Part shown: piece after piece, positions 1 through 64,000 of the stretch
Numbering within the stretch: position 1 is the stretch's first letter
Layout: every line of letters starts with the position of its first letter
DNA from: Candidatus Enterovibrio altilux
GTDB lineage: Bacteria > Pseudomonadota > Gammaproteobacteria > Enterobacterales > Vibrionaceae
Assembly: GCF_002381345.1 (NCBI RefSeq)
Contig: NZ_CP020660.1
Location: forward strand, 372,001 to 436,000
Length of the DNA: 64,000 nt
Direction: 5' to 3'
Position numbers and translations under genes: made by a program
The notes under the pieces: generated by a model
Seen by the model: the letters and a program-made list of their open reading frames with translations, nothing else
Database searches by the model: none
What the model was told of the DNA's origin: nothing

Positions 1-54
1 TAATTTTTTGACTCGAACCGTTGCTATCTCTGCTGGAGAAAATTTATGATAACC
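1..54 (-). mobile_element. IS5-family fragment (transposase 3' side)
   Basis: This fragment matches the region near the transposase 3' end of the IS5-like repeat, read on the minus strand, and it may continue left of the window. It stops where a plus-strand copy begins. The same minus-then-plus junction recurs at 3371/3372. Confidence 0.7.
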
Positions 55-838
55 GGCTGTATTGTCTAAATAAGGAAACTAAATTTTTTTAATCAAAACT
101 CTCAACAGTAAGGCTCACTTAAATATTCAGGTCTATGAACAATCTCCGCAACAAAATAACTAACTAGAAGCAGTATAATCAAGCTTTAATCAATCATGGC
201 TAGCTAACATTCTGTATTGATGAAAAAGCTATTTAGTTATGGAATCACACTAAACAGAGTAATGATGGAAGACCTAGTTTGTTTAGCGACTGAGCCATTA
301 CGGTGGTTTTCATGGTTAAATGCACATTTTCACTACCATTGAGATGTCTTAAAGAATTCATTAATTCTATTTTCAAACTTGTTCAACTGTCATTGTCATG
401 ACCTCATTATTTATGCATTAGCAAACGAGCCAAAACGATTAACGTCACGTTCAAGACTAAGAACAAAGGAGGCATCCAGCACTTAAATATTGATTCTATG
501 GGGCTCAAGGTTTACGGTGAAGAAAAATGAAAAGTAAAAATGTGGTGCTGATGGGAAATGGCAAGTCTGGCATCAGCTATACAGTTCAAACTTGCATTGA
601 AAAATGAGGTATAGTTACTATAAATATTCTCTATCAAAAACGACAATGTTTCGAGTTAAAGAACTACTGGTAGGGACATTAAGCTTAAAAAATTATAATG
701 CTCAAATTAGCAACACTTACTCCATAGTAAAAGCGTTAAATAAGCTGACAGGACTAGGTACATCTAACACAAAAACGATTGTCTAATAGTGAATCATGTT
801 GGGATCTATTATCTGAACTCACATTAGGAAACAAAGCT
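55..838 (+). mobile_element. IS5-family (IS903-like) copy, decayed
   Basis: The copy runs from a degenerate left inverted repeat (the consensus in this window is GGCTTTGTTTCCTAA) to a right end TTAGGAAACAAAGCT at 824-838. An internal deletion near 580-600 removes the middle of the transposase. The 60-codon open stretch at 604-786 is the C-terminal piece, with the family motif TTMFRVKELL. The full element, judged from the copy at 41199-42253, is about 1,055 bp, close to IS903. The transposase cannot be functional here. Confidence 0.9.
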
Positions 839-1037
839 CACTAAAATTTTTTATATGTTAAGTTTGGTCTTTCACTAAAAACATTCATGTAATTAGTAAT
901 CATCATTATTTTAGTAATGTTATTTTTTGTGTTTTTATCATGGTACATCGCTCATTAAGCAATGCAAAAACCCCAAAAAGAAATGAAACGAATTTTCAAA
1001 AAACATTATTATACTTAAATGAAAGGGTGTATATATC

Positions 1038-2366
1038 ATGCTGGAACAAATAAATTTTAGTAGTTTATCAAAGTGTGCTCACAGGCAAGCAAGCGAACAT
1101 GTGTCGTCTTATTATGCTGCATCAGCAAATCCATCTCCGTTAAGAAACACTTTAACATCAAATGCTAAAACCGATATATGTATTATTGGCGGTGGTTATA
1201 CAGGGCTTTCATCTGCCCTTTATCTCCTTGAGGAAGGATTTCGTGTGACGATATTGGAGGCTGCTAAAGTGGGATGGGGTGCGTCTGGACGAAATGGAGG
1301 ACAAATTGTTAATAGCTATAGTCGTGATATTGACGTACTCGAAAAAATAGTAGGTAAAAAGCAGGCGATATTATTTGGAACAATGGCATTTGAAGGAAGC
1401 AAGATCATTCGTGATCGTATCACTCAATATGGCATTCAATGTGACCTTAAAGACGGGGGGGTTTTTGCAGCACTGAATAACAAGCAATTGCAAAAAATAA
1501 CCCAGCAAAAAGCCCTATGGGAACGCTATGGATATAATCAGCTAGAAATGTTATCTCAATCAGACATGAAAAATATAGTTAATTCAGATATTTATGTGGG
1601 GGGGTTGTTGGATAAAAGCGGGGGGCATATTCATCCATTAAACCTTGCACTTGGAGAAGCTACTGCAGTAGAAAACCTCGGTGGTAAAATTTACGAACGC
1701 TCAGCGGTGATACGCATTGAACATGGTGATCCCGTGAAAGTATTTACTAATAAAGGCTCGGTTACGGCAGCATTTTTGGTTCTGGCGGGTAATGCCTATC
1801 TAGGTGGGCTTGTGCCAGAACTGAAGGCCAAGTCGATGCCTTGCGGCACACAAGTGATCGCGACAGAACCGCTTTCGGATAAACAAGCTAAAAGCATACT
1901 GCCGCAAGATTATTGCGTTGAAGATTGTAATTACCTATTAAATTATTATAGACTATCTGGAGATAAGCGATTGATTTATGGGGGTGGAGTGGCGTATGGT
2001 GCGCTAAATCCGTCAGGCATTAACGCCATGATTCGGCCCAAAATGCTGAAGACCTTTCCCCAGCTAGATAACATAAAAATTCACTACAGCTGGACTGGTA
2101 ATTTTTTAATGACACTTTCTCGGTTTCCACAAGTGGGACGAATCGGCAATAACATCTATTATTCGCAAGGGTGCAGTGGACATGGTGTGACTTACACACA
2201 TCTTTTTGGTCGATTAATGTCAGAGGTACTGAAAGGACAAACCGAACGATTTAATGCTTTTGCTGGGTTGCCACACTTACCGTTCCCAGGTGGACATATG
2301 TTTCGCGTACCATTTTCGATGTTGGGAGCTTGGTATTACACCGTACGAGATAAGTTGGGTATTTAG
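1038..2366 (+). CDS. puuB: Gamma-glutamylputrescine oxidase (FAD-dependent, PuuB family)
   Basis: PuuB oxidises gamma-glutamyl-putrescine to gamma-glutamyl-aminobutyraldehyde in the Puu route of putrescine breakdown. The 442-residue protein has an FAD-binding dinucleotide motif, IIGGGYTGLSSALYL, at about residues 49-63, followed by the PuuB-like stretch GASGRNGGQIVNSYSRD. C-terminal motifs SGGHIHPLNLA and SWTGNFLMTLSR also match E. coli PuuB closely by memory. The E. coli protein begins near HTSSYYAASAN, and the equivalent HVSSYYAASAN sits at residue 21, so the first 20 residues are an extension or the true start is further in. Upstream, AAAGGG lies about 11 bases before the ATG. The other puu genes are not in this window, and decayed IS5 copies flank the gene on both sides. 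The reading frame is intact. Confidence 0.9.
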   Translation: MLEQINFSSLSKCAHRQASEHVSSYYAASANPSPLRNTLTSNAKTDICIIGGGYTGLSSALYLLEEGFRVTILEAAKVGWGASGRNGGQIVNSYSRDIDVLEKIVGKKQAILFGTMAFEGSKIIRDRITQYGIQCDLKDGGVFAALNNKQLQKITQQKALWERYGYNQLEMLSQSDMKNIVNSDIYVGGLLDKSGGHIHPLNLALGEATAVENLGGKIYERSAVIRIEHGDPVKVFTNKGSVTAAFLVLAGNAYLGGLVPELKAKSMPCGTQVIATEPLSDKQAKSILPQDYCVEDCNYLLNYYRLSGDKRLIYGGGVAYGALNPSGINAMIRPKMLKTFPQLDNIKIHYSWTGNFLMTLSRFPQVGRIGNNIYYSQGCSGHGVTYTHLFGRLMSEVLKGQTERFNAFAGLPHLPFPGGHMFRVPFSMLGAWYYTVRDKLGI

Positions 2367-2439
2367 CTTGGTTGCTATCTGTATTATTATTTTTCCAGTT
2401 TGCAAAAAACGGGGAATATGTAACGTCATTAATTTAAAA

Positions 2440-3146
2440 ACTTTGCTTCCTACTTTAAATGCAGATAGCAAATTTCAATATGATTCACTATTAGACAAGC
2501 GCTTATGTTTTAGACATCCCTAGCCCAGTCAGCTTATTTAACGCTTTTATCATGGTATAAATTGCACTAATCTGAGTATTCTGATCCCTTAAACTCAATA
2601 TCCCTCTCAATAATTTTTTAATTCTCAACATTGCCGTTTTTAATAAAAATATTTATGGTAACTATACCTCGTTTTTCCATACTAATTTGCACAGTATCAC
2701 ACCTAGTAACGGACCACTAAATTACACATATGATCTCGTTTCCAAAAGTTGCTCTTTTCTTAGTAGGATGAGTGGAACAGCTCGTTGAATACGAACGATT
2801 CCATAATATTGTCTGGTTATTCTAAGCACTTTCGTCTGATATCTCATTGATTCTTCAGCGAGGCTGTTTAAGCAGGTTAGATAGTATTTCATCATCAGTC
2901 ACATTCAATGCACTTAACTCAGCAGCAATTATTTCATGCGTATTTATATCTACCACTAAGTGTAACTGGCGCCATACTAGTCGTTTCCCATCAATGCCAT
3001 ACTTTTTTACTTGTCATTCACCTTCTCCGTAGACTTGGAACCCTGTAGAATAATTATTAAGTATGGGATGGTTCTTTTAATCTGCATCTTAAACAGGATG
3101 TTAACCTTTTTAGCTTGTTTGCTGATGCATGCAGAGTCAGGGGGAG
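2440..3146 (-). mobile_element. IS5-family copy, 5' truncated
   Basis: The minus-strand copy begins at a decayed end (ACTTTGCTTCCTACTTT) and reads through the transposase 3' two thirds. Stops and frameshifts occur throughout. It is cut at 3146 by the end of the next IS5 fragment. Confidence 0.88.
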
Positions 3147-3371
3147 GGCTTTATTTCCTAATTCGGGTTCAGATAACAAATCTTAACATGATTCACTATT
3201 AAACATAGCTTATATTTTAGGCGTACCTAGCCCAATCAACTTATTTAACACTTTTATCATGGCGTAAGTTACGTTAATCTGAGTATTGTGATCCCTTAAG
3301 CTCAATATCCCTACGAGTAATTTTTTGACTCGAACCATTGCTGTCTCCGCTAGAGAACATTTATGATAGCA
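3147..3371 (-). mobile_element. IS5-family 3'-end fragment
   Basis: It starts with the inverted-repeat sequence GGCTTTATTTCCTAA at 3147 and covers only the last ~225 bp of the element. It ends in TTTATGATAGCA, directly abutting a plus-strand copy. The breakpoint is the same internal site seen at position 54. Confidence 0.85.
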
Positions 3372-3602
3372 GGCTTTATTTCCTAAATAAGAGACCTAAA
3401 TTTTTAATCACACTCGAAACAGTTAGGCTCACTTAAATATTTAGGTCTATGAACCAGTTTCACTACGAAAGAACTAACTGAAAAAAGTATAGTTAAGTTT
3501 TGATCAATCGTGGTTAACTAACATTCTGAATTGATGAAGAAGCTATTCAGCTATAGAATCAAACTAAGCAGGATAATTATGGAAGACCTCGTTTATTTAG
3601 TC
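3372..3602 (+). mobile_element. IS5-family 5'-end fragment
   Basis: It starts with inverted repeat GGCTTTATTTCCTAAATAAG and covers the left ~230 bp of the element. It is lost at TTTATTTAGTCAC, where non-IS sequence with a terminator begins. Confidence 0.85.
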
Positions 3603-3615
3603 ACCCCATTTTAAA

Positions 3616-3645
3616 AAAGTCCATTTTAACGAGTGGGCTTTTTTT
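3616..3645 (+). terminator. Rho-independent terminator (likely)
   Basis: AAAGTCCA (3616-3623) pairs with TGGGCTTT (3634-3641) with one wobble pair, around a 10-base loop, followed by a run of seven T. It marks the left edge of the accessory island, right after the IS5 fragment. The gene it served is not visible. Confidence 0.6.
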
Positions 3646-3690
3646 GCCTAAACTTTTAGAATTATTAACAACAGAGTTGCCAATACTTAG

Positions 3691-3888
3691 CTAGTTTTCT
3701 TCACTGAACATTACAGCAGGTGACAGGGCATTAATTGTCTCGGTGAACTTGCGCTGACTTTTCAGTGAACTTTTTTGAAAGTCTTTAACTCTCCAAACCA
3801 TGTCTATTTGATTGTCTTGAGCTGTTTTTCTACTTTCTTCTACTATAGATCTAATTATTTCGGCTTCCTGCGTAAAGAACTGCCTTGT
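3691..3888 (-). pseudogene. Unidentified gene remnant (3' end)
   Basis: A 65-codon stretch on the minus strand is open from a stop codon at 3889-3891 to a TAG at 3691-3693, with no start codon near its upstream end. It contains QEAEIIRSIVEESRKTAQDN and ends in LSPAVMFSEEN. The composition is soluble and helix-prone. It reads like the C-terminus of a truncated gene rather than a chance ORF, but I do not recognise the family. It lies between the edge terminator and the decayed restriction-modification genes. Confidence 0.35.
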
Positions 3889-3922
3889 TTACTAATTAGT
3901 ATTTAAATTATAATAGTCTAGA

Positions 3923-4090
3923 ATGTCATTAAGTGAAGACAAATTCTCTACAAACCGTAAACTTCGACTTTTTAAAGAGGTTGAAGTAAGACGAATTTAT
4001 TTCATGAAAAGAAAATTTTTTCGAGAAACATCTCTAAATAACTACATCGCAAGTGAAAGAATGATAATACTATACCCAATGAAAGGATAG
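3923..4090 (+). other. Short ORF, 55 codons, unknown
   Basis: ATG at 3923 opens a 55-residue frame beginning MSLSEDKFSTNRKLRLFKEV and rich in Lys and Arg. There is no convincing ribosome binding site. It may be an N-terminal remnant of an island gene or chance. The rest of 3646-4358 shows no other structure I can name. Confidence 0.2.
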
Positions 4091-4358
4091 GGAAAATTAG
4101 GCATCAAAACCCATTTTAACCAAAGTACAAACACAACAAATGCAGCCTTCTATCTCCCACTTTTCTCTAAAAATAAACTGGAATGATCAAAATACTGAAA
4201 CCTACTGGTTTAAGGCAGACGTTTTTTTCAAACGCGGTTTTCTCCTTTAATACAATTTTTTTAGTGAATAAATCGTATCAAATTGAAAATCGTGTCTGCT
4301 TTATTTTACTGACTAAAGAGGTCAACCCACCATTAAGGGTGAAGAGCGTATAGAAGTA

Positions 4359-4667
4359 ATGTCAAAGATGAGTTTACTGAATAAAGAATTATACAATAAA
4401 ATGAAATATGGGACATCAGATCCAGCTGCAATTTTAATGTTAAAAAGTGGAGTTAGTGTAACATTCTCAAAATGGTTAAAGGAAAAGTATCCTAATTGTT
4501 GGAACTATAATACTGACAAAACTGGAATAGTTATTAAGAGAAAGATTATTGAAAAAATGATTGAAAATAACGAAAATAGTTTAAACATTTTAGAGACAAG
4601 GTTTAATGCAAGCGAGGAGAGACCTAGAATATCTCCTAGCCTTATTATAGTTACTGAAGCTTTTTAG
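4359..4667 (+). CDS. Hypothetical protein, probably a C-terminal gene remnant
   Basis: This 102-residue frame begins [20 protein letters not shown] and includes the patch [20 protein letters not shown]. The frame stays open upstream of the ATG back to a stop at about 4308, reading QPTIKGEERIEV, so the visible ORF may be the tail of a longer decayed protein. No good ribosome binding site precedes the ATG. The last 17 bases overlap the 3' end of the convergent methyltransferase pseudogene. I do not recognise the family. Its place beside a restriction-modification cluster hints at an island gene, but no function can be assigned. Confidence 0.4.
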
Positions 4668-5914
4668 ATGTTGTCGTTCCTATTCCATATGTTCTATTCA
4701 TAACCTTATACATTTTCTTAGCGATTGCTTCTATTACTGGTACAGCAACAGAGTTACCAAATTGCTTGTAAGCTTGCATGTCAGAAACAGGGATAATAAA
4801 GTTCTCAGGAAAACCTTGAAGTCTTAAACATTCTCTAGGAGTTAGTCTTCTCGGTCTCTTACCTAAATCAGACTAATCAATTAGAATTTCACTACCATCT
4901 TTGTAGTATCTAGCACTAATGGTACTTGTATAATCTGAATCTTTATCAAATAGACTAAATCCAAAACCGTTACCTTTTTCTTTATGTCTTTATTTTCTTT
5001 TCATGTTACCAGCCCAAAGTTTCTCTAAGAATGTGTACTTCTCATTAACAGTAGAGTTATCTTCTAAAATATCACCAACTTTAGCTTTCTTTCTCACTGG
5101 TATTGGCCAGTTGAACTCAGTATCACAGTCAAAGTTCTGTGGAGCTTAATCTTTATCAAATCCAACAATATAAATACGTTCTTTGTTTTGAGGGACTCCA
5201 TAGTCATAAGCTCTAACAACTTTAACTTCAACATGATAGTTCAGTTTGTACTTAAAGCTCTTCTTGCTTCTGGTGTAAGGCTCATTTCATCAAGTTCTTT
5301 CTTAGTGAAAGATGTTTTACCTTCCAGTGTATTAATAATAGTTTCAAGAGTATTACCTTTATTGTGACCTTTAAGTTGTTTCACGTTTTCTAGTAAGCAT
5401 GCTTTTGGTCGCTTATCTACGATAATTCGTTGTACATTAAAAAACAGGGTATCTCTTGTGTCAGAGAAACCTTTCTTAAGGCCAGCCTGTGAACATGGCT
5501 GACACGGGAAACCACCAACAAGTAAATCATGATCTGGGATAGATGAAGATGAAATTTGAGTAATGTCACCCTCTTGCATGTTCTCCGTAATTTATTCTGT
5601 ATGTCTTTTGAGCAAACTTATCCCATGCAGACGTAAAATGCACTTTCCACCTAATTCTTGGAATGGAAGACGTATACCACCAATACCTGCAAATAAGTGC
5701 ATAATTTTAAATTTGTTTTTCCCACGGAACATATAAGGAGGATATAGGGGAAAGTTACTAACCTTTTAGCATATTTTTGAGGTATTTCTTCTTTACCTTC
5801 TTCCCATTGCTTTACAGACTTTTGTCCTTTTTTCCCAAGTCCTAGCCAGTCAGCGAATTCCTTGCGTGTAAGGTCAAGCTCAGTTTTTTTATTATATAAT
5901 TGCTCAAATTCCAC
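4651..5914 (-). pseudogene. DNA (cytosine-5) methyltransferase with N-terminal HTH, multiply broken
   Basis: Joining the minus-strand frames recovers a complete C5 methyltransferase. An N-terminal helix-turn-helix (LTRKEFADWLGLGKKGQ, near 5870-5810) is followed by motif I LFAGIGGIR (~5715), motif IV GGFPCQPCSQAG with the catalytic Cys (~5500), motif VI ENVKQL (~5385), motif VIII QNKERIYIVG (~5180), [13 protein letters not shown] (~4840) and motif [12 protein letters not shown] (~4760). At least four frameshifts (near 5760, 5680, 5583 and 5250) and three in-frame stops (near 5149, 4990 and 4876) interrupt it. It diverges from the McrB/McrC-like genes and was presumably the protective methylase of that system. 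In related enzymes the HTH represses the methylase's own transcription; here that is inference. Confidence 0.88.
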
Positions 5915-6061
5915 TGAATTGCTCTCGAGATAAAAATAATTTTTTTTACATAAAGTATTTTCACAGATAAATCACATAATAAAAATAGCAAGTTTTACTA
6001 ACGTTAAAAAACTCATATTTTAGTAGAATATAAAACATAACTATTTAATAAATGGAGTTTT
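5915..6061. promoter_or_regulatory. Divergent control region of the decayed R-M system
   Basis: This 147-bp AT-rich spacer separates the HTH-methyltransferase (minus) from the McrB-like gene (plus). It contains the palindrome TAACGTTA and two TTTTACTAA/TTTTAGTAG-like boxes, plus a possible -10 TATAAA about 40 bases before the plus-strand start. An operator for the methylase HTH would be expected here, but no footprint-like repeat is conclusive. Confidence 0.3.
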
Positions 6062-7569
6062 ATGAGCTTATTGGATTTGGAAAAATTATTCGATTAATGT
6101 TCTAAGAAGATGAGGAATGACGCAATGCTTTGTTCTGAGTCTGAAGTACCAAATAATTTCATAGACTATTATGAAGCAAACTATGTTAAGGGTGGAGAAG
6201 AGTTTAAACGTGGACAGTATGTTTCTTTTTATAAAAAACAATAAATTCAGGTTTATTCCACATCAATGGTTTTACATAGCAGCTTATTACTTTTCTTATG
6301 TCGTAGAGATGGAAAAATATAAAGTTCTATTCAATAAAATCTTTAAACAATTCAATAAAGAACCAAAAATTTCAAAACAGAAGCAACTTGAACCATCTAC
6401 TGTCGAAAAATATATGAGTGAGATAGATAAGGTGGTTAGCAGCGACGATAAAAAAATTTTTATAAAGTTTTTAACTGATCCAAGTTGGCATCGTGCTAAC
6501 AAATATTTAGATCGTTCAGATCTTGTTTCTAGTGCTTTATTTAATCTTGCCGGAATAACACATGCAGACGGTGCGACATTTAGTCTAATAAGTAATTTCT
6601 TAAACGCAAACCAAAGAGGAATTGAGCTTTTAAGATTAGAAAAAAAGCTCTCACAATGTATCTGTTACCTCTGCAGAAAGCCAGACGAGTGTAAAAGAAA
6701 AAATCTTATCGTTTATAAAGCTCCTGGTACAGGGAAGAGTTATTATCTAAAAAATAATTTTTCAAATATAATTAAAACGGTGTTTCATAGTGAGTATTCA
6801 AACGCTGACTTTGTTGGATCAGTAGGACCAACTATGGATTATTCAGAAGATAAACCAAAGGTGATGTATGACCTTATTCCAGGGCCATTTGCATTAGCAA
6901 TAAAGAAGTCAACAATTACACCGACCCAGCCAGTTACTTTATTGATTGAAAAAATTAATAGAGGTGATACCTCAAATATATTTGGTGAAATTCTTCAACT
7001 TCTTGAGCGTAATAATGAAGGTAGAAGTGAATATCCAGTATCAGTAAGCTTACCATTTGAGAAGTAGCTGAAAGAAAACTGCTCAGCTTCTTTAGAGGAT
7101 AACATGTTAGTTATTCCTTCGAATTTATCATTAGTTGCAACAATGAATAGTTCAGACCAAAGAGTTCAAGCAATGGATTCCGCATTCAAGAGACGATGGA
7201 ACTTTTTATATCGACCTGTTAAATTTAAAGCTGATGATATTTCAAAAATAACAATCATTTATAACGATCATGATATATCATGAAAGAACTTTGCAAACGG
7301 TATTAATAAAGTTTTAGAAAAAGTTGTTTTTATGCCTGAAGATAGACTTATAGGACCTTATTTCTTAAAAGAAGGTGAATTTGAATCAATTGATTCTATC
7401 TCAAAAAAGCTGTTATTGTACTTATGGGATGATGTATTGAGATTGTCTGGTCGTGAGTTAATATTTGATGAAAACATAACTTCCTTTTTTTGATATTCAA
7501 GAAAAGTTCAAAGAAGGAGGCTGTATCTTTTCAAAAGATGTGCACAAAGCTATGGGGGTCCCAGCTTAA
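6062..7569 (+). pseudogene. McrB-like AAA+ GTPase restriction subunit (LlaJI R1-like), broken
   Basis: The gene starts at ATG 6062 (MSLLDLEKLFD, then a stop) and shifts frame near 6242. It stays open to a TAG at 7065-7067 and continues with further stops (near 7281 and 7492) to TAA at 7567-7569. Features of McrB-type ATPases are visible: a Walker A-like KAPGTGKS (the first Gly is now Lys), a Walker B-like LLIEKINRGDTSNIFGEI (IDEINR is expected, so the acidic residue after IE is lost) and VATMNSSDQRVQAMDSAFKR. The N-terminal ~170 residues would be the DNA-recognition part. The McrC-like gene follows after one base, so they formed an operon. The pairing with a C5 methylase recalls LlaJI-type systems. 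Confidence 0.85.
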
Positions 7570-7570
7570 G

Positions 7571-8839
7571 ATGAGTAGTTAATTTGAGATCTACAATGAT
7601 GGAGATTAGCTAGGAGAAGATATTCCTTTAGAGCTTCAAAACTATCTATTGAGCAATAGAATGACGACTTCAAATGGTAAGTCTATACAGTTTGCTGGAG
7701 TTGTAGAACTTAATAAAACGTATCTTATATTGCCTAAACGATTTGCAAAAAACAGTTTTGTAGAGCAGATTACTCTTATACTAAAAACTTTAAATAAATT
7801 TTCTGGAAAAACAAGGGATTTAGAATTCCAAACTGTATAGTTGGAATGGGAACAATTGTGAAAAAATTAATCTTGCCTTGTACATTCTTAAAGACTGGCT
7901 TCATAACGGTTTGATTAAAGATTTAGTTAAAAAGAATAAAAAAATGGAACAGAAAAAATAAATTGGAAGAGAACTCTTGATAAGCACTTGCCAATAGATT
8001 CAAATGAATCACCGATTTACTTAAACTATGAAACCTCAGTAGTACAAAAACAATTAAATAGTAGAGTTGCGTTAATTCATAAAAAAATAGTTTCGAGTTG
8101 CGATTGAAGTCATCATTGGCTCCTACTAAGTGAGAACTTTATTGCAAGAGAAGTCCATAGCCTTAATTTGAAAGAGAAAGATATTAAGCAGGATATCCTG
8201 TTGCTTAGGGAGTTCACAAGGAGTGTGTTCTGTGAAAGAACATTAAACTTACTTAGAATAATAATTGATTACTTGTCTCTAACGAATATTTCCAATAATA
8301 GATCTGAGTATGCGTATGGAACATATTTATTCCATGTCTTGTAAAAGGACATTTGTAACACGATCATAAATGGAGATGAGTCCCTTAAAGGGCTATTCCC
8401 ACAACCAAGATATAGATACAAAGAAGGTATCAGTAGACAAAAGCCTAAAATCTTTATGGAACAAATACCAGATACCTTAGTTAGAAAAGAAGATACTTTA
8501 ATTGTTATCGATGTAAAGTATTACAATATTAAAATTAAGAGCACTCCAGGTTGGTCTGATCTGGTTAAACAGTTTTACTATGGGTGGTCAGCAACACTAA
8601 AAACTGAGTTGAAACTGAGAAATATTCTAGCATTTCCAGGAGAGGAATATTGTCATATAGGAGAAGTATATATGGAAAATAAAACTAGAGAGTATACTGA
8701 ACTAGGTGTTGTGGAGTGCTTAGAGGTTCCTATTGTTGACTTCATGAAAGCATATCTAAGAAATGATTCAAGCACATACCTAGACAATATTCTTCAAGAG
8801 ACATCTATTCAAAAATTGATTCATGACTTCATCTATTAA
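7571..8839 (+). pseudogene. McrC-like nuclease subunit (LlaJI R2-like), broken
   Basis: The frame starts MSS and is stopped at once (TAA) and again 8 codons later (TAG), then runs GEDIPLELQNYLLSNR and QFAGVVELNKTYLILPKRF to 7840. Several frame changes and stops follow to about 8340. The last 127 codons (8456-8839) are intact and hold a PD-(D/E)xK-type nuclease core: IPDTLVRKEDTLIVIDVKYY, with the D-x-K in IDVKYY. This is the layout of McrC and the LlaJI R2 subunit. It directly follows the McrB-like gene. Loss of translation starts makes the nuclease inactive, which removes the need for the methylase. Confidence 0.85.
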
Positions 8840-8925
8840 ACCAGTAGAAGAAATTCAGATTAATTTAACCGAGGAGGAAACTATGGAATGTCCTCGCTTA
8901 ATGGTGAACTACTCTTTCAAATCAG

Positions 8926-8984
8926 CTTAAATCAATAGTCTGGGTCATTTTAATTCGATCAAATTCAGTCACTATTGATTTAAG
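8926..8984. repeat. Perfect 14-bp inverted repeat
   Basis: CTTAAATCAATAGT (8926-8939) and ACTATTGATTTAAG (8971-8984) are exact reverse complements separated by 31 bases. There is no T-tract, so it is not a standard terminator. It lies between the mcrC remnant and the ISL3 fragment and could be an IS end pair. Nothing else was identified in 8840-9085. Confidence 0.6.
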
Positions 8985-9085
8985 TTATTGATATCCTACT
9001 ACATATTCTAAATTTTACACGAGCGTATTTGTTAGGTCTTACTTGAACCTCCATATCGCTCATAAATAAGTCTTAAAACAATGAC

Positions 9086-9298
9086 TTATCGATAATAATA
9101 GAGAAGCTTCAATCTGTAATTTGTGAAGCTCCTAAATCCATATGCACAACGTTGAATCCACTTTGCCTTGCAGTTATATCCCTCGGTTCTCCCATTGTTT
9201 AAAACGTTAGTTTTAAAGTAATTAAGTATTTGTTCTGACCATTTCATTAAGGTCTTTCGATAATGTAGGACTCTTTTCTGTTGATCTACTCCACTTAG
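9086..9298 (-). mobile_element. ISL3-family transposase C-terminal fragment
   Basis: The minus strand is open from the junction at about 9298 to TAA at 9086-9088. It translates to a chain containing MKWSEQILNYFKTNV, RTEGYNCKAKWIQRCAYGF and RSFTNYRLKLL. This is the conserved C-terminal segment of ISL3-family transposases (TNxxxEGxNxKxKxxKRxAYGFRxFxNFRxR). Its 5' part is replaced by an IS5 copy. The fragment has no stop inside, so it looks younger than the IS5 pieces. Confidence 0.75.
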
Positions 9299-10088
9299 TC
9301 ATTACGACGGCTTTCATAACTAAATGCGTATTTTCAATGTCATTGAGAGGTCTGCAAAAATTCATTAATACTATTTTCAAACTTGCTCAACTGCCATTGT
9401 AATGCCCTCACTGTTCATGCATTAACAAGTGAGCTCAAACAATTAACGTCACGTTCAAGACTAAGACTGCAGGAATTATTCAATACTTAGCCATTGATTA
9501 TACTGGACTCAAAGTCTACAGTGTAGACGAATAAAAAGTAAAAAAGCACAGCACTGATGGAAACGGCAAGTCTAGTAACAAGTTACATTTAGCGGTAGCT
9601 ATAAATATGCATGCAATCATTACTTCTAAGTTAAGTGCATCAAATATTACTGATGGTGAAATACTGCTAACTTGCTCAAACAGCCCGCCGAAAAATAAAT
9701 AAAATATCAGCCAATGGTGCTTACGACATCGTTCGTATTCAACGAGCGGTCCCACTCATCCCACTAAAAAAAAGAGCCACTGTTGGGAAACGAAGTCATC
9801 CGTGTAATTCAGTGGTCAGTTACCAGAAGTTATACGGTTCAATCAGCATTAAAAAACGAGGTATGGTTACCATCAACGTTTTCTATCATTGACAACAATG
9901 TTTCGAGTCAAAAAATTACTGAAACGACATTAAACCTAAGGAATCAGACAACTCAGATCATCGAAACCTACATTACGATACAAGCGTTAAATAAGCAGAC
10001 CAGCTTAGGTATGCCTAACACGAAAACGAGCGTCTAATAGTTCATTATTTTGGAATTGCTATCTGCATTCAAATTAGGAAACAAAGCC
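9298..10088 (+). mobile_element. IS5-family copy, 5' truncated
   Basis: The plus-strand copy lacks its first ~240 bp and ends in AGGAAACAAAGCC. The translation is broken (stops near 9531 and 9699), with the C-terminal part open at 9783-10037. Confidence 0.88.
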
Positions 10089-10195
10089 GATAAAAATAAT
10101 AAATTATTATGATAATATCGTGATAACGAACTTCATGATACGTTGAAAATTAAAAAATAATCTTTATTCGTACGGAATTAGCAAAAAACACAAAA

Positions 10196-10462
10196 ATGAT
10201 GCTACTGAACTTTTATTCAAAAAAACTCAAGCTATTTAATTTATCGTCGATAATATCAGATAACAAATCGTGGAGGCATACGATAACTTGGTTCCCCAAA
10301 CGTTCAAACTCTTTACTGCAAAAAGTAGCCAATATCCAAAAACAAGACAAAATTAAAGAACGAACCGAACAGCAAGAAGTCAATGACATTTTTGAACTAT
10401 TGAGTGAAGACGGCTCAGAAGCATCTAGTAAAAAAAATGGATTACTCGATATTTATGTTTAA
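10196..10462 (+). CDS. Hypothetical protein, 88 codons
   Basis: The ATG at 10196 opens a frame ending just before an IS5 end. The product has a hydrophobic start (MMLLNFYSKKLKLFNL) and a charged C-terminal half with KQDKIKERTEQQEVNDIFEL and LSEDGSEASSKKNGLLDIYV. No ribosome binding site is clear. The acidic, linker-like tail reads like a real protein C-terminus, so this may be a remnant joined to an unrelated start by deletion. It is bracketed by IS5 copies. I do not recognise a family. Confidence 0.35.
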   Translation: MMLLNFYSKKLKLFNLSSIISDNKSWRHTITWFPKRSNSLLQKVANIQKQDKIKERTEQQEVNDIFELLSEDGSEASSKKNGLLDIYV

Positions 10463-10467
10463 TAGAC

Positions 10468-11463
10468 GGTTTTATTTCTTAATTTGTGTTCAGACAGCAA
10501 CTCTCAACATAGTTAACTGTTGAATGTTTACTTTCATAAACATACCTAGTCCAAGAAGTTTATTTAACGCGTGTATCATAGCGTAAATTTCGCTAATCTA
10601 AGCATTGTGCTCTTCTAAGCTCAATGTCTCTCTGAGAGAGTTTTTGATTCAAAACAATGTTGTCATTAATCGAAAACGTTTCTGGCAACTGACAACTAAA
10701 TCACACGGATAATCTCGTTTCCCAAAAGTTATCCTTTTCTTAGTGGGACAAGTGGAACCGCTCGCTTAATACGAATAGTTTCGTCACATTGTCTGGTGTC
10801 ATAAGCACCATCGGCTCATATTCATTTATTTTTTAGTGAGCTGTTTGAATGAGTTAGGTAACATTTCACCGTCATCCATATTTGATACACTGAATTGAGC
10901 AGCAATAGTTTCACACATATTTACAGCTACCGCTAAATGTAACTTGTTGCAGACTCACCGTTTCCATCAGTGCCATGCTTTTTTACTCTCCATTCGCCTT
11001 CACCGTAGACTTTGAGTCCAGTATAATCAATGGCTAAGTGCTGGATAGTTCCTTTATTCTTTACCCTGAACGTGCCGTTAACCATTATGGTTCGCTTACT
11101 GATACATGAATAGCACGGGTATAATGACAACAGTTAATCAAGTTTAACAGCGGAATTAATTAATCCTTGCAGACCGCTCAGTAGCATTGAAAATACGCAT
11201 TTAACCATGAAAACCGTCGTCATGGCTCAGTCGCTAAATAAACGAGGTTTCCTATGATTACTTTGTTTCGTGTGGTTTCATAGCTGAATAGCTTCTTCAT
11301 CAATCCAGAGTATTAATGAGCCACAATTGATTAAGTATTGATTACGCTTTTTTCGGTTAGTTATTTTGTAGCGGAGCTTGTTCACAGGCCTGAATATTTA
11401 CGTGAATTTAGCTGTTTAGAGTGTTGATTAGTAATTTAGTTCCTTAACCGAGGAAACAAAGTC
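10468..11463 (-). mobile_element. IS5-family copy, nearly full length, decayed
   Basis: Both ends are visible (GGTTTTATTTCTTAA left, AGGAAACAAAGTC right). A short internal deletion near 10690 removes about 50 bp. The segment around 10933-11130 retains the first catalytic region (AIDYTGLKVYGEGEWRVKKH), with the DDE Asp in AIDYTG, but stops and frameshifts elsewhere kill the transposase. Confidence 0.9.
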
Positions 11464-11539
11464 GTCCATCTATAAAATAAATGACTCATAGCCTTTCGTG
11501 AGTAGGGAAAAATTTCACTGACTTTAGTCTGCATAAAAC

Positions 11540-11770
11540 TTAGATGGAAAAAATATTTTAATGTATTTTATAATCGTTGATACATGCTAAAAAATTGCTT
11601 TATAGTGTATTGATTATTTTAATGTATATAATATTCTTCCCAAGAGTAAACACAATATTGACAAACTCTATGCACTTGCTTGAAACGACTCAATAAAAAG
11701 TAATCTGATTTTGAAATTAACGTAAGTACTTGATAAAATAATAGGTACATTCATTGAACTAGAGTATAAT
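11540..11770 (-). repeat. Unassigned dispersed repeat, copy 1
   Basis: This segment aligns with 14309-14500 and with the outer part of 49270-49745. Shared blocks include a TAAACACA..ATT..CAAACTCTA stretch, ACGACTCAATAAAAA and TACATTCATTG. It is unrelated to the IS5, IS630 or ISL3 pieces here. The rest of 11464-11927 shows nothing else. Confidence 0.5.
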
Positions 11771-11927
11771 CTTTGTACAACAGTCAACGAATAGAATACA
11801 GAATCTATTTTTAAACAATTAATTATAGTAATTTTCATTCTCTATAGCATTGTTTTGCATCATTACAAAATTAAGTACTTTCAATGATTATAAGTACATC
11901 TAAGGAAGATTTTAAATATGAAAGAGA

Positions 11928-12704
11928 TTAATCACCATCAATTTCATCCATGAAGGCTTCAAAATCTTCATCTTCATCAGCATGAACTTCACCATTACGC
12001 GCTTTGAATGCTTTATTTTGCAAGTATGCGTCGCGAATCAATGCATATAAGTCTGGTGAATTTTTTAATATTTCTTCTTGTTTAATCAACACAGCTCGGC
12101 TTTCCATTCCATCCAGTGTCCACTTTATAATCGACTGCGTAATTGTAAGTAAAGACATTGGTGGGTAAAGGATATCAACCGCGGCTCCCACTCCATCTCT
12201 CACCGTTATTGGACCATATACAGGAACCATCATATAAGGGCCTTGACCTATGTTATAATAGCCCATCGCATCACCAAATTGTCTGTCACTTAACTTTGGA
12301 ATATTTACAGTGGTAGCAATGTCAATTAAACCTGCCACACCAAAAATAGTATTTAGCCAAAAACGATTAAAGTGCCCCAGTGCATCTTTGTTTTCAAACA
12401 TTAACAAACTACTAAATATGCTTGCTGGCTCTTCGAGGTTACTAATAAAATTTGAGATGCCAGTCCGTGTCCAACTGGGCATATAATTTACATACGCCAC
12501 AGACAGAGGCCGTCCAACATACGGGTCGAAGTACTCGTAGTTAATTACCCACATAGCACGATTGAACCCCTCAAACGGATCGCTAGTATGTGTCCAACGT
12601 ATTTTTACATTGGTTTCATCGTCAGTAGTTAACTTCTCAGGTGACTGAGCACAACCGCTCAATCCTACGGCTAAACAAAAAACAAAAATTAAGTCTTTCC
12701 ACAT
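11928..12704 (-). CDS. mlaA: Outer-membrane lipid-asymmetry lipoprotein MlaA (VacJ)
   Basis: MlaA is the outer-membrane component of the Mla pathway that removes misplaced phospholipids from the outer leaflet and passes them to MlaC. The 258-residue product begins with a lipoprotein signal peptide whose lipobox LSGC puts the lipidated Cys at residue 18. The family body follows: DPFEGFNRAMWVINYEYFD, FNRFWLNTIFGVAGLIDIA and QFGDAMGYYNIGQGPYMMVP. The C-terminus is acidic (DEDEDFEAFMDEI), a common Vibrio trait. Length and frame are normal. Just upstream lie an IS630 fragment and the ccmA stub, so the native upstream region has been replaced to within a few dozen bases of the start. No mlaBCDEF genes are in the window. 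Confidence 0.93.
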   Translation of the reverse strand: MWKDLIFVFCLAVGLSGCAQSPEKLTTDDETNVKIRWTHTSDPFEGFNRAMWVINYEYFDPYVGRPLSVAYVNYMPSWTRTGISNFISNLEEPASIFSSLLMFENKDALGHFNRFWLNTIFGVAGLIDIATTVNIPKLSDRQFGDAMGYYNIGQGPYMMVPVYGPITVRDGVGAAVDILYPPMSLLTITQSIIKWTLDGMESRAVLIKQEEILKNSPDLYALIRDAYLQNKAFKARNGEVHADEDEDFEAFMDEIDGD

Positions 12705-12729
12705 TGTTATTTTAGTTCCAAAAAATACA

Positions 12730-12896
12730 CTGATCTATGCACAAACAACTTGAATATACTAGTTTGAGCGCCTGAAGCTGCTCATTTATTCTGGATTTCA
12801 AAGGCCCTGTAATCGTCGAAAGAGTCATAGTAAATATAGTTTTTTGATTGTTCATTCATCACCTCCCATAATAGTTCTATCAGGGTAAAATTTGAG
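12730..12896 (-). mobile_element. IS630-family 3'-end fragment
   Basis: The minus strand carries a degenerate IS630 transposase C-terminus, including LLWEVMNEQSKNYIYYDSF, which aligns with the fragments at 24456-24790 and 29010-29668. It abuts the ccmA stub, suggesting that an IS630-mediated deletion removed the rest of that gene. Confidence 0.65.
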
Positions 12897-13088
12897 CTAT
12901 ATATCTAACCAAAGAATATCTTCAGACTCTGATGATTTCAAGCCTATGATAATACACAATAAAATGATTTTATCCGAGCCATTCGGACCTTCAATTTATA
13001 CGAAATAACCAGATGAGACGGCAAAATTCAAGTTTTCAAACAGCATGCATTCATCTCGAGTACTATCTAGCTGACACACTTCCAACAT
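12897..13088 (-). pseudogene. ccmA: ccmA 5' stub (haem exporter ATPase for cytochrome c maturation)
   Basis: From ATG at 13088 the minus strand reads MLEVCQLDSTRDECMLFENL, then NFAVSSGYFV, a stop, and IEGPNGSDKIILL. This matches the CcmA N-terminus (MLEV..L.CTRDER.LFENLSF..G.LVQIEGPNGAGKTTLL). The Walker A motif is ruined (GSDKII for GSGKTT), an in-frame stop precedes it, and the gene ends after 63 codons at an IS630 fragment. In Vibrio, as I recall, ccmA to ccmI lie next to the mlaA gene, so the whole ccm cluster appears to have been deleted between this stub and mlaA. Confidence 0.75.
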
Positions 13089-13299
13089 GCAAATGTTAAT
13101 TTTCGATCAAATAATGGAAATCTATCTAATAATGTAGAGATTCCTAATGTGGTTAGTAGTATAATTCCGTCATCCAGCCACCCGATAATAATCGTGAGCA
13201 AATGTAAAAATTAATAACAGTAACAATCATATGCTGAATAAGTGGATTACGTTGTAAAGGTAATATTCACGTTTAATCAAAGTACCAATAATTCGTAAT

Positions 13300-13465
13300 G
13301 CATTGCCTTTAATGTTTAAATATAATAAACGATTGGAAAGTATATTGGATGTTTTCTTCAATGATGATCAAATATATGAGCAATACTTGCTTTAATCAAA
13401 ATTTCCATGCATCCTATAGCAATTAATTTTTTTGTTATCCAGAAAAGACTTCTGTTCATCCACAT
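13300..13465 (+). repeat. Unassigned dispersed repeat, copy 2
   Basis: It aligns with 44346-44530 and with the reverse complement of about 49540-49380. Shared blocks are AATAAACGATTG.AAAGTA, GATGTTTTCTTC and TCCATGCAT. The stretch 13089-13299 holds nothing I can name. Confidence 0.5.
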
Positions 13466-13688
13466 AGCTTTGTTCCATAACTTTAGTTCCAATAAAGAAT
13501 CCCAACATAATGAGCTATTAGACGCTCGTTTTTGTGTTAGGCATACTTAACCCGCTCAGCTTGCTTAACGCTTTTATCATGGCGTAAATTTTGTGAATCT
13601 GGACATTGTTAATCCCTTAGGTTCAATATCTCGACACGCAGCTTTTGACTCGAAACATGAGCGCTCCTGATAGAAAACATCTATCGTA
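13466..13688 (-). mobile_element. IS5-family 3'-end fragment
   Basis: It begins with a decayed inverted repeat (AGCTTTGTTCCATAA) and stops at CATCTATCGTAGC. That is the same internal breakpoint seen at 54 and 3371, and a plus-strand IS5 piece follows. Confidence 0.8.
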
Positions 13689-14308
13689 GCTAATTGACAT
13701 GCTGAAGTGATGAAAGTCTCGTTTATTTAGTGGCTTAGTCGTTACAATAGCTCTCATGATCAAACATATATCTTAATACCCTTAAAAAATTTGCATGATT
13801 CATCGACTCTGTTTTCAAATTTGCTTAACTGCTGCTGTCATGCTCTCACTATTCATTCATTAGCAAGCGAACAAAAATGGTTAACGTCACGCCCACGATA
13901 AAGACTAAAGAAACCATCCCGCACTTAGTTATTAATTCCACCAAGTTGAAAATTTACGGTAAAGACGAATAAAAAGTAGAAAAACATGGCACTGGTGAGA
14001 ACGACAAGTTTAGCGTAAATTACATTTAGCGATCAGATATCAGAAGTTATACAGTTCAAATAAGCATTAAAAACGAGATATTATTACCATAAACAGTTCC
14101 CTACCAGAAATAGCAATGTTTCGAGTTAAAAAATTTTTTGGAAGAAGATTGAGCCTCAGAAATCACAATGCTCAAATTGATGAAACCTACGCCATGATAA
14201 AAATGTTAAAGAAGCTGGCCGAGCTAGATATGTCTAAAACGAAGTGGTTGTCTAACAGTGAGACATATTAGGATTTGCTATCTGAACTCAAATTATGAGG
14301 CAAAGCCT
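13689..14308 (+). mobile_element. IS5-family copy, truncated and internally deleted
   Basis: The piece starts inside the element's 5' region, lacks the central transposase part and ends in AGGCAAAGCC. Recognisable transposase fragments include IDETYAMIKML near the 3' end. Confidence 0.82.
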
Positions 14309-14500
14309 ATCTACGATATCCTTTCAAAAAATAAACACATTATTAGCAAACTCTACACACAACGCATCCAAAAGGAGAATTCACCCCCCATACTCGCTTA
14401 AAACGACCCAATTAGAGAAACGATCAGATATTCCAAATCAACGGGAATGCATGACCAAGACATAGGAACATTCATTAACGTGAATATTATTTTTACATTA
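14309..14500 (-). repeat. Unassigned dispersed repeat, copy 3
   Basis: It begins directly at the IS5 end and shares TAAACACATTATTAGCAAAC-like, AACGACCCAATTA and ACATTCATTAACGTGA-like blocks with the copies at 11540 and 49500. Confidence 0.5.
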
Positions 14501-14515
14501 CACTCAACTTAATGA

Positions 14516-14613
14516 AGACATGACTACAGGACTAGATATACCTAAAATGAAAGTGATGATCTCATAGTTAATTGTTTTGAAATGCGTTATCTGAACTCAA
14601 GTTAAGCAACAAA
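14516..14613 (+). mobile_element. IS5-family 3'-terminal fragment before gshB
   Basis: The last ~98 bp of the element are present, ending GTTAAGCAACAAAATCA. The gshB start codon is only about 20 bases further on, so whatever drives gshB lies within or beyond IS-derived DNA. Confidence 0.75.
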
Positions 14614-14633
14614 ATCATAATAAGGACAAATAA

Positions 14634-15581
14634 ATGTTCAAACTTGGTATCGTTATGGATCCAATTGAGACCATCAATATCAAAAAAGATTCTTCTTTCG
14701 CCATAATGCTAGAAGCACAAGCACGCGACTGGGAAATTCATTACATGCAAATGAATGATCTGTCACTTGAGCAAGGTAAAGCTTTGGCTCGCACCAAAAT
14801 CATCCGTGTGACACAAAAACCTTACAAGTGGTTTGACGTGAAGCACGAGCAAGAAATTGTATTAGCTGATCTTGATGTTGTATTGATGCGTAAGGACCCA
14901 CCGTTTAATACCGAATATATTTATGCTACCTACATTCTTGAGCGCGCAGAAATTGAAGGTTGCCTGATCATTAACAAACCACAGAGCTTGCGGGATTGTA
15001 ACGAGAAACTATTTACTGCTTGGTTCCCTGAACATACACCCATAACATTAGTAACGCGCCGTAATGATCAAATCAGATTATTTCACGAAAAGCATGGTGA
15101 TATGATCTTAAAACCACTTGATGGCATGGGTGGTGGAGCCATCTTTCGCGTGAAGAAAGGAGATCCTAATCTCTCAGTTATCATTGAAACGCTAACGGCA
15201 CTGGGTCATAATTACTGCATGGTGCAAACCTTCGTGCCTGATATCAGCAATGGAGACAAGCGTATTCTAGTTGTTGATGGTGAGCCTATGCCATATTGCC
15301 TTGCTCGCATTCCTGCGAAAGGTGAAACCCGCGGAAACTTAGCAGCTGGAGGGCATGGGGAAGCACGTCCATTGAGTCACACAGACTGGACGATTGCGCG
15401 TGCTGTAGCACCCACATTGAAAGAAAAAGGCTTAGTTTTTGTTGGGCTGGATATCATCGGCGACAAGCTGACAGAAATAAATGTTACAAGCCCAACCTGC
15501 ATTCGAGAAATTGAAGCAGCATTTAATATCAATATCAGCAGTAAGCTGATGGATGTAATTGAAGCACGTTTACAAAAGTAG
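14634..15581 (+). CDS. gshB: Glutathione synthetase
   Basis: GshB joins gamma-glutamylcysteine and glycine using ATP, the second step of glutathione synthesis. The 315-residue product has the family's length (316 in E. coli) and near-identical blocks: KLGIVMDP at the N-terminus, LMRKDPPFNTEYIYATYILE, the ATP-grasp loop LKPLDGMGGGAIFRV, ARIPAKGETRGNLAAGG and EINVTSPTCIREIE at the Mg/ATP site. AAGGA lies about 8 bases before the ATG. In Vibrio and E. coli yqgE and ruvX follow gshB; here a decayed IS5 copy does instead. An IS5 fragment almost touches the start, so transcription must begin in IS-derived sequence or just after it. Confidence 0.97.
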   Translation: MFKLGIVMDPIETINIKKDSSFAIMLEAQARDWEIHYMQMNDLSLEQGKALARTKIIRVTQKPYKWFDVKHEQEIVLADLDVVLMRKDPPFNTEYIYATYILERAEIEGCLIINKPQSLRDCNEKLFTAWFPEHTPITLVTRRNDQIRLFHEKHGDMILKPLDGMGGGAIFRVKKGDPNLSVIIETLTALGHNYCMVQTFVPDISNGDKRILVVDGEPMPYCLARIPAKGETRGNLAAGGHGEARPLSHTDWTIARAVAPTLKEKGLVFVGLDIIGDKLTEINVTSPTCIREIEAAFNINISSKLMDVIEARLQK

Positions 15582-15710
15582 TCGTTATATTTTTGGGGCA
15601 GCAACGACTGCTAAAATCTATTTTTTTTGCTTGCGACTAATGCTAAACATAAATGCCTATATGCCCATGATACTTATCTGTGAAATGGATAACAGGAATG
15701 ACTAAATTAT

Positions 15711-16644
15711 GACTTTACTTCCTCCATCAAGGAACTAAATTATCAATCTACGCTCTAAACAGCTAACTGAACGCTGTGGGATCAAACTAAGAAGGATAAT
15801 CATGGGAGACCTCTTTTATTTAGTGACTTAGCTCCTACGATGACTTTTATGATTAAACGAGGATTGTTAAGGCGTTGGAAAGGTCTGCAAAGATTCATTA
15901 ACTCTGTTTTTAAATTTGCTTACTGCCGCTGTCAGACCCCTACTATTCATGCGCTAGCAAGAGAACCAAAATGGTGAACATCGTGTTCAAAGCGAAGACT
16001 AAATCATCCATCCGCTCTTAGCCATTGATTTTACGGAGCTAAAAATTTGCAGTGCAGGCGAATGCCAAGTATAAAAGCATAGTACTTATGGGAAACAGCA
16101 AGTCTGGCGCAAGCTACATTTAGTAGTAGATATAAATACGTATGAAATCATTACTGCTGAATTAAGTGCCTCAAATATAACTGATAGTACAGTACTACCT
16201 AATGTGTTCAAACAGACTCGATGCAGACTCAATGAAACATCAGGCGATAAAGCTTACGACACCAGACAATGTTACGAGACCATTCGTATTAAACGAGCGG
16301 TTCCAATCATTCCACAAAGAAAAGGAGCAACTTTTTAGGAACAAAGTCATCCGCATAATTGAGCAATTCATTACCAGCATTTATATAGTTCAAATCAGCA
16401 CTGGGAAATGAAGTATGGTTACCATAGAGGTTCCCTACGAAAAACAGAAATGTTTGAATCAAAAAACTATACGAAGGGACATTTAGCCGAAGAGAGCACA
16501 ACGCTTAGATTAGCGAAATCTACGCTACGATAAAAACATTACATAAGGCAACAGAACTAGGTATGCCTAAAACGGCAGCAAGCGTGCAAAAATAGTTCCT
16601 CATGTTGAAATTTGCTATCTGAACTCGCATTAAGAAACAAAATT
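15711..16644 (+). mobile_element. IS5-family copy, nearly full length, decayed
   Basis: It runs from GACTTTACTTCCTCC to TTAAGAAACAAAATT. The middle third is relatively readable (EIITAELSASNITD, DKAYDTRQCYETIRIKRA), so the second catalytic Asp region is visible as DKAYD, with DGAYD expected. Stops and frameshifts elsewhere inactivate it. The stretch 15582-15710 holds nothing recognisable. Confidence 0.9.
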
Positions 16645-16712
16645 TAAGGTCATTAGTGCATTGCTTGAACATAAGTATTACCTTGAAATTACAATCAACC
16701 TACTGAATACGC

Positions 16713-16735
16713 AACCCAGCTTCCGGGGGTTTTTA
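16713..16735 (+). terminator. Possible terminator hairpin between IS5 copy and icd
   Basis: AACCC (16713-16717) can pair with GGGTT, followed by further T. The polarity is plus, opposite to icd, so it may be a relic of a bidirectional terminator at the 3' end of icd. Confidence 0.35.
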
Positions 16736-16757
16736 CAGGCGCTTTATATAAAATTTA

Positions 16758-18008
16758 TTACATTTGTTTCACTATATCTTGGGCAAACTCAGAACACTTA
16801 CGTAATATAGCACCATCCATTTGACGTTCAAAATCATACGTTACTGTTTTATTACTAATCGTTTTTTCCATTGAAAAAATTAATAAATCAGCAGCTTCAA
16901 TCCAACCCATATAACGTAGCATCATCTCGGCAGAAAGAATAAGTGAACCTGGATTTACTTTATCCTGACCCGCATACTTTGGTGCGGTACCGTGTGTCGC
17001 TTCAAACAATGCAATACTATTACCAATATTTGCACCAGGTGCGATACCGATACCTCCAACCTGTGCAGCAAGCGCATCAGAGATGTAATCACCATTCAGG
17101 TTCATAGTTGCAATAATTTCATACTCTACTGGGCGTAGTAAAATTTGCTGAAGAAATGCATCTGCAATCACATCTTTAATAATGATTATTTTACCAGTAT
17201 TTGGATTGTTCAACGACATCCACGGGCCACCATCCAGTAAGTTCGCTCCAAATTCTTCTTTAGCAACTTCATAGCCCCAATCTTTAAAAGCACCTTCAGT
17301 GAACTTCATTATATTACCCTTATGTACCAACGTCACTGATGCACGATCATTATCAATAGTGTACTGAATTGCGGCACGAACCAAGCGCTTAGTACCTTGT
17401 TCTGACACAGGTTTAATGCCGATACCACATTGTTCATCAAAGCGTATTTTCGTGACACCCATTTCGTTTTTTAAAAACTTAATCACTTTGTCTGCTGCAG
17501 CAGTACCAGCTTTAAATTCTACACCAGCATAAATATCTTCTGAATTTTCACGAAAAATAACCATGTTAGTCTGATCTGGGCGCTTCACCGGACTAGGTAC
17601 ACCTTTAAAGTAACGAATGGGGCGAATACAAATATACAAGTCAAGCTCCTGACGTAATGCAACATTCAAAGAACTAATACCACTACCCACAGGTGTTGTT
17701 AGTGGGCCTTTAATAGCCACTTTATAGTCACGAATAAAATCTAACGTCTCCGCTGGCAACCATTCATCTTCACCATAAAGCAGTGTTGATTTTTCACCTG
17801 TATATATTTCCATCCAAAAGATCTTACGATTACCGCAATAAGCTTTTTTAACAGCTGCGTCAACAACTTTAATCATCGCAGGACTAACATCAATCCCAAT
17901 ACCATCACCTTCAATATAAGGAATAACCGGATTATTAGGAACAATCCGCTTGCCATTTTTTATCTTAATTTTCTGACCATCAGTTGGCACGAGTACTTTA
18001 CTTTTCAT
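16758..18008 (-). CDS. icd: Isocitrate dehydrogenase (NADP+)
   Basis: Icd oxidatively decarboxylates isocitrate to 2-oxoglutarate in the TCA cycle. At 416 residues it equals the E. coli enzyme. Substrate-site elements are seen: [15 protein letters not shown] around Ser113, Asn115 and Arg119, [24 protein letters not shown], and the metal/cofactor segment [18 protein letters not shown]. Residue 112, Arg in E. coli just before the phosphorylatable Ser113, is Ser here, and residue 109 is Ser instead of Gly. These changes at the active-site loop could affect activity or AceK control, though the frame is intact. AGGAG precedes the ATG. The gene stands alone and diverges from rluE across a 222-bp spacer. 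Confidence 0.96.
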
Positions 18009-18230
18009 ATAGCTCTCCTAACGTTCATTTGTTATTTTTGCCTACCAAACAGTATAATTAGCTACAATACTAAGAACCTCAAAAGCTTATATATTGGTAC
18101 AAAAAATGATGATTATTCTTAATGTAACATATGAGCAAAAAAATACTGTATATTACGTAACACCCCAATCATATTATTTATGTATAATCTTAAGGTTTAA
18201 TTTGTTACCTAACCTAATTGATAGTATTTC

Positions 18231-18886
18231 ATGACGTTTAAAATTTTTTCAAAAAGAGGCATACAAAAGCCTGCTTTAAAAAAAAACGACGCGCTTCACG
18301 CTTACGTTTATATACACCATCACGAGATAGAGGCCCAACAAAAATAATTCTTTTCAACAAACCTTTTAACACATTGACGCAATTTACTGGCGAACCAGGT
18401 GACTCTACATTAGCTGATTTTATTCAAGTGAAGGATGTTTACCCAGCAGGCCGCCTTGACAAAAATAGCGAAGGTTTATTGGTTTTAACTAACGACGGTA
18501 TCTTGCAAGCTCAGTTAACCAGACCAAAATACAAATTAACAAAAATATACTGGGTACAAGTTGAAGGTATACCGACAGAAAAATCTCTTATGCAATTACG
18601 CAAAGGTATTGAACTCAACGACGGCTGCACACTTCCTGCTGATGTTAACGTCATACAAGAACCTGATATTTGGCTAAAAAATCCTCCTATCCGGCATCGA
18701 CGTTCCATTCCAACAACATGGATAGCGATAACATTAAAAGAAGGTAGGAATCGACAAGTTCGTCGTATGACCGCAGCTATTGGTCACCCAACAGTGCGAC
18801 TCATCCGTTATAGCTTAGGTGATTGGACGATTGAAGCATTATCACCGGGCGAATGGGTAGAAATTTTACTTTCAACAGAACAATGA
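18231..18886 (+). CDS. rluE: 23S rRNA pseudouridine(2457) synthase RluE, frameshift in A9 run
   Basis: RluE makes pseudouridine 2457 in 23S rRNA. The catalytic block [17 protein letters not shown] (with the essential Asp) and the C-terminal [20 protein letters not shown] are intact. The frame holding these is open only from about 18242 and has no ATG at its N-terminus. A natural start, ATG 18231 ([18 protein letters not shown]), sits in another frame. The two join at a run of nine A (18278-18286): ten A would give [21 protein letters not shown], as in RluE. So either the gene is freshly broken or it is rescued by polymerase slippage, as reported for A-runs in Buchnera. A TTG at 18374 could also start a protein that lacks KIILFNKPF. 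It lies 85 bases before mnmA. Confidence 0.85.
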
Positions 18887-18971
18887 AAATGTGATTAGGT
18901 GCTCATTTGTAATCACGCAAAAAATTTTGGTAAACTCTACTATTAATACATTTGAAGCTAAAAATTTCATC

Positions 18972-20105
18972 ATGTCAGATAATAGCAATAAAAAAATTAT
19001 TGTCGGTATATCCGGCGGTGTTGATTCTTCAGTGTCGGCCTATCTACTGAAGCAACAAGGCTATCAGGTAGAAGGATTATTCATGAAAAATTGGGAAGAA
19101 GATGATAATGATGAATATTGTTCGGCAGCGCAAGATCTAGCCGATGCACAATCCGTTTGCGACAAACTTGATATTCACATTCACACCATTAACTTTGCTG
19201 CTGAGTACTGGGATAATGTATTCGAGCACTTCCTGGCTCAATACAAAGCGGGTCTAACACCAAATCCAGACATTCTTTGTAACAAAGAAATTAAATTCAA
19301 AGCTTTCTTGGAATTTGCTGACGAAGTGTTAAATGCTGATTGCATCGCGATGGGTCATTATGTCCGTCGCACCTTCCCTACCCATGCTAATGAAAAAGTG
19401 CAGATGCTTCGTGGCATTGATCACAACAAAGATCAAAGCTATTTTTTGTACACGTTAAGCCACGAGCAGATTGCATACAGCTTGTTTCCTGTTGGTGATC
19501 TAAAAAAGCCAGAAGTACGTCGGATTGCCAAAGAACAAAAGCTCATCACTGCGCAGAAGAAAGATTCAACAGGCATCTGCTTCATTGGGAAGCGAAAGTT
19601 TACTGATTTTCTTTCTAAGTACCTGCCAGCACAACCTGGAATTATAGAGACTACCGAAGGTAAAACCATTGGTGAGCATAAAGGTTTAATGTACCATACG
19701 CTTGGCCAACGCAAAGGTTTGTTCATCGGCGGTCAAAAAGGCGGAGACGGTCTTCAAGACCCATGGTATGTGGTTGATAAAGATCTAGCACATAACATTC
19801 TCATTGTCGCTCAAGGCAGCAATCACCCAAGCCTATATTCAAATGGGTTAATTGCCACACAGCTCCACTGGGTTAATCGCATAACAATAACTGAGCCATT
19901 GAAATGCACTGTAAAAACGAGATATCGTCAACAAGACATATCATGTACCATCGAACCTATTGATAGTGACCAGATCAAAGTAATTTTTGATAAGCCGCAA
20001 AGCGCGGTAACCTCGGGTCAATCAGCAGTATTTTACTCTGGTGATGTTTGTCTAGGTGGCGGCATCATTAAAGCACGTCTTTCAGGAGCTGTAGTCCGTG
20101 GCTAA
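18972..20105 (+). CDS. mnmA: tRNA-specific 2-thiouridylase MnmA
   Basis: MnmA thiolates U34 of tRNAs for Lys, Glu and Gln, taking sulfur relayed from IscS. From ATG 18972 the protein has 377 residues. It shows the PP-loop SGGVDSS (residues 14-20), the first catalytic Cys in [13 protein letters not shown] (Cys103) and the second in [13 protein letters not shown] (about residue 200), the usual Cys pair. A GTG at 18891 in the same frame would add 27 residues with no counterpart in E. coli (368 residues), so the later ATG is preferred, although no strong ribosome binding site is visible. hflD starts inside its last codons (8-bp overlap), a gene pair conserved in gammaproteobacteria. Confidence 0.95.
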
Positions 20106-20718
20106 TACTTTATTTGATCGTACCATCGTATTTGCAAGTATCTGTCAATCCGTCAAACTTGTACAGCAAGTGGCTCGCATAGGTAACTGTGATCGCGATA
20201 TTCTCGGCGTAAGTTTAAACAGTATTATTATCACAAACCCTGCTTCAACCATTGATATTTTTGGTAAAGAAGAGAATCTCATTTTAGGTTTAACAACCCT
20301 CATTAATGAATTAGGTAACAGCTCTGATGGCCGTGAACTAACTCGTTACTTAATTAATATCCTCGCGTTGGAACGTAAGCTAACTGGTCACAGACATAGC
20401 CTTTCTCAGCTAGCTGACCGTTTAGATACAGTCCAACGTCAGCTCAAACATTTTGATCTGCTCGATGAGCAAATGATTAGTAATCTCGCGAGTATATATT
20501 TAGATACTATTAGCCCATTGGGGACACGCATTCAAGTCACAGGCACTTCTGCCCAATTGCAAATAACAGCCGTTCAACATAAAGTGCGTGCACTCTTATT
20601 ATCAGGTATCCGCAGCGCAGTGCTTTGGCGTCACATTGGAGGTAAACGTCGCCACCTTATTTTTGGTCGTAAGCAAATGATTGAGCAGGCTAAAGTCATC
20701 TTAGCCAGGCATTCATAA
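20098..20718 (+). CDS. hflD: High-frequency-lysogenisation protein HflD homologue
   Basis: HflD is a small protein peripherally bound to the membrane. In E. coli it binds phage lambda CII, but its housekeeping role is unclear. The 206-residue product matches the family: [18 protein letters not shown] near the N-terminus, [15 protein letters not shown] in the middle, and [17 protein letters not shown] and [16 protein letters not shown] near the C-terminus. It starts with GTG and overlaps mnmA by 8 bases, so translation is probably coupled. purB follows after 22 bases, the typical mnmA-hflD-purB operon. E. coli HflD has 213 residues, so this one is about full length. Confidence 0.92.
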
Positions 20719-20725
20719 TCAATAA

Positions 20726-22111
<1,386 letters not shown>

Positions 22112-22346
22112 GCGATTATGATTTAGCAGTAAGCTCTCAGTAAAACAGCGATGCTCTACTCAATGTCACTAAAATCAACATTTCAATGTCCTAAATTTAA
22201 AATTTCATTATCTACTGTACATTTTAGTAACTTTGTAAACAGATGCAAAAAATAATAACAAGAATTAATGTCAGTGACACCACACTTCATTATCATACTG
22301 CACAAGTTGGCACTGACCTATATTCAACCGATGGAGGTCAAGAATA

Positions 22347-22475
22347 CACTTTGTTTCCTAAATCAGAGAATTCAATGATTCATCTACATTTTAAACAACT
22401 AGGATCCCTTAAATATTTAGACCTATAGGCAAGCTGAACTGCAAAATAACCAAACTAAAAATAGCATAATCAAAG
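22347..22475 (+). mobile_element. IS5-family 5'-end fragment
   Basis: It starts at the inverted-repeat relic CTTTGTTTCCTAAAT and covers about 130 bp of the left end, with frequent changes. It is part of a four-piece mosaic (22347-23010). The preceding 22112-22346 has no recognisable content. Confidence 0.78.
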
Positions 22476-22568
22476 AGCTTTATTTCCTAATGTAAATTTA
22501 AATAATAAATTTCAACATAATTCCCTATTAAACAATCTCTTTCATTTTAAGCATACCTAGCCCTATCC
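22476..22568 (-). mobile_element. IS5-family 3'-end fragment
   Basis: It starts with AGCTTTATTTCCTAA and keeps only about 93 bp of the transposase 3' end (CATACCTAGCCC is recognisable). Confidence 0.75.
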
Positions 22569-22708
22569 GAGACGGCAATATTTAAAATTAAAAAATTACT
22601 GGGAGGAACATTAAGCTTAAGAGTTCAGTATGCTAAAAATTAACTCAATGAGCTAATAGCTCATCATGTTGCAATTGGCTATCTAAACTCTAATGCAGAA
22701 ACAAAGCC
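22569..22708 (+). mobile_element. IS5-family 3'-end fragment
   Basis: It holds the transposase C-terminal code (KIKKLLGGTLSLR-like) and ends in CAGAAACAAAGCC, the right inverted repeat. Confidence 0.8.
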
Positions 22709-23010
22709 TCTTGCAGACCTCTTAACAGCACTAAAAATACACATTGGAACATGAAAACCGTCATAATGGCTGAATAGCTGAATGAACGAGGAGGAGCTCC
22801 CATGGCGATTCTATTTAGTTTCATTCCATAGCCAAATAATTTTTTGATTACTCCAAAATGTCAGTGAACTCAGATTAATTAAAGCTTCTTCATACTGCTT
22901 CAAATTGGTTATTTTATAATAAGTTTACTCAGCAGCCTAAATATTTAAGTTAACCTAGCTGTTTAGCCGCTTAAGTAAATAATTGAATTGCCTAAGCCAG
23001 AAAATAACGC
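22709..23010 (-). mobile_element. IS5-family 5'-end fragment
   Basis: The minus-strand 5' third of the element is present (CATGAAAACCGTCATAATGG, GCTTCTTCATACTGCTT), ending at a decayed inverted repeat. It sits just downstream of the bcp 3' end. Confidence 0.8.
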
Positions 23011-23050
23011 CCTATCTTGGCTGTGTTAACTTACCATACTACCAAAAGGC

Positions 23051-23521
23051 CTAAATACTTTTAAGAAAGTTGATCACAATGTCGTGGTGATCTTTAGTCG
23101 TGAATTTGTTGAATATATGCTCAATATTTCCATTTTTATCAATTAAGAAACTTATTCTGTGAATGCCATCATATTCTTTATTCATAAACTTTTTTGGACC
23201 CCACGCGCCAAACGCATCGGCAACGGCGTGATTTTCATCGCTTAATAGCGTGAAATTCAGTTCTTTCTTTTGTTCGAAGTATTTAAGTTTTTTTACAGGA
23301 TCAGGGCTGAGACCAAGAATCACAGTATTGAATGCTTCAAACACTGCTTTGCTGTCACGTAATAAACAGGCTTGTGTCGTGCAGCCTGGTGTCATAGCTC
23401 GCGGATAAAAATACGCCAGCACTTTGGTTTCACCTTTGAATTGAGTGAGTGTTACTACATTACCATTTTGGTCTTGAAGTGTAAAGTTTGGTGCAGCCAT
23501 ACCTGCGGTTAACATTTGCAT
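23051..23521 (-). CDS. bcp: Thioredoxin-dependent thiol peroxidase (Bcp/PrxQ)
   Basis: Bcp reduces hydrogen peroxide and organic peroxides, using thioredoxin as electron donor. The 156-residue product is the family's length. The peroxidatic Cys lies in FYPRAMTPGCTTQACLLRD, with a second Cys five residues later, the expected resolving position for PrxQ. The thioredoxin-fold start APNFTLQDQNGNVVTL and the late segment HRISFLIDKNGNIEHIF also fit. GGAAG lies 6-10 bases before the ATG. The gene is alone between IS5 remnants; any former neighbour has been lost. Confidence 0.95.
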   Translation of the reverse strand: MQMLTAGMAAPNFTLQDQNGNVVTLTQFKGETKVLAYFYPRAMTPGCTTQACLLRDSKAVFEAFNTVILGLSPDPVKKLKYFEQKKELNFTLLSDENHAVADAFGAWGPKKFMNKEYDGIHRISFLIDKNGNIEHIFNKFTTKDHHDIVINFLKSI

Positions 23522-23737
23522 ATATCTTCCTTCTATGTTACTAATATGTTTAATTAACTCACTTTGACATGAAACATAGTGTTGAAGTATGAGATTAATG
23601 TTAAATAATCCACTGTAACAGATGCAACATTCAGTAATATTACTTCATTTTAGTAATCTATATATTAACAATAATTACAAGTATCTAATTTATTAATAAT
23701 TAATAGTTATTATATATACTTAATTCACTTGAAAGTG

Positions 23738-24348
23738 AATTTTATTGTCTGACTTAAGCATCTAATAATAAATTTTAACAGGGATAGCTATTAAATGCTC
23801 GCTTTCACTTTAGGAATATCTAGTCCAGTCAAGCTTATTTAATAATTTTATCATGCCGTTAGTTTCGCTAAATTTAGGTATTATAACCCCTTAAGTTCAA
23901 TGTCAATTCAAGGAATTTTTTAATTCAAAATATTACTATTTTAATAGATAATATTTATGATTACCATACTGAATTTTCAAAAAATATTTTTTCTTGGTGA
24001 AATGAGCGGAACTACTCGTTTGATACGAATGATTTCGTGGCATTATCTGGTGTGATAAGCACGATAGCCTGATATTTCATGGATTTTTCGGTGGATCTGT
24101 TTGAGCAAGTTAGATAGCACTGCACCGCCCATGATATCTTTTTATTTTTCATGTAGCTTCACCCAGACTTTAAGCCCCATAAAATCAATGACTCAGTACC
24201 AAATTATTCCTTTAATTTCCGTCTTGAACGCAACATTAACCATTTTGGTTTACTTGTTAACACATGAGTAATGAGAGCATAACAATGGCAGTTGAACACA
24301 TTTGAAAATGAAATTAATGAAGCCTTGCAAACCACTTAACAGCATTAG
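23738..24348 (-). mobile_element. IS5-family copy, 5' truncated, strongly decayed
   Basis: It begins at a decayed inverted repeat (TTTTATTGTCTGA) and ends where an IS630-like piece region begins. A deletion around 24140 removes the part coding for the central transposase. The stretch 23522-23737 is AT-rich and unassigned. Confidence 0.85.
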
Positions 24349-24455
24349 ACCTTGACGCTGTTCACTATCGTTGCCGCGATCTTATGAGACCCCTAAATAT
24401 TCGCGATATTGCAGGCACTTTGGTCAACGACCATTAGACAATAAACAGTAAAATA

Positions 24456-24790
24456 TTGTCTTTTTTGTCAACCAATCAAAAAACTTACTCATTAACTCAT
24501 CAACCTCGTATTATTTTCGACGGAGCGGTACATCATCGGAATAATTTTGTCAAAAATAAAGCTTTTATTCTTAATATTGATCTTCACTACCTTCCATATT
24601 ATAGTTCAAATCTCAGTTCGATAGAGCAATTATTGTCGGTGATGAATGAACAGTTCAGAAATAGCATTTAGGCTAAAAGCCAACGCTACTTCAAAAAAAT
24701 TTTAAACATTTTTCATTATGACTTTACCAAAAAATAATAAGTTTCAGGTGTTCAAGCCTGTATCTTTAAGTTAATTAAGAGTAAAAATTT
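24456..24790 (+). mobile_element. IS630-family transposase C-terminal fragment
   Basis: The open stretch 24456-24671 encodes PRIIFDGAVHHRN, the second DDE Asp region, and then LHYLPYYSSNLSSIEQLLSV followed by MNEQFRN. This is the C-terminal DDE part of IS630 transposases, where LPPYSPNLNPIERLW holds the catalytic Glu. The rest is broken. It ends shortly before gmhA, so the gmhA promoter may lie in IS-derived DNA. I cannot assign 24349-24455. Confidence 0.82.
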
Positions 24791-24836
24791 AAGTTGATAT
24801 TACCCCAAGCCATTCAAAAATGCAAAGAGAATTGCT

Positions 24837-25415
24837 ATGTACCAAAGTCTTATTCGTTCAGGACTGACTGAAGCAGCCCATGTACTGAACATGTTTCTTA
24901 ACGACAGAAAAAACATTAAAAACATTGAGTCTGCAGCAAAGATGCTGGCTCATGCATTTAAATCCGGTGGCAAAGTACTGTCTTGCGGTAATGGTGGTTC
25001 ACACTGCGATGCTATGCATTTTGCTGAAGAGTTAACGGGGCGTTACCGTGAAAAACGTCCAGGTTATCCTGCAATCGCTATCTCCGACCCAAGCCATATT
25101 TCATGTGTAAGCAATGACTTTGGTTATGAATTTATTTTTTCTCGTTATTTAGAAGCTGTTGGCTCGAAAGGCGATGTTCTGTTTGGTTTGTCTACGTCAG
25201 GAAATTCAAAAAACATTCTTCGTGCAGTTGAAACTGCGAAAGCAAAAGGTATGACTTCAATCATGCTTACGGGTAAAGATGGCGGTAAAGTAGCCTGCTT
25301 AACTGACATCGAAATTCGTGTCCCACATTTTGGCTATGCTGATCGTATTCAGGAGGTACATATTAAAGTTATTCACATCCTAATTCAGCTAGTTGAAAAA
25401 GAGATGGAAACGTGA
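24837..25415 (+). CDS. gmhA: Sedoheptulose-7-phosphate isomerase
   Basis: GmhA isomerises sedoheptulose 7-phosphate to D-glycero-D-manno-heptose 7-phosphate, the first step of heptose synthesis for the LPS inner core. At 192 residues it equals the E. coli enzyme. The SIS-domain signature [20 protein letters not shown] (residues about 51-70) includes the Zn-ligand His and catalytic Glu. [13 protein letters not shown] binds phosphate, and [12 protein letters not shown] holds the C-terminal His of the active site. AGAGAATTGCT precedes the ATG. The gene is isolated between an IS630 fragment and an IS5 copy. Confidence 0.97.
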
Positions 25416-25481
25416 TGCTCATATCACATAACTGTTTTTAACAGTACTATGATATGAAACGTAAAAACTCGCTATGTGCAT

Positions 25482-26452
25482 AATTTTATTTCTTAATGCA
25501 AACACAGATAGCTAATCCCAAAACGATGAACCATTAAAAAAGCACATTAATTTTAGGTATACCTAGTCCTGTCAGCTTATATAACGCTTTCATTATGGTG
25601 TAAGTTTCGTTAATATGAACATGGTGATCTCTTAAAGCTCAATGTGGCTTCGAACCGTAGAGCTTCTGGTTATTGACAGCTAAATTGCACGAATAACCTT
25701 GTTCCCTAACAGTTATTCCATTATATTGGTAGAATAAGTGTAACTACTCGTTTCATACGTGCGGTTTCGTAATATTGTTTAGGGTCGTAAGGACCAATGG
25801 CTGATAGTCCATTAAATTTTTAGCGGATCTCTTTGAGCAAGTTAGGTAACATTTCACCACCAGGCCCATTTAATGCACTTAACCCAGCAGCAATAATTTT
25901 ATGCCTAGTTATGCCTACCACTAACTATAACTTGCACTACATTTAGCAGTTTCCATCAGTACCATGCTTTTTTTATTTTCCATTTGCCTTCATCGTAAAC
26001 TTTGAGCTCCGTATCATCAATAACTAAGTGTTATATGGTTTCTTTATTTCCATCTTAAATACAACATTAACTATTTTGACTCCTTGCTAATGCATAAATA
26101 ATAAGAGCATAATAATAAAAGTTGAGGAAGTGTGAAAATAAAATTAACGAATCCTTGCGACCCCTCAATTATATTAAAAATCCGCGTTTAACCATAAAAT
26201 TTATTGTAATGGCTAAGTCATTCAATAAGCAGGTGGTTCCATGGTTATCCTATCCTGCATGATTTGATCCCATAGCTGAATCGCTTTTTGATCAATCCAG
26301 AATGTTAGTGAGCAAGCATTTATTAGAGCTTGATAATGCTGTTTCCAGCTCGTTATTTTGTGGTGACATATCATATACCTCAATATTTCAGTGAATCTAA
26401 CAGTTTAGAACGTAGATTAATAATCTAGTTCCTTTATTTAGGAAAAAAAGTC
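25482..26452 (-). mobile_element. IS5-family copy, nearly full length, decayed
   Basis: Both ends are traceable (AATTTTATTTCTTAA left, AGGAAAAAAAGTCC right). Small deletions and many substitutions break the transposase frame. Confidence 0.9.
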
Positions 26453-26562
26453 CACCATAAAAAATGGATCACTTTTCAATCAATTAAATGCTGAAAATAA
26501 ATTATTTTCAATGACTGTTGATATTTATTGATTTTTTAACTATCTTTGCTGTCTGATATATT

Positions 26563-26721
26563 TCACACACTCGTGATACGTTTTTCTTCATCAGCCCACT
26601 CACCTAAATCTATGAGCTGGCAACGTTTGCTGCAAAATGGGCGATATGGGCTAACATTGTCCCAAACCACAGGCAACTTACACCGTGGGCATTTGACAAT
26701 GGTTAAATTTTTTTGTGTCAC
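26563..26721 (-). CDS. yacG: DNA gyrase inhibitor YacG, short form
   Basis: YacG is a small zinc protein that binds GyrB and inhibits gyrase. From GTG at 26719-26721 the minus strand encodes 52 residues: [20 protein letters not shown], then [20 protein letters not shown]. All four Zn-binding Cys (CPRC and CSKRC) are kept. AAGGTG lies 5 bases before the GTG. E. coli YacG has 65 residues; here the C-terminal tail that follows EEKRI, which contributes to GyrB binding, is cut to ITSV. zapD ends 29 bases upstream, so pilD-coaE-zapD-yacG is kept in the usual order. An IS5 copy lies about 110 bases beyond its 3' end. Confidence 0.88.
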
Positions 26722-26750
26722 AAATCACCTTAAAACATAATTATTAATTT

Positions 26751-27491
26751 TTAGCAGACAGCCAATAACAGCATCATTTCGTTAATGATTGTTTGGCTTT
26801 CATCAAATGGCATAAAACGAATAGTAAACCGTGACTTATACCCGGAAATTAATGGAAAAACATTATAATCTGGCGATATTTTAATACGTAAAAGGCTCGC
26901 ACCTTCTACATCTTTTTGAAAGAAACCATTGATTATAGTGAAATTCTGCATTATAGCACCACCTCGCGTCAAACGAAGCCATAAGGTGAGCGCATTATTT
27001 AATGGTTCTAAAGATGTTTGCCAGGTAATGACATCAGTTTGGCGGTGTACCAACGGCAAATTGAGCCAGTGGTGGAAAACAGGAAGATCAAAACTACATA
27101 TACCACCCGGAATAGAGAATCGATGGCGAATTGCAGAAAGGAACTTATCGTCACGCAGTGTTTGCCCGAGCCTTGGAGCTTGAAGTAGTAATTGTTGAAA
27201 CTGATGGCTTTCAGCGAGCAAAAACATAAGTTGTTCTTTATCGACTTCTGGCACTTCTAACCAAGTTTGTAGTTTAACACGTTGCTTTTCTAAGTCTTTG
27301 GCCAAATCAGCTTTGACCTGCACCTGTTCCAAGATTTCCATCAAATCAAAAAGACTTTTAAAAAAAAGAATTGATTGACCACTTTCAGAAAGCACTGCAG
27401 ATTTAATCACTTGATTCATCATGTGTTCTAAGCGTAAATAAACGCGAACTTGTTCATTTAAGGGATGTTCGTAAAGGGTATCGCTAGTCAT
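26751..27491 (-). CDS. zapD: Cell division protein ZapD
   Basis: ZapD binds the C-terminal tail of FtsZ and cross-links FtsZ filaments in the Z ring. The product has 246 residues, as in E. coli (247). Typical family segments are YEHPLNEQVRVYLRLEHM at the start, SFDLPVFHHWLNLP in the middle and KISPDYNVFPLISGYKSRFT in the C-terminal half. It follows coaE after 5 bases and precedes yacG. The retained FtsZ in this window still has the C-terminal peptide ZapD needs (YLDIPAFLRKQ). Confidence 0.95.
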   Translation of the reverse strand: MTSDTLYEHPLNEQVRVYLRLEHMMNQVIKSAVLSESGQSILFFKSLFDLMEILEQVQVKADLAKDLEKQRVKLQTWLEVPEVDKEQLMFLLAESHQFQQLLLQAPRLGQTLRDDKFLSAIRHRFSIPGGICSFDLPVFHHWLNLPLVHRQTDVITWQTSLEPLNNALTLWLRLTRGGAIMQNFTIINGFFQKDVEGASLLRIKISPDYNVFPLISGYKSRFTIRFMPFDESQTIINEMMLLLAVC

Positions 27492-27496
27492 GATGA

Positions 27497-28102
27497 TTAT
27501 CGTTGTTTTTCTGCTAACGTGAGATATTTACTGTGTAAAATAGCAACTTTCGCACTTAGTTCCTCATCGTTGCATTCATTTTTAATAACATCGTCGGCAA
27601 ATAAAAGCCGTTCCTTTCTTGTTGCTTGAGATAAAAAAATGTTTTTTACTTGAATATCATCGACGTTATCTCGTTGTATAATACGAGCAACCTGAATTTT
27701 TTCAGACACGTCAACAACAAGGATACGATCACAAAGTGACTGTAAGCTATTTTCAATCAATAGTGGTGCAACCAACATACAGTAGGGTAACGATGCATTC
27801 TGTGTTTGCATTATCATCTCTTGTTTAATTTTTGGATGAAGCATAGCGTTTAGCCACGCTTTATCATCGAGGTTTGAAAAAATATGTTCGCGCAGTTTGG
27901 TACGATTTAAAGTCTTGTTCTCATCAAGGATAGTGTCTCCAAATTTAGTAATGATGGCAGATAACCCGCTGGTTCCTGGCTCAACAACCTGTCGTGCAAT
28001 AATATCTGCATCAATAATGTCAATATCTATCACTTTGAAAAAGTTAGCAACCGTTGTTTTCCCGCTACAAATACCTCCAGTAAGGCCAATTACCAGTGCC
28101 AT
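27497..28102 (-). CDS. coaE: Dephospho-CoA kinase
   Basis: CoaE phosphorylates dephospho-CoA, the last step of coenzyme A synthesis. The 201-residue protein starts with MALVIGLTGGICSGKTTVAN, a P-loop GGICSGKT in which Cys replaces the usual Gly but the GxxxxGKT pattern is kept. Next come IIDADIIARQVVEPG, the CoA-site segment LREHIFSN, and LVAPLLIEN. The start codon immediately follows the pilD stop, so it is translated from the same mRNA. Length and frame are normal. Confidence 0.95.
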   Translation of the reverse strand: MALVIGLTGGICSGKTTVANFFKVIDIDIIDADIIARQVVEPGTSGLSAIITKFGDTILDENKTLNRTKLREHIFSNLDDKAWLNAMLHPKIKQEMIMQTQNASLPYCMLVAPLLIENSLQSLCDRILVVDVSEKIQVARIIQRDNVDDIQVKNIFLSQATRKERLLFADDVIKNECNDEELSAKVAILHSKYLTLAEKQR

Positions 28103-28972
28103 TTACATCCCTAAATAAGAAATCAGATACCAATCAATAAGCTTATTACCCCACAACAAACTTATCCAACCAGAAATGGTGAGATAAGGTCCAAATGAGA
28201 AGGGAGTTTCTTTTCCTACACCGTAAATATACATCAAAATAATACCAGAGATAGCACCGCCGAAAGAGGCAAGAAGAATTACTAAAGGCAAAAATTGCCA
28301 TCCAAGCCAAGCTCCAAGTGCTGCCAGCAATTTAAAATCACCATATCCCATACTTTCTTTGCCTGTCATAAACTTGAAGAGCTGAAATACACTCCATAGT
28401 GACAAGTAACCAGTCATTGCACCTATTAGCGTATCTTCTATAGACACTGGGGAAATACCGATGAGTGCAACGAATAAACCTGCCCACATTAATGGCAGCG
28501 TCATTTTATCTGGTAACAGCATGGTATCTAAATCAATAAAACATAATACAATAAGTACAAAAGTTGCGCCAATAACCGCTAATGACCAATAGGAACCCGG
28601 AATAAAATAAGCAGTTAAACCAACAGCGGTTGCTGTTAGTAACTCGACAAAAGGGTAACGAATATTTATTTTTGTTTTGCAGTGACGACATTCACCACCT
28701 AGCAATAACCAACTAAATACTGGTACATTATCAATGACTTTTACGGGCTGCTTGCATGTGGGACAGTGTGAGCGTGGAATACTGAGATTAAACAGAGGTA
28801 ATCCTTCAGTTGCCGGTAACTCTGAGAAACACTCGTAACACTCTTTTTGCCATGCTTTTTTCAGCATAAGCGGGAAACGGTAAATCACAACATTAAGAAA
28901 ACTACCAACAATCAGCCCAAATATAGACGCAATAACTACATATAAGTTCGGTGAGTCAAATAACCAATTCAT
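28103..28972 (-). CDS. pilD: Type IV prepilin peptidase and N-methyltransferase PilD
   Basis: PilD cleaves and methylates type IV prepilins and type II secretion pseudopilins at the inner membrane. The 289-residue protein has the A24 layout: a first membrane segment (IVGSFLNVVIYRFP), a cytoplasmic zinc loop with CPTCKQ and CRHCK, and about seven further membrane helices. Both catalytic aspartates are present, in CFIDLDTMLLPDKMT and in MGYGDFKLLAALGAW. In Vibrio, pilA, pilB and pilC precede it; here IS630 debris does. It may be kept for type II secretion pseudopilins encoded elsewhere, or because it leads the coaE operon. Confidence 0.95.
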   Translation of the reverse strand: MNWLFDSPNLYVVIASIFGLIVGSFLNVVIYRFPLMLKKAWQKECYECFSELPATEGLPLFNLSIPRSHCPTCKQPVKVIDNVPVFSWLLLGGECRHCKTKINIRYPFVELLTATAVGLTAYFIPGSYWSLAVIGATFVLIVLCFIDLDTMLLPDKMTLPLMWAGLFVALIGISPVSIEDTLIGAMTGYLSLWSVFQLFKFMTGKESMGYGDFKLLAALGAWLGWQFLPLVILLASFGGAISGIILMYIYGVGKETPFSFGPYLTISGWISLLWGNKLIDWYLISYLGM

Positions 28973-29009
28973 ATTTTAATCCAGTATTTATACTCAATCA
29001 ACTGAAAGC

Positions 29010-29668
29010 TACAGACTCGAGCACACAAAACATATAATTTATACTGGATGTTTAAAGGATCTGTAGTCTCTGGCAAAGTCACAGTACAACATTATTCAAT
29101 ATTTCCATTAAAATAATGTTGGTTTTTAGCCTAAATATTATTTATGCCTGCTCATTCATCACCTTCCATAACAACTCATTACTAAAAACTAATACCATGA
29201 TCTTTGTCGAAGTCATCTCGATGATATTTTACTTCATTGAAAAACAATATTAAGCTGCTAAGTGAAAAGATTACTATCTACCAGTTTACATAGACAAAGT
29301 ACAGTATATTTTTTATTATCTCATACTCGCTTATCACGGTGCCAGTAATATTGCTAAGATTCAGGACATCAATACAATTAAAACTACAATGACTACCCAT
29401 CATTTCGAGGGCTTGATTCTGTTCTTTATGTATCCATCTATCCGTTATTTTATGGCTTTCATTGAATGAGCAGCCCTAACGAACAAAATAGATCCGTCTT
29501 TGGTACAAGCAGCTTGCAGTTCGTTATAGTGATGCACAAAATTTTCTCATTTATCGATATTTTATAACTGAATGCATTATGATGAAATCATTTATGCATT
29601 CTCGCGACCGTGTACTTTACTCTTCCCCCTCCAAACCTCTCACCAATATAAGCAACAATTTGATAGAC
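29010..29668 (-). mobile_element. IS630-family copy, decayed
   Basis: Reverse-strand pieces include DGSILFVRAAHS (the first DDE Asp, now Arg), WIHKEQNQALEMMGSH, VLNLSNITGTVISEYEIIK and a terminal ELLWKVMNEQA. These follow the order of an IS630 transposase but are spread over frames. Its C-terminal region aligns with 24456-24790. It lies directly upstream of pilD, where pilC would be expected in Vibrio. Confidence 0.7.
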
Positions 29669-29673
29669 ATAGT

Positions 29674-30162
29674 GGTTCTATTTTTTAATTTAAGCTCAGA
29701 TAGCAAACTCCAATATACTTCACTATGAGACAATCACTTTTGTGCTAGACATGCTTAACTCGGTCGGCTTATTTAATATTTTCATCATGACATAAATTAC
29801 GCTAATCTGAGCATTATGATCCCTTAGGCTCAATATCCTGCCTGAAAATTTTTTGACCCGAAACATTTCTATTTCTGATAGGGAAGATTTTATTATAACC
29901 ATTCCTCGTTTCCCAAGTCTGATTTGGACTGTATACCTTCTGGTAACTGACAACTGAATTACGCGAATAATCTCGTGCTTAAAAATTGTTCTTTTTTTAG
30001 TAAAATGAATGGAACCTGCTCATTTAATACAAACGGCTTCATAACATTGTCTGGTGTAGTAAGCTCCATCCCGTAGTATTTCATTAATTCTTCGACGGGT
30101 TTGTTTGAGCAGGTTTGGTAGCATTTAATCGTCAGTTACATTTGATACACTTAATGGTTTTG
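29674..30162 (-). mobile_element. IS5-family copy, 5' half missing
   Basis: The copy starts at a decayed left end (GGTTCTATTTTTTAATTT) and stops at 30162 inside the transposase, where IS630 sequence begins. The C-terminal code (EMFRVKKFSGRILSLRDH) is open at 29723-29953. Confidence 0.88.
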
Positions 30163-30835
30163 TTTTCTACATCAGAGACAACGCTATTTATTTATCATGT
30201 CCTGTTCGTACCCATCCGTGAGAAACTTTAGTAGTTCGGGTCAGGTGAACGACATCAACAAATAAAATTGATTCATCTTTCCTACAACTTGTTTTTATAG
30301 CTTCATATGCTGCGCTAGAAATTGGTTGTTTAGTCTCATCAAACTTATGAGGTAAATTTTTAGGCATTTTATAACTAAAACCATTGTGATGTAGCCATTT
30401 ATTCATTCCTGGGACCGTGTATTTAACGTTAAAATATGTTATTACATAGTGGACTATTTGATGTGTATGATGATACGTATATTCAGTCAAGTGCTCTATT
30501 AAAGTCTGAGTTTGAACTAACGTTAAGTAGCTTAACGAACCCCCATTTTCAGGGGATAGTTTTGCCGATAATGTGTAGTCTTTAATATGGCGCAGTACCG
30601 TTGTTTCATGAATACGAAGAGCTTGAGAGATCATAGCTGTCTTCCAACCTTCGGATGTAAGAAGTACTGCTTTTATGCGGTCACGTATTCTACCATCACG
30701 AGCTTTGTCGTGTTGAATCTCGAGTTTTTGTTTTTGATTATCGGTTAAAGAAACTTTCATGGTCTGTAGCATGATCCTGCATCATTAATAAATCAAGCAC
30801 CTTCAATTATTATGAGTATAGATGGCATTGCATAC
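30163..30835 (-). mobile_element. IS630-family transposase, N-terminal half
   Basis: ATG at 30772 opens a 194-codon frame. It has an N-terminal helix-turn-helix (AMISQALRIHETTVLRHIKD), a second winged-helix part (YFNVKYTVPGMNKWLHHNGF) and the start of the DDE domain (ESILFVDVVHLT, with the catalytic Asp). It ends after HGWVRTGHDK at 30188, where the element is cut, so two catalytic residues are missing. The frame is intact, so this fragment is younger than the copy at 29010-29668 or is by chance undamaged. It cannot transpose by itself. Confidence 0.85.
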
Positions 30836-30922
30836 TTGTTTAGTAGGTTAGTAAGTGTTGTACCGTCAAAGTATTGTTGAACAAACAATAGTGAACCTTA
30901 GTTTTAAACTATCTTTAGACAT

Positions 30923-30965
30923 AAAAAAAGACCCCCAATAATTGCACGTGAAATTATTGGGGGTC
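30923..30965 (-). terminator. Strong rho-independent terminator of rpsT
   Basis: GACCCCCAATAATT (30930-30943) and AATTATTGGGGGTC (30952-30965) form a perfect 14-bp stem. On the minus strand it is followed by seven T. It lies 44 bases past the rpsT stop. Confidence 0.93.
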
Positions 30966-31008
30966 ACATTTCAAGATACTGGTTTTTTATTTCGAATTGA
31001 AATACCCA

Positions 31009-31269
31009 TTAAAGCATTTTAATCTGAGCAACTAGATTAGCTTTATGGCGAGCAGCCTTGTTCTTATGAATAAGACCTTTAGTAGCCATACGATCAACAA
31101 TAGGCTGCATTTCACTAAATGCTTGCATAGCAGCACCTTTATCGCTTGCTACAATAGCTGCAATAGTTTTTTTCATATAAGTACGCATCATTGAACGACG
31201 GCTTGCATTATGCTGACGACGTTTCTCCGATTGAACCGCACGCTTCTTAGCAGATTTAATATTTGCCAA
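31009..31269 (-). CDS. rpsT: 30S ribosomal protein S20
   Basis: S20 binds 16S rRNA early in 30S assembly. The 86-residue, very basic protein begins [20 protein letters not shown] and ends [19 protein letters not shown] plus KML, as in E. coli (87 residues). The start codon is TTG, as in E. coli rpsT, where the weak UUG start belongs to autogenous control by S20; GGGAG lies 8 bases upstream. A near-consensus promoter and a strong terminator frame it as a single-gene transcript. It diverges from murJ, an arrangement common in gammaproteobacteria. Confidence 0.97.
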
Positions 31270-31323
31270 GGGTATAACTCCCAGATCTTATATACAATGC
31301 CAATTTAAGGCTTAAGACCAAGA

Positions 31324-31352
31324 ATTATGCCTCAGTTTACCTTTATTGTCAA
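31324..31352 (-). promoter_or_regulatory. Sigma-70 promoter of rpsT
   Basis: On the minus strand TTGACA (31347-31352) is followed after exactly 17 bases by CATAAT (31324-31329). This is a perfect -35 and a five-of-six -10, about 55 bases before the rpsT start. The remainder of the 311-bp rpsT-murJ spacer shows no other clear element. Confidence 0.75.
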
Positions 31353-31580
31353 TTCATTTATGCAAGTATCCGCCATACTAACACTAAACTTTTTAGTATC
31401 TCCATATTACGAACTGTGAGACTAAGATACATAATATTTTACCAGCATCCTTACCGTTAAGTAAATATTTAGTGTATGTTGATACTTGAGTTTGTATTTT
31501 TCATGAATAAATTATTGTAGGCTTAGTGGTAAAGTATTGCTGTAATTATTATCTTTATTGTTTTTTAACAGGGGATTTAC

Positions 31581-33140
31581 GTGTCAAAGCAACTGCTTTG
31601 CTCGGGGATGATCGTCAGCACTATGACGATGGTATCCCGTACCATGGGCTTGGTTCGTGATGTTGTTATTGCGAATCTTATGGGTTCAAGTGCTGCTACT
31701 GATATTTTCTTTTTTGCCAATAAAATTCCTAATTTTTTACGTCGGTTGTTTGCTGAAGGAGCCTTTTCTCAAGCTTTTGTGCCGGTGTTGGCGGAATATC
31801 AAGCCAACGAAGACAAAACTCAAGTTCGCGAATTTATTGCTTATGTCTCCGGTACATTAGGTATTTTGGTTACGATTGTCACACTACTAGGAGTGATTGC
31901 TTCACCGGTAATCACAGCCTTATTTGGTGCAGGGTGGTTTTTAGATTGGGTCAACGATGGTCCTTCAGCGTATAAATTCGAACTTGCATCTTTAATATTG
32001 AAAATAACGTTTCCCTATCTATGGTTCATTTCGTTTGTTGCACTGTCTGGTTCAATACTAAACATCATGGGACGTTTTGCTGTTTCTGCGTTTACGCCTG
32101 TTTTTTTGAATATTGCAATGATCGCAGCGGCAATCTGGATCGCACCTACTCTTCAGCAGCCTGAAATCGGCTTGAGTATTGGTGTGTTTTTAGGGGGGCT
32201 AATCCAGTTTATATTTCAACTTCCGTTTCTCTATCGCGAAGGTATGCTGGTTCGCCCTAAGTGGGGATGGTCACATCTAGGTGTAGTCAAGATACGCACT
32301 CTGATGATCCCAACGCTATTTGGAGTATCTGTCAATCAAATAAACCTGCTTTTTGATACCTTCATTGCAAGCTTCCTAGTAACAGGCTCTATTAGTTGGC
32401 TTTATTATGCTGATCGTTTATTAGAATTTCCACTAGGCATCTTTGGTATTGCGATTGCAACAGTAATTTTACCTTCTTTATCAAAAAAGTACATTAAGCA
32501 ATCATCCACACAGTTCTCAAACACTATGGATTGGGGGATTCGAATGGTCTTACTCCTTGGGCTACCTGCTATGGTCGGGATGATTGTCTTGGCAAAACCG
32601 ATATTAATGGTACTTTTCATGCGAGGTGAATTTGGTGTCGCTGATGTCCATGCTGCTTCATTACCATTAATAGCCTATGCGTCAAGTTTATTGAATATTA
32701 TGCTAATTAAAGTACTGGCTCCTGCCTATTACGCTCGAAAAGACACGAAAACTCCAGTGCGTTATGGCATTGTTACTATGATTAGTAATATAGTCTTGAA
32801 TTTTATTTTTGCACATTTTTATGATTACGTAGGTCTTGCAATGGCAACGGCAATATCAGCATTAATTAATGTTAGTTTACTCTACCATGGTCTTCATAAA
32901 CTAGGTGTTTATCGTGTGAACAGGGAAACATTACTCTTTACTCTTCGTCTTATGTTAAGTGCAGCGTTCATGGGAAGTATAATCTATGAATTAATGCCGA
33001 CTAATGCTGATTGGATCGCGATGGCCCTGTCGACGCGTAGTTACATTCTTGTGGACTTAATCACTGCTGGCGCAATAACTTATATTGTATCTTTATTTAT
33101 TTCCGGCGTTCGTCCTCACCAACTGCGCGCAGAAAGCTGA
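31581..33140 (+). CDS. murJ: Lipid II flippase MurJ
   Basis: MurJ moves lipid II across the inner membrane for peptidoglycan synthesis. The 519-residue protein fits the family (511 in E. coli), with about 14 hydrophobic segments and the signature NKIPNFLRRLFAEGAFSQAF at residues about 47-66, including the essential Arg pair. It starts with GTG, and AGGGGA lies 8 bases upstream. It opens the plus-strand run murJ-ribF-ileS-lspA-fkpB-ispH and diverges from rpsT. The frame is intact, and the retained murG, mraY and ftsW supply the rest of the lipid II pathway. Confidence 0.96.
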   Translation: MSKQLLCSGMIVSTMTMVSRTMGLVRDVVIANLMGSSAATDIFFFANKIPNFLRRLFAEGAFSQAFVPVLAEYQANEDKTQVREFIAYVSGTLGILVTIVTLLGVIASPVITALFGAGWFLDWVNDGPSAYKFELASLILKITFPYLWFISFVALSGSILNIMGRFAVSAFTPVFLNIAMIAAAIWIAPTLQQPEIGLSIGVFLGGLIQFIFQLPFLYREGMLVRPKWGWSHLGVVKIRTLMIPTLFGVSVNQINLLFDTFIASFLVTGSISWLYYADRLLEFPLGIFGIAIATVILPSLSKKYIKQSSTQFSNTMDWGIRMVLLLGLPAMVGMIVLAKPILMVLFMRGEFGVADVHAASLPLIAYASSLLNIMLIKVLAPAYYARKDTKTPVRYGIVTMISNIVLNFIFAHFYDYVGLAMATAISALINVSLLYHGLHKLGVYRVNRETLLFTLRLMLSAAFMGSIIYELMPTNADWIAMALSTRSYILVDLITAGAITYIVSLFISGVRPHQLRAES

Positions 33141-33200
33141 ATACGAAACATAACTAGTATATAATCCAGAAGATTTTCAGAAAAAAGTAGTTTTGCTATT

Positions 33201-34160
33201 ATGGAATTAATCCGGGGTATTCATAACATCCGTGACAGGCACCAAGGGTGTGTGTTGACAATCGGTAACTTTGATGGTGTCCATTTGGGACATCAGCAAG
33301 TCTTAACTCGAGTGGTAAAGAAAGCCAACGAGTTAGGAGCTCCTCCGACAGTACTGTTATTTGAGCCGCAACCAAGAGAATTTTTCTCGGTAGACCAAGC
33401 ACCAGCTAGATTAATGCGTCTTCGTGATAAATACATTCAGCTTGCGAGATTAGGAGTTGAACGTCTGCTAGTAGTAAATTTTAATACAAAATTCGCTGAA
33501 ATGACACCACATGACTTTATTCATAACTTGTTGGCTGAACAATTGGGTGTTAAGTTTCTTGTGATTGGTGATAATTTCCGTTTTGGTGCTAAGCGTCAAG
33601 GTGATTTTTGTTATTTACAACAAGAAGCAACAGCAGCACAATTTGATGTAGTTAGTACGCATAGTTTTTGTGTTTCAGAGCAACGTGTTAGTAGTACTGC
33701 TATTCGATATGAATTGAAAAATGGCGAGCAAAAAAGCGCTGAGCAGATGTTGGGTCGTCCGTATAGCATCAGTGGTCGCATATCACATGGCAAAAAACTT
33801 GGACGGACGATTGGGTTTCCTACCGCGAATGTCCCACTCAAACGTATTGTCTCACCAGTGTCTGGTGTATATGTCGTAAAAGTTAGTGGTGTAAAAGAAA
33901 ATCAATGGTTAGGTGGCATAGCAAATGTTGGTACGCGACCAACAGTAGATGGTGTACGCCAACAATTAGAAGTATATATTTTTGATTTTACTGAAGACCT
34001 CTATGGTAGGTATGTTGAAGTGCAGCTACTTCATAAGTTACGAGATGAAAAAAAATTTAGTGCGCTCAACAAGCTAAAAGTCCAAATTGAACTTGATGAC
34101 CAGACAGCACGAGCATGGTTGTCTGATCAAGATAATGTCGAAAGCATCCATCCGGAATAA
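33201..34160 (+). CDS. ribF: Bifunctional riboflavin kinase / FAD synthetase
   Basis: RibF converts riboflavin to FMN and then FAD. The 319-residue product has the N-terminal FMN adenylyltransferase domain with [14 protein letters not shown] (residues about 20-33), [15 protein letters not shown] and VSSTAIR. The C-terminal flavokinase domain carries [11 protein letters not shown] and the later segment [12 protein letters not shown]. coli RibF has 313 residues. It follows murJ after 60 bases, and ileS starts 7 bases after its stop. Its constant pairing with ileS in gammaproteobacteria supports the call. Confidence 0.96.
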
Positions 34161-34167
34161 ACAATCA

Positions 34168-36996
34168 ATGAGTGACTTTAAAGATACTTTAAACCTACCT
34201 GAAACTGCGTTTCCGATGCGAGGTAATCTTGCACAACGTGAGCCACAAACACTTAAGCGTTGGTATGATGAAGACCTCTACGGCGAAATCCGTAAAGCGA
34301 AAAAAGATAAAAAATATTTTATCCTGCATGATGGCCCTCCGTATGCGAATGGCAACATCCATATTGGTCATTCAGTCAACAAAATTCTTAAAGATATTAT
34401 TATTAAGTCAAAAACCTTGTCTGATTTTAACGCACCATATGTACCTGGTTGGGACTGTCATGGTCTTCCAATCGAGTTAATGGTTGAAAAAAAAGTGGGC
34501 AAATCTGGCAAAAAAGTATCTGCTGCCGAGTTTCGCCAAGAAGGTCGCGAGTATGCAGCGAAACAAGTTGAAGGCCAAAAGGCTGACTTTAAACGCCTTG
34601 GTGTATTAGGCGAATGGGATAAACCATACCTGACCATGGATTTCAACACTGAAGCTAATATTATTCGTATACTAGGTAAAATTGCAGACAACGGGCATCT
34701 ACATAAAGGCTTTAAACCTGTTCACTGGTGTACTGACTGTGGTTCTGCTTTGGCTGAAGCGGAGGTGGAATACAAGAACAAAGTGTCTCCCTCTATTTAC
34801 GTGATGTTCCGTGCTACTGATGAAGCATCAGTGTTGTCTAAATTCAACTTAGCTGAAGGTTATGAAGGTAGCGGTGACGTATATATCGTTATTTGGACTA
34901 CAACGCCTTGGACTCTCCCTGCAAACCGTGCACTTGCTGTCTCTGAAACACTGGCATATGTGCTGATCCAAGTGGAAGGTAATATTCCTAGCCGTTTGAT
35001 CATGGCATATGCACTTGCAGATAAAGTGATGGCGCGCACTGGTATCGAGCATTTTCATAATCTAGGAATTTGTCAGGGGGCAGCATTGAAGCTATTACGC
35101 TTCAATCATCCCTTCTACAATTTTCATGTGCCTGTTATTTGTGGTGATCACGTTACGATCGAATCTGGCACAGGGATTGTTCACACTGCACCGGCTCACG
35201 GTCCAGAAGACTTCATAATAAGCCAAAAATACGATCTAGAAGTAGCAAACCATGTAGGTAGCAATGGAGTGTACCTTCCAGAGACTGAGCTGTTTGCTGG
35301 TCAGCATGTATTAAAAGTAAACAATAATGTGATTGAAGTGCTAAAAAAACACTGTTCTTTGTTGCACCACCATGAGTATGAACACAGTTACCCACATTGC
35401 TGGCGTCACAAAACACCGACTATTTTCCGTGCAACGTCACAGTGGTTTATTTCCATGGAACAAGCGGGTTTGCGTGCAAAAACATTGGAAGAAATCAAAC
35501 ACGTCCAGTGGATCCCTGAATGGGGCCAAAATTGCATTGAGTCAATGGTTGAAAATCGGCCTGATTGGTGCATTTCACGTCAACGGACTTGGGGTGTACC
35601 TATTGCACTATTCGTTCATAAAGAAACATCTGAACTTCACCCTAATACGGTTGAGTTAACTGAGCAGGTTGCTCAAAAAGTAGAGCAATCTGGTATTCAA
35701 GCTTGGTGGGATCTCGACATAGCTGAACTGCTTAGTAACGATGCAATACATTATGAAAAAGTTCTCGATACATTAGACGTATGGTTTGACTCAGGTGCAA
35801 CACACTATGCTGTTGTTGATCAACGTGCTGAGTTTAACGGTCATGAAGCTGATCTGTATTTGGAAGGCTCAGATCAACACCGGGGGTGGTTTCAGTCATC
35901 ACTGATGACATCGGTAGCGATGAAAAGTAAAGCACCGTACAAGCAAGTACTAACTCATGGCTTCACCGTTGATGGTCAAGGCCGTAAGATGTCAAAATCG
36001 CTCGGTAACGTGGTTTCACCACAAGAAGTGATAAACAAGTTAGGTAGTGATATCTTGCGTTTATGGGTTGCTTCAACCGATTATACCGGTGAAATGACAA
36101 TGTCTGACGAAATATTGAAGCGTAGCACCGATGCATATCGCCGTATTCGTAACACAGCCCGTTTCTTACTTGCTAACCTAAATGGTTTCAATCCAGAAAC
36201 TGACATCGTTGCGCCAGAAGACGTGATTGTTGTTGACCGTTGGGCCGTGGGTAAGGCACTGGAAACGCAAGAAGAAATACTCAAAGCATTTGAAGCGTAC
36301 AACTTCCACCAAGTTATTCAGCGTTTAATGCAGTTCTGTTCTGTTGAAATGGGTGCATTTTATTTGGATATCATAAAAGACCGTCAGTACACTGCAAAAG
36401 CAGGTGGTCTTGCTCACCGTAGTTGCCAAACAGCGTTGTTCCACATCATGGAAGCACTAGTACGCTGGATGGCACCAATCATGTCTTTCACTGCCGACGA
36501 GATATGGAATGCAATGCCTGGTGCGCGCAGCAAATACGTGTTCACAGAAGTGTGGTACAGTAAACTGTTTGGTCTGCATAATGATGAAAAACTTAATAAT
36601 GCTTTTTGGGCTGAGTTATTGCGCGTTCGTAGTGCAGTCAACAAAGTACTAGAGCAAGCACGTAACGAAAAAAAAATTGGTGGTTCACTAGAAGCAGAAA
36701 TAAAACTTTATGCAAATACTAAATTTAAGACCAAACTTGATGACATAGGCAATGAACTACGTTTTGTGCTTCTAACCTCAAAAGCAGACATTATTGTAAC
36801 AGATGTGGCACCAGAAGCCGCTGTAGCTACTGACATTGAAGGTTTATTTGTGGTTGTGACTAAATCGAATGCTGAGAAATGCGCACGTTGTTGGCACTAT
36901 GTACTAGATGTTGGCACCATTGCAGGATATGAAGCACTGTGTGGCCGTTGTTTAAGTAATATTAATGGCAAAGGCGAGTTGCGCCAGTTCGCGTAA
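34168..36996 (+). CDS. ileS: Isoleucyl-tRNA synthetase
   Basis: IleRS charges tRNA-Ile. From ATG 34168 ([20 protein letters not shown]) the protein has 942 residues, against 938 in E. coli. It shows the class I signatures HIGH (residues 65-68, in NGNIHIGH) and KMSKS (in [10 protein letters not shown]), the CP1 editing domain with [14 protein letters not shown], and the C-terminal zinc finger CARCWHY..CGRCLSN. An in-frame ATG at 34087 lies inside ribF and would add 27 residues with no family counterpart, so the later start is chosen. lspA follows after 39 bases. Confidence 0.97.
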
Positions 36997-37035
36997 GTAA
37001 CAATTTCTGGCATTAAGATACGGTAGGAAAGCTGG

Positions 37036-37548
37036 ATGAAAAATTTTACTGCTAAGCAATCAGGCCTACGCTGGCTTTGGCTAGCATTGCTGGTGTTCGT
37101 CTTGGATATTAGTAGTAAGCTGCTAATCATGAATATCGTGGAATATGGTTGGGAAAATCGCATTGAAGTACTGGCTTTCTTTAACCTGCTGTATGTTCAC
37201 AACTATGGAGCTGCATTCAGCTTTTTGAGTGATGCCGGTGGGTGGCAACGTTGGTTCTTTATCGCTATTGCATTGAGTATATCTGGCGTACTGGTGTATT
37301 GGATGCGGCAAATTCCAGCAAGCAATAAACTTTTGAACATTGCTTATGCCTTAGTTCTTGGTGGTGCAATAGGAAACTTATTTAATCGATTGATTCATGG
37401 TTATATTGTCGATTTTTTTGATTTATTTATTGGCACGAGTCACTGGCCAGCATTTAACTTGGCAGATTCCGCAATTTGTGTGGGGGTTGTCTTAATTGTG
37501 GTGGAAAGTGTATTTCCCTCAAAAAAGAAAGCTTCTACAACTGAGTAA
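37036..37548 (+). CDS. lspA: Lipoprotein signal peptidase
   Basis: LspA removes the signal peptide from diacylglyceryl-prolipoproteins in the inner membrane; MlaA in this window is an expected substrate. The 170-residue protein (164 in E. coli) has four membrane segments and the two catalytic Asp regions [10 protein letters not shown] and [11 protein letters not shown]. The conserved loop segment [19 protein letters not shown] also fits. AGGAAAG precedes the ATG. It lies in the conserved place between ileS and fkpB. Confidence 0.96.
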
Positions 37549-37699
37549 ACTGTAAATATGAGTAATATTAACAATACGATACGGTTATGATGTTAACCGT
37601 TTAGACTGGCAGTACTGTATTGTATAAACCTCAATATCCAAAGCAGCCTTAGAGATTTAATAGTGCGTAAGTTCTGGTCCAGTCGTCAAGGATGTGGAA

Positions 37700-38131
37700 A
37701 TGTTACAAGTGAACGCTAACAGTAAAGTTACTATGCACTTTACCATTAAATTAGAAGATGGCTCTGTTGCAGAGAGTACACTTAACGCAGGTAAACCTGC
37801 CAAATTGGTGATGGGCGATGGTAGTCTGACAAATAATTTTGAAAAATGCTTGTTGGGCTTGCATGAAACGGAGAAAGTTAGCTTCACATTAGAGCCTAAT
37901 GATGCATTTGGTATGTCTAATCCCAACAATATCAAACATATGAATCGCAATCAGTTCACAGGTGATATGCCTGTTGAAGAAGGTACCATTGTAGCGTTTA
38001 CAGGGCCTAATGGACAAAAAATTCCGGGCGTAATTACTACCGCTGCTGGAGAATCATTGACGGTAGATTTTAATCACCCGCTTGCAGGGCAACGGATTAT
38101 CTTTAATGTAGAAATCGTCAGTGTAGGTTAA
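37700..38131 (+). CDS. fkpB: FKBP-type peptidyl-prolyl isomerase (SlpA/FkpB)
   Basis: FkpB is a small cytoplasmic prolyl isomerase and chaperone of the FKBP/SlyD group. From ATG 37700 it has 143 residues. Family segments are [18 protein letters not shown], the insert-in-flap region [18 protein letters not shown], and [19 protein letters not shown] near the C-terminus. AAGGA lies 7 bases before this ATG, while the in-frame GTG at 37694 is too close to it. The gene sits between lspA and ispH with 11 bases to ispH, the standard operon order. Confidence 0.94.
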
Positions 38132-38142
38132 AAGGCAATAAA

Positions 38143-39096
38143 ATGAAAATTTTGCTAGCAAACCCTCGAGGGTTTTGTGCGGGTGTTGATCGAGCGATAA
38201 GCATTGTTGAACGCGCATTAAAAATGTATCAACCACCTATTTATGTGCGTCATGAAGTCGTACATAACCGTTTTGTAGTGGAAGATTTAAAATCTAAAGG
38301 CGCTGTTTTTATCGAAGAACTAAGTGAAGTTGCTGATCATAGCATCGTTATTTTTTCTGCACATGGAGTATCACAAGCCGTTCGCAATGAAGCGAAGTCA
38401 CGTAGTATTACTGTGTTTGATGCTACATGTCCATTAGTGAGCAAAGTTCACATGGAAGTTTTTCGTGCAAGTCGAAAAAACATAGAAGTAGTATTGATTG
38501 GGCATGCTGGTCACCCTGAAGTGGATGGCACTATGGGCCAGTATGCAAGTGAGATCGGAGGAATGTATCTGGTCGAAATACCAAAAGACGTATACAAGTT
38601 GACTGTCAGAGATCCATCTAACTTGCATTATGTTAGCCAAACTACATTGTCTGTGGATGAAACCGCAGATGTTATTGATACTCTTCGTCAAATTTTTCCT
38701 AAAATCAAAGGGCCGCGTAAAGATGATATATGTTATGCAACGCAAAACCGTCAAGATGCTGTTCGTGAATTAGCGATGAAGTGTGATATTATAGTAGTCG
38801 TTGGGTCAAGAAATAGCTCAAATTCGAATCGATTGCGTGAATTAAGCGAAAAACTTGGGACGCCCGCGTATCTCACTGATTGTATTGAAGACGTGAAACT
38901 GGAATGGTTTGATAATAATATGAAGGTAGGCATCACTGCTGGTGCTTCTGCACCGAAAAAGCTGGTGAATTTGATTATTGCTCAAATTAAGTATTATTGT
39001 GACGCTACAGTTGAAGAGCTGACAGGGCGAAAAGAAAATATATCTTTTGAAGTGCCAAAAGCATTACAATTACAAATACAACTTATTGATGTTTAA
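38143..39096 (+). CDS. ispH: 4-hydroxy-3-methylbut-2-enyl diphosphate reductase
   Basis: IspH makes IPP and DMAPP in the last step of the MEP isoprenoid pathway; these feed undecaprenyl phosphate and quinone synthesis. At 317 residues it is full length (316 in E. coli). The three Cys that hold the [4Fe-4S] cluster are in [24 protein letters not shown] and [11 protein letters not shown]. The active-site segment [13 protein letters not shown] and the C-terminal [11 protein letters not shown] are present. It ends the operon. An IS5 end begins one base after the stop codon, so the native 3' region and terminator are lost. Confidence 0.97.
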
Positions 39097-39097
39097 T

Positions 39098-40082
39098 AGC
39101 CTTATTTTCTAAATCAGGAAACTCAATTATTAGTCTACGCTTCAAACAATCAGGTTCACTTAAATATTCAGGTCTGGACAAGTTTCGCTACACAACAGCC
39201 AACTAGAAGCAATAGAATCAAACTAAACTGGATAAATGTAAAAGTTTAATTTATTTAGTCAATTAATCATTATGACAGCTCTCATGATTAAATACGTATT
39301 TTCAATACCACTGAGAAGTCTACAAGGATTAATTAACTCTCTTTTTCAAATTTACTCAAATGTCGTCCTGGTATCTTCATTATTTATGCATTAACAAACG
39401 AGTCCAAACGGCTCTCATATCGCGTTCAAGACTAAAGTTAAAGAAACCATTCAGTACTTAGCCATTAATTCTATAGGGCTCAAAATTTACAATAAAAGCG
39501 AATGCAAAGTCAAAAAGCATAGTACTTATGATAAACGCCGAGTCTAATACAAGCTACATTTAACAGAAGATGTACATACGCAAAAAATTATTACTGCTGC
39601 AGTAAATTCATCAAATGCACCTGACAGCCACGTACTGCCTAACTTACTTAAACAGACCCACCTAAGAATCAATGTAATGCCAGAAGGTAATGCTTACGAC
39701 ATCAGATAATGTTAAGCAACCGTTCGTATTAAACGAATATGTCCAATCATCAACCAAAAAATAAACAATTTTTTAGAAACGAAGTCATCCGTATAATGTA
39801 GTGGTCAACTGCCAACAATTATACGGTTTAACTCAGCATTGGAAAACGAAACATAGTTATCATAAACCTTTCCTATTAAAGAAGGTAATGTTTTAAGTTA
39901 AAAAATTATTTGGAGATACATTAACCCTAAGGGATTACTATGCCTTCGCTTGGCGAAGCCTACGCCATGATGAAGCATTGAAAATAAGTTGACTAAGTTA
40001 GATATGCCCAAAGCGCAAGCCAGCGTCTAATAGTTAATTATGTTAAAATTTGTGATCTGAACTAGAACTAGAAAACAACGTC
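39098..40082 (+). mobile_element. IS5-family copy, nearly full length, decayed
   Basis: It starts at AGCCTTATTTTCTAA, one base after ispH, and ends in AGAAAACAACGTC. Substitutions and frameshifts are dense; AITAAVNSSNAPDS-like fragments of the transposase can be followed. Confidence 0.9.
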
Positions 40083-40211
40083 ATGTGTAATATCTCCATT
40101 TATGGGGCAATACATATTATTTTTTCATTCAAATATACTTCACTATTTTAAAAAGGTAGAGTGACAAACATATTATTTTATTGTGCTATCTCGTAAATGT
40201 AGCGTAGATAG

Positions 40212-41039
<828 letters not shown>

Positions 41040-41046
41040 TTTTTCA

Positions 41047-41198
41047 TGCCGATTAACTATTAAACGCTCGCTTTCGTTTTAAGTATACCTAGCCCGGTCA
41101 GCTCATGTAACGCTTTTATCATGCCGTAGGTTTCACCAATCTGAGCATGGTTATCCCTTAGGCTCAATGTTCCCCAAATAATTTTTTAACTCAAAATA
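41047..41198 (-). mobile_element. IS5-family 3'-end fragment
   Basis: A minus-strand fragment of about 150 bp from the transposase 3' end (CATACCTAGCCC-like motif near 41082) lies between dapB and a complete plus-strand copy. It again shows the head-to-head arrangement, although with a slightly different breakpoint. Confidence 0.8.
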
Positions 41199-42253
41199 GC
41201 TGTTTTTTCCAAATTAGGTAACTTAATTATTAATTTATATTTTCAAAAGCTAGATTCACTTAAACATTTAGATTAATAGGCATAACTACACCACAAAATA
41301 GCCCACTAAAAGCAGTATAATCAAGCTTTAATCAATCATGGCTCACTCACATACTTGATTGATTGATGTAGAAGTTATTCAGCTATGAAATCAAACGAAG
41401 CAGAGTAATCATAAGAGACTTCGTTTACTTCACAACTGAGCCATCACGACGGTCATCATAGTTAAATACGTATGTTAAATACCATTGAGGGGTCTGCAGT
41501 AATTCAGTAATTCTGTTTGCGCACTTACTCAATTGCCGTTGCCATGCCTCATTATTCATCCGTTAGCAAACGAGTCATAACGATTAACGACACGTTCAAG
41601 ATGAATAATCAAGGAACCACCCAGAACTTAGCCATTGATTCTATGGGACTAAAAGTTTACGATGCAGACCCATGAAAAGTCAAAAAGCATGACACTACTG
41701 GGAAAGCCGAGTCTGGTGTAAGTTACATTTAGTGGTTAATGTAAATATGCATGAAATCATTGCTGCTAAGTTAAGTGCATCCAATGTAACTAACGATGAA
41801 GTACTACCTAATTTGCTCAAATAGACTCACCGAGCAATAAATGCAATATTAGCCGATGGCACTTACAATCCCAGACAATGTCACAAAATCATTCTAATTT
41901 AACGAACGGTTCCACTCATACCACCAAGAAAAGGAGCTACTTTTTGAAAACGTGGCTATCCGCGTAATTTAGCGGCCAGTTACCAAAAGCTATACGGTTC
42001 AAATCAGCATCGAAAAACGAGGTATAATTATCATAAACGTTTTCTACCAGAGACGATAATACTTTGAATCAAAAAAAACTACTCGAAGGAACATTGAACT
42101 TAAGAGAGCACAATTCTCAAATTAGCGAAATCTACGTCATAATAAAAGCGTCAAATAAATTGACAGGGCTAAGGATTCCTAAAATAAAAGCGATTGTTTA
42201 ATAGTTGATCTTGTTGGGATTTGCTATTTGAGCGTGAATTAAAAAACAAAGCT
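41199..42253 (+). mobile_element. IS5-family (IS903-like) copy, full length, decayed
   Basis: This is the most complete copy, 1,055 bp, from GCTGTTTTTTCCAAA to AAAAAACAAAGCT, and it gives the element length. The reconstructed transposase shows the first DDE region IDSMGLKVYDADP, followed by a stop where GEGEWKVKKH is expected. The second region reads LADGTYN and the third lies near SLSETIMF. Many stops rule out activity. nadC starts 78 bases beyond the right end. Confidence 0.92.
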
Positions 42254-42297
42254 ATTTGCCATGTAAAATTGCTACCAACGTATCAGAATAGCTCTGA

Positions 42298-43236
<939 letters not shown>

Positions 43237-43307
43237 GCTATTTAATTAATCTACACTATACATAAAAAAGCCTTGCTTACGAACAGTGACAAAAGTCAAA
43301 GCAAAGT

Positions 43308-44315
43308 GGCTTGATTGCCTAAATAAAAGAACTAAATTGTTAATCTCACTCTAAATAGCTCGGTTCACTTAAATATTTAGGTCTATGAACAAGCTTTAAT
43401 TAATTATGGTTTACTAATATTCTTGATTTATGCAAAAACCATTCAGCTATGGAATGAAACTAAACAGAGTAGTCATGGAAAACTACGTTTATTTAATGAT
43501 TTAGCCATTACAACGATTTTTTGGTTAAATAAGTGTTTTTTCCTGCTTTTGAGATGTTTACAAAAATTCATTAGTTCTGTTTTAAACTTACCTAACTACC
43601 GTAGACATGCCTTCATTATTCATACATTAGCAAGCAAGCTAAAATGGAAAACATCACGTTCAAGACTAAGACTATAGGAACTATCTCGTACTTCATCATT
43701 GATTCTACGGGGCTAGCAGCCTACGGTGCAGACGAATGAAAAATAAAAAATCATGGCTCTAATGGAAAACAGCTAGTCTGACAGCAGTTACATTTAGCGG
43801 CAGATATAAATGCGTATGAAATTATTACTGCTAAGTTAAATACATCCAATCTGACTGACAGTGAAGTGCTACCTAACTTGCTAAAACAGGCTCACGGAAG
43901 AATCAATGCAATATCAAGCGGTAGTGTTTACGATACCAAAAAATATTACCAAACCATTCATATTAAACGGATAGTTTCGCGCATACCACCAATAAAATGA
44001 ATAACTTTTAGAAAACGAAATCATCTGCATAATTTAGCGATCAGTACCAAAAGTCATACGGTTCAAATGAAAATTGAACAATAAAGTATGGCTACCATAA
44101 ACGTATCCTATCAAAAACAAAAATGGTTCAAATCAAAAAATTATTTAAACAGATATTTAGCCTAAGACTTATAATTTTTAGATTAGCAAGACCTACACCA
44201 TAATAAAAAAGTTGCATAACTTGACAACTTTAAGTATATCTCAAACAAAAGCGATTGTTTAATGATAATTCATCAAGATAATTTATCATTAAAATTCAAG
44301 TTAGCAAATCAAGCT
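43308..44315 (+). mobile_element. IS5-family copy, nearly full length, decayed
   Basis: It begins GGCTTGATTGCCTAA and ends TTAGCAAATCAAGCT. Transposase pieces such as EIITAKLNTSNLTDSEVL are readable around 43820-43870, but stops are frequent. The 70-base gap from nadC holds an imperfect hairpin (AAGCC..GGCTT) without a clear T-tract on the plus strand. Confidence 0.9.
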
Positions 44316-44329
44316 CTTCAAATCATTAG

Positions 44330-44560
44330 TACACCACAATGTAACTTTGAATATGGATAAACACTTAAAAAATACATTGAATGTTTTCTTCCACGACAAT
44401 TAAGTACGCAAGCAATGATTCTATTCAATATAAGTTCCCATGCATACACCAGATCCAGCACGGTTTTTTTGCTACCTACGAGCAACCATTACTTCTCCAC
44501 TTCGTAAACAAAGACCACCGTCTGCACACAACGCCATGCAAATTTTTTACAATACTAATA
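44330..44560 (+). repeat. Unassigned dispersed repeat, copy 4
   Basis: It aligns with 13300-13465 and the reverse complement of 49540-49300. Shared blocks are a GGATAAACACTT-like start, TGAATGTTTTCTTC, CCATGCATAC and AGCACGGTTTTTTTGCTAC (near exact at 44457-44476). The open frame 44381-44569 runs through it (IQHGFFATYEQPLLLHFVNK), and a related HGFFATYAKLLF occurs in the 49 kb copy. The stretch 44561-44787 is otherwise unassigned. Confidence 0.55.
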
Positions 44561-44787
44561 ACCACATGAATACTAATGTTTCACATTCAAGTTGAATCAC
44601 GAAAACCGATATTCTTCATAACAAGTTTAATAGTATACTTTTTGATACCAGACGGATAAATTTGATAGCTATATGCAATCTGGAGGTTCGACAGCATTGC
44701 TTACAGCGATAGTAACAATAATCATTCGCATAAAATGGATACATCACGCTAAGTTTTATTGATAGATACATAACTAATTTTTATGTA

Positions 44788-44831
44788 AACTTCAGAGCTG
44801 CATAAGTAAACGTTTATGCAGCTCTGAAGTT
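44788..44831 (-). terminator. Perfect 18-bp hairpin at the secA stop
   Basis: AACTTCAGAGCTGCATAA (44788-44805) and TTATGCAGCTCTGAAGTT (44814-44831) are exact reverse complements with an 8-base loop. The right arm overlaps the secA TAA (44830-44832). On the minus strand the sequence after the stem is only moderately T-rich, so it could be a terminator or an mRNA-end stabiliser. Confidence 0.75.
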
Positions 44832-47544
44832 AGCAAATGTTACCGTGGCATTGTTTAAATTTTTTACCAGACCCACATGGGCATGGTTCATTACGGCCAA
44901 CCTTACGCTCATTACGTACTTTTGTTGTCGATTCATGGTTTTCATCAAACTGATTTTTCGCCTTTCCGTGGCTCACTTGTTGATAACGAACAGTTTTTTC
45001 AGTGCAGATGCGGCGATGCTCTTCCATACGATTAACTTCTTCAGGCTGCTGCACACGGACACGACTTAATGTTGTTACAACATCTGACTTAAGGGACTCA
45101 AGTAAATCTTCGAATAACTCAAATGATTCACGCTTGTATTCTTGTTTGGGATTTTTCTGTGCATAACCACGAAGGTGAATACCTTGGCGCAGATAATCCA
45201 TTGCAGCCAAGTGCTCTTTCCATAATGTATCTAAGGTTTGCAACATGACTGCTTTTTCAAAGTTACGTAGTGTCTCAGCACCTACGGTCATTTCTTTCAA
45301 TTCATACACATCAATAATATTACTCAAAATGCGCTCTCGAAGTTGTTCTTCATAAAGTTTGTTTTCGTTCTCTAACCAACCTTTCAGTGAAAGTTCAATA
45401 TCAAAATCTATTTTTAAACGCGCTTCCAAACCAGCTATATCCCACATGTCATTCAGTGATTGAGGCGGAATGTATTGATCAATAACATCGTTGATAACGT
45501 CTTCACGATTTTGCGCAATCATCGCACTAATGTCATTAGTATTCATTAACTCGTCACGCAACTCATAAACAACTTTACGTTGGTCATTGGCAACATCATC
45601 AAATTCTAACAATTGCTTACGAATATCAAAATTACGCCCTTCAACTTTACGCTGTGCATTCTCGATAGCTTTGTTCACCCAAGGATGCTCAATAGCTTCT
45701 CCTTCTTCCATGCCTAATTTTTTCATCATATTCGACACACGTGCTGATGCAAAAATACGCATCAGTGAGTCTTCCATTGACAAGTAAAAACGGCTTGAAC
45801 CCGGGTCTCCCTGACGACCAGAACGGCCACGTAGCTGGTTATCTATACGACGAGATTCATGACGCTCAGTACCGATAATATGTAAACCACCAGCTGCTTT
45901 TACTGCATCATGATATTCATGCCATTTCGCTTTAATATTCGAAATTTGTTCTTCAGTTAAATTTTTTAGCTTTGCTACTTCTGCCTGCCAACTACCTCCT
46001 AGCACAATATCAGTACCACGACCAGCCATATTAGTTGCGATCGTAACTGCACCAAGAGACCCTGCATCAGCAATAATATCCGCTTCATGTGCATGAAATT
46101 TCGCATTCAATACCGCGTGTTTTACACCATCCTTTTTCAAAGCATTTGATAACAACTCAGATCTTTCAATCGATACAGTACCCACAAGAGACGGTTGCCC
46201 TTTCTTACTGCGTATTTTTATATCTTCGATGATCGCATTAAATTTCTCACGCTCCGTCATGTAGACCTGATCAGCCATATCATCACGAATCATTGGCTTA
46301 TTCGTAGGGATAACAACCGTATCCAAACCATAAATAGACTGAAATTCGAATGCCTCGGTATCCGCAGTACCAGTCATACCAGACAATTTATCATATAAAC
46401 GGAAATAGTTTTGAAAGGTAATCGATGCCAAAGTTTGATTTTCATTCTGAATTTTTACACCTTCTTTCGCTTCAACAGCTTGGTGTAAACCTTCAGACCA
46501 ACGACGACCAGGCATCGTACGACCAGTATGTTCATCAACAATAACAACTGCCTTATTTTTCACGATATAATCGACGTTTTTTTCAAAAAGTATGTGGGCA
46601 CGTAATGCCGCATTAATATGGTGTAAAAGAGAAATGTTTGCTGGAGAGTACAATGTATCGTTTTTTCCCATTAAACCATTATTTTTTAATAGATCTTCCA
46701 CAAATTCCTGACCTGTTTCAGTCAAGTGCACTTGCTTAGACTTCTCATCAACAGTGAAATGACCATCACCACGATATTCTTCAGTGTCTTCTTTGTCTTG
46801 GCGAACAAGCTGAGGGATAAGTGCATTAATACGTTCATACATTTCAGAGCTGTCTTCTGCAGGTCCAGAAATAATGAGGGGAGTACGCGCCTCGTCGATT
46901 AAAATTGAATCAACTTCATCCACAACGGCAAAATAAAGCGCGCGTTGAACACGGTCTTCAACACGAAATGCCATGTTATCGCGCAGATAATCAAAACCAA
47001 ATTCGTTATTTGTGCCATAAAGGATATCAGCTTGGTATGCTTCTTTTTTTTCTAGCGACGACATGTTTGGCACATTAATACCAACGGTCATATCGAGAAA
47101 TTCAAACAAAGGACGATTAGTTTCTGCATCGCGCTTAGCAAGATAATCATTCACGGTGACAACATGAACACCTTTACCCGTCAATGCATGAAGGTAAGCA
47201 GGCAAGGTAGCCGTTAGTGTTTTACCTTCACCAGTACGCATTTCAGCAATTTGGCCATTATTTAGTACCATCCCGCCAATCATTTGCACATCAAAATGAC
47301 GCATTTCACAAATACGCTTAGAAGCTTCACGAACTGTCGCAAATGCTTCAGGTAAAATAATATCAAGATCTTCACCTTGAGCAATACATTTACGGAATTC
47401 GGCGGTCTTTAATTTTAACTCTTCGTCACTAAACACTTCGAATTGCGGCTCTAATCTATTAATCTCATTGATGACCTTACGAATGCGACGCAGTGTACGA
47501 TCATTGCGGCTCCCGATTACTTTAGTAATTAATTTCGATAACAT
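44830..47544 (-). CDS. secA: Preprotein translocase ATPase SecA
   Basis: SecA is the ATPase motor that pushes preproteins through SecYEG. The 904-residue protein (901 in E. coli) has Walker [18 protein letters not shown] at about residue 102, Walker [19 protein letters not shown] at about 207, the helicase-like [15 protein letters not shown] and [20 protein letters not shown]. The C-terminal zinc site [14 protein letters not shown] binds SecB. The frame is whole. The terminator hairpin overlaps its stop. In Vibrio the gene follows lpxC at some distance; here that interval is filled with IS5 debris. No secM-like leader is apparent. Confidence 0.97.
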
Positions 47545-47879
47545 GGCGTGCCGTTTCTCTTATATTTTTACGCTTTAGCGCCAGAGCCAAAGCTGACATA
47601 TTGCGCAGTAAAAAAAGACCAGCAACTCCTTCTGCCAAAATTCTTTATCGGAACTTTTTGTTAAAAAATGCGTATTCCTAACTGTTATCTTGTGCCTACT
47701 GTACATAATTTCAAGACTAAATGAATCATTAAATATTGCTACTAAATGTCTTCATTATTCGAAGGACATGAATCATAAGTCATAGCAGCAAGGCATCCTA
47801 TCTGTAAAACGAGTCCTATCCTATTAAATAAAAAATTAAAATTTATTTACTGACACATTTGATGTCATACTGTTTATGT

Positions 47880-48635
47880 CGCTTTGTTTCCTAATTTCAG
47901 TTCAGATAACAAGTCCTAACATGGTTAACTATTAAATGATCGCTTTTGTTTTAAGAATATCTAGCCCGGCCAGCTTATTTAACACTTTAATCATTGCGTA
48001 GGTTTCACCAATCTAGCCATTGTAATCCTTTAGCTCAATGTCCCTCCGAGTAGTTTTTAACTCGAAACATTGCTATTTTTGATAAAAAACGCTTCTGGTA
48101 ATCATGCTTCGTTTCCAAAAAATTATTCCTTTTCTTTGTGGTATGAATGAAACCACTCGTTTAATACGAACGATTTAGTAACATTGTCTGGTGTCACAAG
48201 CACCATCGGCTGATATTTCATTTATTCTTCGGCGGGCCTGTTTGAACAAGTTAAATAGCATTTCACCGTCAGTTACATTTGATGCACTTCACTCAGCAGC
48301 AATGATTGCATACGTATTTATCTCTACCGCTAAATGTAACTTATGCCAGACCCGCCGTTCCCATCAGTGCCATGCTTTTTTACTTTTTATTCACCTTCAC
48401 CGTAGACTTTGAGTCCCGCCAAATAAATGGCTAAGTCACTAAATAAAAGAGGTCTCTTATTATTACCCTGTTTAATGTGATTCCATTACTGAATAGCTTC
48501 TTCATCAATCCAGAATATTAGTTAGCCACGCTTGATTAAAGCTTGATTATACTGCTCCCAGTTAGTTGTTTTATAGTGAAGTTTATTCATAGACCGGAAT
48601 ATCTAAGTGATTCTAATTTAGGAAATAAAATTGGT
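47880..48635 (-). mobile_element. IS5-family copy with internal deletions
   Basis: It starts CGCTTTGTTTCCTAA and ends TTAGGAAATAAAATT. One deletion near 48433 joins the central transposase region to the 5' region, and another near 48612 joins it to the inverted repeat. The stretch 47545-47879 before secA has no recognisable content. Confidence 0.88.
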
Positions 48636-48857
48636 TATTATAAAGGTTCCTTAGCAGAAACAACAATGGTACAAATCAAAAAATTACTGAAAAGAACATT
48701 GAGCCTAAGAGATCAAACAACTCAGATCAGCGAAATTTATGCCATAATAAAAACATTAAACAAGCTGACAGAACTAGGTATGCCTAACACAAAAGTGATT
48801 GCTTAATAGTGAATTATACTGGGCTTTGCCATCTGAACTCGCATTAAGAAAAAAGCC
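48636..48857 (+). mobile_element. IS5-family 3'-end fragment
   Basis: The plus-strand transposase C-terminus is open here (MVQIKKLLKRTLSLRDQ, then ALNKL-like TLNKLTELGMPNTK) and ends in AAGAAAAAAGCC. Confidence 0.85.
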
Positions 48858-49099
48858 TGGCTAAGCGCTAAATAAATAAGGGTTCCCATGGTTGTCCTTC
48901 TTAGTTTAATTCCGTAACTAAATAGCTTCTTCATGAATCCAGAATGTTAGTCAGCCACTACTGATTAAAGCTTAATTATACTTGTTCCCAGTTGGTTATT
49001 TTGTAGCGAAGCTTATTCATAGATCTGAATATTTAAGTGAACCTCACTGTTTAGAGCGTAAATTAATAATTTAGTTCCCTGATATAGGAAATAAAGTTT
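48858..49099 (-). mobile_element. IS5-family 5'-end fragment
   Basis: The minus-strand left end of the element (GCTTCTTCATGAATCCAGAA, ATATTTAAGTGAACCT) closes at AGGAAATAAAGTT. Together with the two preceding pieces it repeats the minus, plus, minus mosaic seen at 22476-23010. Confidence 0.85.
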
Positions 49100-49269
49100 A
49101 AGTGCAGTTAAAACATACAGGATAGTGCGTAGTGGACAACCATGCTATCATTACAAGTAATGTGGTCGAACTTGCTAACTTGAATATATATTGATTAAGC
49201 TTATCCATTTAATATTAAAACTTTCATTGTTATATTTGCTATGAATAATGCTGGTATTCGCGATTCAGC

Positions 49270-49745
49270 TCTAGTACTATACATCAGTATGAATGTAGTT
49301 ATTCATCTTTGGAAAAACTCAAACTACTCTGTATCATCACACTCTCTCTTAACACGCATGAAGCATGAAGCAGTGCTTATATGCGAAATAGATAAACAAT
49401 AGTTTTGCATAAGTAGCAAAAAAACCGTGCTAGCTATGGTATGCATAGAAAACTATAACTAAACATTTTTTCACACATTTGGTTGTTGTGAAAGAGAAAC
49501 GCCCCATGTACTTTGCAATCGTTTATTCATACTCAAAATCACATTGAGTTATAATGTATAAAAATTTTAATGTTTACAACATCCTTCTCAAAAATAAACT
49601 CATTGATAAAAAATTCTACTCTCGGTGGCATAATTAAATTCGTTGTTCTCACGCAACACGACTCAATAAAAAAATAACTGAATACATAAAATTAACAAAA
49701 ATACATAACAAAGTCAGTGATACATTCATTTGGCATGTGTATTAA
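49270..49745 (-). repeat. Unassigned dispersed repeat, longest copy
   Basis: Read on the minus strand, this copy joins the block shared with 11540 and 14309 (GTATCACTGACTTTGT..TTATTGAGTCGTG) to the block shared with 13300 and 44330 (GAATAAACGATTGCAAAGTA, GCACGGTTTTTTTGCTAC). That shows both belong to one element of at least 450 bp. No transposase-like frame or inverted ends were recognised. Confidence 0.5.
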
Positions 49746-49814
49746 CATGACGTCCCCAATAACTTATTACATACATAACTGATACTCCGGTCTGTATGAC
49801 AAAATTTAGGCATT

Positions 49815-50732
49815 TTACACTAAAATCATACCTGATTCGGTAAACCTAACGGGCATTGCGTGTACATCTGCAAAGGTTGCCCACTCCCAAGCTTCTTGAT
49901 CAGCAAGTACTGCACGAAGCAGTTGGTTATTTAACGCATGGCCTGATTTATAAGCGTGCATTTCACCGATTATATTGTGTCCACACATATAAAGGTCACC
50001 AATAGCATCTAATATTTTGTGCTTAATGAGTTCATTGTTAAAACGCAGCCCATCTTCGTTAAGAATGCGATAATCATCAAAAACGATTGCGCAATCAAAA
50101 CTTCCACCCAAACACAAGTTACGTGATTGGAGGTATTCAATGTCACGCATAAAACCAAAGGTACGTGCACGGCTTATATCTTTTATAAATGTTTGTGAAG
50201 AAAAATCTAACACTAAACTTTGTTGTTCTATTTCAATAGCGGGGTGATCAAAATCGATAGCAAAATCGAATCGGAAACCTTCATAAGGCAATAATGCTGC
50301 CCATTTGTCACCGTCTTCTATGCGAACAGGTTTCTTCATACGCACAAATCGCTTTGGCTCATTCAAGGTTTCAATACCCGCAGATTGCAGCAGATAAATA
50401 AATGGGCTGGCGCTGCCATCCATAATTGGGATTTCTGGTGCATCTACTTCAACAATGACGTTATCAATACCCAAACCCGCCAATGCAGCATTAAGATGCT
50501 CAACGGTAGAAATGCGCACGTCGTCGTCATTGACCAATGCAGTACACAACATAGTGTCGCGAACTGATGCCGGATCTGCCGGAAAATCCACCGGTGGAAT
50601 CAGATCAGTACGGCGATAAATAATACCTGTGCTTACTGCAGCAGGGCGCAGAATCAATGTGACCTTACGGCCAGAGTGCAGCCCCACCCCAGTCGTTTGA
50701 ACAATAGTTTTTAATGTTCGTTGTCTGATCAT
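49815..50732 (-). CDS. lpxC: UDP-3-O-acyl-N-acetylglucosamine deacetylase
   Basis: LpxC is the zinc enzyme of the committed step of lipid A synthesis. At 305 residues it equals the E. coli protein. It starts [20 protein letters not shown]. The first Zn His is in [17 protein letters not shown] (about residue 79), and the second His and the Asp are in [17 protein letters not shown] (about 238 and 242). The general-base region is [16 protein letters not shown]. It is the last gene of the minus-strand division and wall cluster, 108 bases after ftsZ, as usual. Beyond its 3' end come about 700 bases with only the dispersed repeat and then IS5 pieces. Confidence 0.97.
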
Positions 50733-50840
50733 TTTCCATTTCCAACTGAATATAGTTTCTGTGCCTTAAGTCACTCATTACACTGTTAGAACAGCACGCA
50801 ATGATACTACGCAACTGTACACAACCTAAACACTACAAGA

Positions 50841-52019
50841 TTAATCTACCTGTTTACGAAGGAAAGCAGGAATATCTAAATAGTCGTGTTCTTGTTTAGG
50901 CTTTGGTGCAATATTTGACGTCTGAGGTTGAACTAACATTTCCGTAGAGCGTCCGGCAGGTATAAACGTTGCTGCCTTAGGCTTTTCTTGTAAAGGCTTT
51001 GTCTTACTTTCCACTGAAACAGTCTTTTGAGGGCCTGAAACCAGAATAACATCTGGTTTCAACTCGTGACCTATACCGGTAGCGACAACTGTTACTCTCA
51101 ATTCATCAACCATATCAGGATCCATTGACGAACCTATCACCACAGTAGCATTATCTGAGGCAAACGCTTTTACAGTGTTGCCCACTGTTTCAAACTCATC
51201 CAGTCGCATATCGAAACCAGCAGTAATATTTACCAAAACACCTCGAGCACCTGCTAAATCAATATCTTCCAACAGTGGACTAGAAATTGCCATTTCAGCA
51301 GCTTCTTCAGCACGATCTGCACCAGTAGCAACACCACTACCCATCATTGCATGACCCATCTCAGACATCACAGTACGTACATCAGCGAAATCGACATTAA
51401 TAAGACCAGGCCGTGTGATAAGTTCTGCAATACCTTGTACAGCATTGCGTAGGACATCGTTCGCTTTTGCAAATGCATCTAACAACGTAATGCCACGCCC
51501 CAATACTTTTAGTAGCTTTTCATTAGGTATAGTGATCAAAGAATCTACGTGTTTAGACAGCTCTTCGATTCCTTGCTCAGCAAATGCCATACGTTTTTTA
51601 CCTTCAAAACTAAATGGCTTTGTAACAACCGCTACGGTCAAAATACCCAATTCTTTTGTAATTTCAGCAATGACTGGCGCAGCACCGGTTCCAGTACCAC
51701 CACCCATACCTGCTGCGATAAATACCATATCGGCACCTGCGAGCTCATCTTTAATTGCTTCTCGATTTTCCATCGCTGATTCACGACCTACCTGCGGGTT
51801 TGCACCAGCACCTAGCCCTTTAGTAATGTCACCACCAATTTGAATCACAGTGCTAACCGCCGTTTTACGTAATGCTTGAGCATCAGTATTGACGGTAATG
51901 AACTCCACACCTTCAATTGACTCACGCACCATGTGTTCTACCGCATTGCCGCCGCCACCGCCAACACCAACGACTTTAATTACCGCGTTGTTAGATATTT
52001 CCATCATCGGTTCAAACAT
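50841..52019 (-). CDS. ftsZ: Cell division GTPase FtsZ
   Basis: FtsZ is the tubulin-like GTPase that forms the Z ring. The 392-residue protein has the nucleotide-site loops VGGGGGNAVEHM (about 18-29) and the tubulin signature AAGMGGGTGTGAAPVIAE (about 103-120), and the T7 loop LINVDFADVRTVM with the catalytic Asp. A Lys/Gln-rich linker and the conserved C-terminal peptide DYLDIPAFLRKQ follow; FtsA, ZipA and ZapD bind this peptide. It follows ftsA after 33 bases. E. coli FtsZ has 383 residues. Confidence 0.98.
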   Translation of the reverse strand: MFEPMMEISNNAVIKVVGVGGGGGNAVEHMVRESIEGVEFITVNTDAQALRKTAVSTVIQIGGDITKGLGAGANPQVGRESAMENREAIKDELAGADMVFIAAGMGGGTGTGAAPVIAEITKELGILTVAVVTKPFSFEGKKRMAFAEQGIEELSKHVDSLITIPNEKLLKVLGRGITLLDAFAKANDVLRNAVQGIAELITRPGLINVDFADVRTVMSEMGHAMMGSGVATGADRAEEAAEMAISSPLLEDIDLAGARGVLVNITAGFDMRLDEFETVGNTVKAFASDNATVVIGSSMDPDMVDELRVTVVATGIGHELKPDVILVSGPQKTVSVESKTKPLQEKPKAATFIPAGRSTEMLVQPQTSNIAPKPKQEHDYLDIPAFLRKQVD

Positions 52020-52052
52020 GTGTTCTCTCCGTCATTCCTTTTTATATCAGGT

Positions 52053-53309
52053 TTAAAATTCTTTTTTTAACCAGCTACTAAACCTACTGAACATTGCTGA
52101 TACAGTATGTTTAGACTCTGATTCATTCACTTCGTTCAATAGGTTATCTTTGCCGTAGTGCAGTAAACCAACCACTGTTGCATGATAAGGCACGTCAATA
52201 TAGTTGGTCAGACCAGCCACTCCAGCAGGAAACCCCACGCGAACTTGATTTTGAAAGACTCGTTCAGCACACTCAACCAAGCCTAGCATTTGTGCCGAAC
52301 CACCAGTCAAGACAATACCAGCCGCTAATTGATGCTTTACGCCTTGTGCACATAAACGTTCCTGAACTCGTTTCAACTCTTGTTGTATCAAACTCAACAA
52401 CTCACTGCAACGAGGTTCAATTACTTCAGCCAACGTTTGTCGTTGTAAGCTACGAGCAAGACGTCCACCTACACTTGGAACATTGACTTTAGCATCTTTA
52501 TTCACTAATTCGCTTAATGCGCAGCCGTATTTTACTTTGAGCTTTTCCGCATCACTTAATGGCGTACCAAAAGCATAAGCAATGTCACTAGTCACCACGT
52601 TACCTGCGTATGGAATAACGGAGGCGTGTCTCAATGCTCCACCTGTCCATACCGCAATATCCATGGTTCCCCCACCTATATCCACAACACAAACCCCAAG
52701 TTCTTGTTCATCTGCAGTAATAACAGAGTGACTTGAAGCGAGACCAGAGAAGATCAATTGATCAACTTTTAAACCGCAACGTTCTACGGCTTTTTCTATA
52801 TTTTTTGCCGTATCGTTATGGCAAGTAATTAAATGAACACTGGCCTCCATTCGTACACCTAACAAACCAACTGGGTTTCTAATACCAGCTTGATAATCAA
52901 TTTTATATTCTTGTGGAATTACATGCAATACGCGCTGCTCATCGCTAATTTTTACCGATTGTGCCGTATGAATCACCATCTCCACATCGTTTTGGGTTAC
53001 TTCTTCATCAGTAATCATACCCATTCCACGCTCTGTCTGACAATGAATATGCTTACCAGACAAAGAAAGAAATACTGAATGAATTTTACAATCTGACATA
53101 AATTCGGCATCATTAACTGCTCGCTCAACCGATTTTACGACTAATTCAAGATCATTGACGCCGCCTTTATCCATACCCTGAGATGACGTGGTACCGACTC
53201 CAAGCGCATTAATTGCTCCGTCCGGTAATATTTCACTGACTAACACCGAAACTTTTGATGTTCCTATATCCAATCCAACAATTAGTAGTCTGTCAGTTGT
53301 ACGCTTCAT
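52053..53309 (-). CDS. ftsA: Cell division protein FtsA
   Basis: FtsA is the actin-like ATPase that anchors FtsZ to the membrane and recruits later division proteins. The 418-residue product (420 in E. coli) has phosphate-1 VGLDIGTSKVSVLV, the FtsA-specific 1C domain, phosphate-2 VVDIGGGTMDIAV and the adenosine motif IVLTGGSAQMLGL. It ends in the amphipathic membrane helix FSRFSSWLKKEF. It lies 17 bases after ftsQ and 33 before ftsZ, the conserved order. No damage is seen. Confidence 0.97.
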   Translation of the reverse strand: MKRTTDRLLIVGLDIGTSKVSVLVSEILPDGAINALGVGTTSSQGMDKGGVNDLELVVKSVERAVNDAEFMSDCKIHSVFLSLSGKHIHCQTERGMGMITDEEVTQNDVEMVIHTAQSVKISDEQRVLHVIPQEYKIDYQAGIRNPVGLLGVRMEASVHLITCHNDTAKNIEKAVERCGLKVDQLIFSGLASSHSVITADEQELGVCVVDIGGGTMDIAVWTGGALRHASVIPYAGNVVTSDIAYAFGTPLSDAEKLKVKYGCALSELVNKDAKVNVPSVGGRLARSLQRQTLAEVIEPRCSELLSLIQQELKRVQERLCAQGVKHQLAAGIVLTGGSAQMLGLVECAERVFQNQVRVGFPAGVAGLTNYIDVPYHATVVGLLHYGKDNLLNEVNESESKHTVSAMFSRFSSWLKKEF

Positions 53310-53326
53310 TCCACCTACTCTCAGGT

Positions 53327-54094
53327 TTACTCTTCACTGCTCACGTTAGGCTCTTTCCAGCCAATCGCCGCACCAGTGTCATAGCGCAAATCCACATATT
53401 GTATGGTTCGGCACACTTTATTGATTTCATCGAACATGTTCACGAAGCGTTCTAACCGCTCTTTCCTTGAATCTCGCCCTAACTCAATGCGCGTCCCGTC
53501 CTGGGTAACCATTCTCCACGAACGGCGGTCATTTAATACTAACTTAACAATCTCTAATTTAGTTGGCGCCAGAATACGTTGCATTTCTCGCCAAGCTGAA
53601 AGTACTGCATACTCGCTGCCTACAGGACCATATAATGAAACTAACACCTGATCAAGAACATCATTTGGGTTTGCACTAAATGCGACCCCATAGATATCCA
53701 GAAGCTGCGATCCATTCCAAATGGCTTCAGGATGATATTCCGTCACATTTACTTGCAGTGTATTTGGCCATTGCTTTCTGACTTCTACATTGGCCACCCA
53801 GGGCAACGCAAATATTGCACTATGAATAGCATCGACATCTTGCAAAATAAAACTATGCAGCTGGCCCAATTGCAGCACTGCATCACGCACTTCAATCGAA
53901 GACAAATATATTAACTGACCTTGTACAACAATTTGAGATAACGGTAATTGCTTTGCATCCCCCATCCATGTCAGGACACGAAGTAAAGACCAAGTAATGC
54001 CTAGAATTACAAAGATTAAAAACACCAGCCCACCCCAATATTCTTTAAAGATTGAAGGTTGAACCGGTACATTCTCTGCAGTCACATTCATCAT
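53327..54094 (-). CDS. ftsQ: Cell division protein FtsQ
   Basis: FtsQ is a bitopic inner-membrane protein that bridges early and late divisome parts through FtsB and FtsL. The 255-residue product has a short cytoplasmic start, one membrane segment (GLVFLIFVILGITWSLL, residues about 21-37), a POTRA domain (LPLSQIVVQGQLIYLSS onward, with PWVANVEVRKQWPNTLQV) and the beta domain with LELGRDSRKERLERFVNMF-like sequence near the C-terminus. Two Met codons begin the ORF; either may be used. In E. coli ddlB precedes ftsQ. Here a 219-base spacer without a gene separates it from murC, the arrangement I recall for Vibrio. Confidence 0.93.
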   Translation of the reverse strand: MMNVTAENVPVQPSIFKEYWGGLVFLIFVILGITWSLLRVLTWMGDAKQLPLSQIVVQGQLIYLSSIEVRDAVLQLGQLHSFILQDVDAIHSAIFALPWVANVEVRKQWPNTLQVNVTEYHPEAIWNGSQLLDIYGVAFSANPNDVLDQVLVSLYGPVGSEYAVLSAWREMQRILAPTKLEIVKLVLNDRRSWRMVTQDGTRIELGRDSRKERLERFVNMFDEINKVCRTIQYVDLRYDTGAAIGWKEPNVSSEE

Positions 54095-54313
54095 ATTAAG
54101 TCTTATTGCTTCGCATAATTTTAAGGCACCTGTCGATCCACTTTAATATGAAGCCAACCGATTATAATGGTCAGTTTGACAGGTCTCCAACTTTTGTTGG
54201 CTTAGAAGTAACTAAGCTGAGATCAAATGCATGCAAAACCCCTAAGATCCAATAAAAAATTAGACATTACTCTTTATTTAAGCAGTTATTTTACAAAAAT
54301 TTTAATTTTTTTA

Positions 54314-55780
54314 TTAACTTTCTTTACTTAATGCTGTTTTATCTAATTTTAATTCAGCTAGTTTTTTTGCCACCTTTCCGATATCACCTGCCCCTTGCGT
54401 CAAGATCATATCATTTGGCTGAATGACCGCAGCAAGAGCTGCGGGCAGAAATTTCACATCAGAAATGAAGATTGGATCAATTTTTCCACGCCCACGAATT
54501 GTGCGACATAGACTGCGCCCATCTGCACCAGTAATGGGAGTTTCTCCAGCAGAGTACACATCCAGCATCAAAAGAACGTCAACTTGTGCAAGCACATTTA
54601 CAAAATCATCATATAAATCACGGGTACGACTATAACGATGTGGTTGAAAAATCATGACGAGCCGATAATTTTCCCATCCAGCACGGGCCGCTTGAATAGT
54701 TACATCTATTTCACTTGGATGATGACCATAATCATCCACCAACAACGCATGCCCATCATCAACAGGAAAAAGACCCAGTTGGTCAAAGCGACGCCCTGTG
54801 CCTTCAAAAACCGCTAGTGCACGTAAAATGGCATTATCTTTAATTCCATCTTCTGTCGCAACAGCCACCGCTGCCGCAGCATTCAATGCATTATGGCGAC
54901 CAGGGATATTCAGTTCAATATCCAAGTTTAGTTTGCCCACACGTAAAATGGTAAAGATACTTTTCTGGGCCTTTTGCCGATAACGTTTCAACTGAACATC
55001 TGCATCATCAGAGAAACCATAAGTAATCACTTGACGACCAATCAGTGGGATCAACTCGCGAATAACTGGATCATCAATACACATTACTGCTTGTCCGTAG
55101 AATGGAAGCTTATGTACAAAATCGATAAATGCTTGTTTTAGAACCTCAAAATTACCACCATATGTGTCCATATGCTCAGTTTCAATGTTTGTGACAATAG
55201 AAACCATCGGCTGCAAGTGCAGAAATGATGCATCACTTTCATCTGCTTCAGCAATAAAGTAACGACTACAACCTAAGCGCGCATTAGTACCTGCACTTTT
55301 CACCAAACCGCCATTGACGAACGTTGGATCTAAGCCTGCTTCTTGATAGATCAATGTTACGAGAGCAGTTGTAGTAGTTTTACCGTGTGTGCCTGCAACC
55401 GCAATGCCATGACGGTAACGCATTAGTTCTGCAAGCATCTCTGCTCGGCGAACCACTGGGATACGGAGTGCTTTTGCTGCTACTAATTCAGAGTTATTTT
55501 GTTGAATGGCAGTAGATACCACAACCACACTTGCACCTTCAACATTGCTTTTAGCATGGCCAATAAAAATATGGACGCCCTTACTGTCAAGACGCTGCGT
55601 AACTATACTTTCGGATAAATCAGAACCCGAAATATCATAGCCTTCATTGATCAATACTTCAGCAATACCGCACATACCTGCGCCGCCAATACCAACAAAG
55701 TGAATACGGTTAACACGACGCATTTCTGGCACCATGGTTCGAATTTTTTCTAACTGATGACTATCAAATTTCCCTATCAC
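54314..55780 (-). CDS. murC: UDP-N-acetylmuramate-L-alanine ligase
   Basis: MurC adds L-alanine to UDP-MurNAc, the first amino acid of the peptide stem. The 488-residue protein (491 in E. coli) shows the UDP-binding start [18 protein letters not shown], the ATP loop [14 protein letters not shown], the Mg site [12 protein letters not shown] and the C-terminal domain segment [14 protein letters not shown]. It lies 9 bases after murG and is followed by the ftsQ-ftsA-ftsZ group. No frame damage is seen. Confidence 0.97.
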
Positions 55781-55789
55781 TGAGTTCTC

Positions 55790-56866
55790 TTATCTCGCTA
55801 CGTCTTTAATAACGGTAGCAACCCGTATGGCTGCATCTGTAATGGCAGCGCTTCTCGCTGCTTTTGCCATTCCTATCAAAGAGCTAAAATCTAATATCTC
55901 TAGCGTTTGTGCTAGTTTCTTTGCTGAAAGCTCTGATTCTTCAATCATTATTGCTGCGCCATTCTTCACCAAATAGTTAGCATTTAATGTCTGTTGACGA
56001 TCTTTGTGTTTAAACGGCACAAATATTGCTGCAACACCGGCAGCTGCAACTTCAGATACCGTTAGCGCGCCAGAGCGACAAATTAAGATATCAACCCACC
56101 CATATGCCTCTGCAACATCATCAATAAACTCTATCACCTCAACATGTTTAACGTTCGCTTTAAGGTAACGTTCAACCGTGTCAGCTTGATTATCTTTGCC
56201 AGCTTGGTGACGAACAACCACATCACGATTCAATTGTGCCAACGCATCAGGCACTGTGCGATTCAGAATGCACGCACCTTGGCTGCCTCCCATCACTAAC
56301 ACCTTTAAAGGATCAATAGCATCTCGGTGTACTTCAGACGGTGCTGGCAGGCCGCATACAGCCTTTCGGACAGGGTTTCCTACCACTTCTTGATTTGGAA
56401 ACGCTCCAGAAAATGCTTGCAACACACATTGTGCAATCTTCGCTAACCATTTATTGGTTAAACCAGCCACCGCATTTTGCTCATGAAGCACAACAGGAAT
56501 ACCAGTCAGCCATGCGGCTAGCCCGCCTGGTCCACTCACGTACCCTCCCATTCCTAAGACTGCATTTGGTTTCCAATTCCGAATGTGCTTTTTTGCTTGG
56601 CAAACGGCGTTAATAACCATTAAAGGGGCAAAAAGTTTACGCTTAAATCCAGCACCTCGCAGCCTTTTTACTTCAATAAAATCAATTTCAATGCCATATT
56701 TGGGTACCAAATCCGCTTCTATTCGATCTGCCGTCCCCAACCAACGAATTTCCCATCCTTCTTGTTGCAGTTCATTCGCAACAGCAAGACCAGAAAAAAC
56801 ATGCCCGCCAGTACCACCAGCCATCACCAAGAGTCGTTTATGCTTCTGTTCATTTTCTTTTTTCAT
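55790..56866 (-). CDS. murG: Lipid II synthase MurG (GlcNAc transferase)
   Basis: MurG transfers GlcNAc to lipid I at the inner face of the membrane, making lipid II. The 358-residue protein (355 in E. coli) has the glycine-rich acceptor loop MAGGTGGHVFSGLAVANEL at about residues 15-33 and GMGGYVSGPGGLAAWL. The donor side carries VMGGSQGACILN, DILICRSGALTVSEVAAAG and FKHKDRQQTLNA. The order ftsW-murG-murC is standard; ftsW ends 13 bases before it. Confidence 0.97.
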   Translation of the reverse strand: MKKENEQKHKRLLVMAGGTGGHVFSGLAVANELQQEGWEIRWLGTADRIEADLVPKYGIEIDFIEVKRLRGAGFKRKLFAPLMVINAVCQAKKHIRNWKPNAVLGMGGYVSGPGGLAAWLTGIPVVLHEQNAVAGLTNKWLAKIAQCVLQAFSGAFPNQEVVGNPVRKAVCGLPAPSEVHRDAIDPLKVLVMGGSQGACILNRTVPDALAQLNRDVVVRHQAGKDNQADTVERYLKANVKHVEVIEFIDDVAEAYGWVDILICRSGALTVSEVAAAGVAAIFVPFKHKDRQQTLNANYLVKNGAAIMIEESELSAKKLAQTLEILDFSSLIGMAKAARSAAITDAAIRVATVIKDVAR

Positions 56867-56879
56867 GAAATATTATTCA

Positions 56880-58025
56880 TTAATGTACCTGAGAAGTTTC
56901 TAACCTATATTCATAATCAATCCTTAATAGCAATGCTACCGCTGTAGACATAATAAATAAACTGGAGCCACCATAACTAATAAACGGTAACGTCAACCCT
57001 TTAGTTGGCATAATACCTGCAGCTGCGCCAACATTAACCAAAGCTTGAAATGCAAACCAAATCCCTATGCCGAACGCAAGAAAACCACCAAATAATTGAT
57101 TCATTTCAAAGCATCGTTTCCCAATAAACAAAGCACGAAACACCAAAGCAAAAACCATTAACAAAACAACAGTTACACCTACCAATCCAAGTTCTTCTGC
57201 CAATACTGCCACCACAAAGTCTGTATGTGCTTCTGGTAAGTATTCTAATTTTTGAATGGAATTACCCAGCCCTTGTCCCCACCAATCACCTCGACCAAAT
57301 GCCATCAAAGATTGAGTAAGCTGGTAACCACTGCCAAAAGGATCTTGCCATGGGTCAAGAAAAGACGTAACACGCCTTACACGATAAGGTTCTGTAATAA
57401 TAAGAAGCCCAACTAACCCCAGCCCTGAAAATAAAAGCACGCCGAACTGCCATAGTTTTGCTCCTGCAATAAACAACATGCCAATGGTAGTGATAAACAT
57501 CACTATCACGGAGCCAAAGTCTGGTTGTGCGAGTAAAAGTACCGCGATAATAATAAGAACAACAAGTGGCTTCAAGAAGCCATAAAAACTTTCACGCACC
57601 TCACCATGTCGGCGAACCAAATATCCAGCAATAAACAAAAAGAGAGATAACTTTGCCACTTCGGCAGGCTGAAGGTTAATGATACCCAATCGTAGCCAAC
57701 GCATTGCGCCATTTACTGAGTGACCAATAACTAACACAGCCACCAAGAGAAAAAGCGAGATAAGAAGCATTGGGATGCTAAGTTGTTGCCAACAAACCAG
57801 AGGAATTTGCATTGCTATGCCCGCAAAGATTAGCGCACCAACCAAGTACACTCCCTGACGAATAGCAAAGTGAAAAGGCTGATCCACTAGCCGACTTGAA
57901 ACTGGAATCGATGCTGATGTCACCATGATGAGCCCGATGAGCATTAAACCCAAAGAAAGCCATACGATATGTCTATCGTATAAAACGGTAGGTGCTGGGT
58001 GAAAGAGCCAACGCCAAATATTCAT
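56880..58025 (-). CDS. ftsW: Peptidoglycan glycosyltransferase FtsW (SEDS family)
   Basis: FtsW polymerises septal glycan strands together with FtsI. From ATG at 58025 ([20 protein letters not shown]) it has 381 residues with about ten membrane segments. SEDS hallmarks are [50 protein letters not shown]-like sequence, [18 protein letters not shown] and [22 protein letters not shown] lies 5-6 bases before this ATG; an in-frame ATG at 58049 would only add eight residues and begins inside the murD-ftsW spacer. The gene lies between murD and murG. Confidence 0.95.
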
Positions 58026-58051
58026 GTTTTCCCTCTTTATGTTTATCATCC

Positions 58052-59386
58052 TTAACTTCTATCTTCATGTTTTTTTGAAACGGCCACACTCGCATAAGCA
58101 GCAAAAGTATCACCTCTCACCATGCAGTTGAGAAACTGATCAAAACTTGCACACGCAGGAGAAAGCAGTACCATGTCTCCAGACACCGCGTCTTTTGCAG
58201 CAATATCCATTGCCTGTTGCAAAGTTTCTACCACAACAGGTCGTTCAACGAGTGCCGAAAACGATTGTCCGTTGCAGCCGAAACAATAGAGAGTAACATT
58301 CAATTTTTCGAGTACTGGTTTTAAAGAAACAAAATTCGCGCCTTTCCCATCGCCACCAACCATTAAATGCAATTTACCATCCCGTCGAATGCCATTCAAC
58401 GCCGCTAAGGTGCTTGCTAAATTTGTCGCTTTGGAATCATTGACCCACAGCACGCCATCTTGTTCCAATACTTTCTGACAACGATGCGGTAAACCGCGAT
58501 ATTGACGTATTGCAGCACACTGCGCAATGCGCTCAATGCCTACAGCATCAGCAGCGGCCATTGCAGCAAGACAATTAGCCACATTATGGCGTCCAACAAG
58601 CAATATATCAGAGACAGGCATGATTTGTTCATCGTTTGCCGTAAGCCACTCAAAGCCATCACGCAAAGTGAGAGTATACTCACCGTCAGTGAGTCCAAAA
58701 CGGATAGCATTCGCATGCTCTACAGGCATTGTCTTTGTATCATCTTGATTCCATACTGCTAGCGCCGCTTGCAGATAAATACGGAGCTTAGCATCATGGT
58801 AATCACCCATCCCAATATATCTATTCATGTGATCTTCTGAAAAGTTGAGGAAAACAGCAGCCGCTAAGTCGAGTGATAAGGTTGTTTCCAACTGGAAACT
58901 CGATAACTCTAAAATATAAAGGGCATGGTCATTCATCAACATATCTAATGCGGCAAAACCAATATTACCACCGACACCTACATTGATACCCGCTGTTTTT
59001 GCCATTTCACCGACCAGGCTAGTCACTGTACTTTTACCGTTAGAGCCTGTAACACCGATAACTGGCACAGAAACATCGCGCGCAAATAGTTCAATATCGC
59101 CGATAATTTCAATGCCTTTCGCAGCGGCTTCTTTGAGCTCTGGTGTAGCTAATGCAACACCTGGGCTCACTATGATTTGATTAGCATTGAGTAGCCAATT
59201 CATATTCCAACCACCAGCATGCAGCTCAACCTCTGACGGCAATTGTACGCTGCCCTGTCTTACCATTTGAGTATCAATAACTTTAATATCAATATCTCCA
59301 CCTTTACGCAGCAAATAATTGACAACAGAAAGCCCAGTCATACCGACTCCTATCACCACAACACAGTTTTTCGTGGTACCTGTCAT
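58052..59386 (-). CDS. murD: UDP-N-acetylmuramoylalanine-D-glutamate ligase
   Basis: MurD adds D-glutamate to UDP-MurNAc-L-Ala. The 444-residue product (438 in E. coli) shows the UDP-binding start [17 protein letters not shown], the ATP loop [19 protein letters not shown], the Mg and carbamyl-Lys region LSSFQLETT and FSEDHMNRY, and [17 protein letters not shown] in the C-terminal part. It follows mraY by 3 bases and precedes ftsW. No anomalies are seen. Confidence 0.97.
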
Positions 59387-59389
59387 GGA

Positions 59390-60472
59390 TTAGCGTACCT
59401 TCAATGTTGCTAGTCCCACAAGAACTAACATTAGTGTAATGATCCAAAAGCGTACAATTACACGAGGTTCTGGCCAACCTTTTAACTCGTAGTGATGATG
59501 AATCGGCGCCATTCGAAAAATGCGTTGTCCGCGTAATTTAAACGAACCTACCTGCAAAATTACAGTCAAAGTTTCCACGACGAACAGCCCCCCCATAATA
59601 ACCAGCAAACACTCTTGTCGAACTAATACTGCAATGGTGCCCAATGCACCACCCAATGCCAGTGAACCTACATCCCCCATAAACATTTGCGCGGGGTAGG
59701 TATTGAACCACAAAAAACCTAGACCCGCTCCAACAATTGCAGCACAGACAATCACTAGTTCACTGGCATACTTAATATAGGGAATATGCAAATACTCTGC
59801 GAAGTTAACGTTACCAGTCGCCCACGCAATCAACGTAAAACCACTCGCCACCATTACGATTAGCATGATAGCCAAACCATCCAGGCCATCGGTCAGGTTG
59901 ACAGCATTGCTGGTGCCAACAATCACAAAACAAGTAAAAAGAATGTAGGATAATCCAAGTTTTGGCATCACATCTTTAAAAAAAGGGACTACCAATTGAG
60001 TGGCCGCAGTATCTTGCCCATGCACATACAAGGCAAAAGCAATCACCAAGGCAATTGCGGACTGCCAAAAAAATTTCCAGCGAGCAGCCAAACCATCAGT
60101 GTTTTTACGCACCATTTTACGGTAATCATCTATAAAACCAATAACACCATACCCCAAGATCACACCCAAGATAGCCCAAACATATGGGTTACTCAAGTCT
60201 GCCCAAAGCAACACAGTGACAACAATCACAATTAGGATCATGATACCGCCCATAGTTGGAGTGCCTTGTTTATTAAAGTGCGACTCAGGACCTTCATTAC
60301 GAATAACCTGACCAATTTGCATCAGTTGTAAATGGTTAATCATGCGTGGCCCCATCCACAAAGAGATTATAAAAGCAGTGAAAACGCTGACGATCGATCG
60401 AAAGGTTAGGTAATCAAACAGACGGAAAAATGCCGCATAGTGCTCGAGAAGATTAGATAACCAAATTAGCAT
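59390..60472 (-). CDS. mraY: Phospho-N-acetylmuramoyl-pentapeptide transferase MraY
   Basis: MraY transfers phospho-MurNAc-pentapeptide to undecaprenyl phosphate, making lipid I in the inner membrane. At 360 residues it equals the E. coli enzyme, with about ten membrane segments. The Mg-site motif [13 protein letters not shown], the nucleophile and uridine region [28 protein letters not shown] and the periplasm-proximal [13 protein letters not shown] are intact. Its start overlaps the murF 3' end by 7 bases, implying translational coupling. Confidence 0.97.
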
Positions 60473-61842
60473 GTTGCAGCCTCCTCAATCGCTGCAATAA
60501 CCTGTGACATCTTCATTCCATTAGCACCTTTGATCAGCACAGAAACCTCATGCTTGGTCTTCATGAGTGCCACTAAGTTTGCAATCAGCGCGTCTTTATT
60601 ATCAAAATGTAGACCGCCACACCGCTCGCTAATTATTACGCTGGCAAGTCCGTGTGTCATTACTGTTTGAATATCAGATTGACTAAGGTATTCAGCTAAA
60701 TCAAGGTGTACTGCATCGGAGTAATCACCCATTTCGCCCATATCTGCAAGCACAATCACTTTGTCGCCATCAAATTTATTAAGCATATCTACTGCCGCTT
60801 TCATTGCCGGCAAACTGGCATTGTAACTGTCATCAATAAGACGAAGTCCAGGACGTGGAAAACTTATTACTCCACGCCCTTTCAACGGTGCCACTGAAGC
60901 AAGCCCTTGAGTTATTTCTGTCATAGTGATACCATCAATATTCAATGCTGCCATTGTAGCTAATATGCTGTTAGCAACGTTATGCTGTCCCGGTAGGCTC
61001 AGCACGATAGGAAACGTTCCAATGGGCGTTTCCATGTCAAATTGAAAGCACCCACCTCCAGCCTCGCGGACGTTTACAGCACAAAAATTTGCACTTTTAT
61101 TGGAGACTGTCATTGTAAGTAATTGTTTATTTTTTAACACGGCATCCCAATGTAAGCCACCATTGCTATCAAGATTGACGATAGCGAGCGCACCGTCAGC
61201 TAGACCTTCAAATATCTCACCTTTAGCTTTCACAACACCATCTAAAGACCCAAACCCTTCCAAATGTGCGGCGGCTACATTGGTTACTAAAGCAATGTCA
61301 GGCTTAACAAGCTTCGTTGTGTAAGCAATTTCACCAACATGATTAGCCCCCAGTTCAATAACCGCATAATCATCAGATGGCTCCAAGCGCAATAAAGTCA
61401 ATGGTACGCCAATATCATTGTTTAAATTATCCAAGGTACACAAAGTACGTCCTAGCCGAGATAAAATCGCTACCAGCATCTCCTTAACCGTGGTTTTGCC
61501 ACAGCTACCCGTTAGTGCAATAGTGGTCACATCACACTGTGTTTTGATCCAAGCGCCTAATTGCCCTAATGCTCTGAGCGTTTCTTCAACTACTAATTGT
61601 GGTAAATCACAATTTACTGGGTGAGAAACAAGTAATGCGGAGGCACCGTTTTGTTTAGCTGTGTCAATAAAATCATGCGCATCAAAACGATCACCTACCA
61701 AGGCAATAAATAGTGCACCCTTTTCAAGAGTTCGAGTATCGATAGACACTGCATCAATAATCATATTTGGATTAGAGAGCTTTACGTCAACCAAGTTTGC
61801 ACCGACAATCATTTGCAATGTTTTAAGCGAAACTGGAATCAT
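60466..61842 (-). CDS. murF: UDP-MurNAc-tripeptide D-alanyl-D-alanine ligase
   Basis: MurF adds the D-Ala-D-Ala dipeptide to UDP-MurNAc-tripeptide. The 458-residue protein (452 in E. coli) has the ATP loop [19 protein letters not shown] near residue 110, [28 protein letters not shown], and in the C-terminal domain [19 protein letters not shown] and [12 protein letters not shown]. The usual Gly/Asn of the P-loop is Cys here (GSCGKTT), a tolerated position. It overlaps murE by 4 bases and mraY by 7. Confidence 0.96.
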
Positions 61843-63326
61843 TTTTTACCCTCCAGCAATATTCTCACGGTGTCACGATCTGAATAATCAATCATGCCTG
61901 ATACTAGTATTTGAGAATCTTCATGCCCTTTTCCTGCCACCAAAATTACGTCGTTATTTGACGCGTTAATAAAAGCAAATTCACATGCTTGAGCACGATC
62001 ATGCAGTACAATAGCTTGCGTGGGCACCGCCATGCCAGCAAGCATATCTTGCACAATGTATTCTGGTAGTTCTGATCGCGGATTATCGTCAGTAAGGATA
62101 ACTTTATCTGCAAACTTTTCTGCAATTTTAGCCATTAATGGACGCTTACCTGTGTCTCTGTTTCCACCACAACCCACAATGCACCAAAGTTCACCTTTAC
62201 AGTGACGTCTGAGTGCAGTTAGTGCTTTTTCCAGTGCTGTGGGGGTGTGAGCGTAGTCAACGACAAGCATGGGTTTACCAATATGATGAAAAATTTCCAT
62301 TCGTCCAATCACTGCTTGAAGTTTAGGTGCAACATTGAGCAACGCTGACTTCTCATAGCCCAACCCCAACAACGTAGTCAGACTCAACAATAAGTTCATC
62401 ACATTAAATTCACCCACCAGAGGAGCCGTGAATTCACCATCACCCCAATAAGATGAAAATGCAATCGTAACACTGCAAGTCGAATAGCTCACAAAAGTAA
62501 GCCATAGCTTACGACCTTGATGAACTAGCACCGCCGACTTTGAAAAAGAAACAGCAATAGCCTCTGGCATATTCACTAACCATTGCGCACCGACTTCATC
62601 ATCGGCATTAATTATGGATACTGATAAGCTATAGTGCGTAAATAAATGCAATTTTACTTCAGCATAAGCTTCCATGGTGCCGTGGTAATCGAGGTGATCG
62701 CGACTTAAATTCGTAAAAATAGCCGCATCAAATGCCACGGCTTTAACGCGATCTTGTATTAACCCATGCGAAGATACTTCCATGGCAACATGCGTAGCTT
62801 TTGCTTCCTTGTACACAAAAAGTTGTTGCTGAATATCTACTGCGCTACTTGTGGTATTTAATGCTGGCTCCAGAGCATTAAGAAACCCATTACCTGTTGT
62901 TCCCATCACGACAGCACGACCGCCCATAAGATCAATCCACTGAGCAATTAATTGGCTAACGGTAGTCTTGCCGTTTGTGCCCGTCACACCAATAGTCGTC
63001 ATATACTTACTTGGATTTTGGAAGAAGCGTGAAGCAATCTCGGAAAGATGCGATTTAAGATGAGGAAAGGCCACCACAGGAACATCATTGTAAAAGGTAA
63101 CACCAAACTGACCACAAGTGTCACCGTCATCAGCAATCACAGCAACAGCGCCAACATGAACAGCAGCAGCAATAAACCGTCTTGCATCTAAGTTATATCC
63201 CTGGATCGCAATAAATACATCACCATACTTAATCTGGCGATTATCCAGAGAAAGTCCTGAGATCTCTTGTTCTGGCACACCATCAAACCACGGCGCTAAT
63301 AATTCGGTAAAACTAGTGTTGGGCAT
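61839..63326 (-). CDS. murE: UDP-MurNAc-L-Ala-D-Glu:meso-diaminopimelate ligase
   Basis: MurE adds meso-diaminopimelate to the peptide stem. The 495-residue protein (495 in E. coli) has GVTGTNGKTTVSQLIAQW as ATP loop, the carbamyl-Lys region HLDYHGTMEAYAEVKLHLF, and the DNPR motif LTDDNPRSELPEYI, which marks DAP rather than Lys specificity. The start codon overlaps the ftsI stop by one base (TGATG). DapB in this window serves the supply of DAP. The frame is intact. Confidence 0.97.
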   Translation of the reverse strand: MPNTSFTELLAPWFDGVPEQEISGLSLDNRQIKYGDVFIAIQGYNLDARRFIAAAVHVGAVAVIADDGDTCGQFGVTFYNDVPVVAFPHLKSHLSEIASRFFQNPSKYMTTIGVTGTNGKTTVSQLIAQWIDLMGGRAVVMGTTGNGFLNALEPALNTTSSAVDIQQQLFVYKEAKATHVAMEVSSHGLIQDRVKAVAFDAAIFTNLSRDHLDYHGTMEAYAEVKLHLFTHYSLSVSIINADDEVGAQWLVNMPEAIAVSFSKSAVLVHQGRKLWLTFVSYSTCSVTIAFSSYWGDGEFTAPLVGEFNVMNLLLSLTTLLGLGYEKSALLNVAPKLQAVIGRMEIFHHIGKPMLVVDYAHTPTALEKALTALRRHCKGELWCIVGCGGNRDTGKRPLMAKIAEKFADKVILTDDNPRSELPEYIVQDMLAGMAVPTQAIVLHDRAQACEFAFINASNNDVILVAGKGHEDSQILVSGMIDYSDRDTVRILLEGKK

Positions 63327-64000
63327 CAGTTCTTCTTGTCCGTTCTAGTAATTTGTAACATAGAGTCTCTTGCATCAGGCGCAATATTTAGGATTTGCAA
63401 TGTACTCTTCATCACTTCAGAAAAGACAGGTGCCGCGACTTGGCCACCATAATATTTATCACCTTGAGGTTCGTTTATCACGACAACTATCGCGATCCGC
63501 GGATCGCTGATCGGCGCGATCCCAGCAGTATAACTTATATATTCATCACCGTACCCACCAGCTATAGCTACTTTAGCGGTGCCAGTTTTTGCTCCTACAC
63601 GATAGCCATTTACTGCTGCACGTCTTGCACTGCCACCTACCTGAGTCACCGATTCCAACATATCAATTACTTTACGGGTATTTTCACGCGATGCCACTTG
63701 CTTACCGGGTACAACTGCTTCTGTTTTTAAAATAGAAAGAGGACGCTTTACACCTAATCCACCAAGCACAGCATAGACTCGCACCAATTGAGCTGGTGTA
63801 ATAGACAAGCCGTAACCAAATGACAATGTTGCGCGTTCAAAATCAGACCATCGCCTACGCGAAGGGTAGAAGCCTAGTGACTCGCCAACAAGATTCATAC
63901 CAGTTGCGTCGCCTACACCAAAACTACTGTACAACCCTAATAACTCTTCAACAGGCATCGATAAAGACAGTTTACTCACACCTATATTACTGGATTTTTT
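63326..64000 (-). CDS. ftsI: Septal peptidoglycan transpeptidase FtsI (PBP3), C-terminal part
   Basis: FtsI cross-links septal peptidoglycan with FtsW. Only the last ~224 residues are in the window; the gene continues past position 64000. The visible part opens with KKSSNIGVSKLSLSMP, which includes the SxN motif (SSN) of penicillin-binding proteins. The KTG motif follows in YRVGAKTGTAKVA, and then ISYTAGIAPISDPRIAIVV and YYGGQVAAPVFSEVMKS. The catalytic STxK lies upstream, outside the window. An internal Met is not the start. The stop overlaps murE by one base, at the head of the murE-to-lpxC run. Confidence 0.95.
   Translation of the reverse strand, partial: KKSSNIGVSKLSLSMPVEELLGLYSSFGVGDATGMNLVGESLGFYPSRRRWSDFERATLSFGYGLSITPAQLVRVYAVLGGLGVKRPLSILKTEAVVPGKQVASRENTRKVIDMLESVTQVGGSARRAAVNGYRVGAKTGTAKVAIAGGYGDEYISYTAGIAPISDPRIAIVVVINEPQGDKYYGGQVAAPVFSEVMKSTLQILNIAPDARDSMLQITRTDKKN

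Follow-up and report, generated by a model that had tools for sequence, protein, structure and literature searches.

At positions 4651-8839 of the analysed DNA (the window, a stretch of 64,000 nucleotides) three genes are broken: the minus strand encodes an HTH-fused C5 cytosine methyltransferase, the plus strand a GTPase of McrB-like type and a nuclease of the LlaJI family. The host genome corresponds to that of "Ca. Enterovibrio luxaltus" CC26, a light-producing deep-sea anglerfish symbiont with a reduced genome, for which 785 pseudogenes were reported. The features of the locus are:

4651..5914, minus strand: HTH-fused C5 cytosine methyltransferase pseudogene, start codon uncertain (PF00145, E 3.2e-94; 3 in-frame stops, 4 frame changes)
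4900..4974, minus strand: target-recognition signature G(K/N)GFx13T(I/L)x3YYK (published signature matched in the window)
5756..5914, minus strand: N-terminal HTH piece of the methyltransferase (alignment with the N-terminus of intact relatives; weak Pfam scores)
5915..6061, no strand: divergent gap in which the operator-like site of the relatives is unrecognisable (mismatch search; shuffled comparison)
6062..7569, plus strand: McrB-like GTPase pseudogene (AAA_5, PADLOC REase_II, McrB-type GTPases of the PDB; 3 in-frame stops, 2 frame changes)
6717..6740, plus strand: Walker A motif KAPGTGKS, first Gly replaced by Lys (alignment with relatives)
6942..6965, plus strand: Walker B motif LIEKINRG, second acid replaced by Lys (alignment with relatives)
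7143..7160, plus strand: McrB GTPase signature N-x-x-D (MNSSDQ), retained (alignment with relatives)
7571..8839, plus strand: LlaJI-family nuclease pseudogene (PF09563, E 6.1e-31; 4 in-frame stops, 2 frame changes)
8507..8524, plus strand: PD-(D/E)xK nuclease catalytic core D-x-K (IDVKYY), retained (alignment with D[AS]KYY of intact relatives)

Read-throughs of all three genes were made by joining the frame pieces, with X placed at stops and joins. The Pfam check of such frame-corrected proteins, proposed in the preliminary description of this DNA, returned the expected families. The nuclease match to RE_LlaJI (PF09563) is above the cut-off. The GTPase match to AAA_5 (E 1.2e-4) is barely above it (22.6 vs 22 bits), and the same read-through matched PADLOC REase_II (E 4.7e-38) and McrB-type GTPases in the PDB (E 6.4e-10). 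The methyltransferase is 50-58% identical to eight full-length intact relatives. Its HTH piece has weak Pfam scores (Aca2_YdiL, the best, E 0.012; HTH_3, E 0.19; both below the cut-off) and can be aligned to the N-terminus of the intact relatives' methyltransferases; that of relative L025 gave HTH_31 at E 6.6e-5, also below the cut-off. The GTPase gene, which probably starts at 6062, lies directly 5' of the nuclease gene, the order seen in intact relatives. A PF00145 search of the host genome found no second C5 methyltransferase. The position range and the three gene identities first proposed for the locus are correct, and the sequence matches support a decayed LlaJI/McrBC-like restriction-modification (R-M) system whose C5 methyltransferase carries a fused HTH.

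A further ORF at 4359-4664 (plus strand) has a weak likeness to the C-terminus of the HamB helicase (three PADLOC models, E 3e-4 to 4e-3). It had no match in Pfam or in plasmids, a HamB profile search of its own genome did not report it, and in 100 genomes searched its matches were confined to its own genome.

An initial contig profile search with the broken window nuclease confirmed no relative; 50 loci were found with an alignment of eight intact nucleases. The divergent layout, with the methyltransferase facing away from the GTPase-nuclease pair, occurs at 21/50 of these named relative loci and also on a Salinivibrio costicola plasmid. A methyltransferase of the same type is otherwise placed nearby at 4 more of the 50. 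Comparison with other species thereby yielded the intact copies for which the preliminary description had proposed to look. Its view of a single divergent HTH-methylase as a departure from LlaJI-type systems does not hold, as this is the commonest layout among the 50 relative loci and an McrBC-like system with one methyltransferase, PcaRCI, has been bench-tested.

The same counts bear on the possibility of a stand-alone McrBC-like Type IV system, which cuts methylated DNA, standing by chance beside an unrelated regulatory methyltransferase. The window GTPase is McrB-like and McrBC homologues are often methyltransferase-linked (PMC2614495), but the nuclease is of the RE_LlaJI family, whose namesake restricts unmethylated DNA (PMC1459862), and the linkage to such a methyltransferase recurs among the relatives as given above, which makes a chance association quite improbable. 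The LlaJI-type R-M system preferred here was probably acquired by horizontal transfer. Within the genus RE_LlaJI was found in 1/18 genomes, and the absence of the system in the 17 others may also reflect loss there. No simple empty site was found in genome G004, the only genus genome compared, where the genes homologous to the flanking oxidoreductase and MlaA genes are separated by approximately 226 kb. A tree for naming a donor placed the window methyltransferase on a very long branch joining another long branch, and this placement was not used.

The predicted target of the methyltransferase is CCNGG. The target-recognition signature, published as typical of CCNGG methyltransferases (PMC3346939), is kept in the single methyltransferase of the window and in 25/25 enzymes of its type tested. 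The nearest matches to the target-recognition stretch are Dcm-type enzymes, and the stretch of the intact relatives is 74-81% identical to that of an enzyme beside a LlaMI-family nuclease.

The N-terminal, presumably target-specifying domains of 33 McrB-like subunits of relatives, together with that of the window, form two clusters, and profile comparison found no link between them. Models of one member per cluster were confident (mean pLDDT 90.1 and 89.7). Neither model had a PDB match in Foldseek at E <= 0.001 or in VIA-align 2 at Z >= 5; at the level of predicted models, these searches establish neither a new fold nor a difference between the folds of the two clusters.

Intact divergent loci have in common an operator-like site ahead of the methyltransferase gene, with the consensus TTATCCGGTTT-N4-CCCGG. 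In 21/22 sites its end agrees with CCNGG, the sequence predicted to be methylated. In the window no match to this site was found at <=3 mismatches, and the best score around the divergent gap was 9/16, vs a shuffled mean of 9.1; judged by these searches, the site is lost. Across 394 genomes the pattern gave 33 matches with <=1 mismatch, vs 29 for the reversed control; taken together, matches with one mismatch are no more frequent than expected by chance. Of 30 matches treated as loci, 3 were exact and 27 had one mismatch; 3/3 of the former and 2/27 of the latter lie beside such a methyltransferase. A literature search with the operator string returned no paper on R-M by title, and the operator is not claimed here as unpublished. 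It is possible, though not the likelier case, that the relatives' methyltransferase works a shared divergent operator which holds its own CCNGG target. The methylation state of the operator could then signal the extent of chromosome protection and set the moment at which restriction is switched on, and the operator would accompany the methyltransferase gene with either a LlaJI-type or a LlaMI-type nuclease.

Within 4.2 kb the window copy carries 18 lesions (10 in-frame stops and 8 frame changes); a scripted stop count was one higher, including as well the stop that closes one methyltransferase frame piece. Each of the three genes has both kinds of lesion, and the breakage of every gene noted in the preliminary description is borne out. 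Alignment with relatives showed that the two Walker mutations named there are real as well. In Walker A, 18/18 relatives with sequence at that point keep the first Gly, and the second acid of Walker B is Glu in 19/19; both are Lys in the window, where the first Walker B acid is retained. Also retained are the N-x-x-D motif, of a type named for McrB GTPases in PMC11090510, and the D...DxKYY core of the nuclease. Residues invariant in the families are replaced in all three genes (39/203, 16/84 and 12/40, or 19-30%). A 298-codon ORF remains within the GTPase gene, and both Walker substitutions are inside it.

Coverage of CC26 was low (14x; PMC6020299), so that the stops and frame changes might be sequencing or assembly errors in a system that is intact in the living bacterium. 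Assembly error is an unlikely source of the lesions and an intact system very improbable: long genes are open elsewhere in the window (SecA, 904 aa; a class I tRNA synthetase, 969 aa; MurJ, 519 aa; two Mur ligases), all lesions fall within the one locus, and such errors would not yield the observed replacement of invariant residues, those of Walker A and B included. Retention of part of the locus for a new use, for example of a shortened GTPase fragment, or of the HTH piece in a regulatory role, is hardly credible, as the persisting 298-codon ORF bears both Walker substitutions, the HTH piece is without the relatives' operator, and invariant residues are altered in every gene.

Under neutrality, the stop load corresponds to some 0.03-0.06 substitutions per site after inactivation, which suggests several percent divergence since then. 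Across E. luxaltus samples 2252 SNPs were reported, or about 0.1% of the genome. The estimated divergence, the number of lesions, the replaced invariant residues and the loss of the operator, together with this figure, leave the earlier statement that 'loss was recent' unsupported.

The locus is very likely the dead remnant of a LlaJI-type R-M system, probably horizontally acquired, which would once have combined CCNGG methylation, HTH autoregulation and McrB-like-directed cleavage, and in which decay has reached the operator and each of the three genes. In the working system the C5 methyltransferase would have methylated the CCNGG sites of the host chromosome. Its N-terminal HTH would have bound the operator between the divergent genes, repressing its own gene and balancing methyltransferase against restriction genes. 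The N-terminal domain of the McrB-like subunit may have read unmethylated target DNA, and this subunit, with nucleotide binding or hydrolysis, would have directed the PD-(D/E)xK LlaJI-family nuclease to cut. The nucleotide energy step is unsure, because GTPase activity was reported as undetected in the LlaJI homologue R1.LlaJI (PMC1459862). In the anglerfish symbiont the system presumably died through relaxed selection.

The window's own import is small, as it adds a further defence pseudogene cluster to a symbiont already known for gene loss. The fish symbiont has lost LlaJI-type restriction and has no other detectable C5 methyltransferase. The one paper returned by a literature search on R-M in E. 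luxaltus concerned Chryseobacterium. The intact relatives show a LlaJI-type version spread across several marine genera, with one methyltransferase (predicted target CCNGG) and a conserved operator-like site; the regulatory model is therefore directly testable in them.

Among known systems, LlaJI of Lactococcus lactis pNP40 shares with the window an McrB-like specificity subunit, an RE_LlaJI PD-(D/E)xK nuclease and C5 methylation (PMC1459862). It has two C5 methyltransferases followed by two restriction genes, whereas the window has one divergent methyltransferase, and its site is asymmetric (GACGC/GCGTC), whereas the predicted site of the window is symmetric (PMC1459862). BsuMI and LlaI are likewise McrBC-related Type II systems, but with a methyltransferase pair and three-gene restriction cassettes (PMC2614495, PMC1459862). 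With one methyltransferase in place of the two of LlaJI and BsuMI, the window locus is filed as a single-methyltransferase variety, not as strict LlaJI. An N-terminal HTH fusion, as in the window methyltransferase, is known from CCNGG C5 methyltransferases of the M.SsoII/M.Ecl18kI type (PMC3978073) and from LlaMI-family HTH methyltransferases (PMC3346939), the partners of which are conventional and not McrBC-like nucleases. Bound to an operator in the intergenic region, M.SsoII regulates both genes (PMC3978073). Of these M.SsoII-type traits the window has the HTH fusion; a promoter operator is found in the intact divergent loci and not in the window, and its sequence is unlike that of the M.SsoII operator. 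PcaRCI of Pectobacterium carotovorum RC5297 resembles the window, going by its published description, in having a single C5 methyltransferase with McrBC-like subunits (PMC8989522). PMC8989522 assigns its nuclease subunit to DUF2357, whereas that of the window is RE_LlaJI, and the passages of that paper on the system mention neither an HTH nor an autoregulatory operator. PcaRCI is active, unlike the window copy: CCNGG methylation and the restriction of unmethylated plasmids and phage were shown at the bench, with one methyltransferase, an McrB-like and an McrC-like subunit (PMC8989522). The window locus joins a known type of R-M system as a decayed member; PcaRCI already combines one CCNGG methyltransferase with McrBC-like subunits.

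Translation covered all three minus-strand frames across 4651-5920 and all three plus-strand frames across 6001-9002; the frame pieces were then assembled into read-throughs, with X marking each stop and frame change. The read-throughs correspond to a C5 methyltransferase (PF00145, E 3.2e-94), an McrB-like GTPase (AAA_5, E 1.2e-4; PADLOC REase_II, E 4.7e-38; top PDB matches to McrB-type GTPases, E 6.4e-10) and a nuclease of the LlaJI family (PF09563, E 6.1e-31). Scores of this size are far from what chance would give, and intact relatives show the same gene order, which bears out the gene content given in the preliminary description. The locus is a genuine and unremarkable cluster of pseudogenes, left by the decay of a LlaJI-type restriction-modification system of the single-methyltransferase variety; a PF00145 search gave no second C5 methyltransferase match elsewhere in the genome. 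The GTPase gene probably starts at the ATG at 6062, which lies in the same frame, before a stop. The lesions are as follows.

4651-5914, minus strand, methyltransferase with N-terminal HTH: 3 in-frame stops, 4 frame changes
6062-7569, plus strand, McrB-like GTPase: 3 in-frame stops, 2 frame changes
7571-8839, plus strand, LlaJI-family nuclease: 4 in-frame stops, 2 frame changes

Columns invariant among intact homologs were counted after one truncated methyltransferase had been set aside, together with five GTPases and four nucleases that were distant or partial. The window is changed at 39 of 203 such columns in the methyltransferase (intact sequences left out singly, 0-15 of 206-221), at 16 of 84 in the GTPase (0-3 of 85-88) and at 12 of 40 in the nuclease (0-6 of 41-47). 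The GTPase carries both substitutions described earlier: Lys replaces the first Gly of Walker A (Gly in 18/18 relatives) and the second acid of Walker B (Glu in 19/19). Its N-x-x-D motif and the nuclease core are intact. Assembly artefacts are an unlikely source of the lesions, because long genes stand open in the same window, namely SecA (904 aa), a class I tRNA synthetase (969 aa), MurJ (519 aa) and two Mur ligases. Under neutral accumulation of stops, their counts put the divergence since inactivation at about 0.034-0.060 substitutions per site, a crude estimate that takes 4, 3 and 4 stops and assumes no selection after loss. Across E. luxaltus samples 2252 SNPs were reported (PMC6773444), about 0.1% of 2.1 Mb. 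The loss thus seems far older than present-day diversity, and its earlier dating as recent is not supported, despite the readable motifs.

The genome of "Candidatus Enterovibrio luxaltus" CC26 was described as 2,143,356 bp in 4 contigs (N50 1,604,691; 37.7% G+C; coverage 14x) with 785 pseudogenes (PMC6020299). The window's genome contains two neighbouring luciferase-family genes, as expected for a luminous symbiont; the family is broad (matches in 10/14 control genomes). Within the genus, RE_LlaJI (PF09563) was found in 1 of 18 genomes, solely that of the window, which suggests acquisition by transfer. Multi-copy repeats, probably insertion-sequence remnants, flank the block on both sides (1-837, 2437-4047 and 9293-11464; 67-82% identity to other genome copies). 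A 102 aa ORF at 4359-4664 (plus strand), convergent with the methyltransferase, is weakly similar to the C-terminus of the HamB helicase; searches gave no other relatives. The genus has one further reduced genome (G012, 2.6 Mb), which carries a different C5 methyltransferase (L128, 4361-5311, minus strand). This enzyme is without HTH, contains the CCNGG signature considered below and has one in-frame TGA; no LlaJI partner was found on its 7-kb contig.

Across the order RE_LlaJI was present in 13 of 394 genomes, the window's included, and in 7 plasmid records. Fifty named loci were found with an alignment of eight intact nucleases. One window-type methyltransferase stands divergent from the GTPase and nuclease genes in 21 of these, from Vibrio, Photobacterium, Aliivibrio, Salinivibrio, Shewanella, Pseudoalteromonas, Psychromonas, Gilliamella, Citrobacter and others; 4 (L091, L102, L106, L113) have it in other placement, 8 have methyltransferases of other types, and 17 have none in the stretch examined or are cut. 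On the Salinivibrio costicola plasmid pM138.2 all three genes are annotated as intact CDS. Against eight full-length intact counterparts the window methyltransferase shows 50-58% identity; in the tree it is unplaced owing to its long branch.

The sole part going beyond annotation is an operator-like site common to the living relatives. It lies just upstream of the methyltransferase start in intact divergent loci, with the consensus TTATCCGGTTT-N4-CCCGG. Each of the 23 divergent loci that were scored, namely the 21 named ones plus L025 and L043, matches at 13-16 of 16 positions. The site also precedes the methyltransferase (14-15 of 16) on the LlaMI-paired plasmid L067 and in L035 and L039, where the restriction genes stand farther off, with about 4.5 kb between the GTPase gene and the divergent HTH-methyltransferase. 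It is weak or absent in L091, L102, L106 and L113 (8-12 of 16), and the best match in the window's own gap region, 9 of 16, is at the level of shuffled sequence. A looser pattern occurred once each in 7 of 70 loci, every time inside the divergent gap. The exact pattern occurred three times in the 394 genomes, each time at a locus with a window-type methyltransferase; with up to one mismatch, matches were at chance level (33 in all versus 29 for a reversed control), and 2 of 27 one-mismatch matches examined were at such loci. The L067 enzyme (Acinetobacter plasmid pTR3_5, 1316-3387) is 54% identical to the window's and is paired with a LlaMI-family nuclease; regulator and methyltransferase thus seem to move between nuclease types.

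A set of 22 sites was compiled: those of the 21 named divergent loci without the near-duplicates L080 and L099 (leaving 19), plus those of L035, L039 and L067. The final five bases fit CCNGG in 21, with a middle base of C (15), T (4) or A (3); the other four positions show 1 change in 88 (Fisher p 4e-5 against the middle base, shared ancestry ignored). One left-arm base also varies (5/22 sites). This pattern fits, but does not prove, an embedded methylation target at the end of the site.

The target-recognition stretch of the window methyltransferase matches just two structures, both Dcm-type (3lx6, E 4e-12; 3me5, E 5e-12), followed by calmodulins at E 0.4 or worse. Over this stretch the window shares 66-71% identity with three LlaJI-linked enzymes, 59% with a LlaMI-linked one and 49-53% with two EcoRII-linked ones; the three LlaJI-linked enzymes, all intact, share 74-81% with the LlaMI-linked one and 42-47% with the EcoRII-linked pair. 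The window has a signature published for CCNGG methyltransferases (PMC3346939), as do 25/25 tested enzymes of its type. This signature is one residue off in the LlaMI-paired enzyme, for whose family CCNGG was predicted (PMC3346939), and missing in both EcoRII-paired methyltransferases and in three of other LlaJI-family loci. The window-type methyltransferase is predicted to be CCNGG-specific; by analogy, this is supported by PcaRCI, a system that has a single methyltransferase with demonstrated CCNGG methylation and adjoining McrBC-like subunits (PMC8989522).

The GTPase N-terminus is presumably the specificity part. These N-termini form two clusters without detectable similarity to each other, the window belonging to the second, and two unrelated-looking domain kinds (L071, 4595-5074; L097, 3650-4360) accompany the same methyltransferase type; both were modelled with confidence, and no solved fold matched either model. 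In LlaJI an McrB-like subunit binds the site and a PD-(D/E)xK subunit cuts (PMC1459862), and in the intact system the corresponding proteins would bind and cut the target likewise. The energy step is unsure, since GTPase activity was reported as not detected for the LlaJI subunit (PMC1459862). For the HTH the analogy is M.SsoII, a methyltransferase that controls both genes and binds to an intergenic operator (PMC3978073); on this analogy the HTH would regulate its own methyltransferase gene from the operator-like site.
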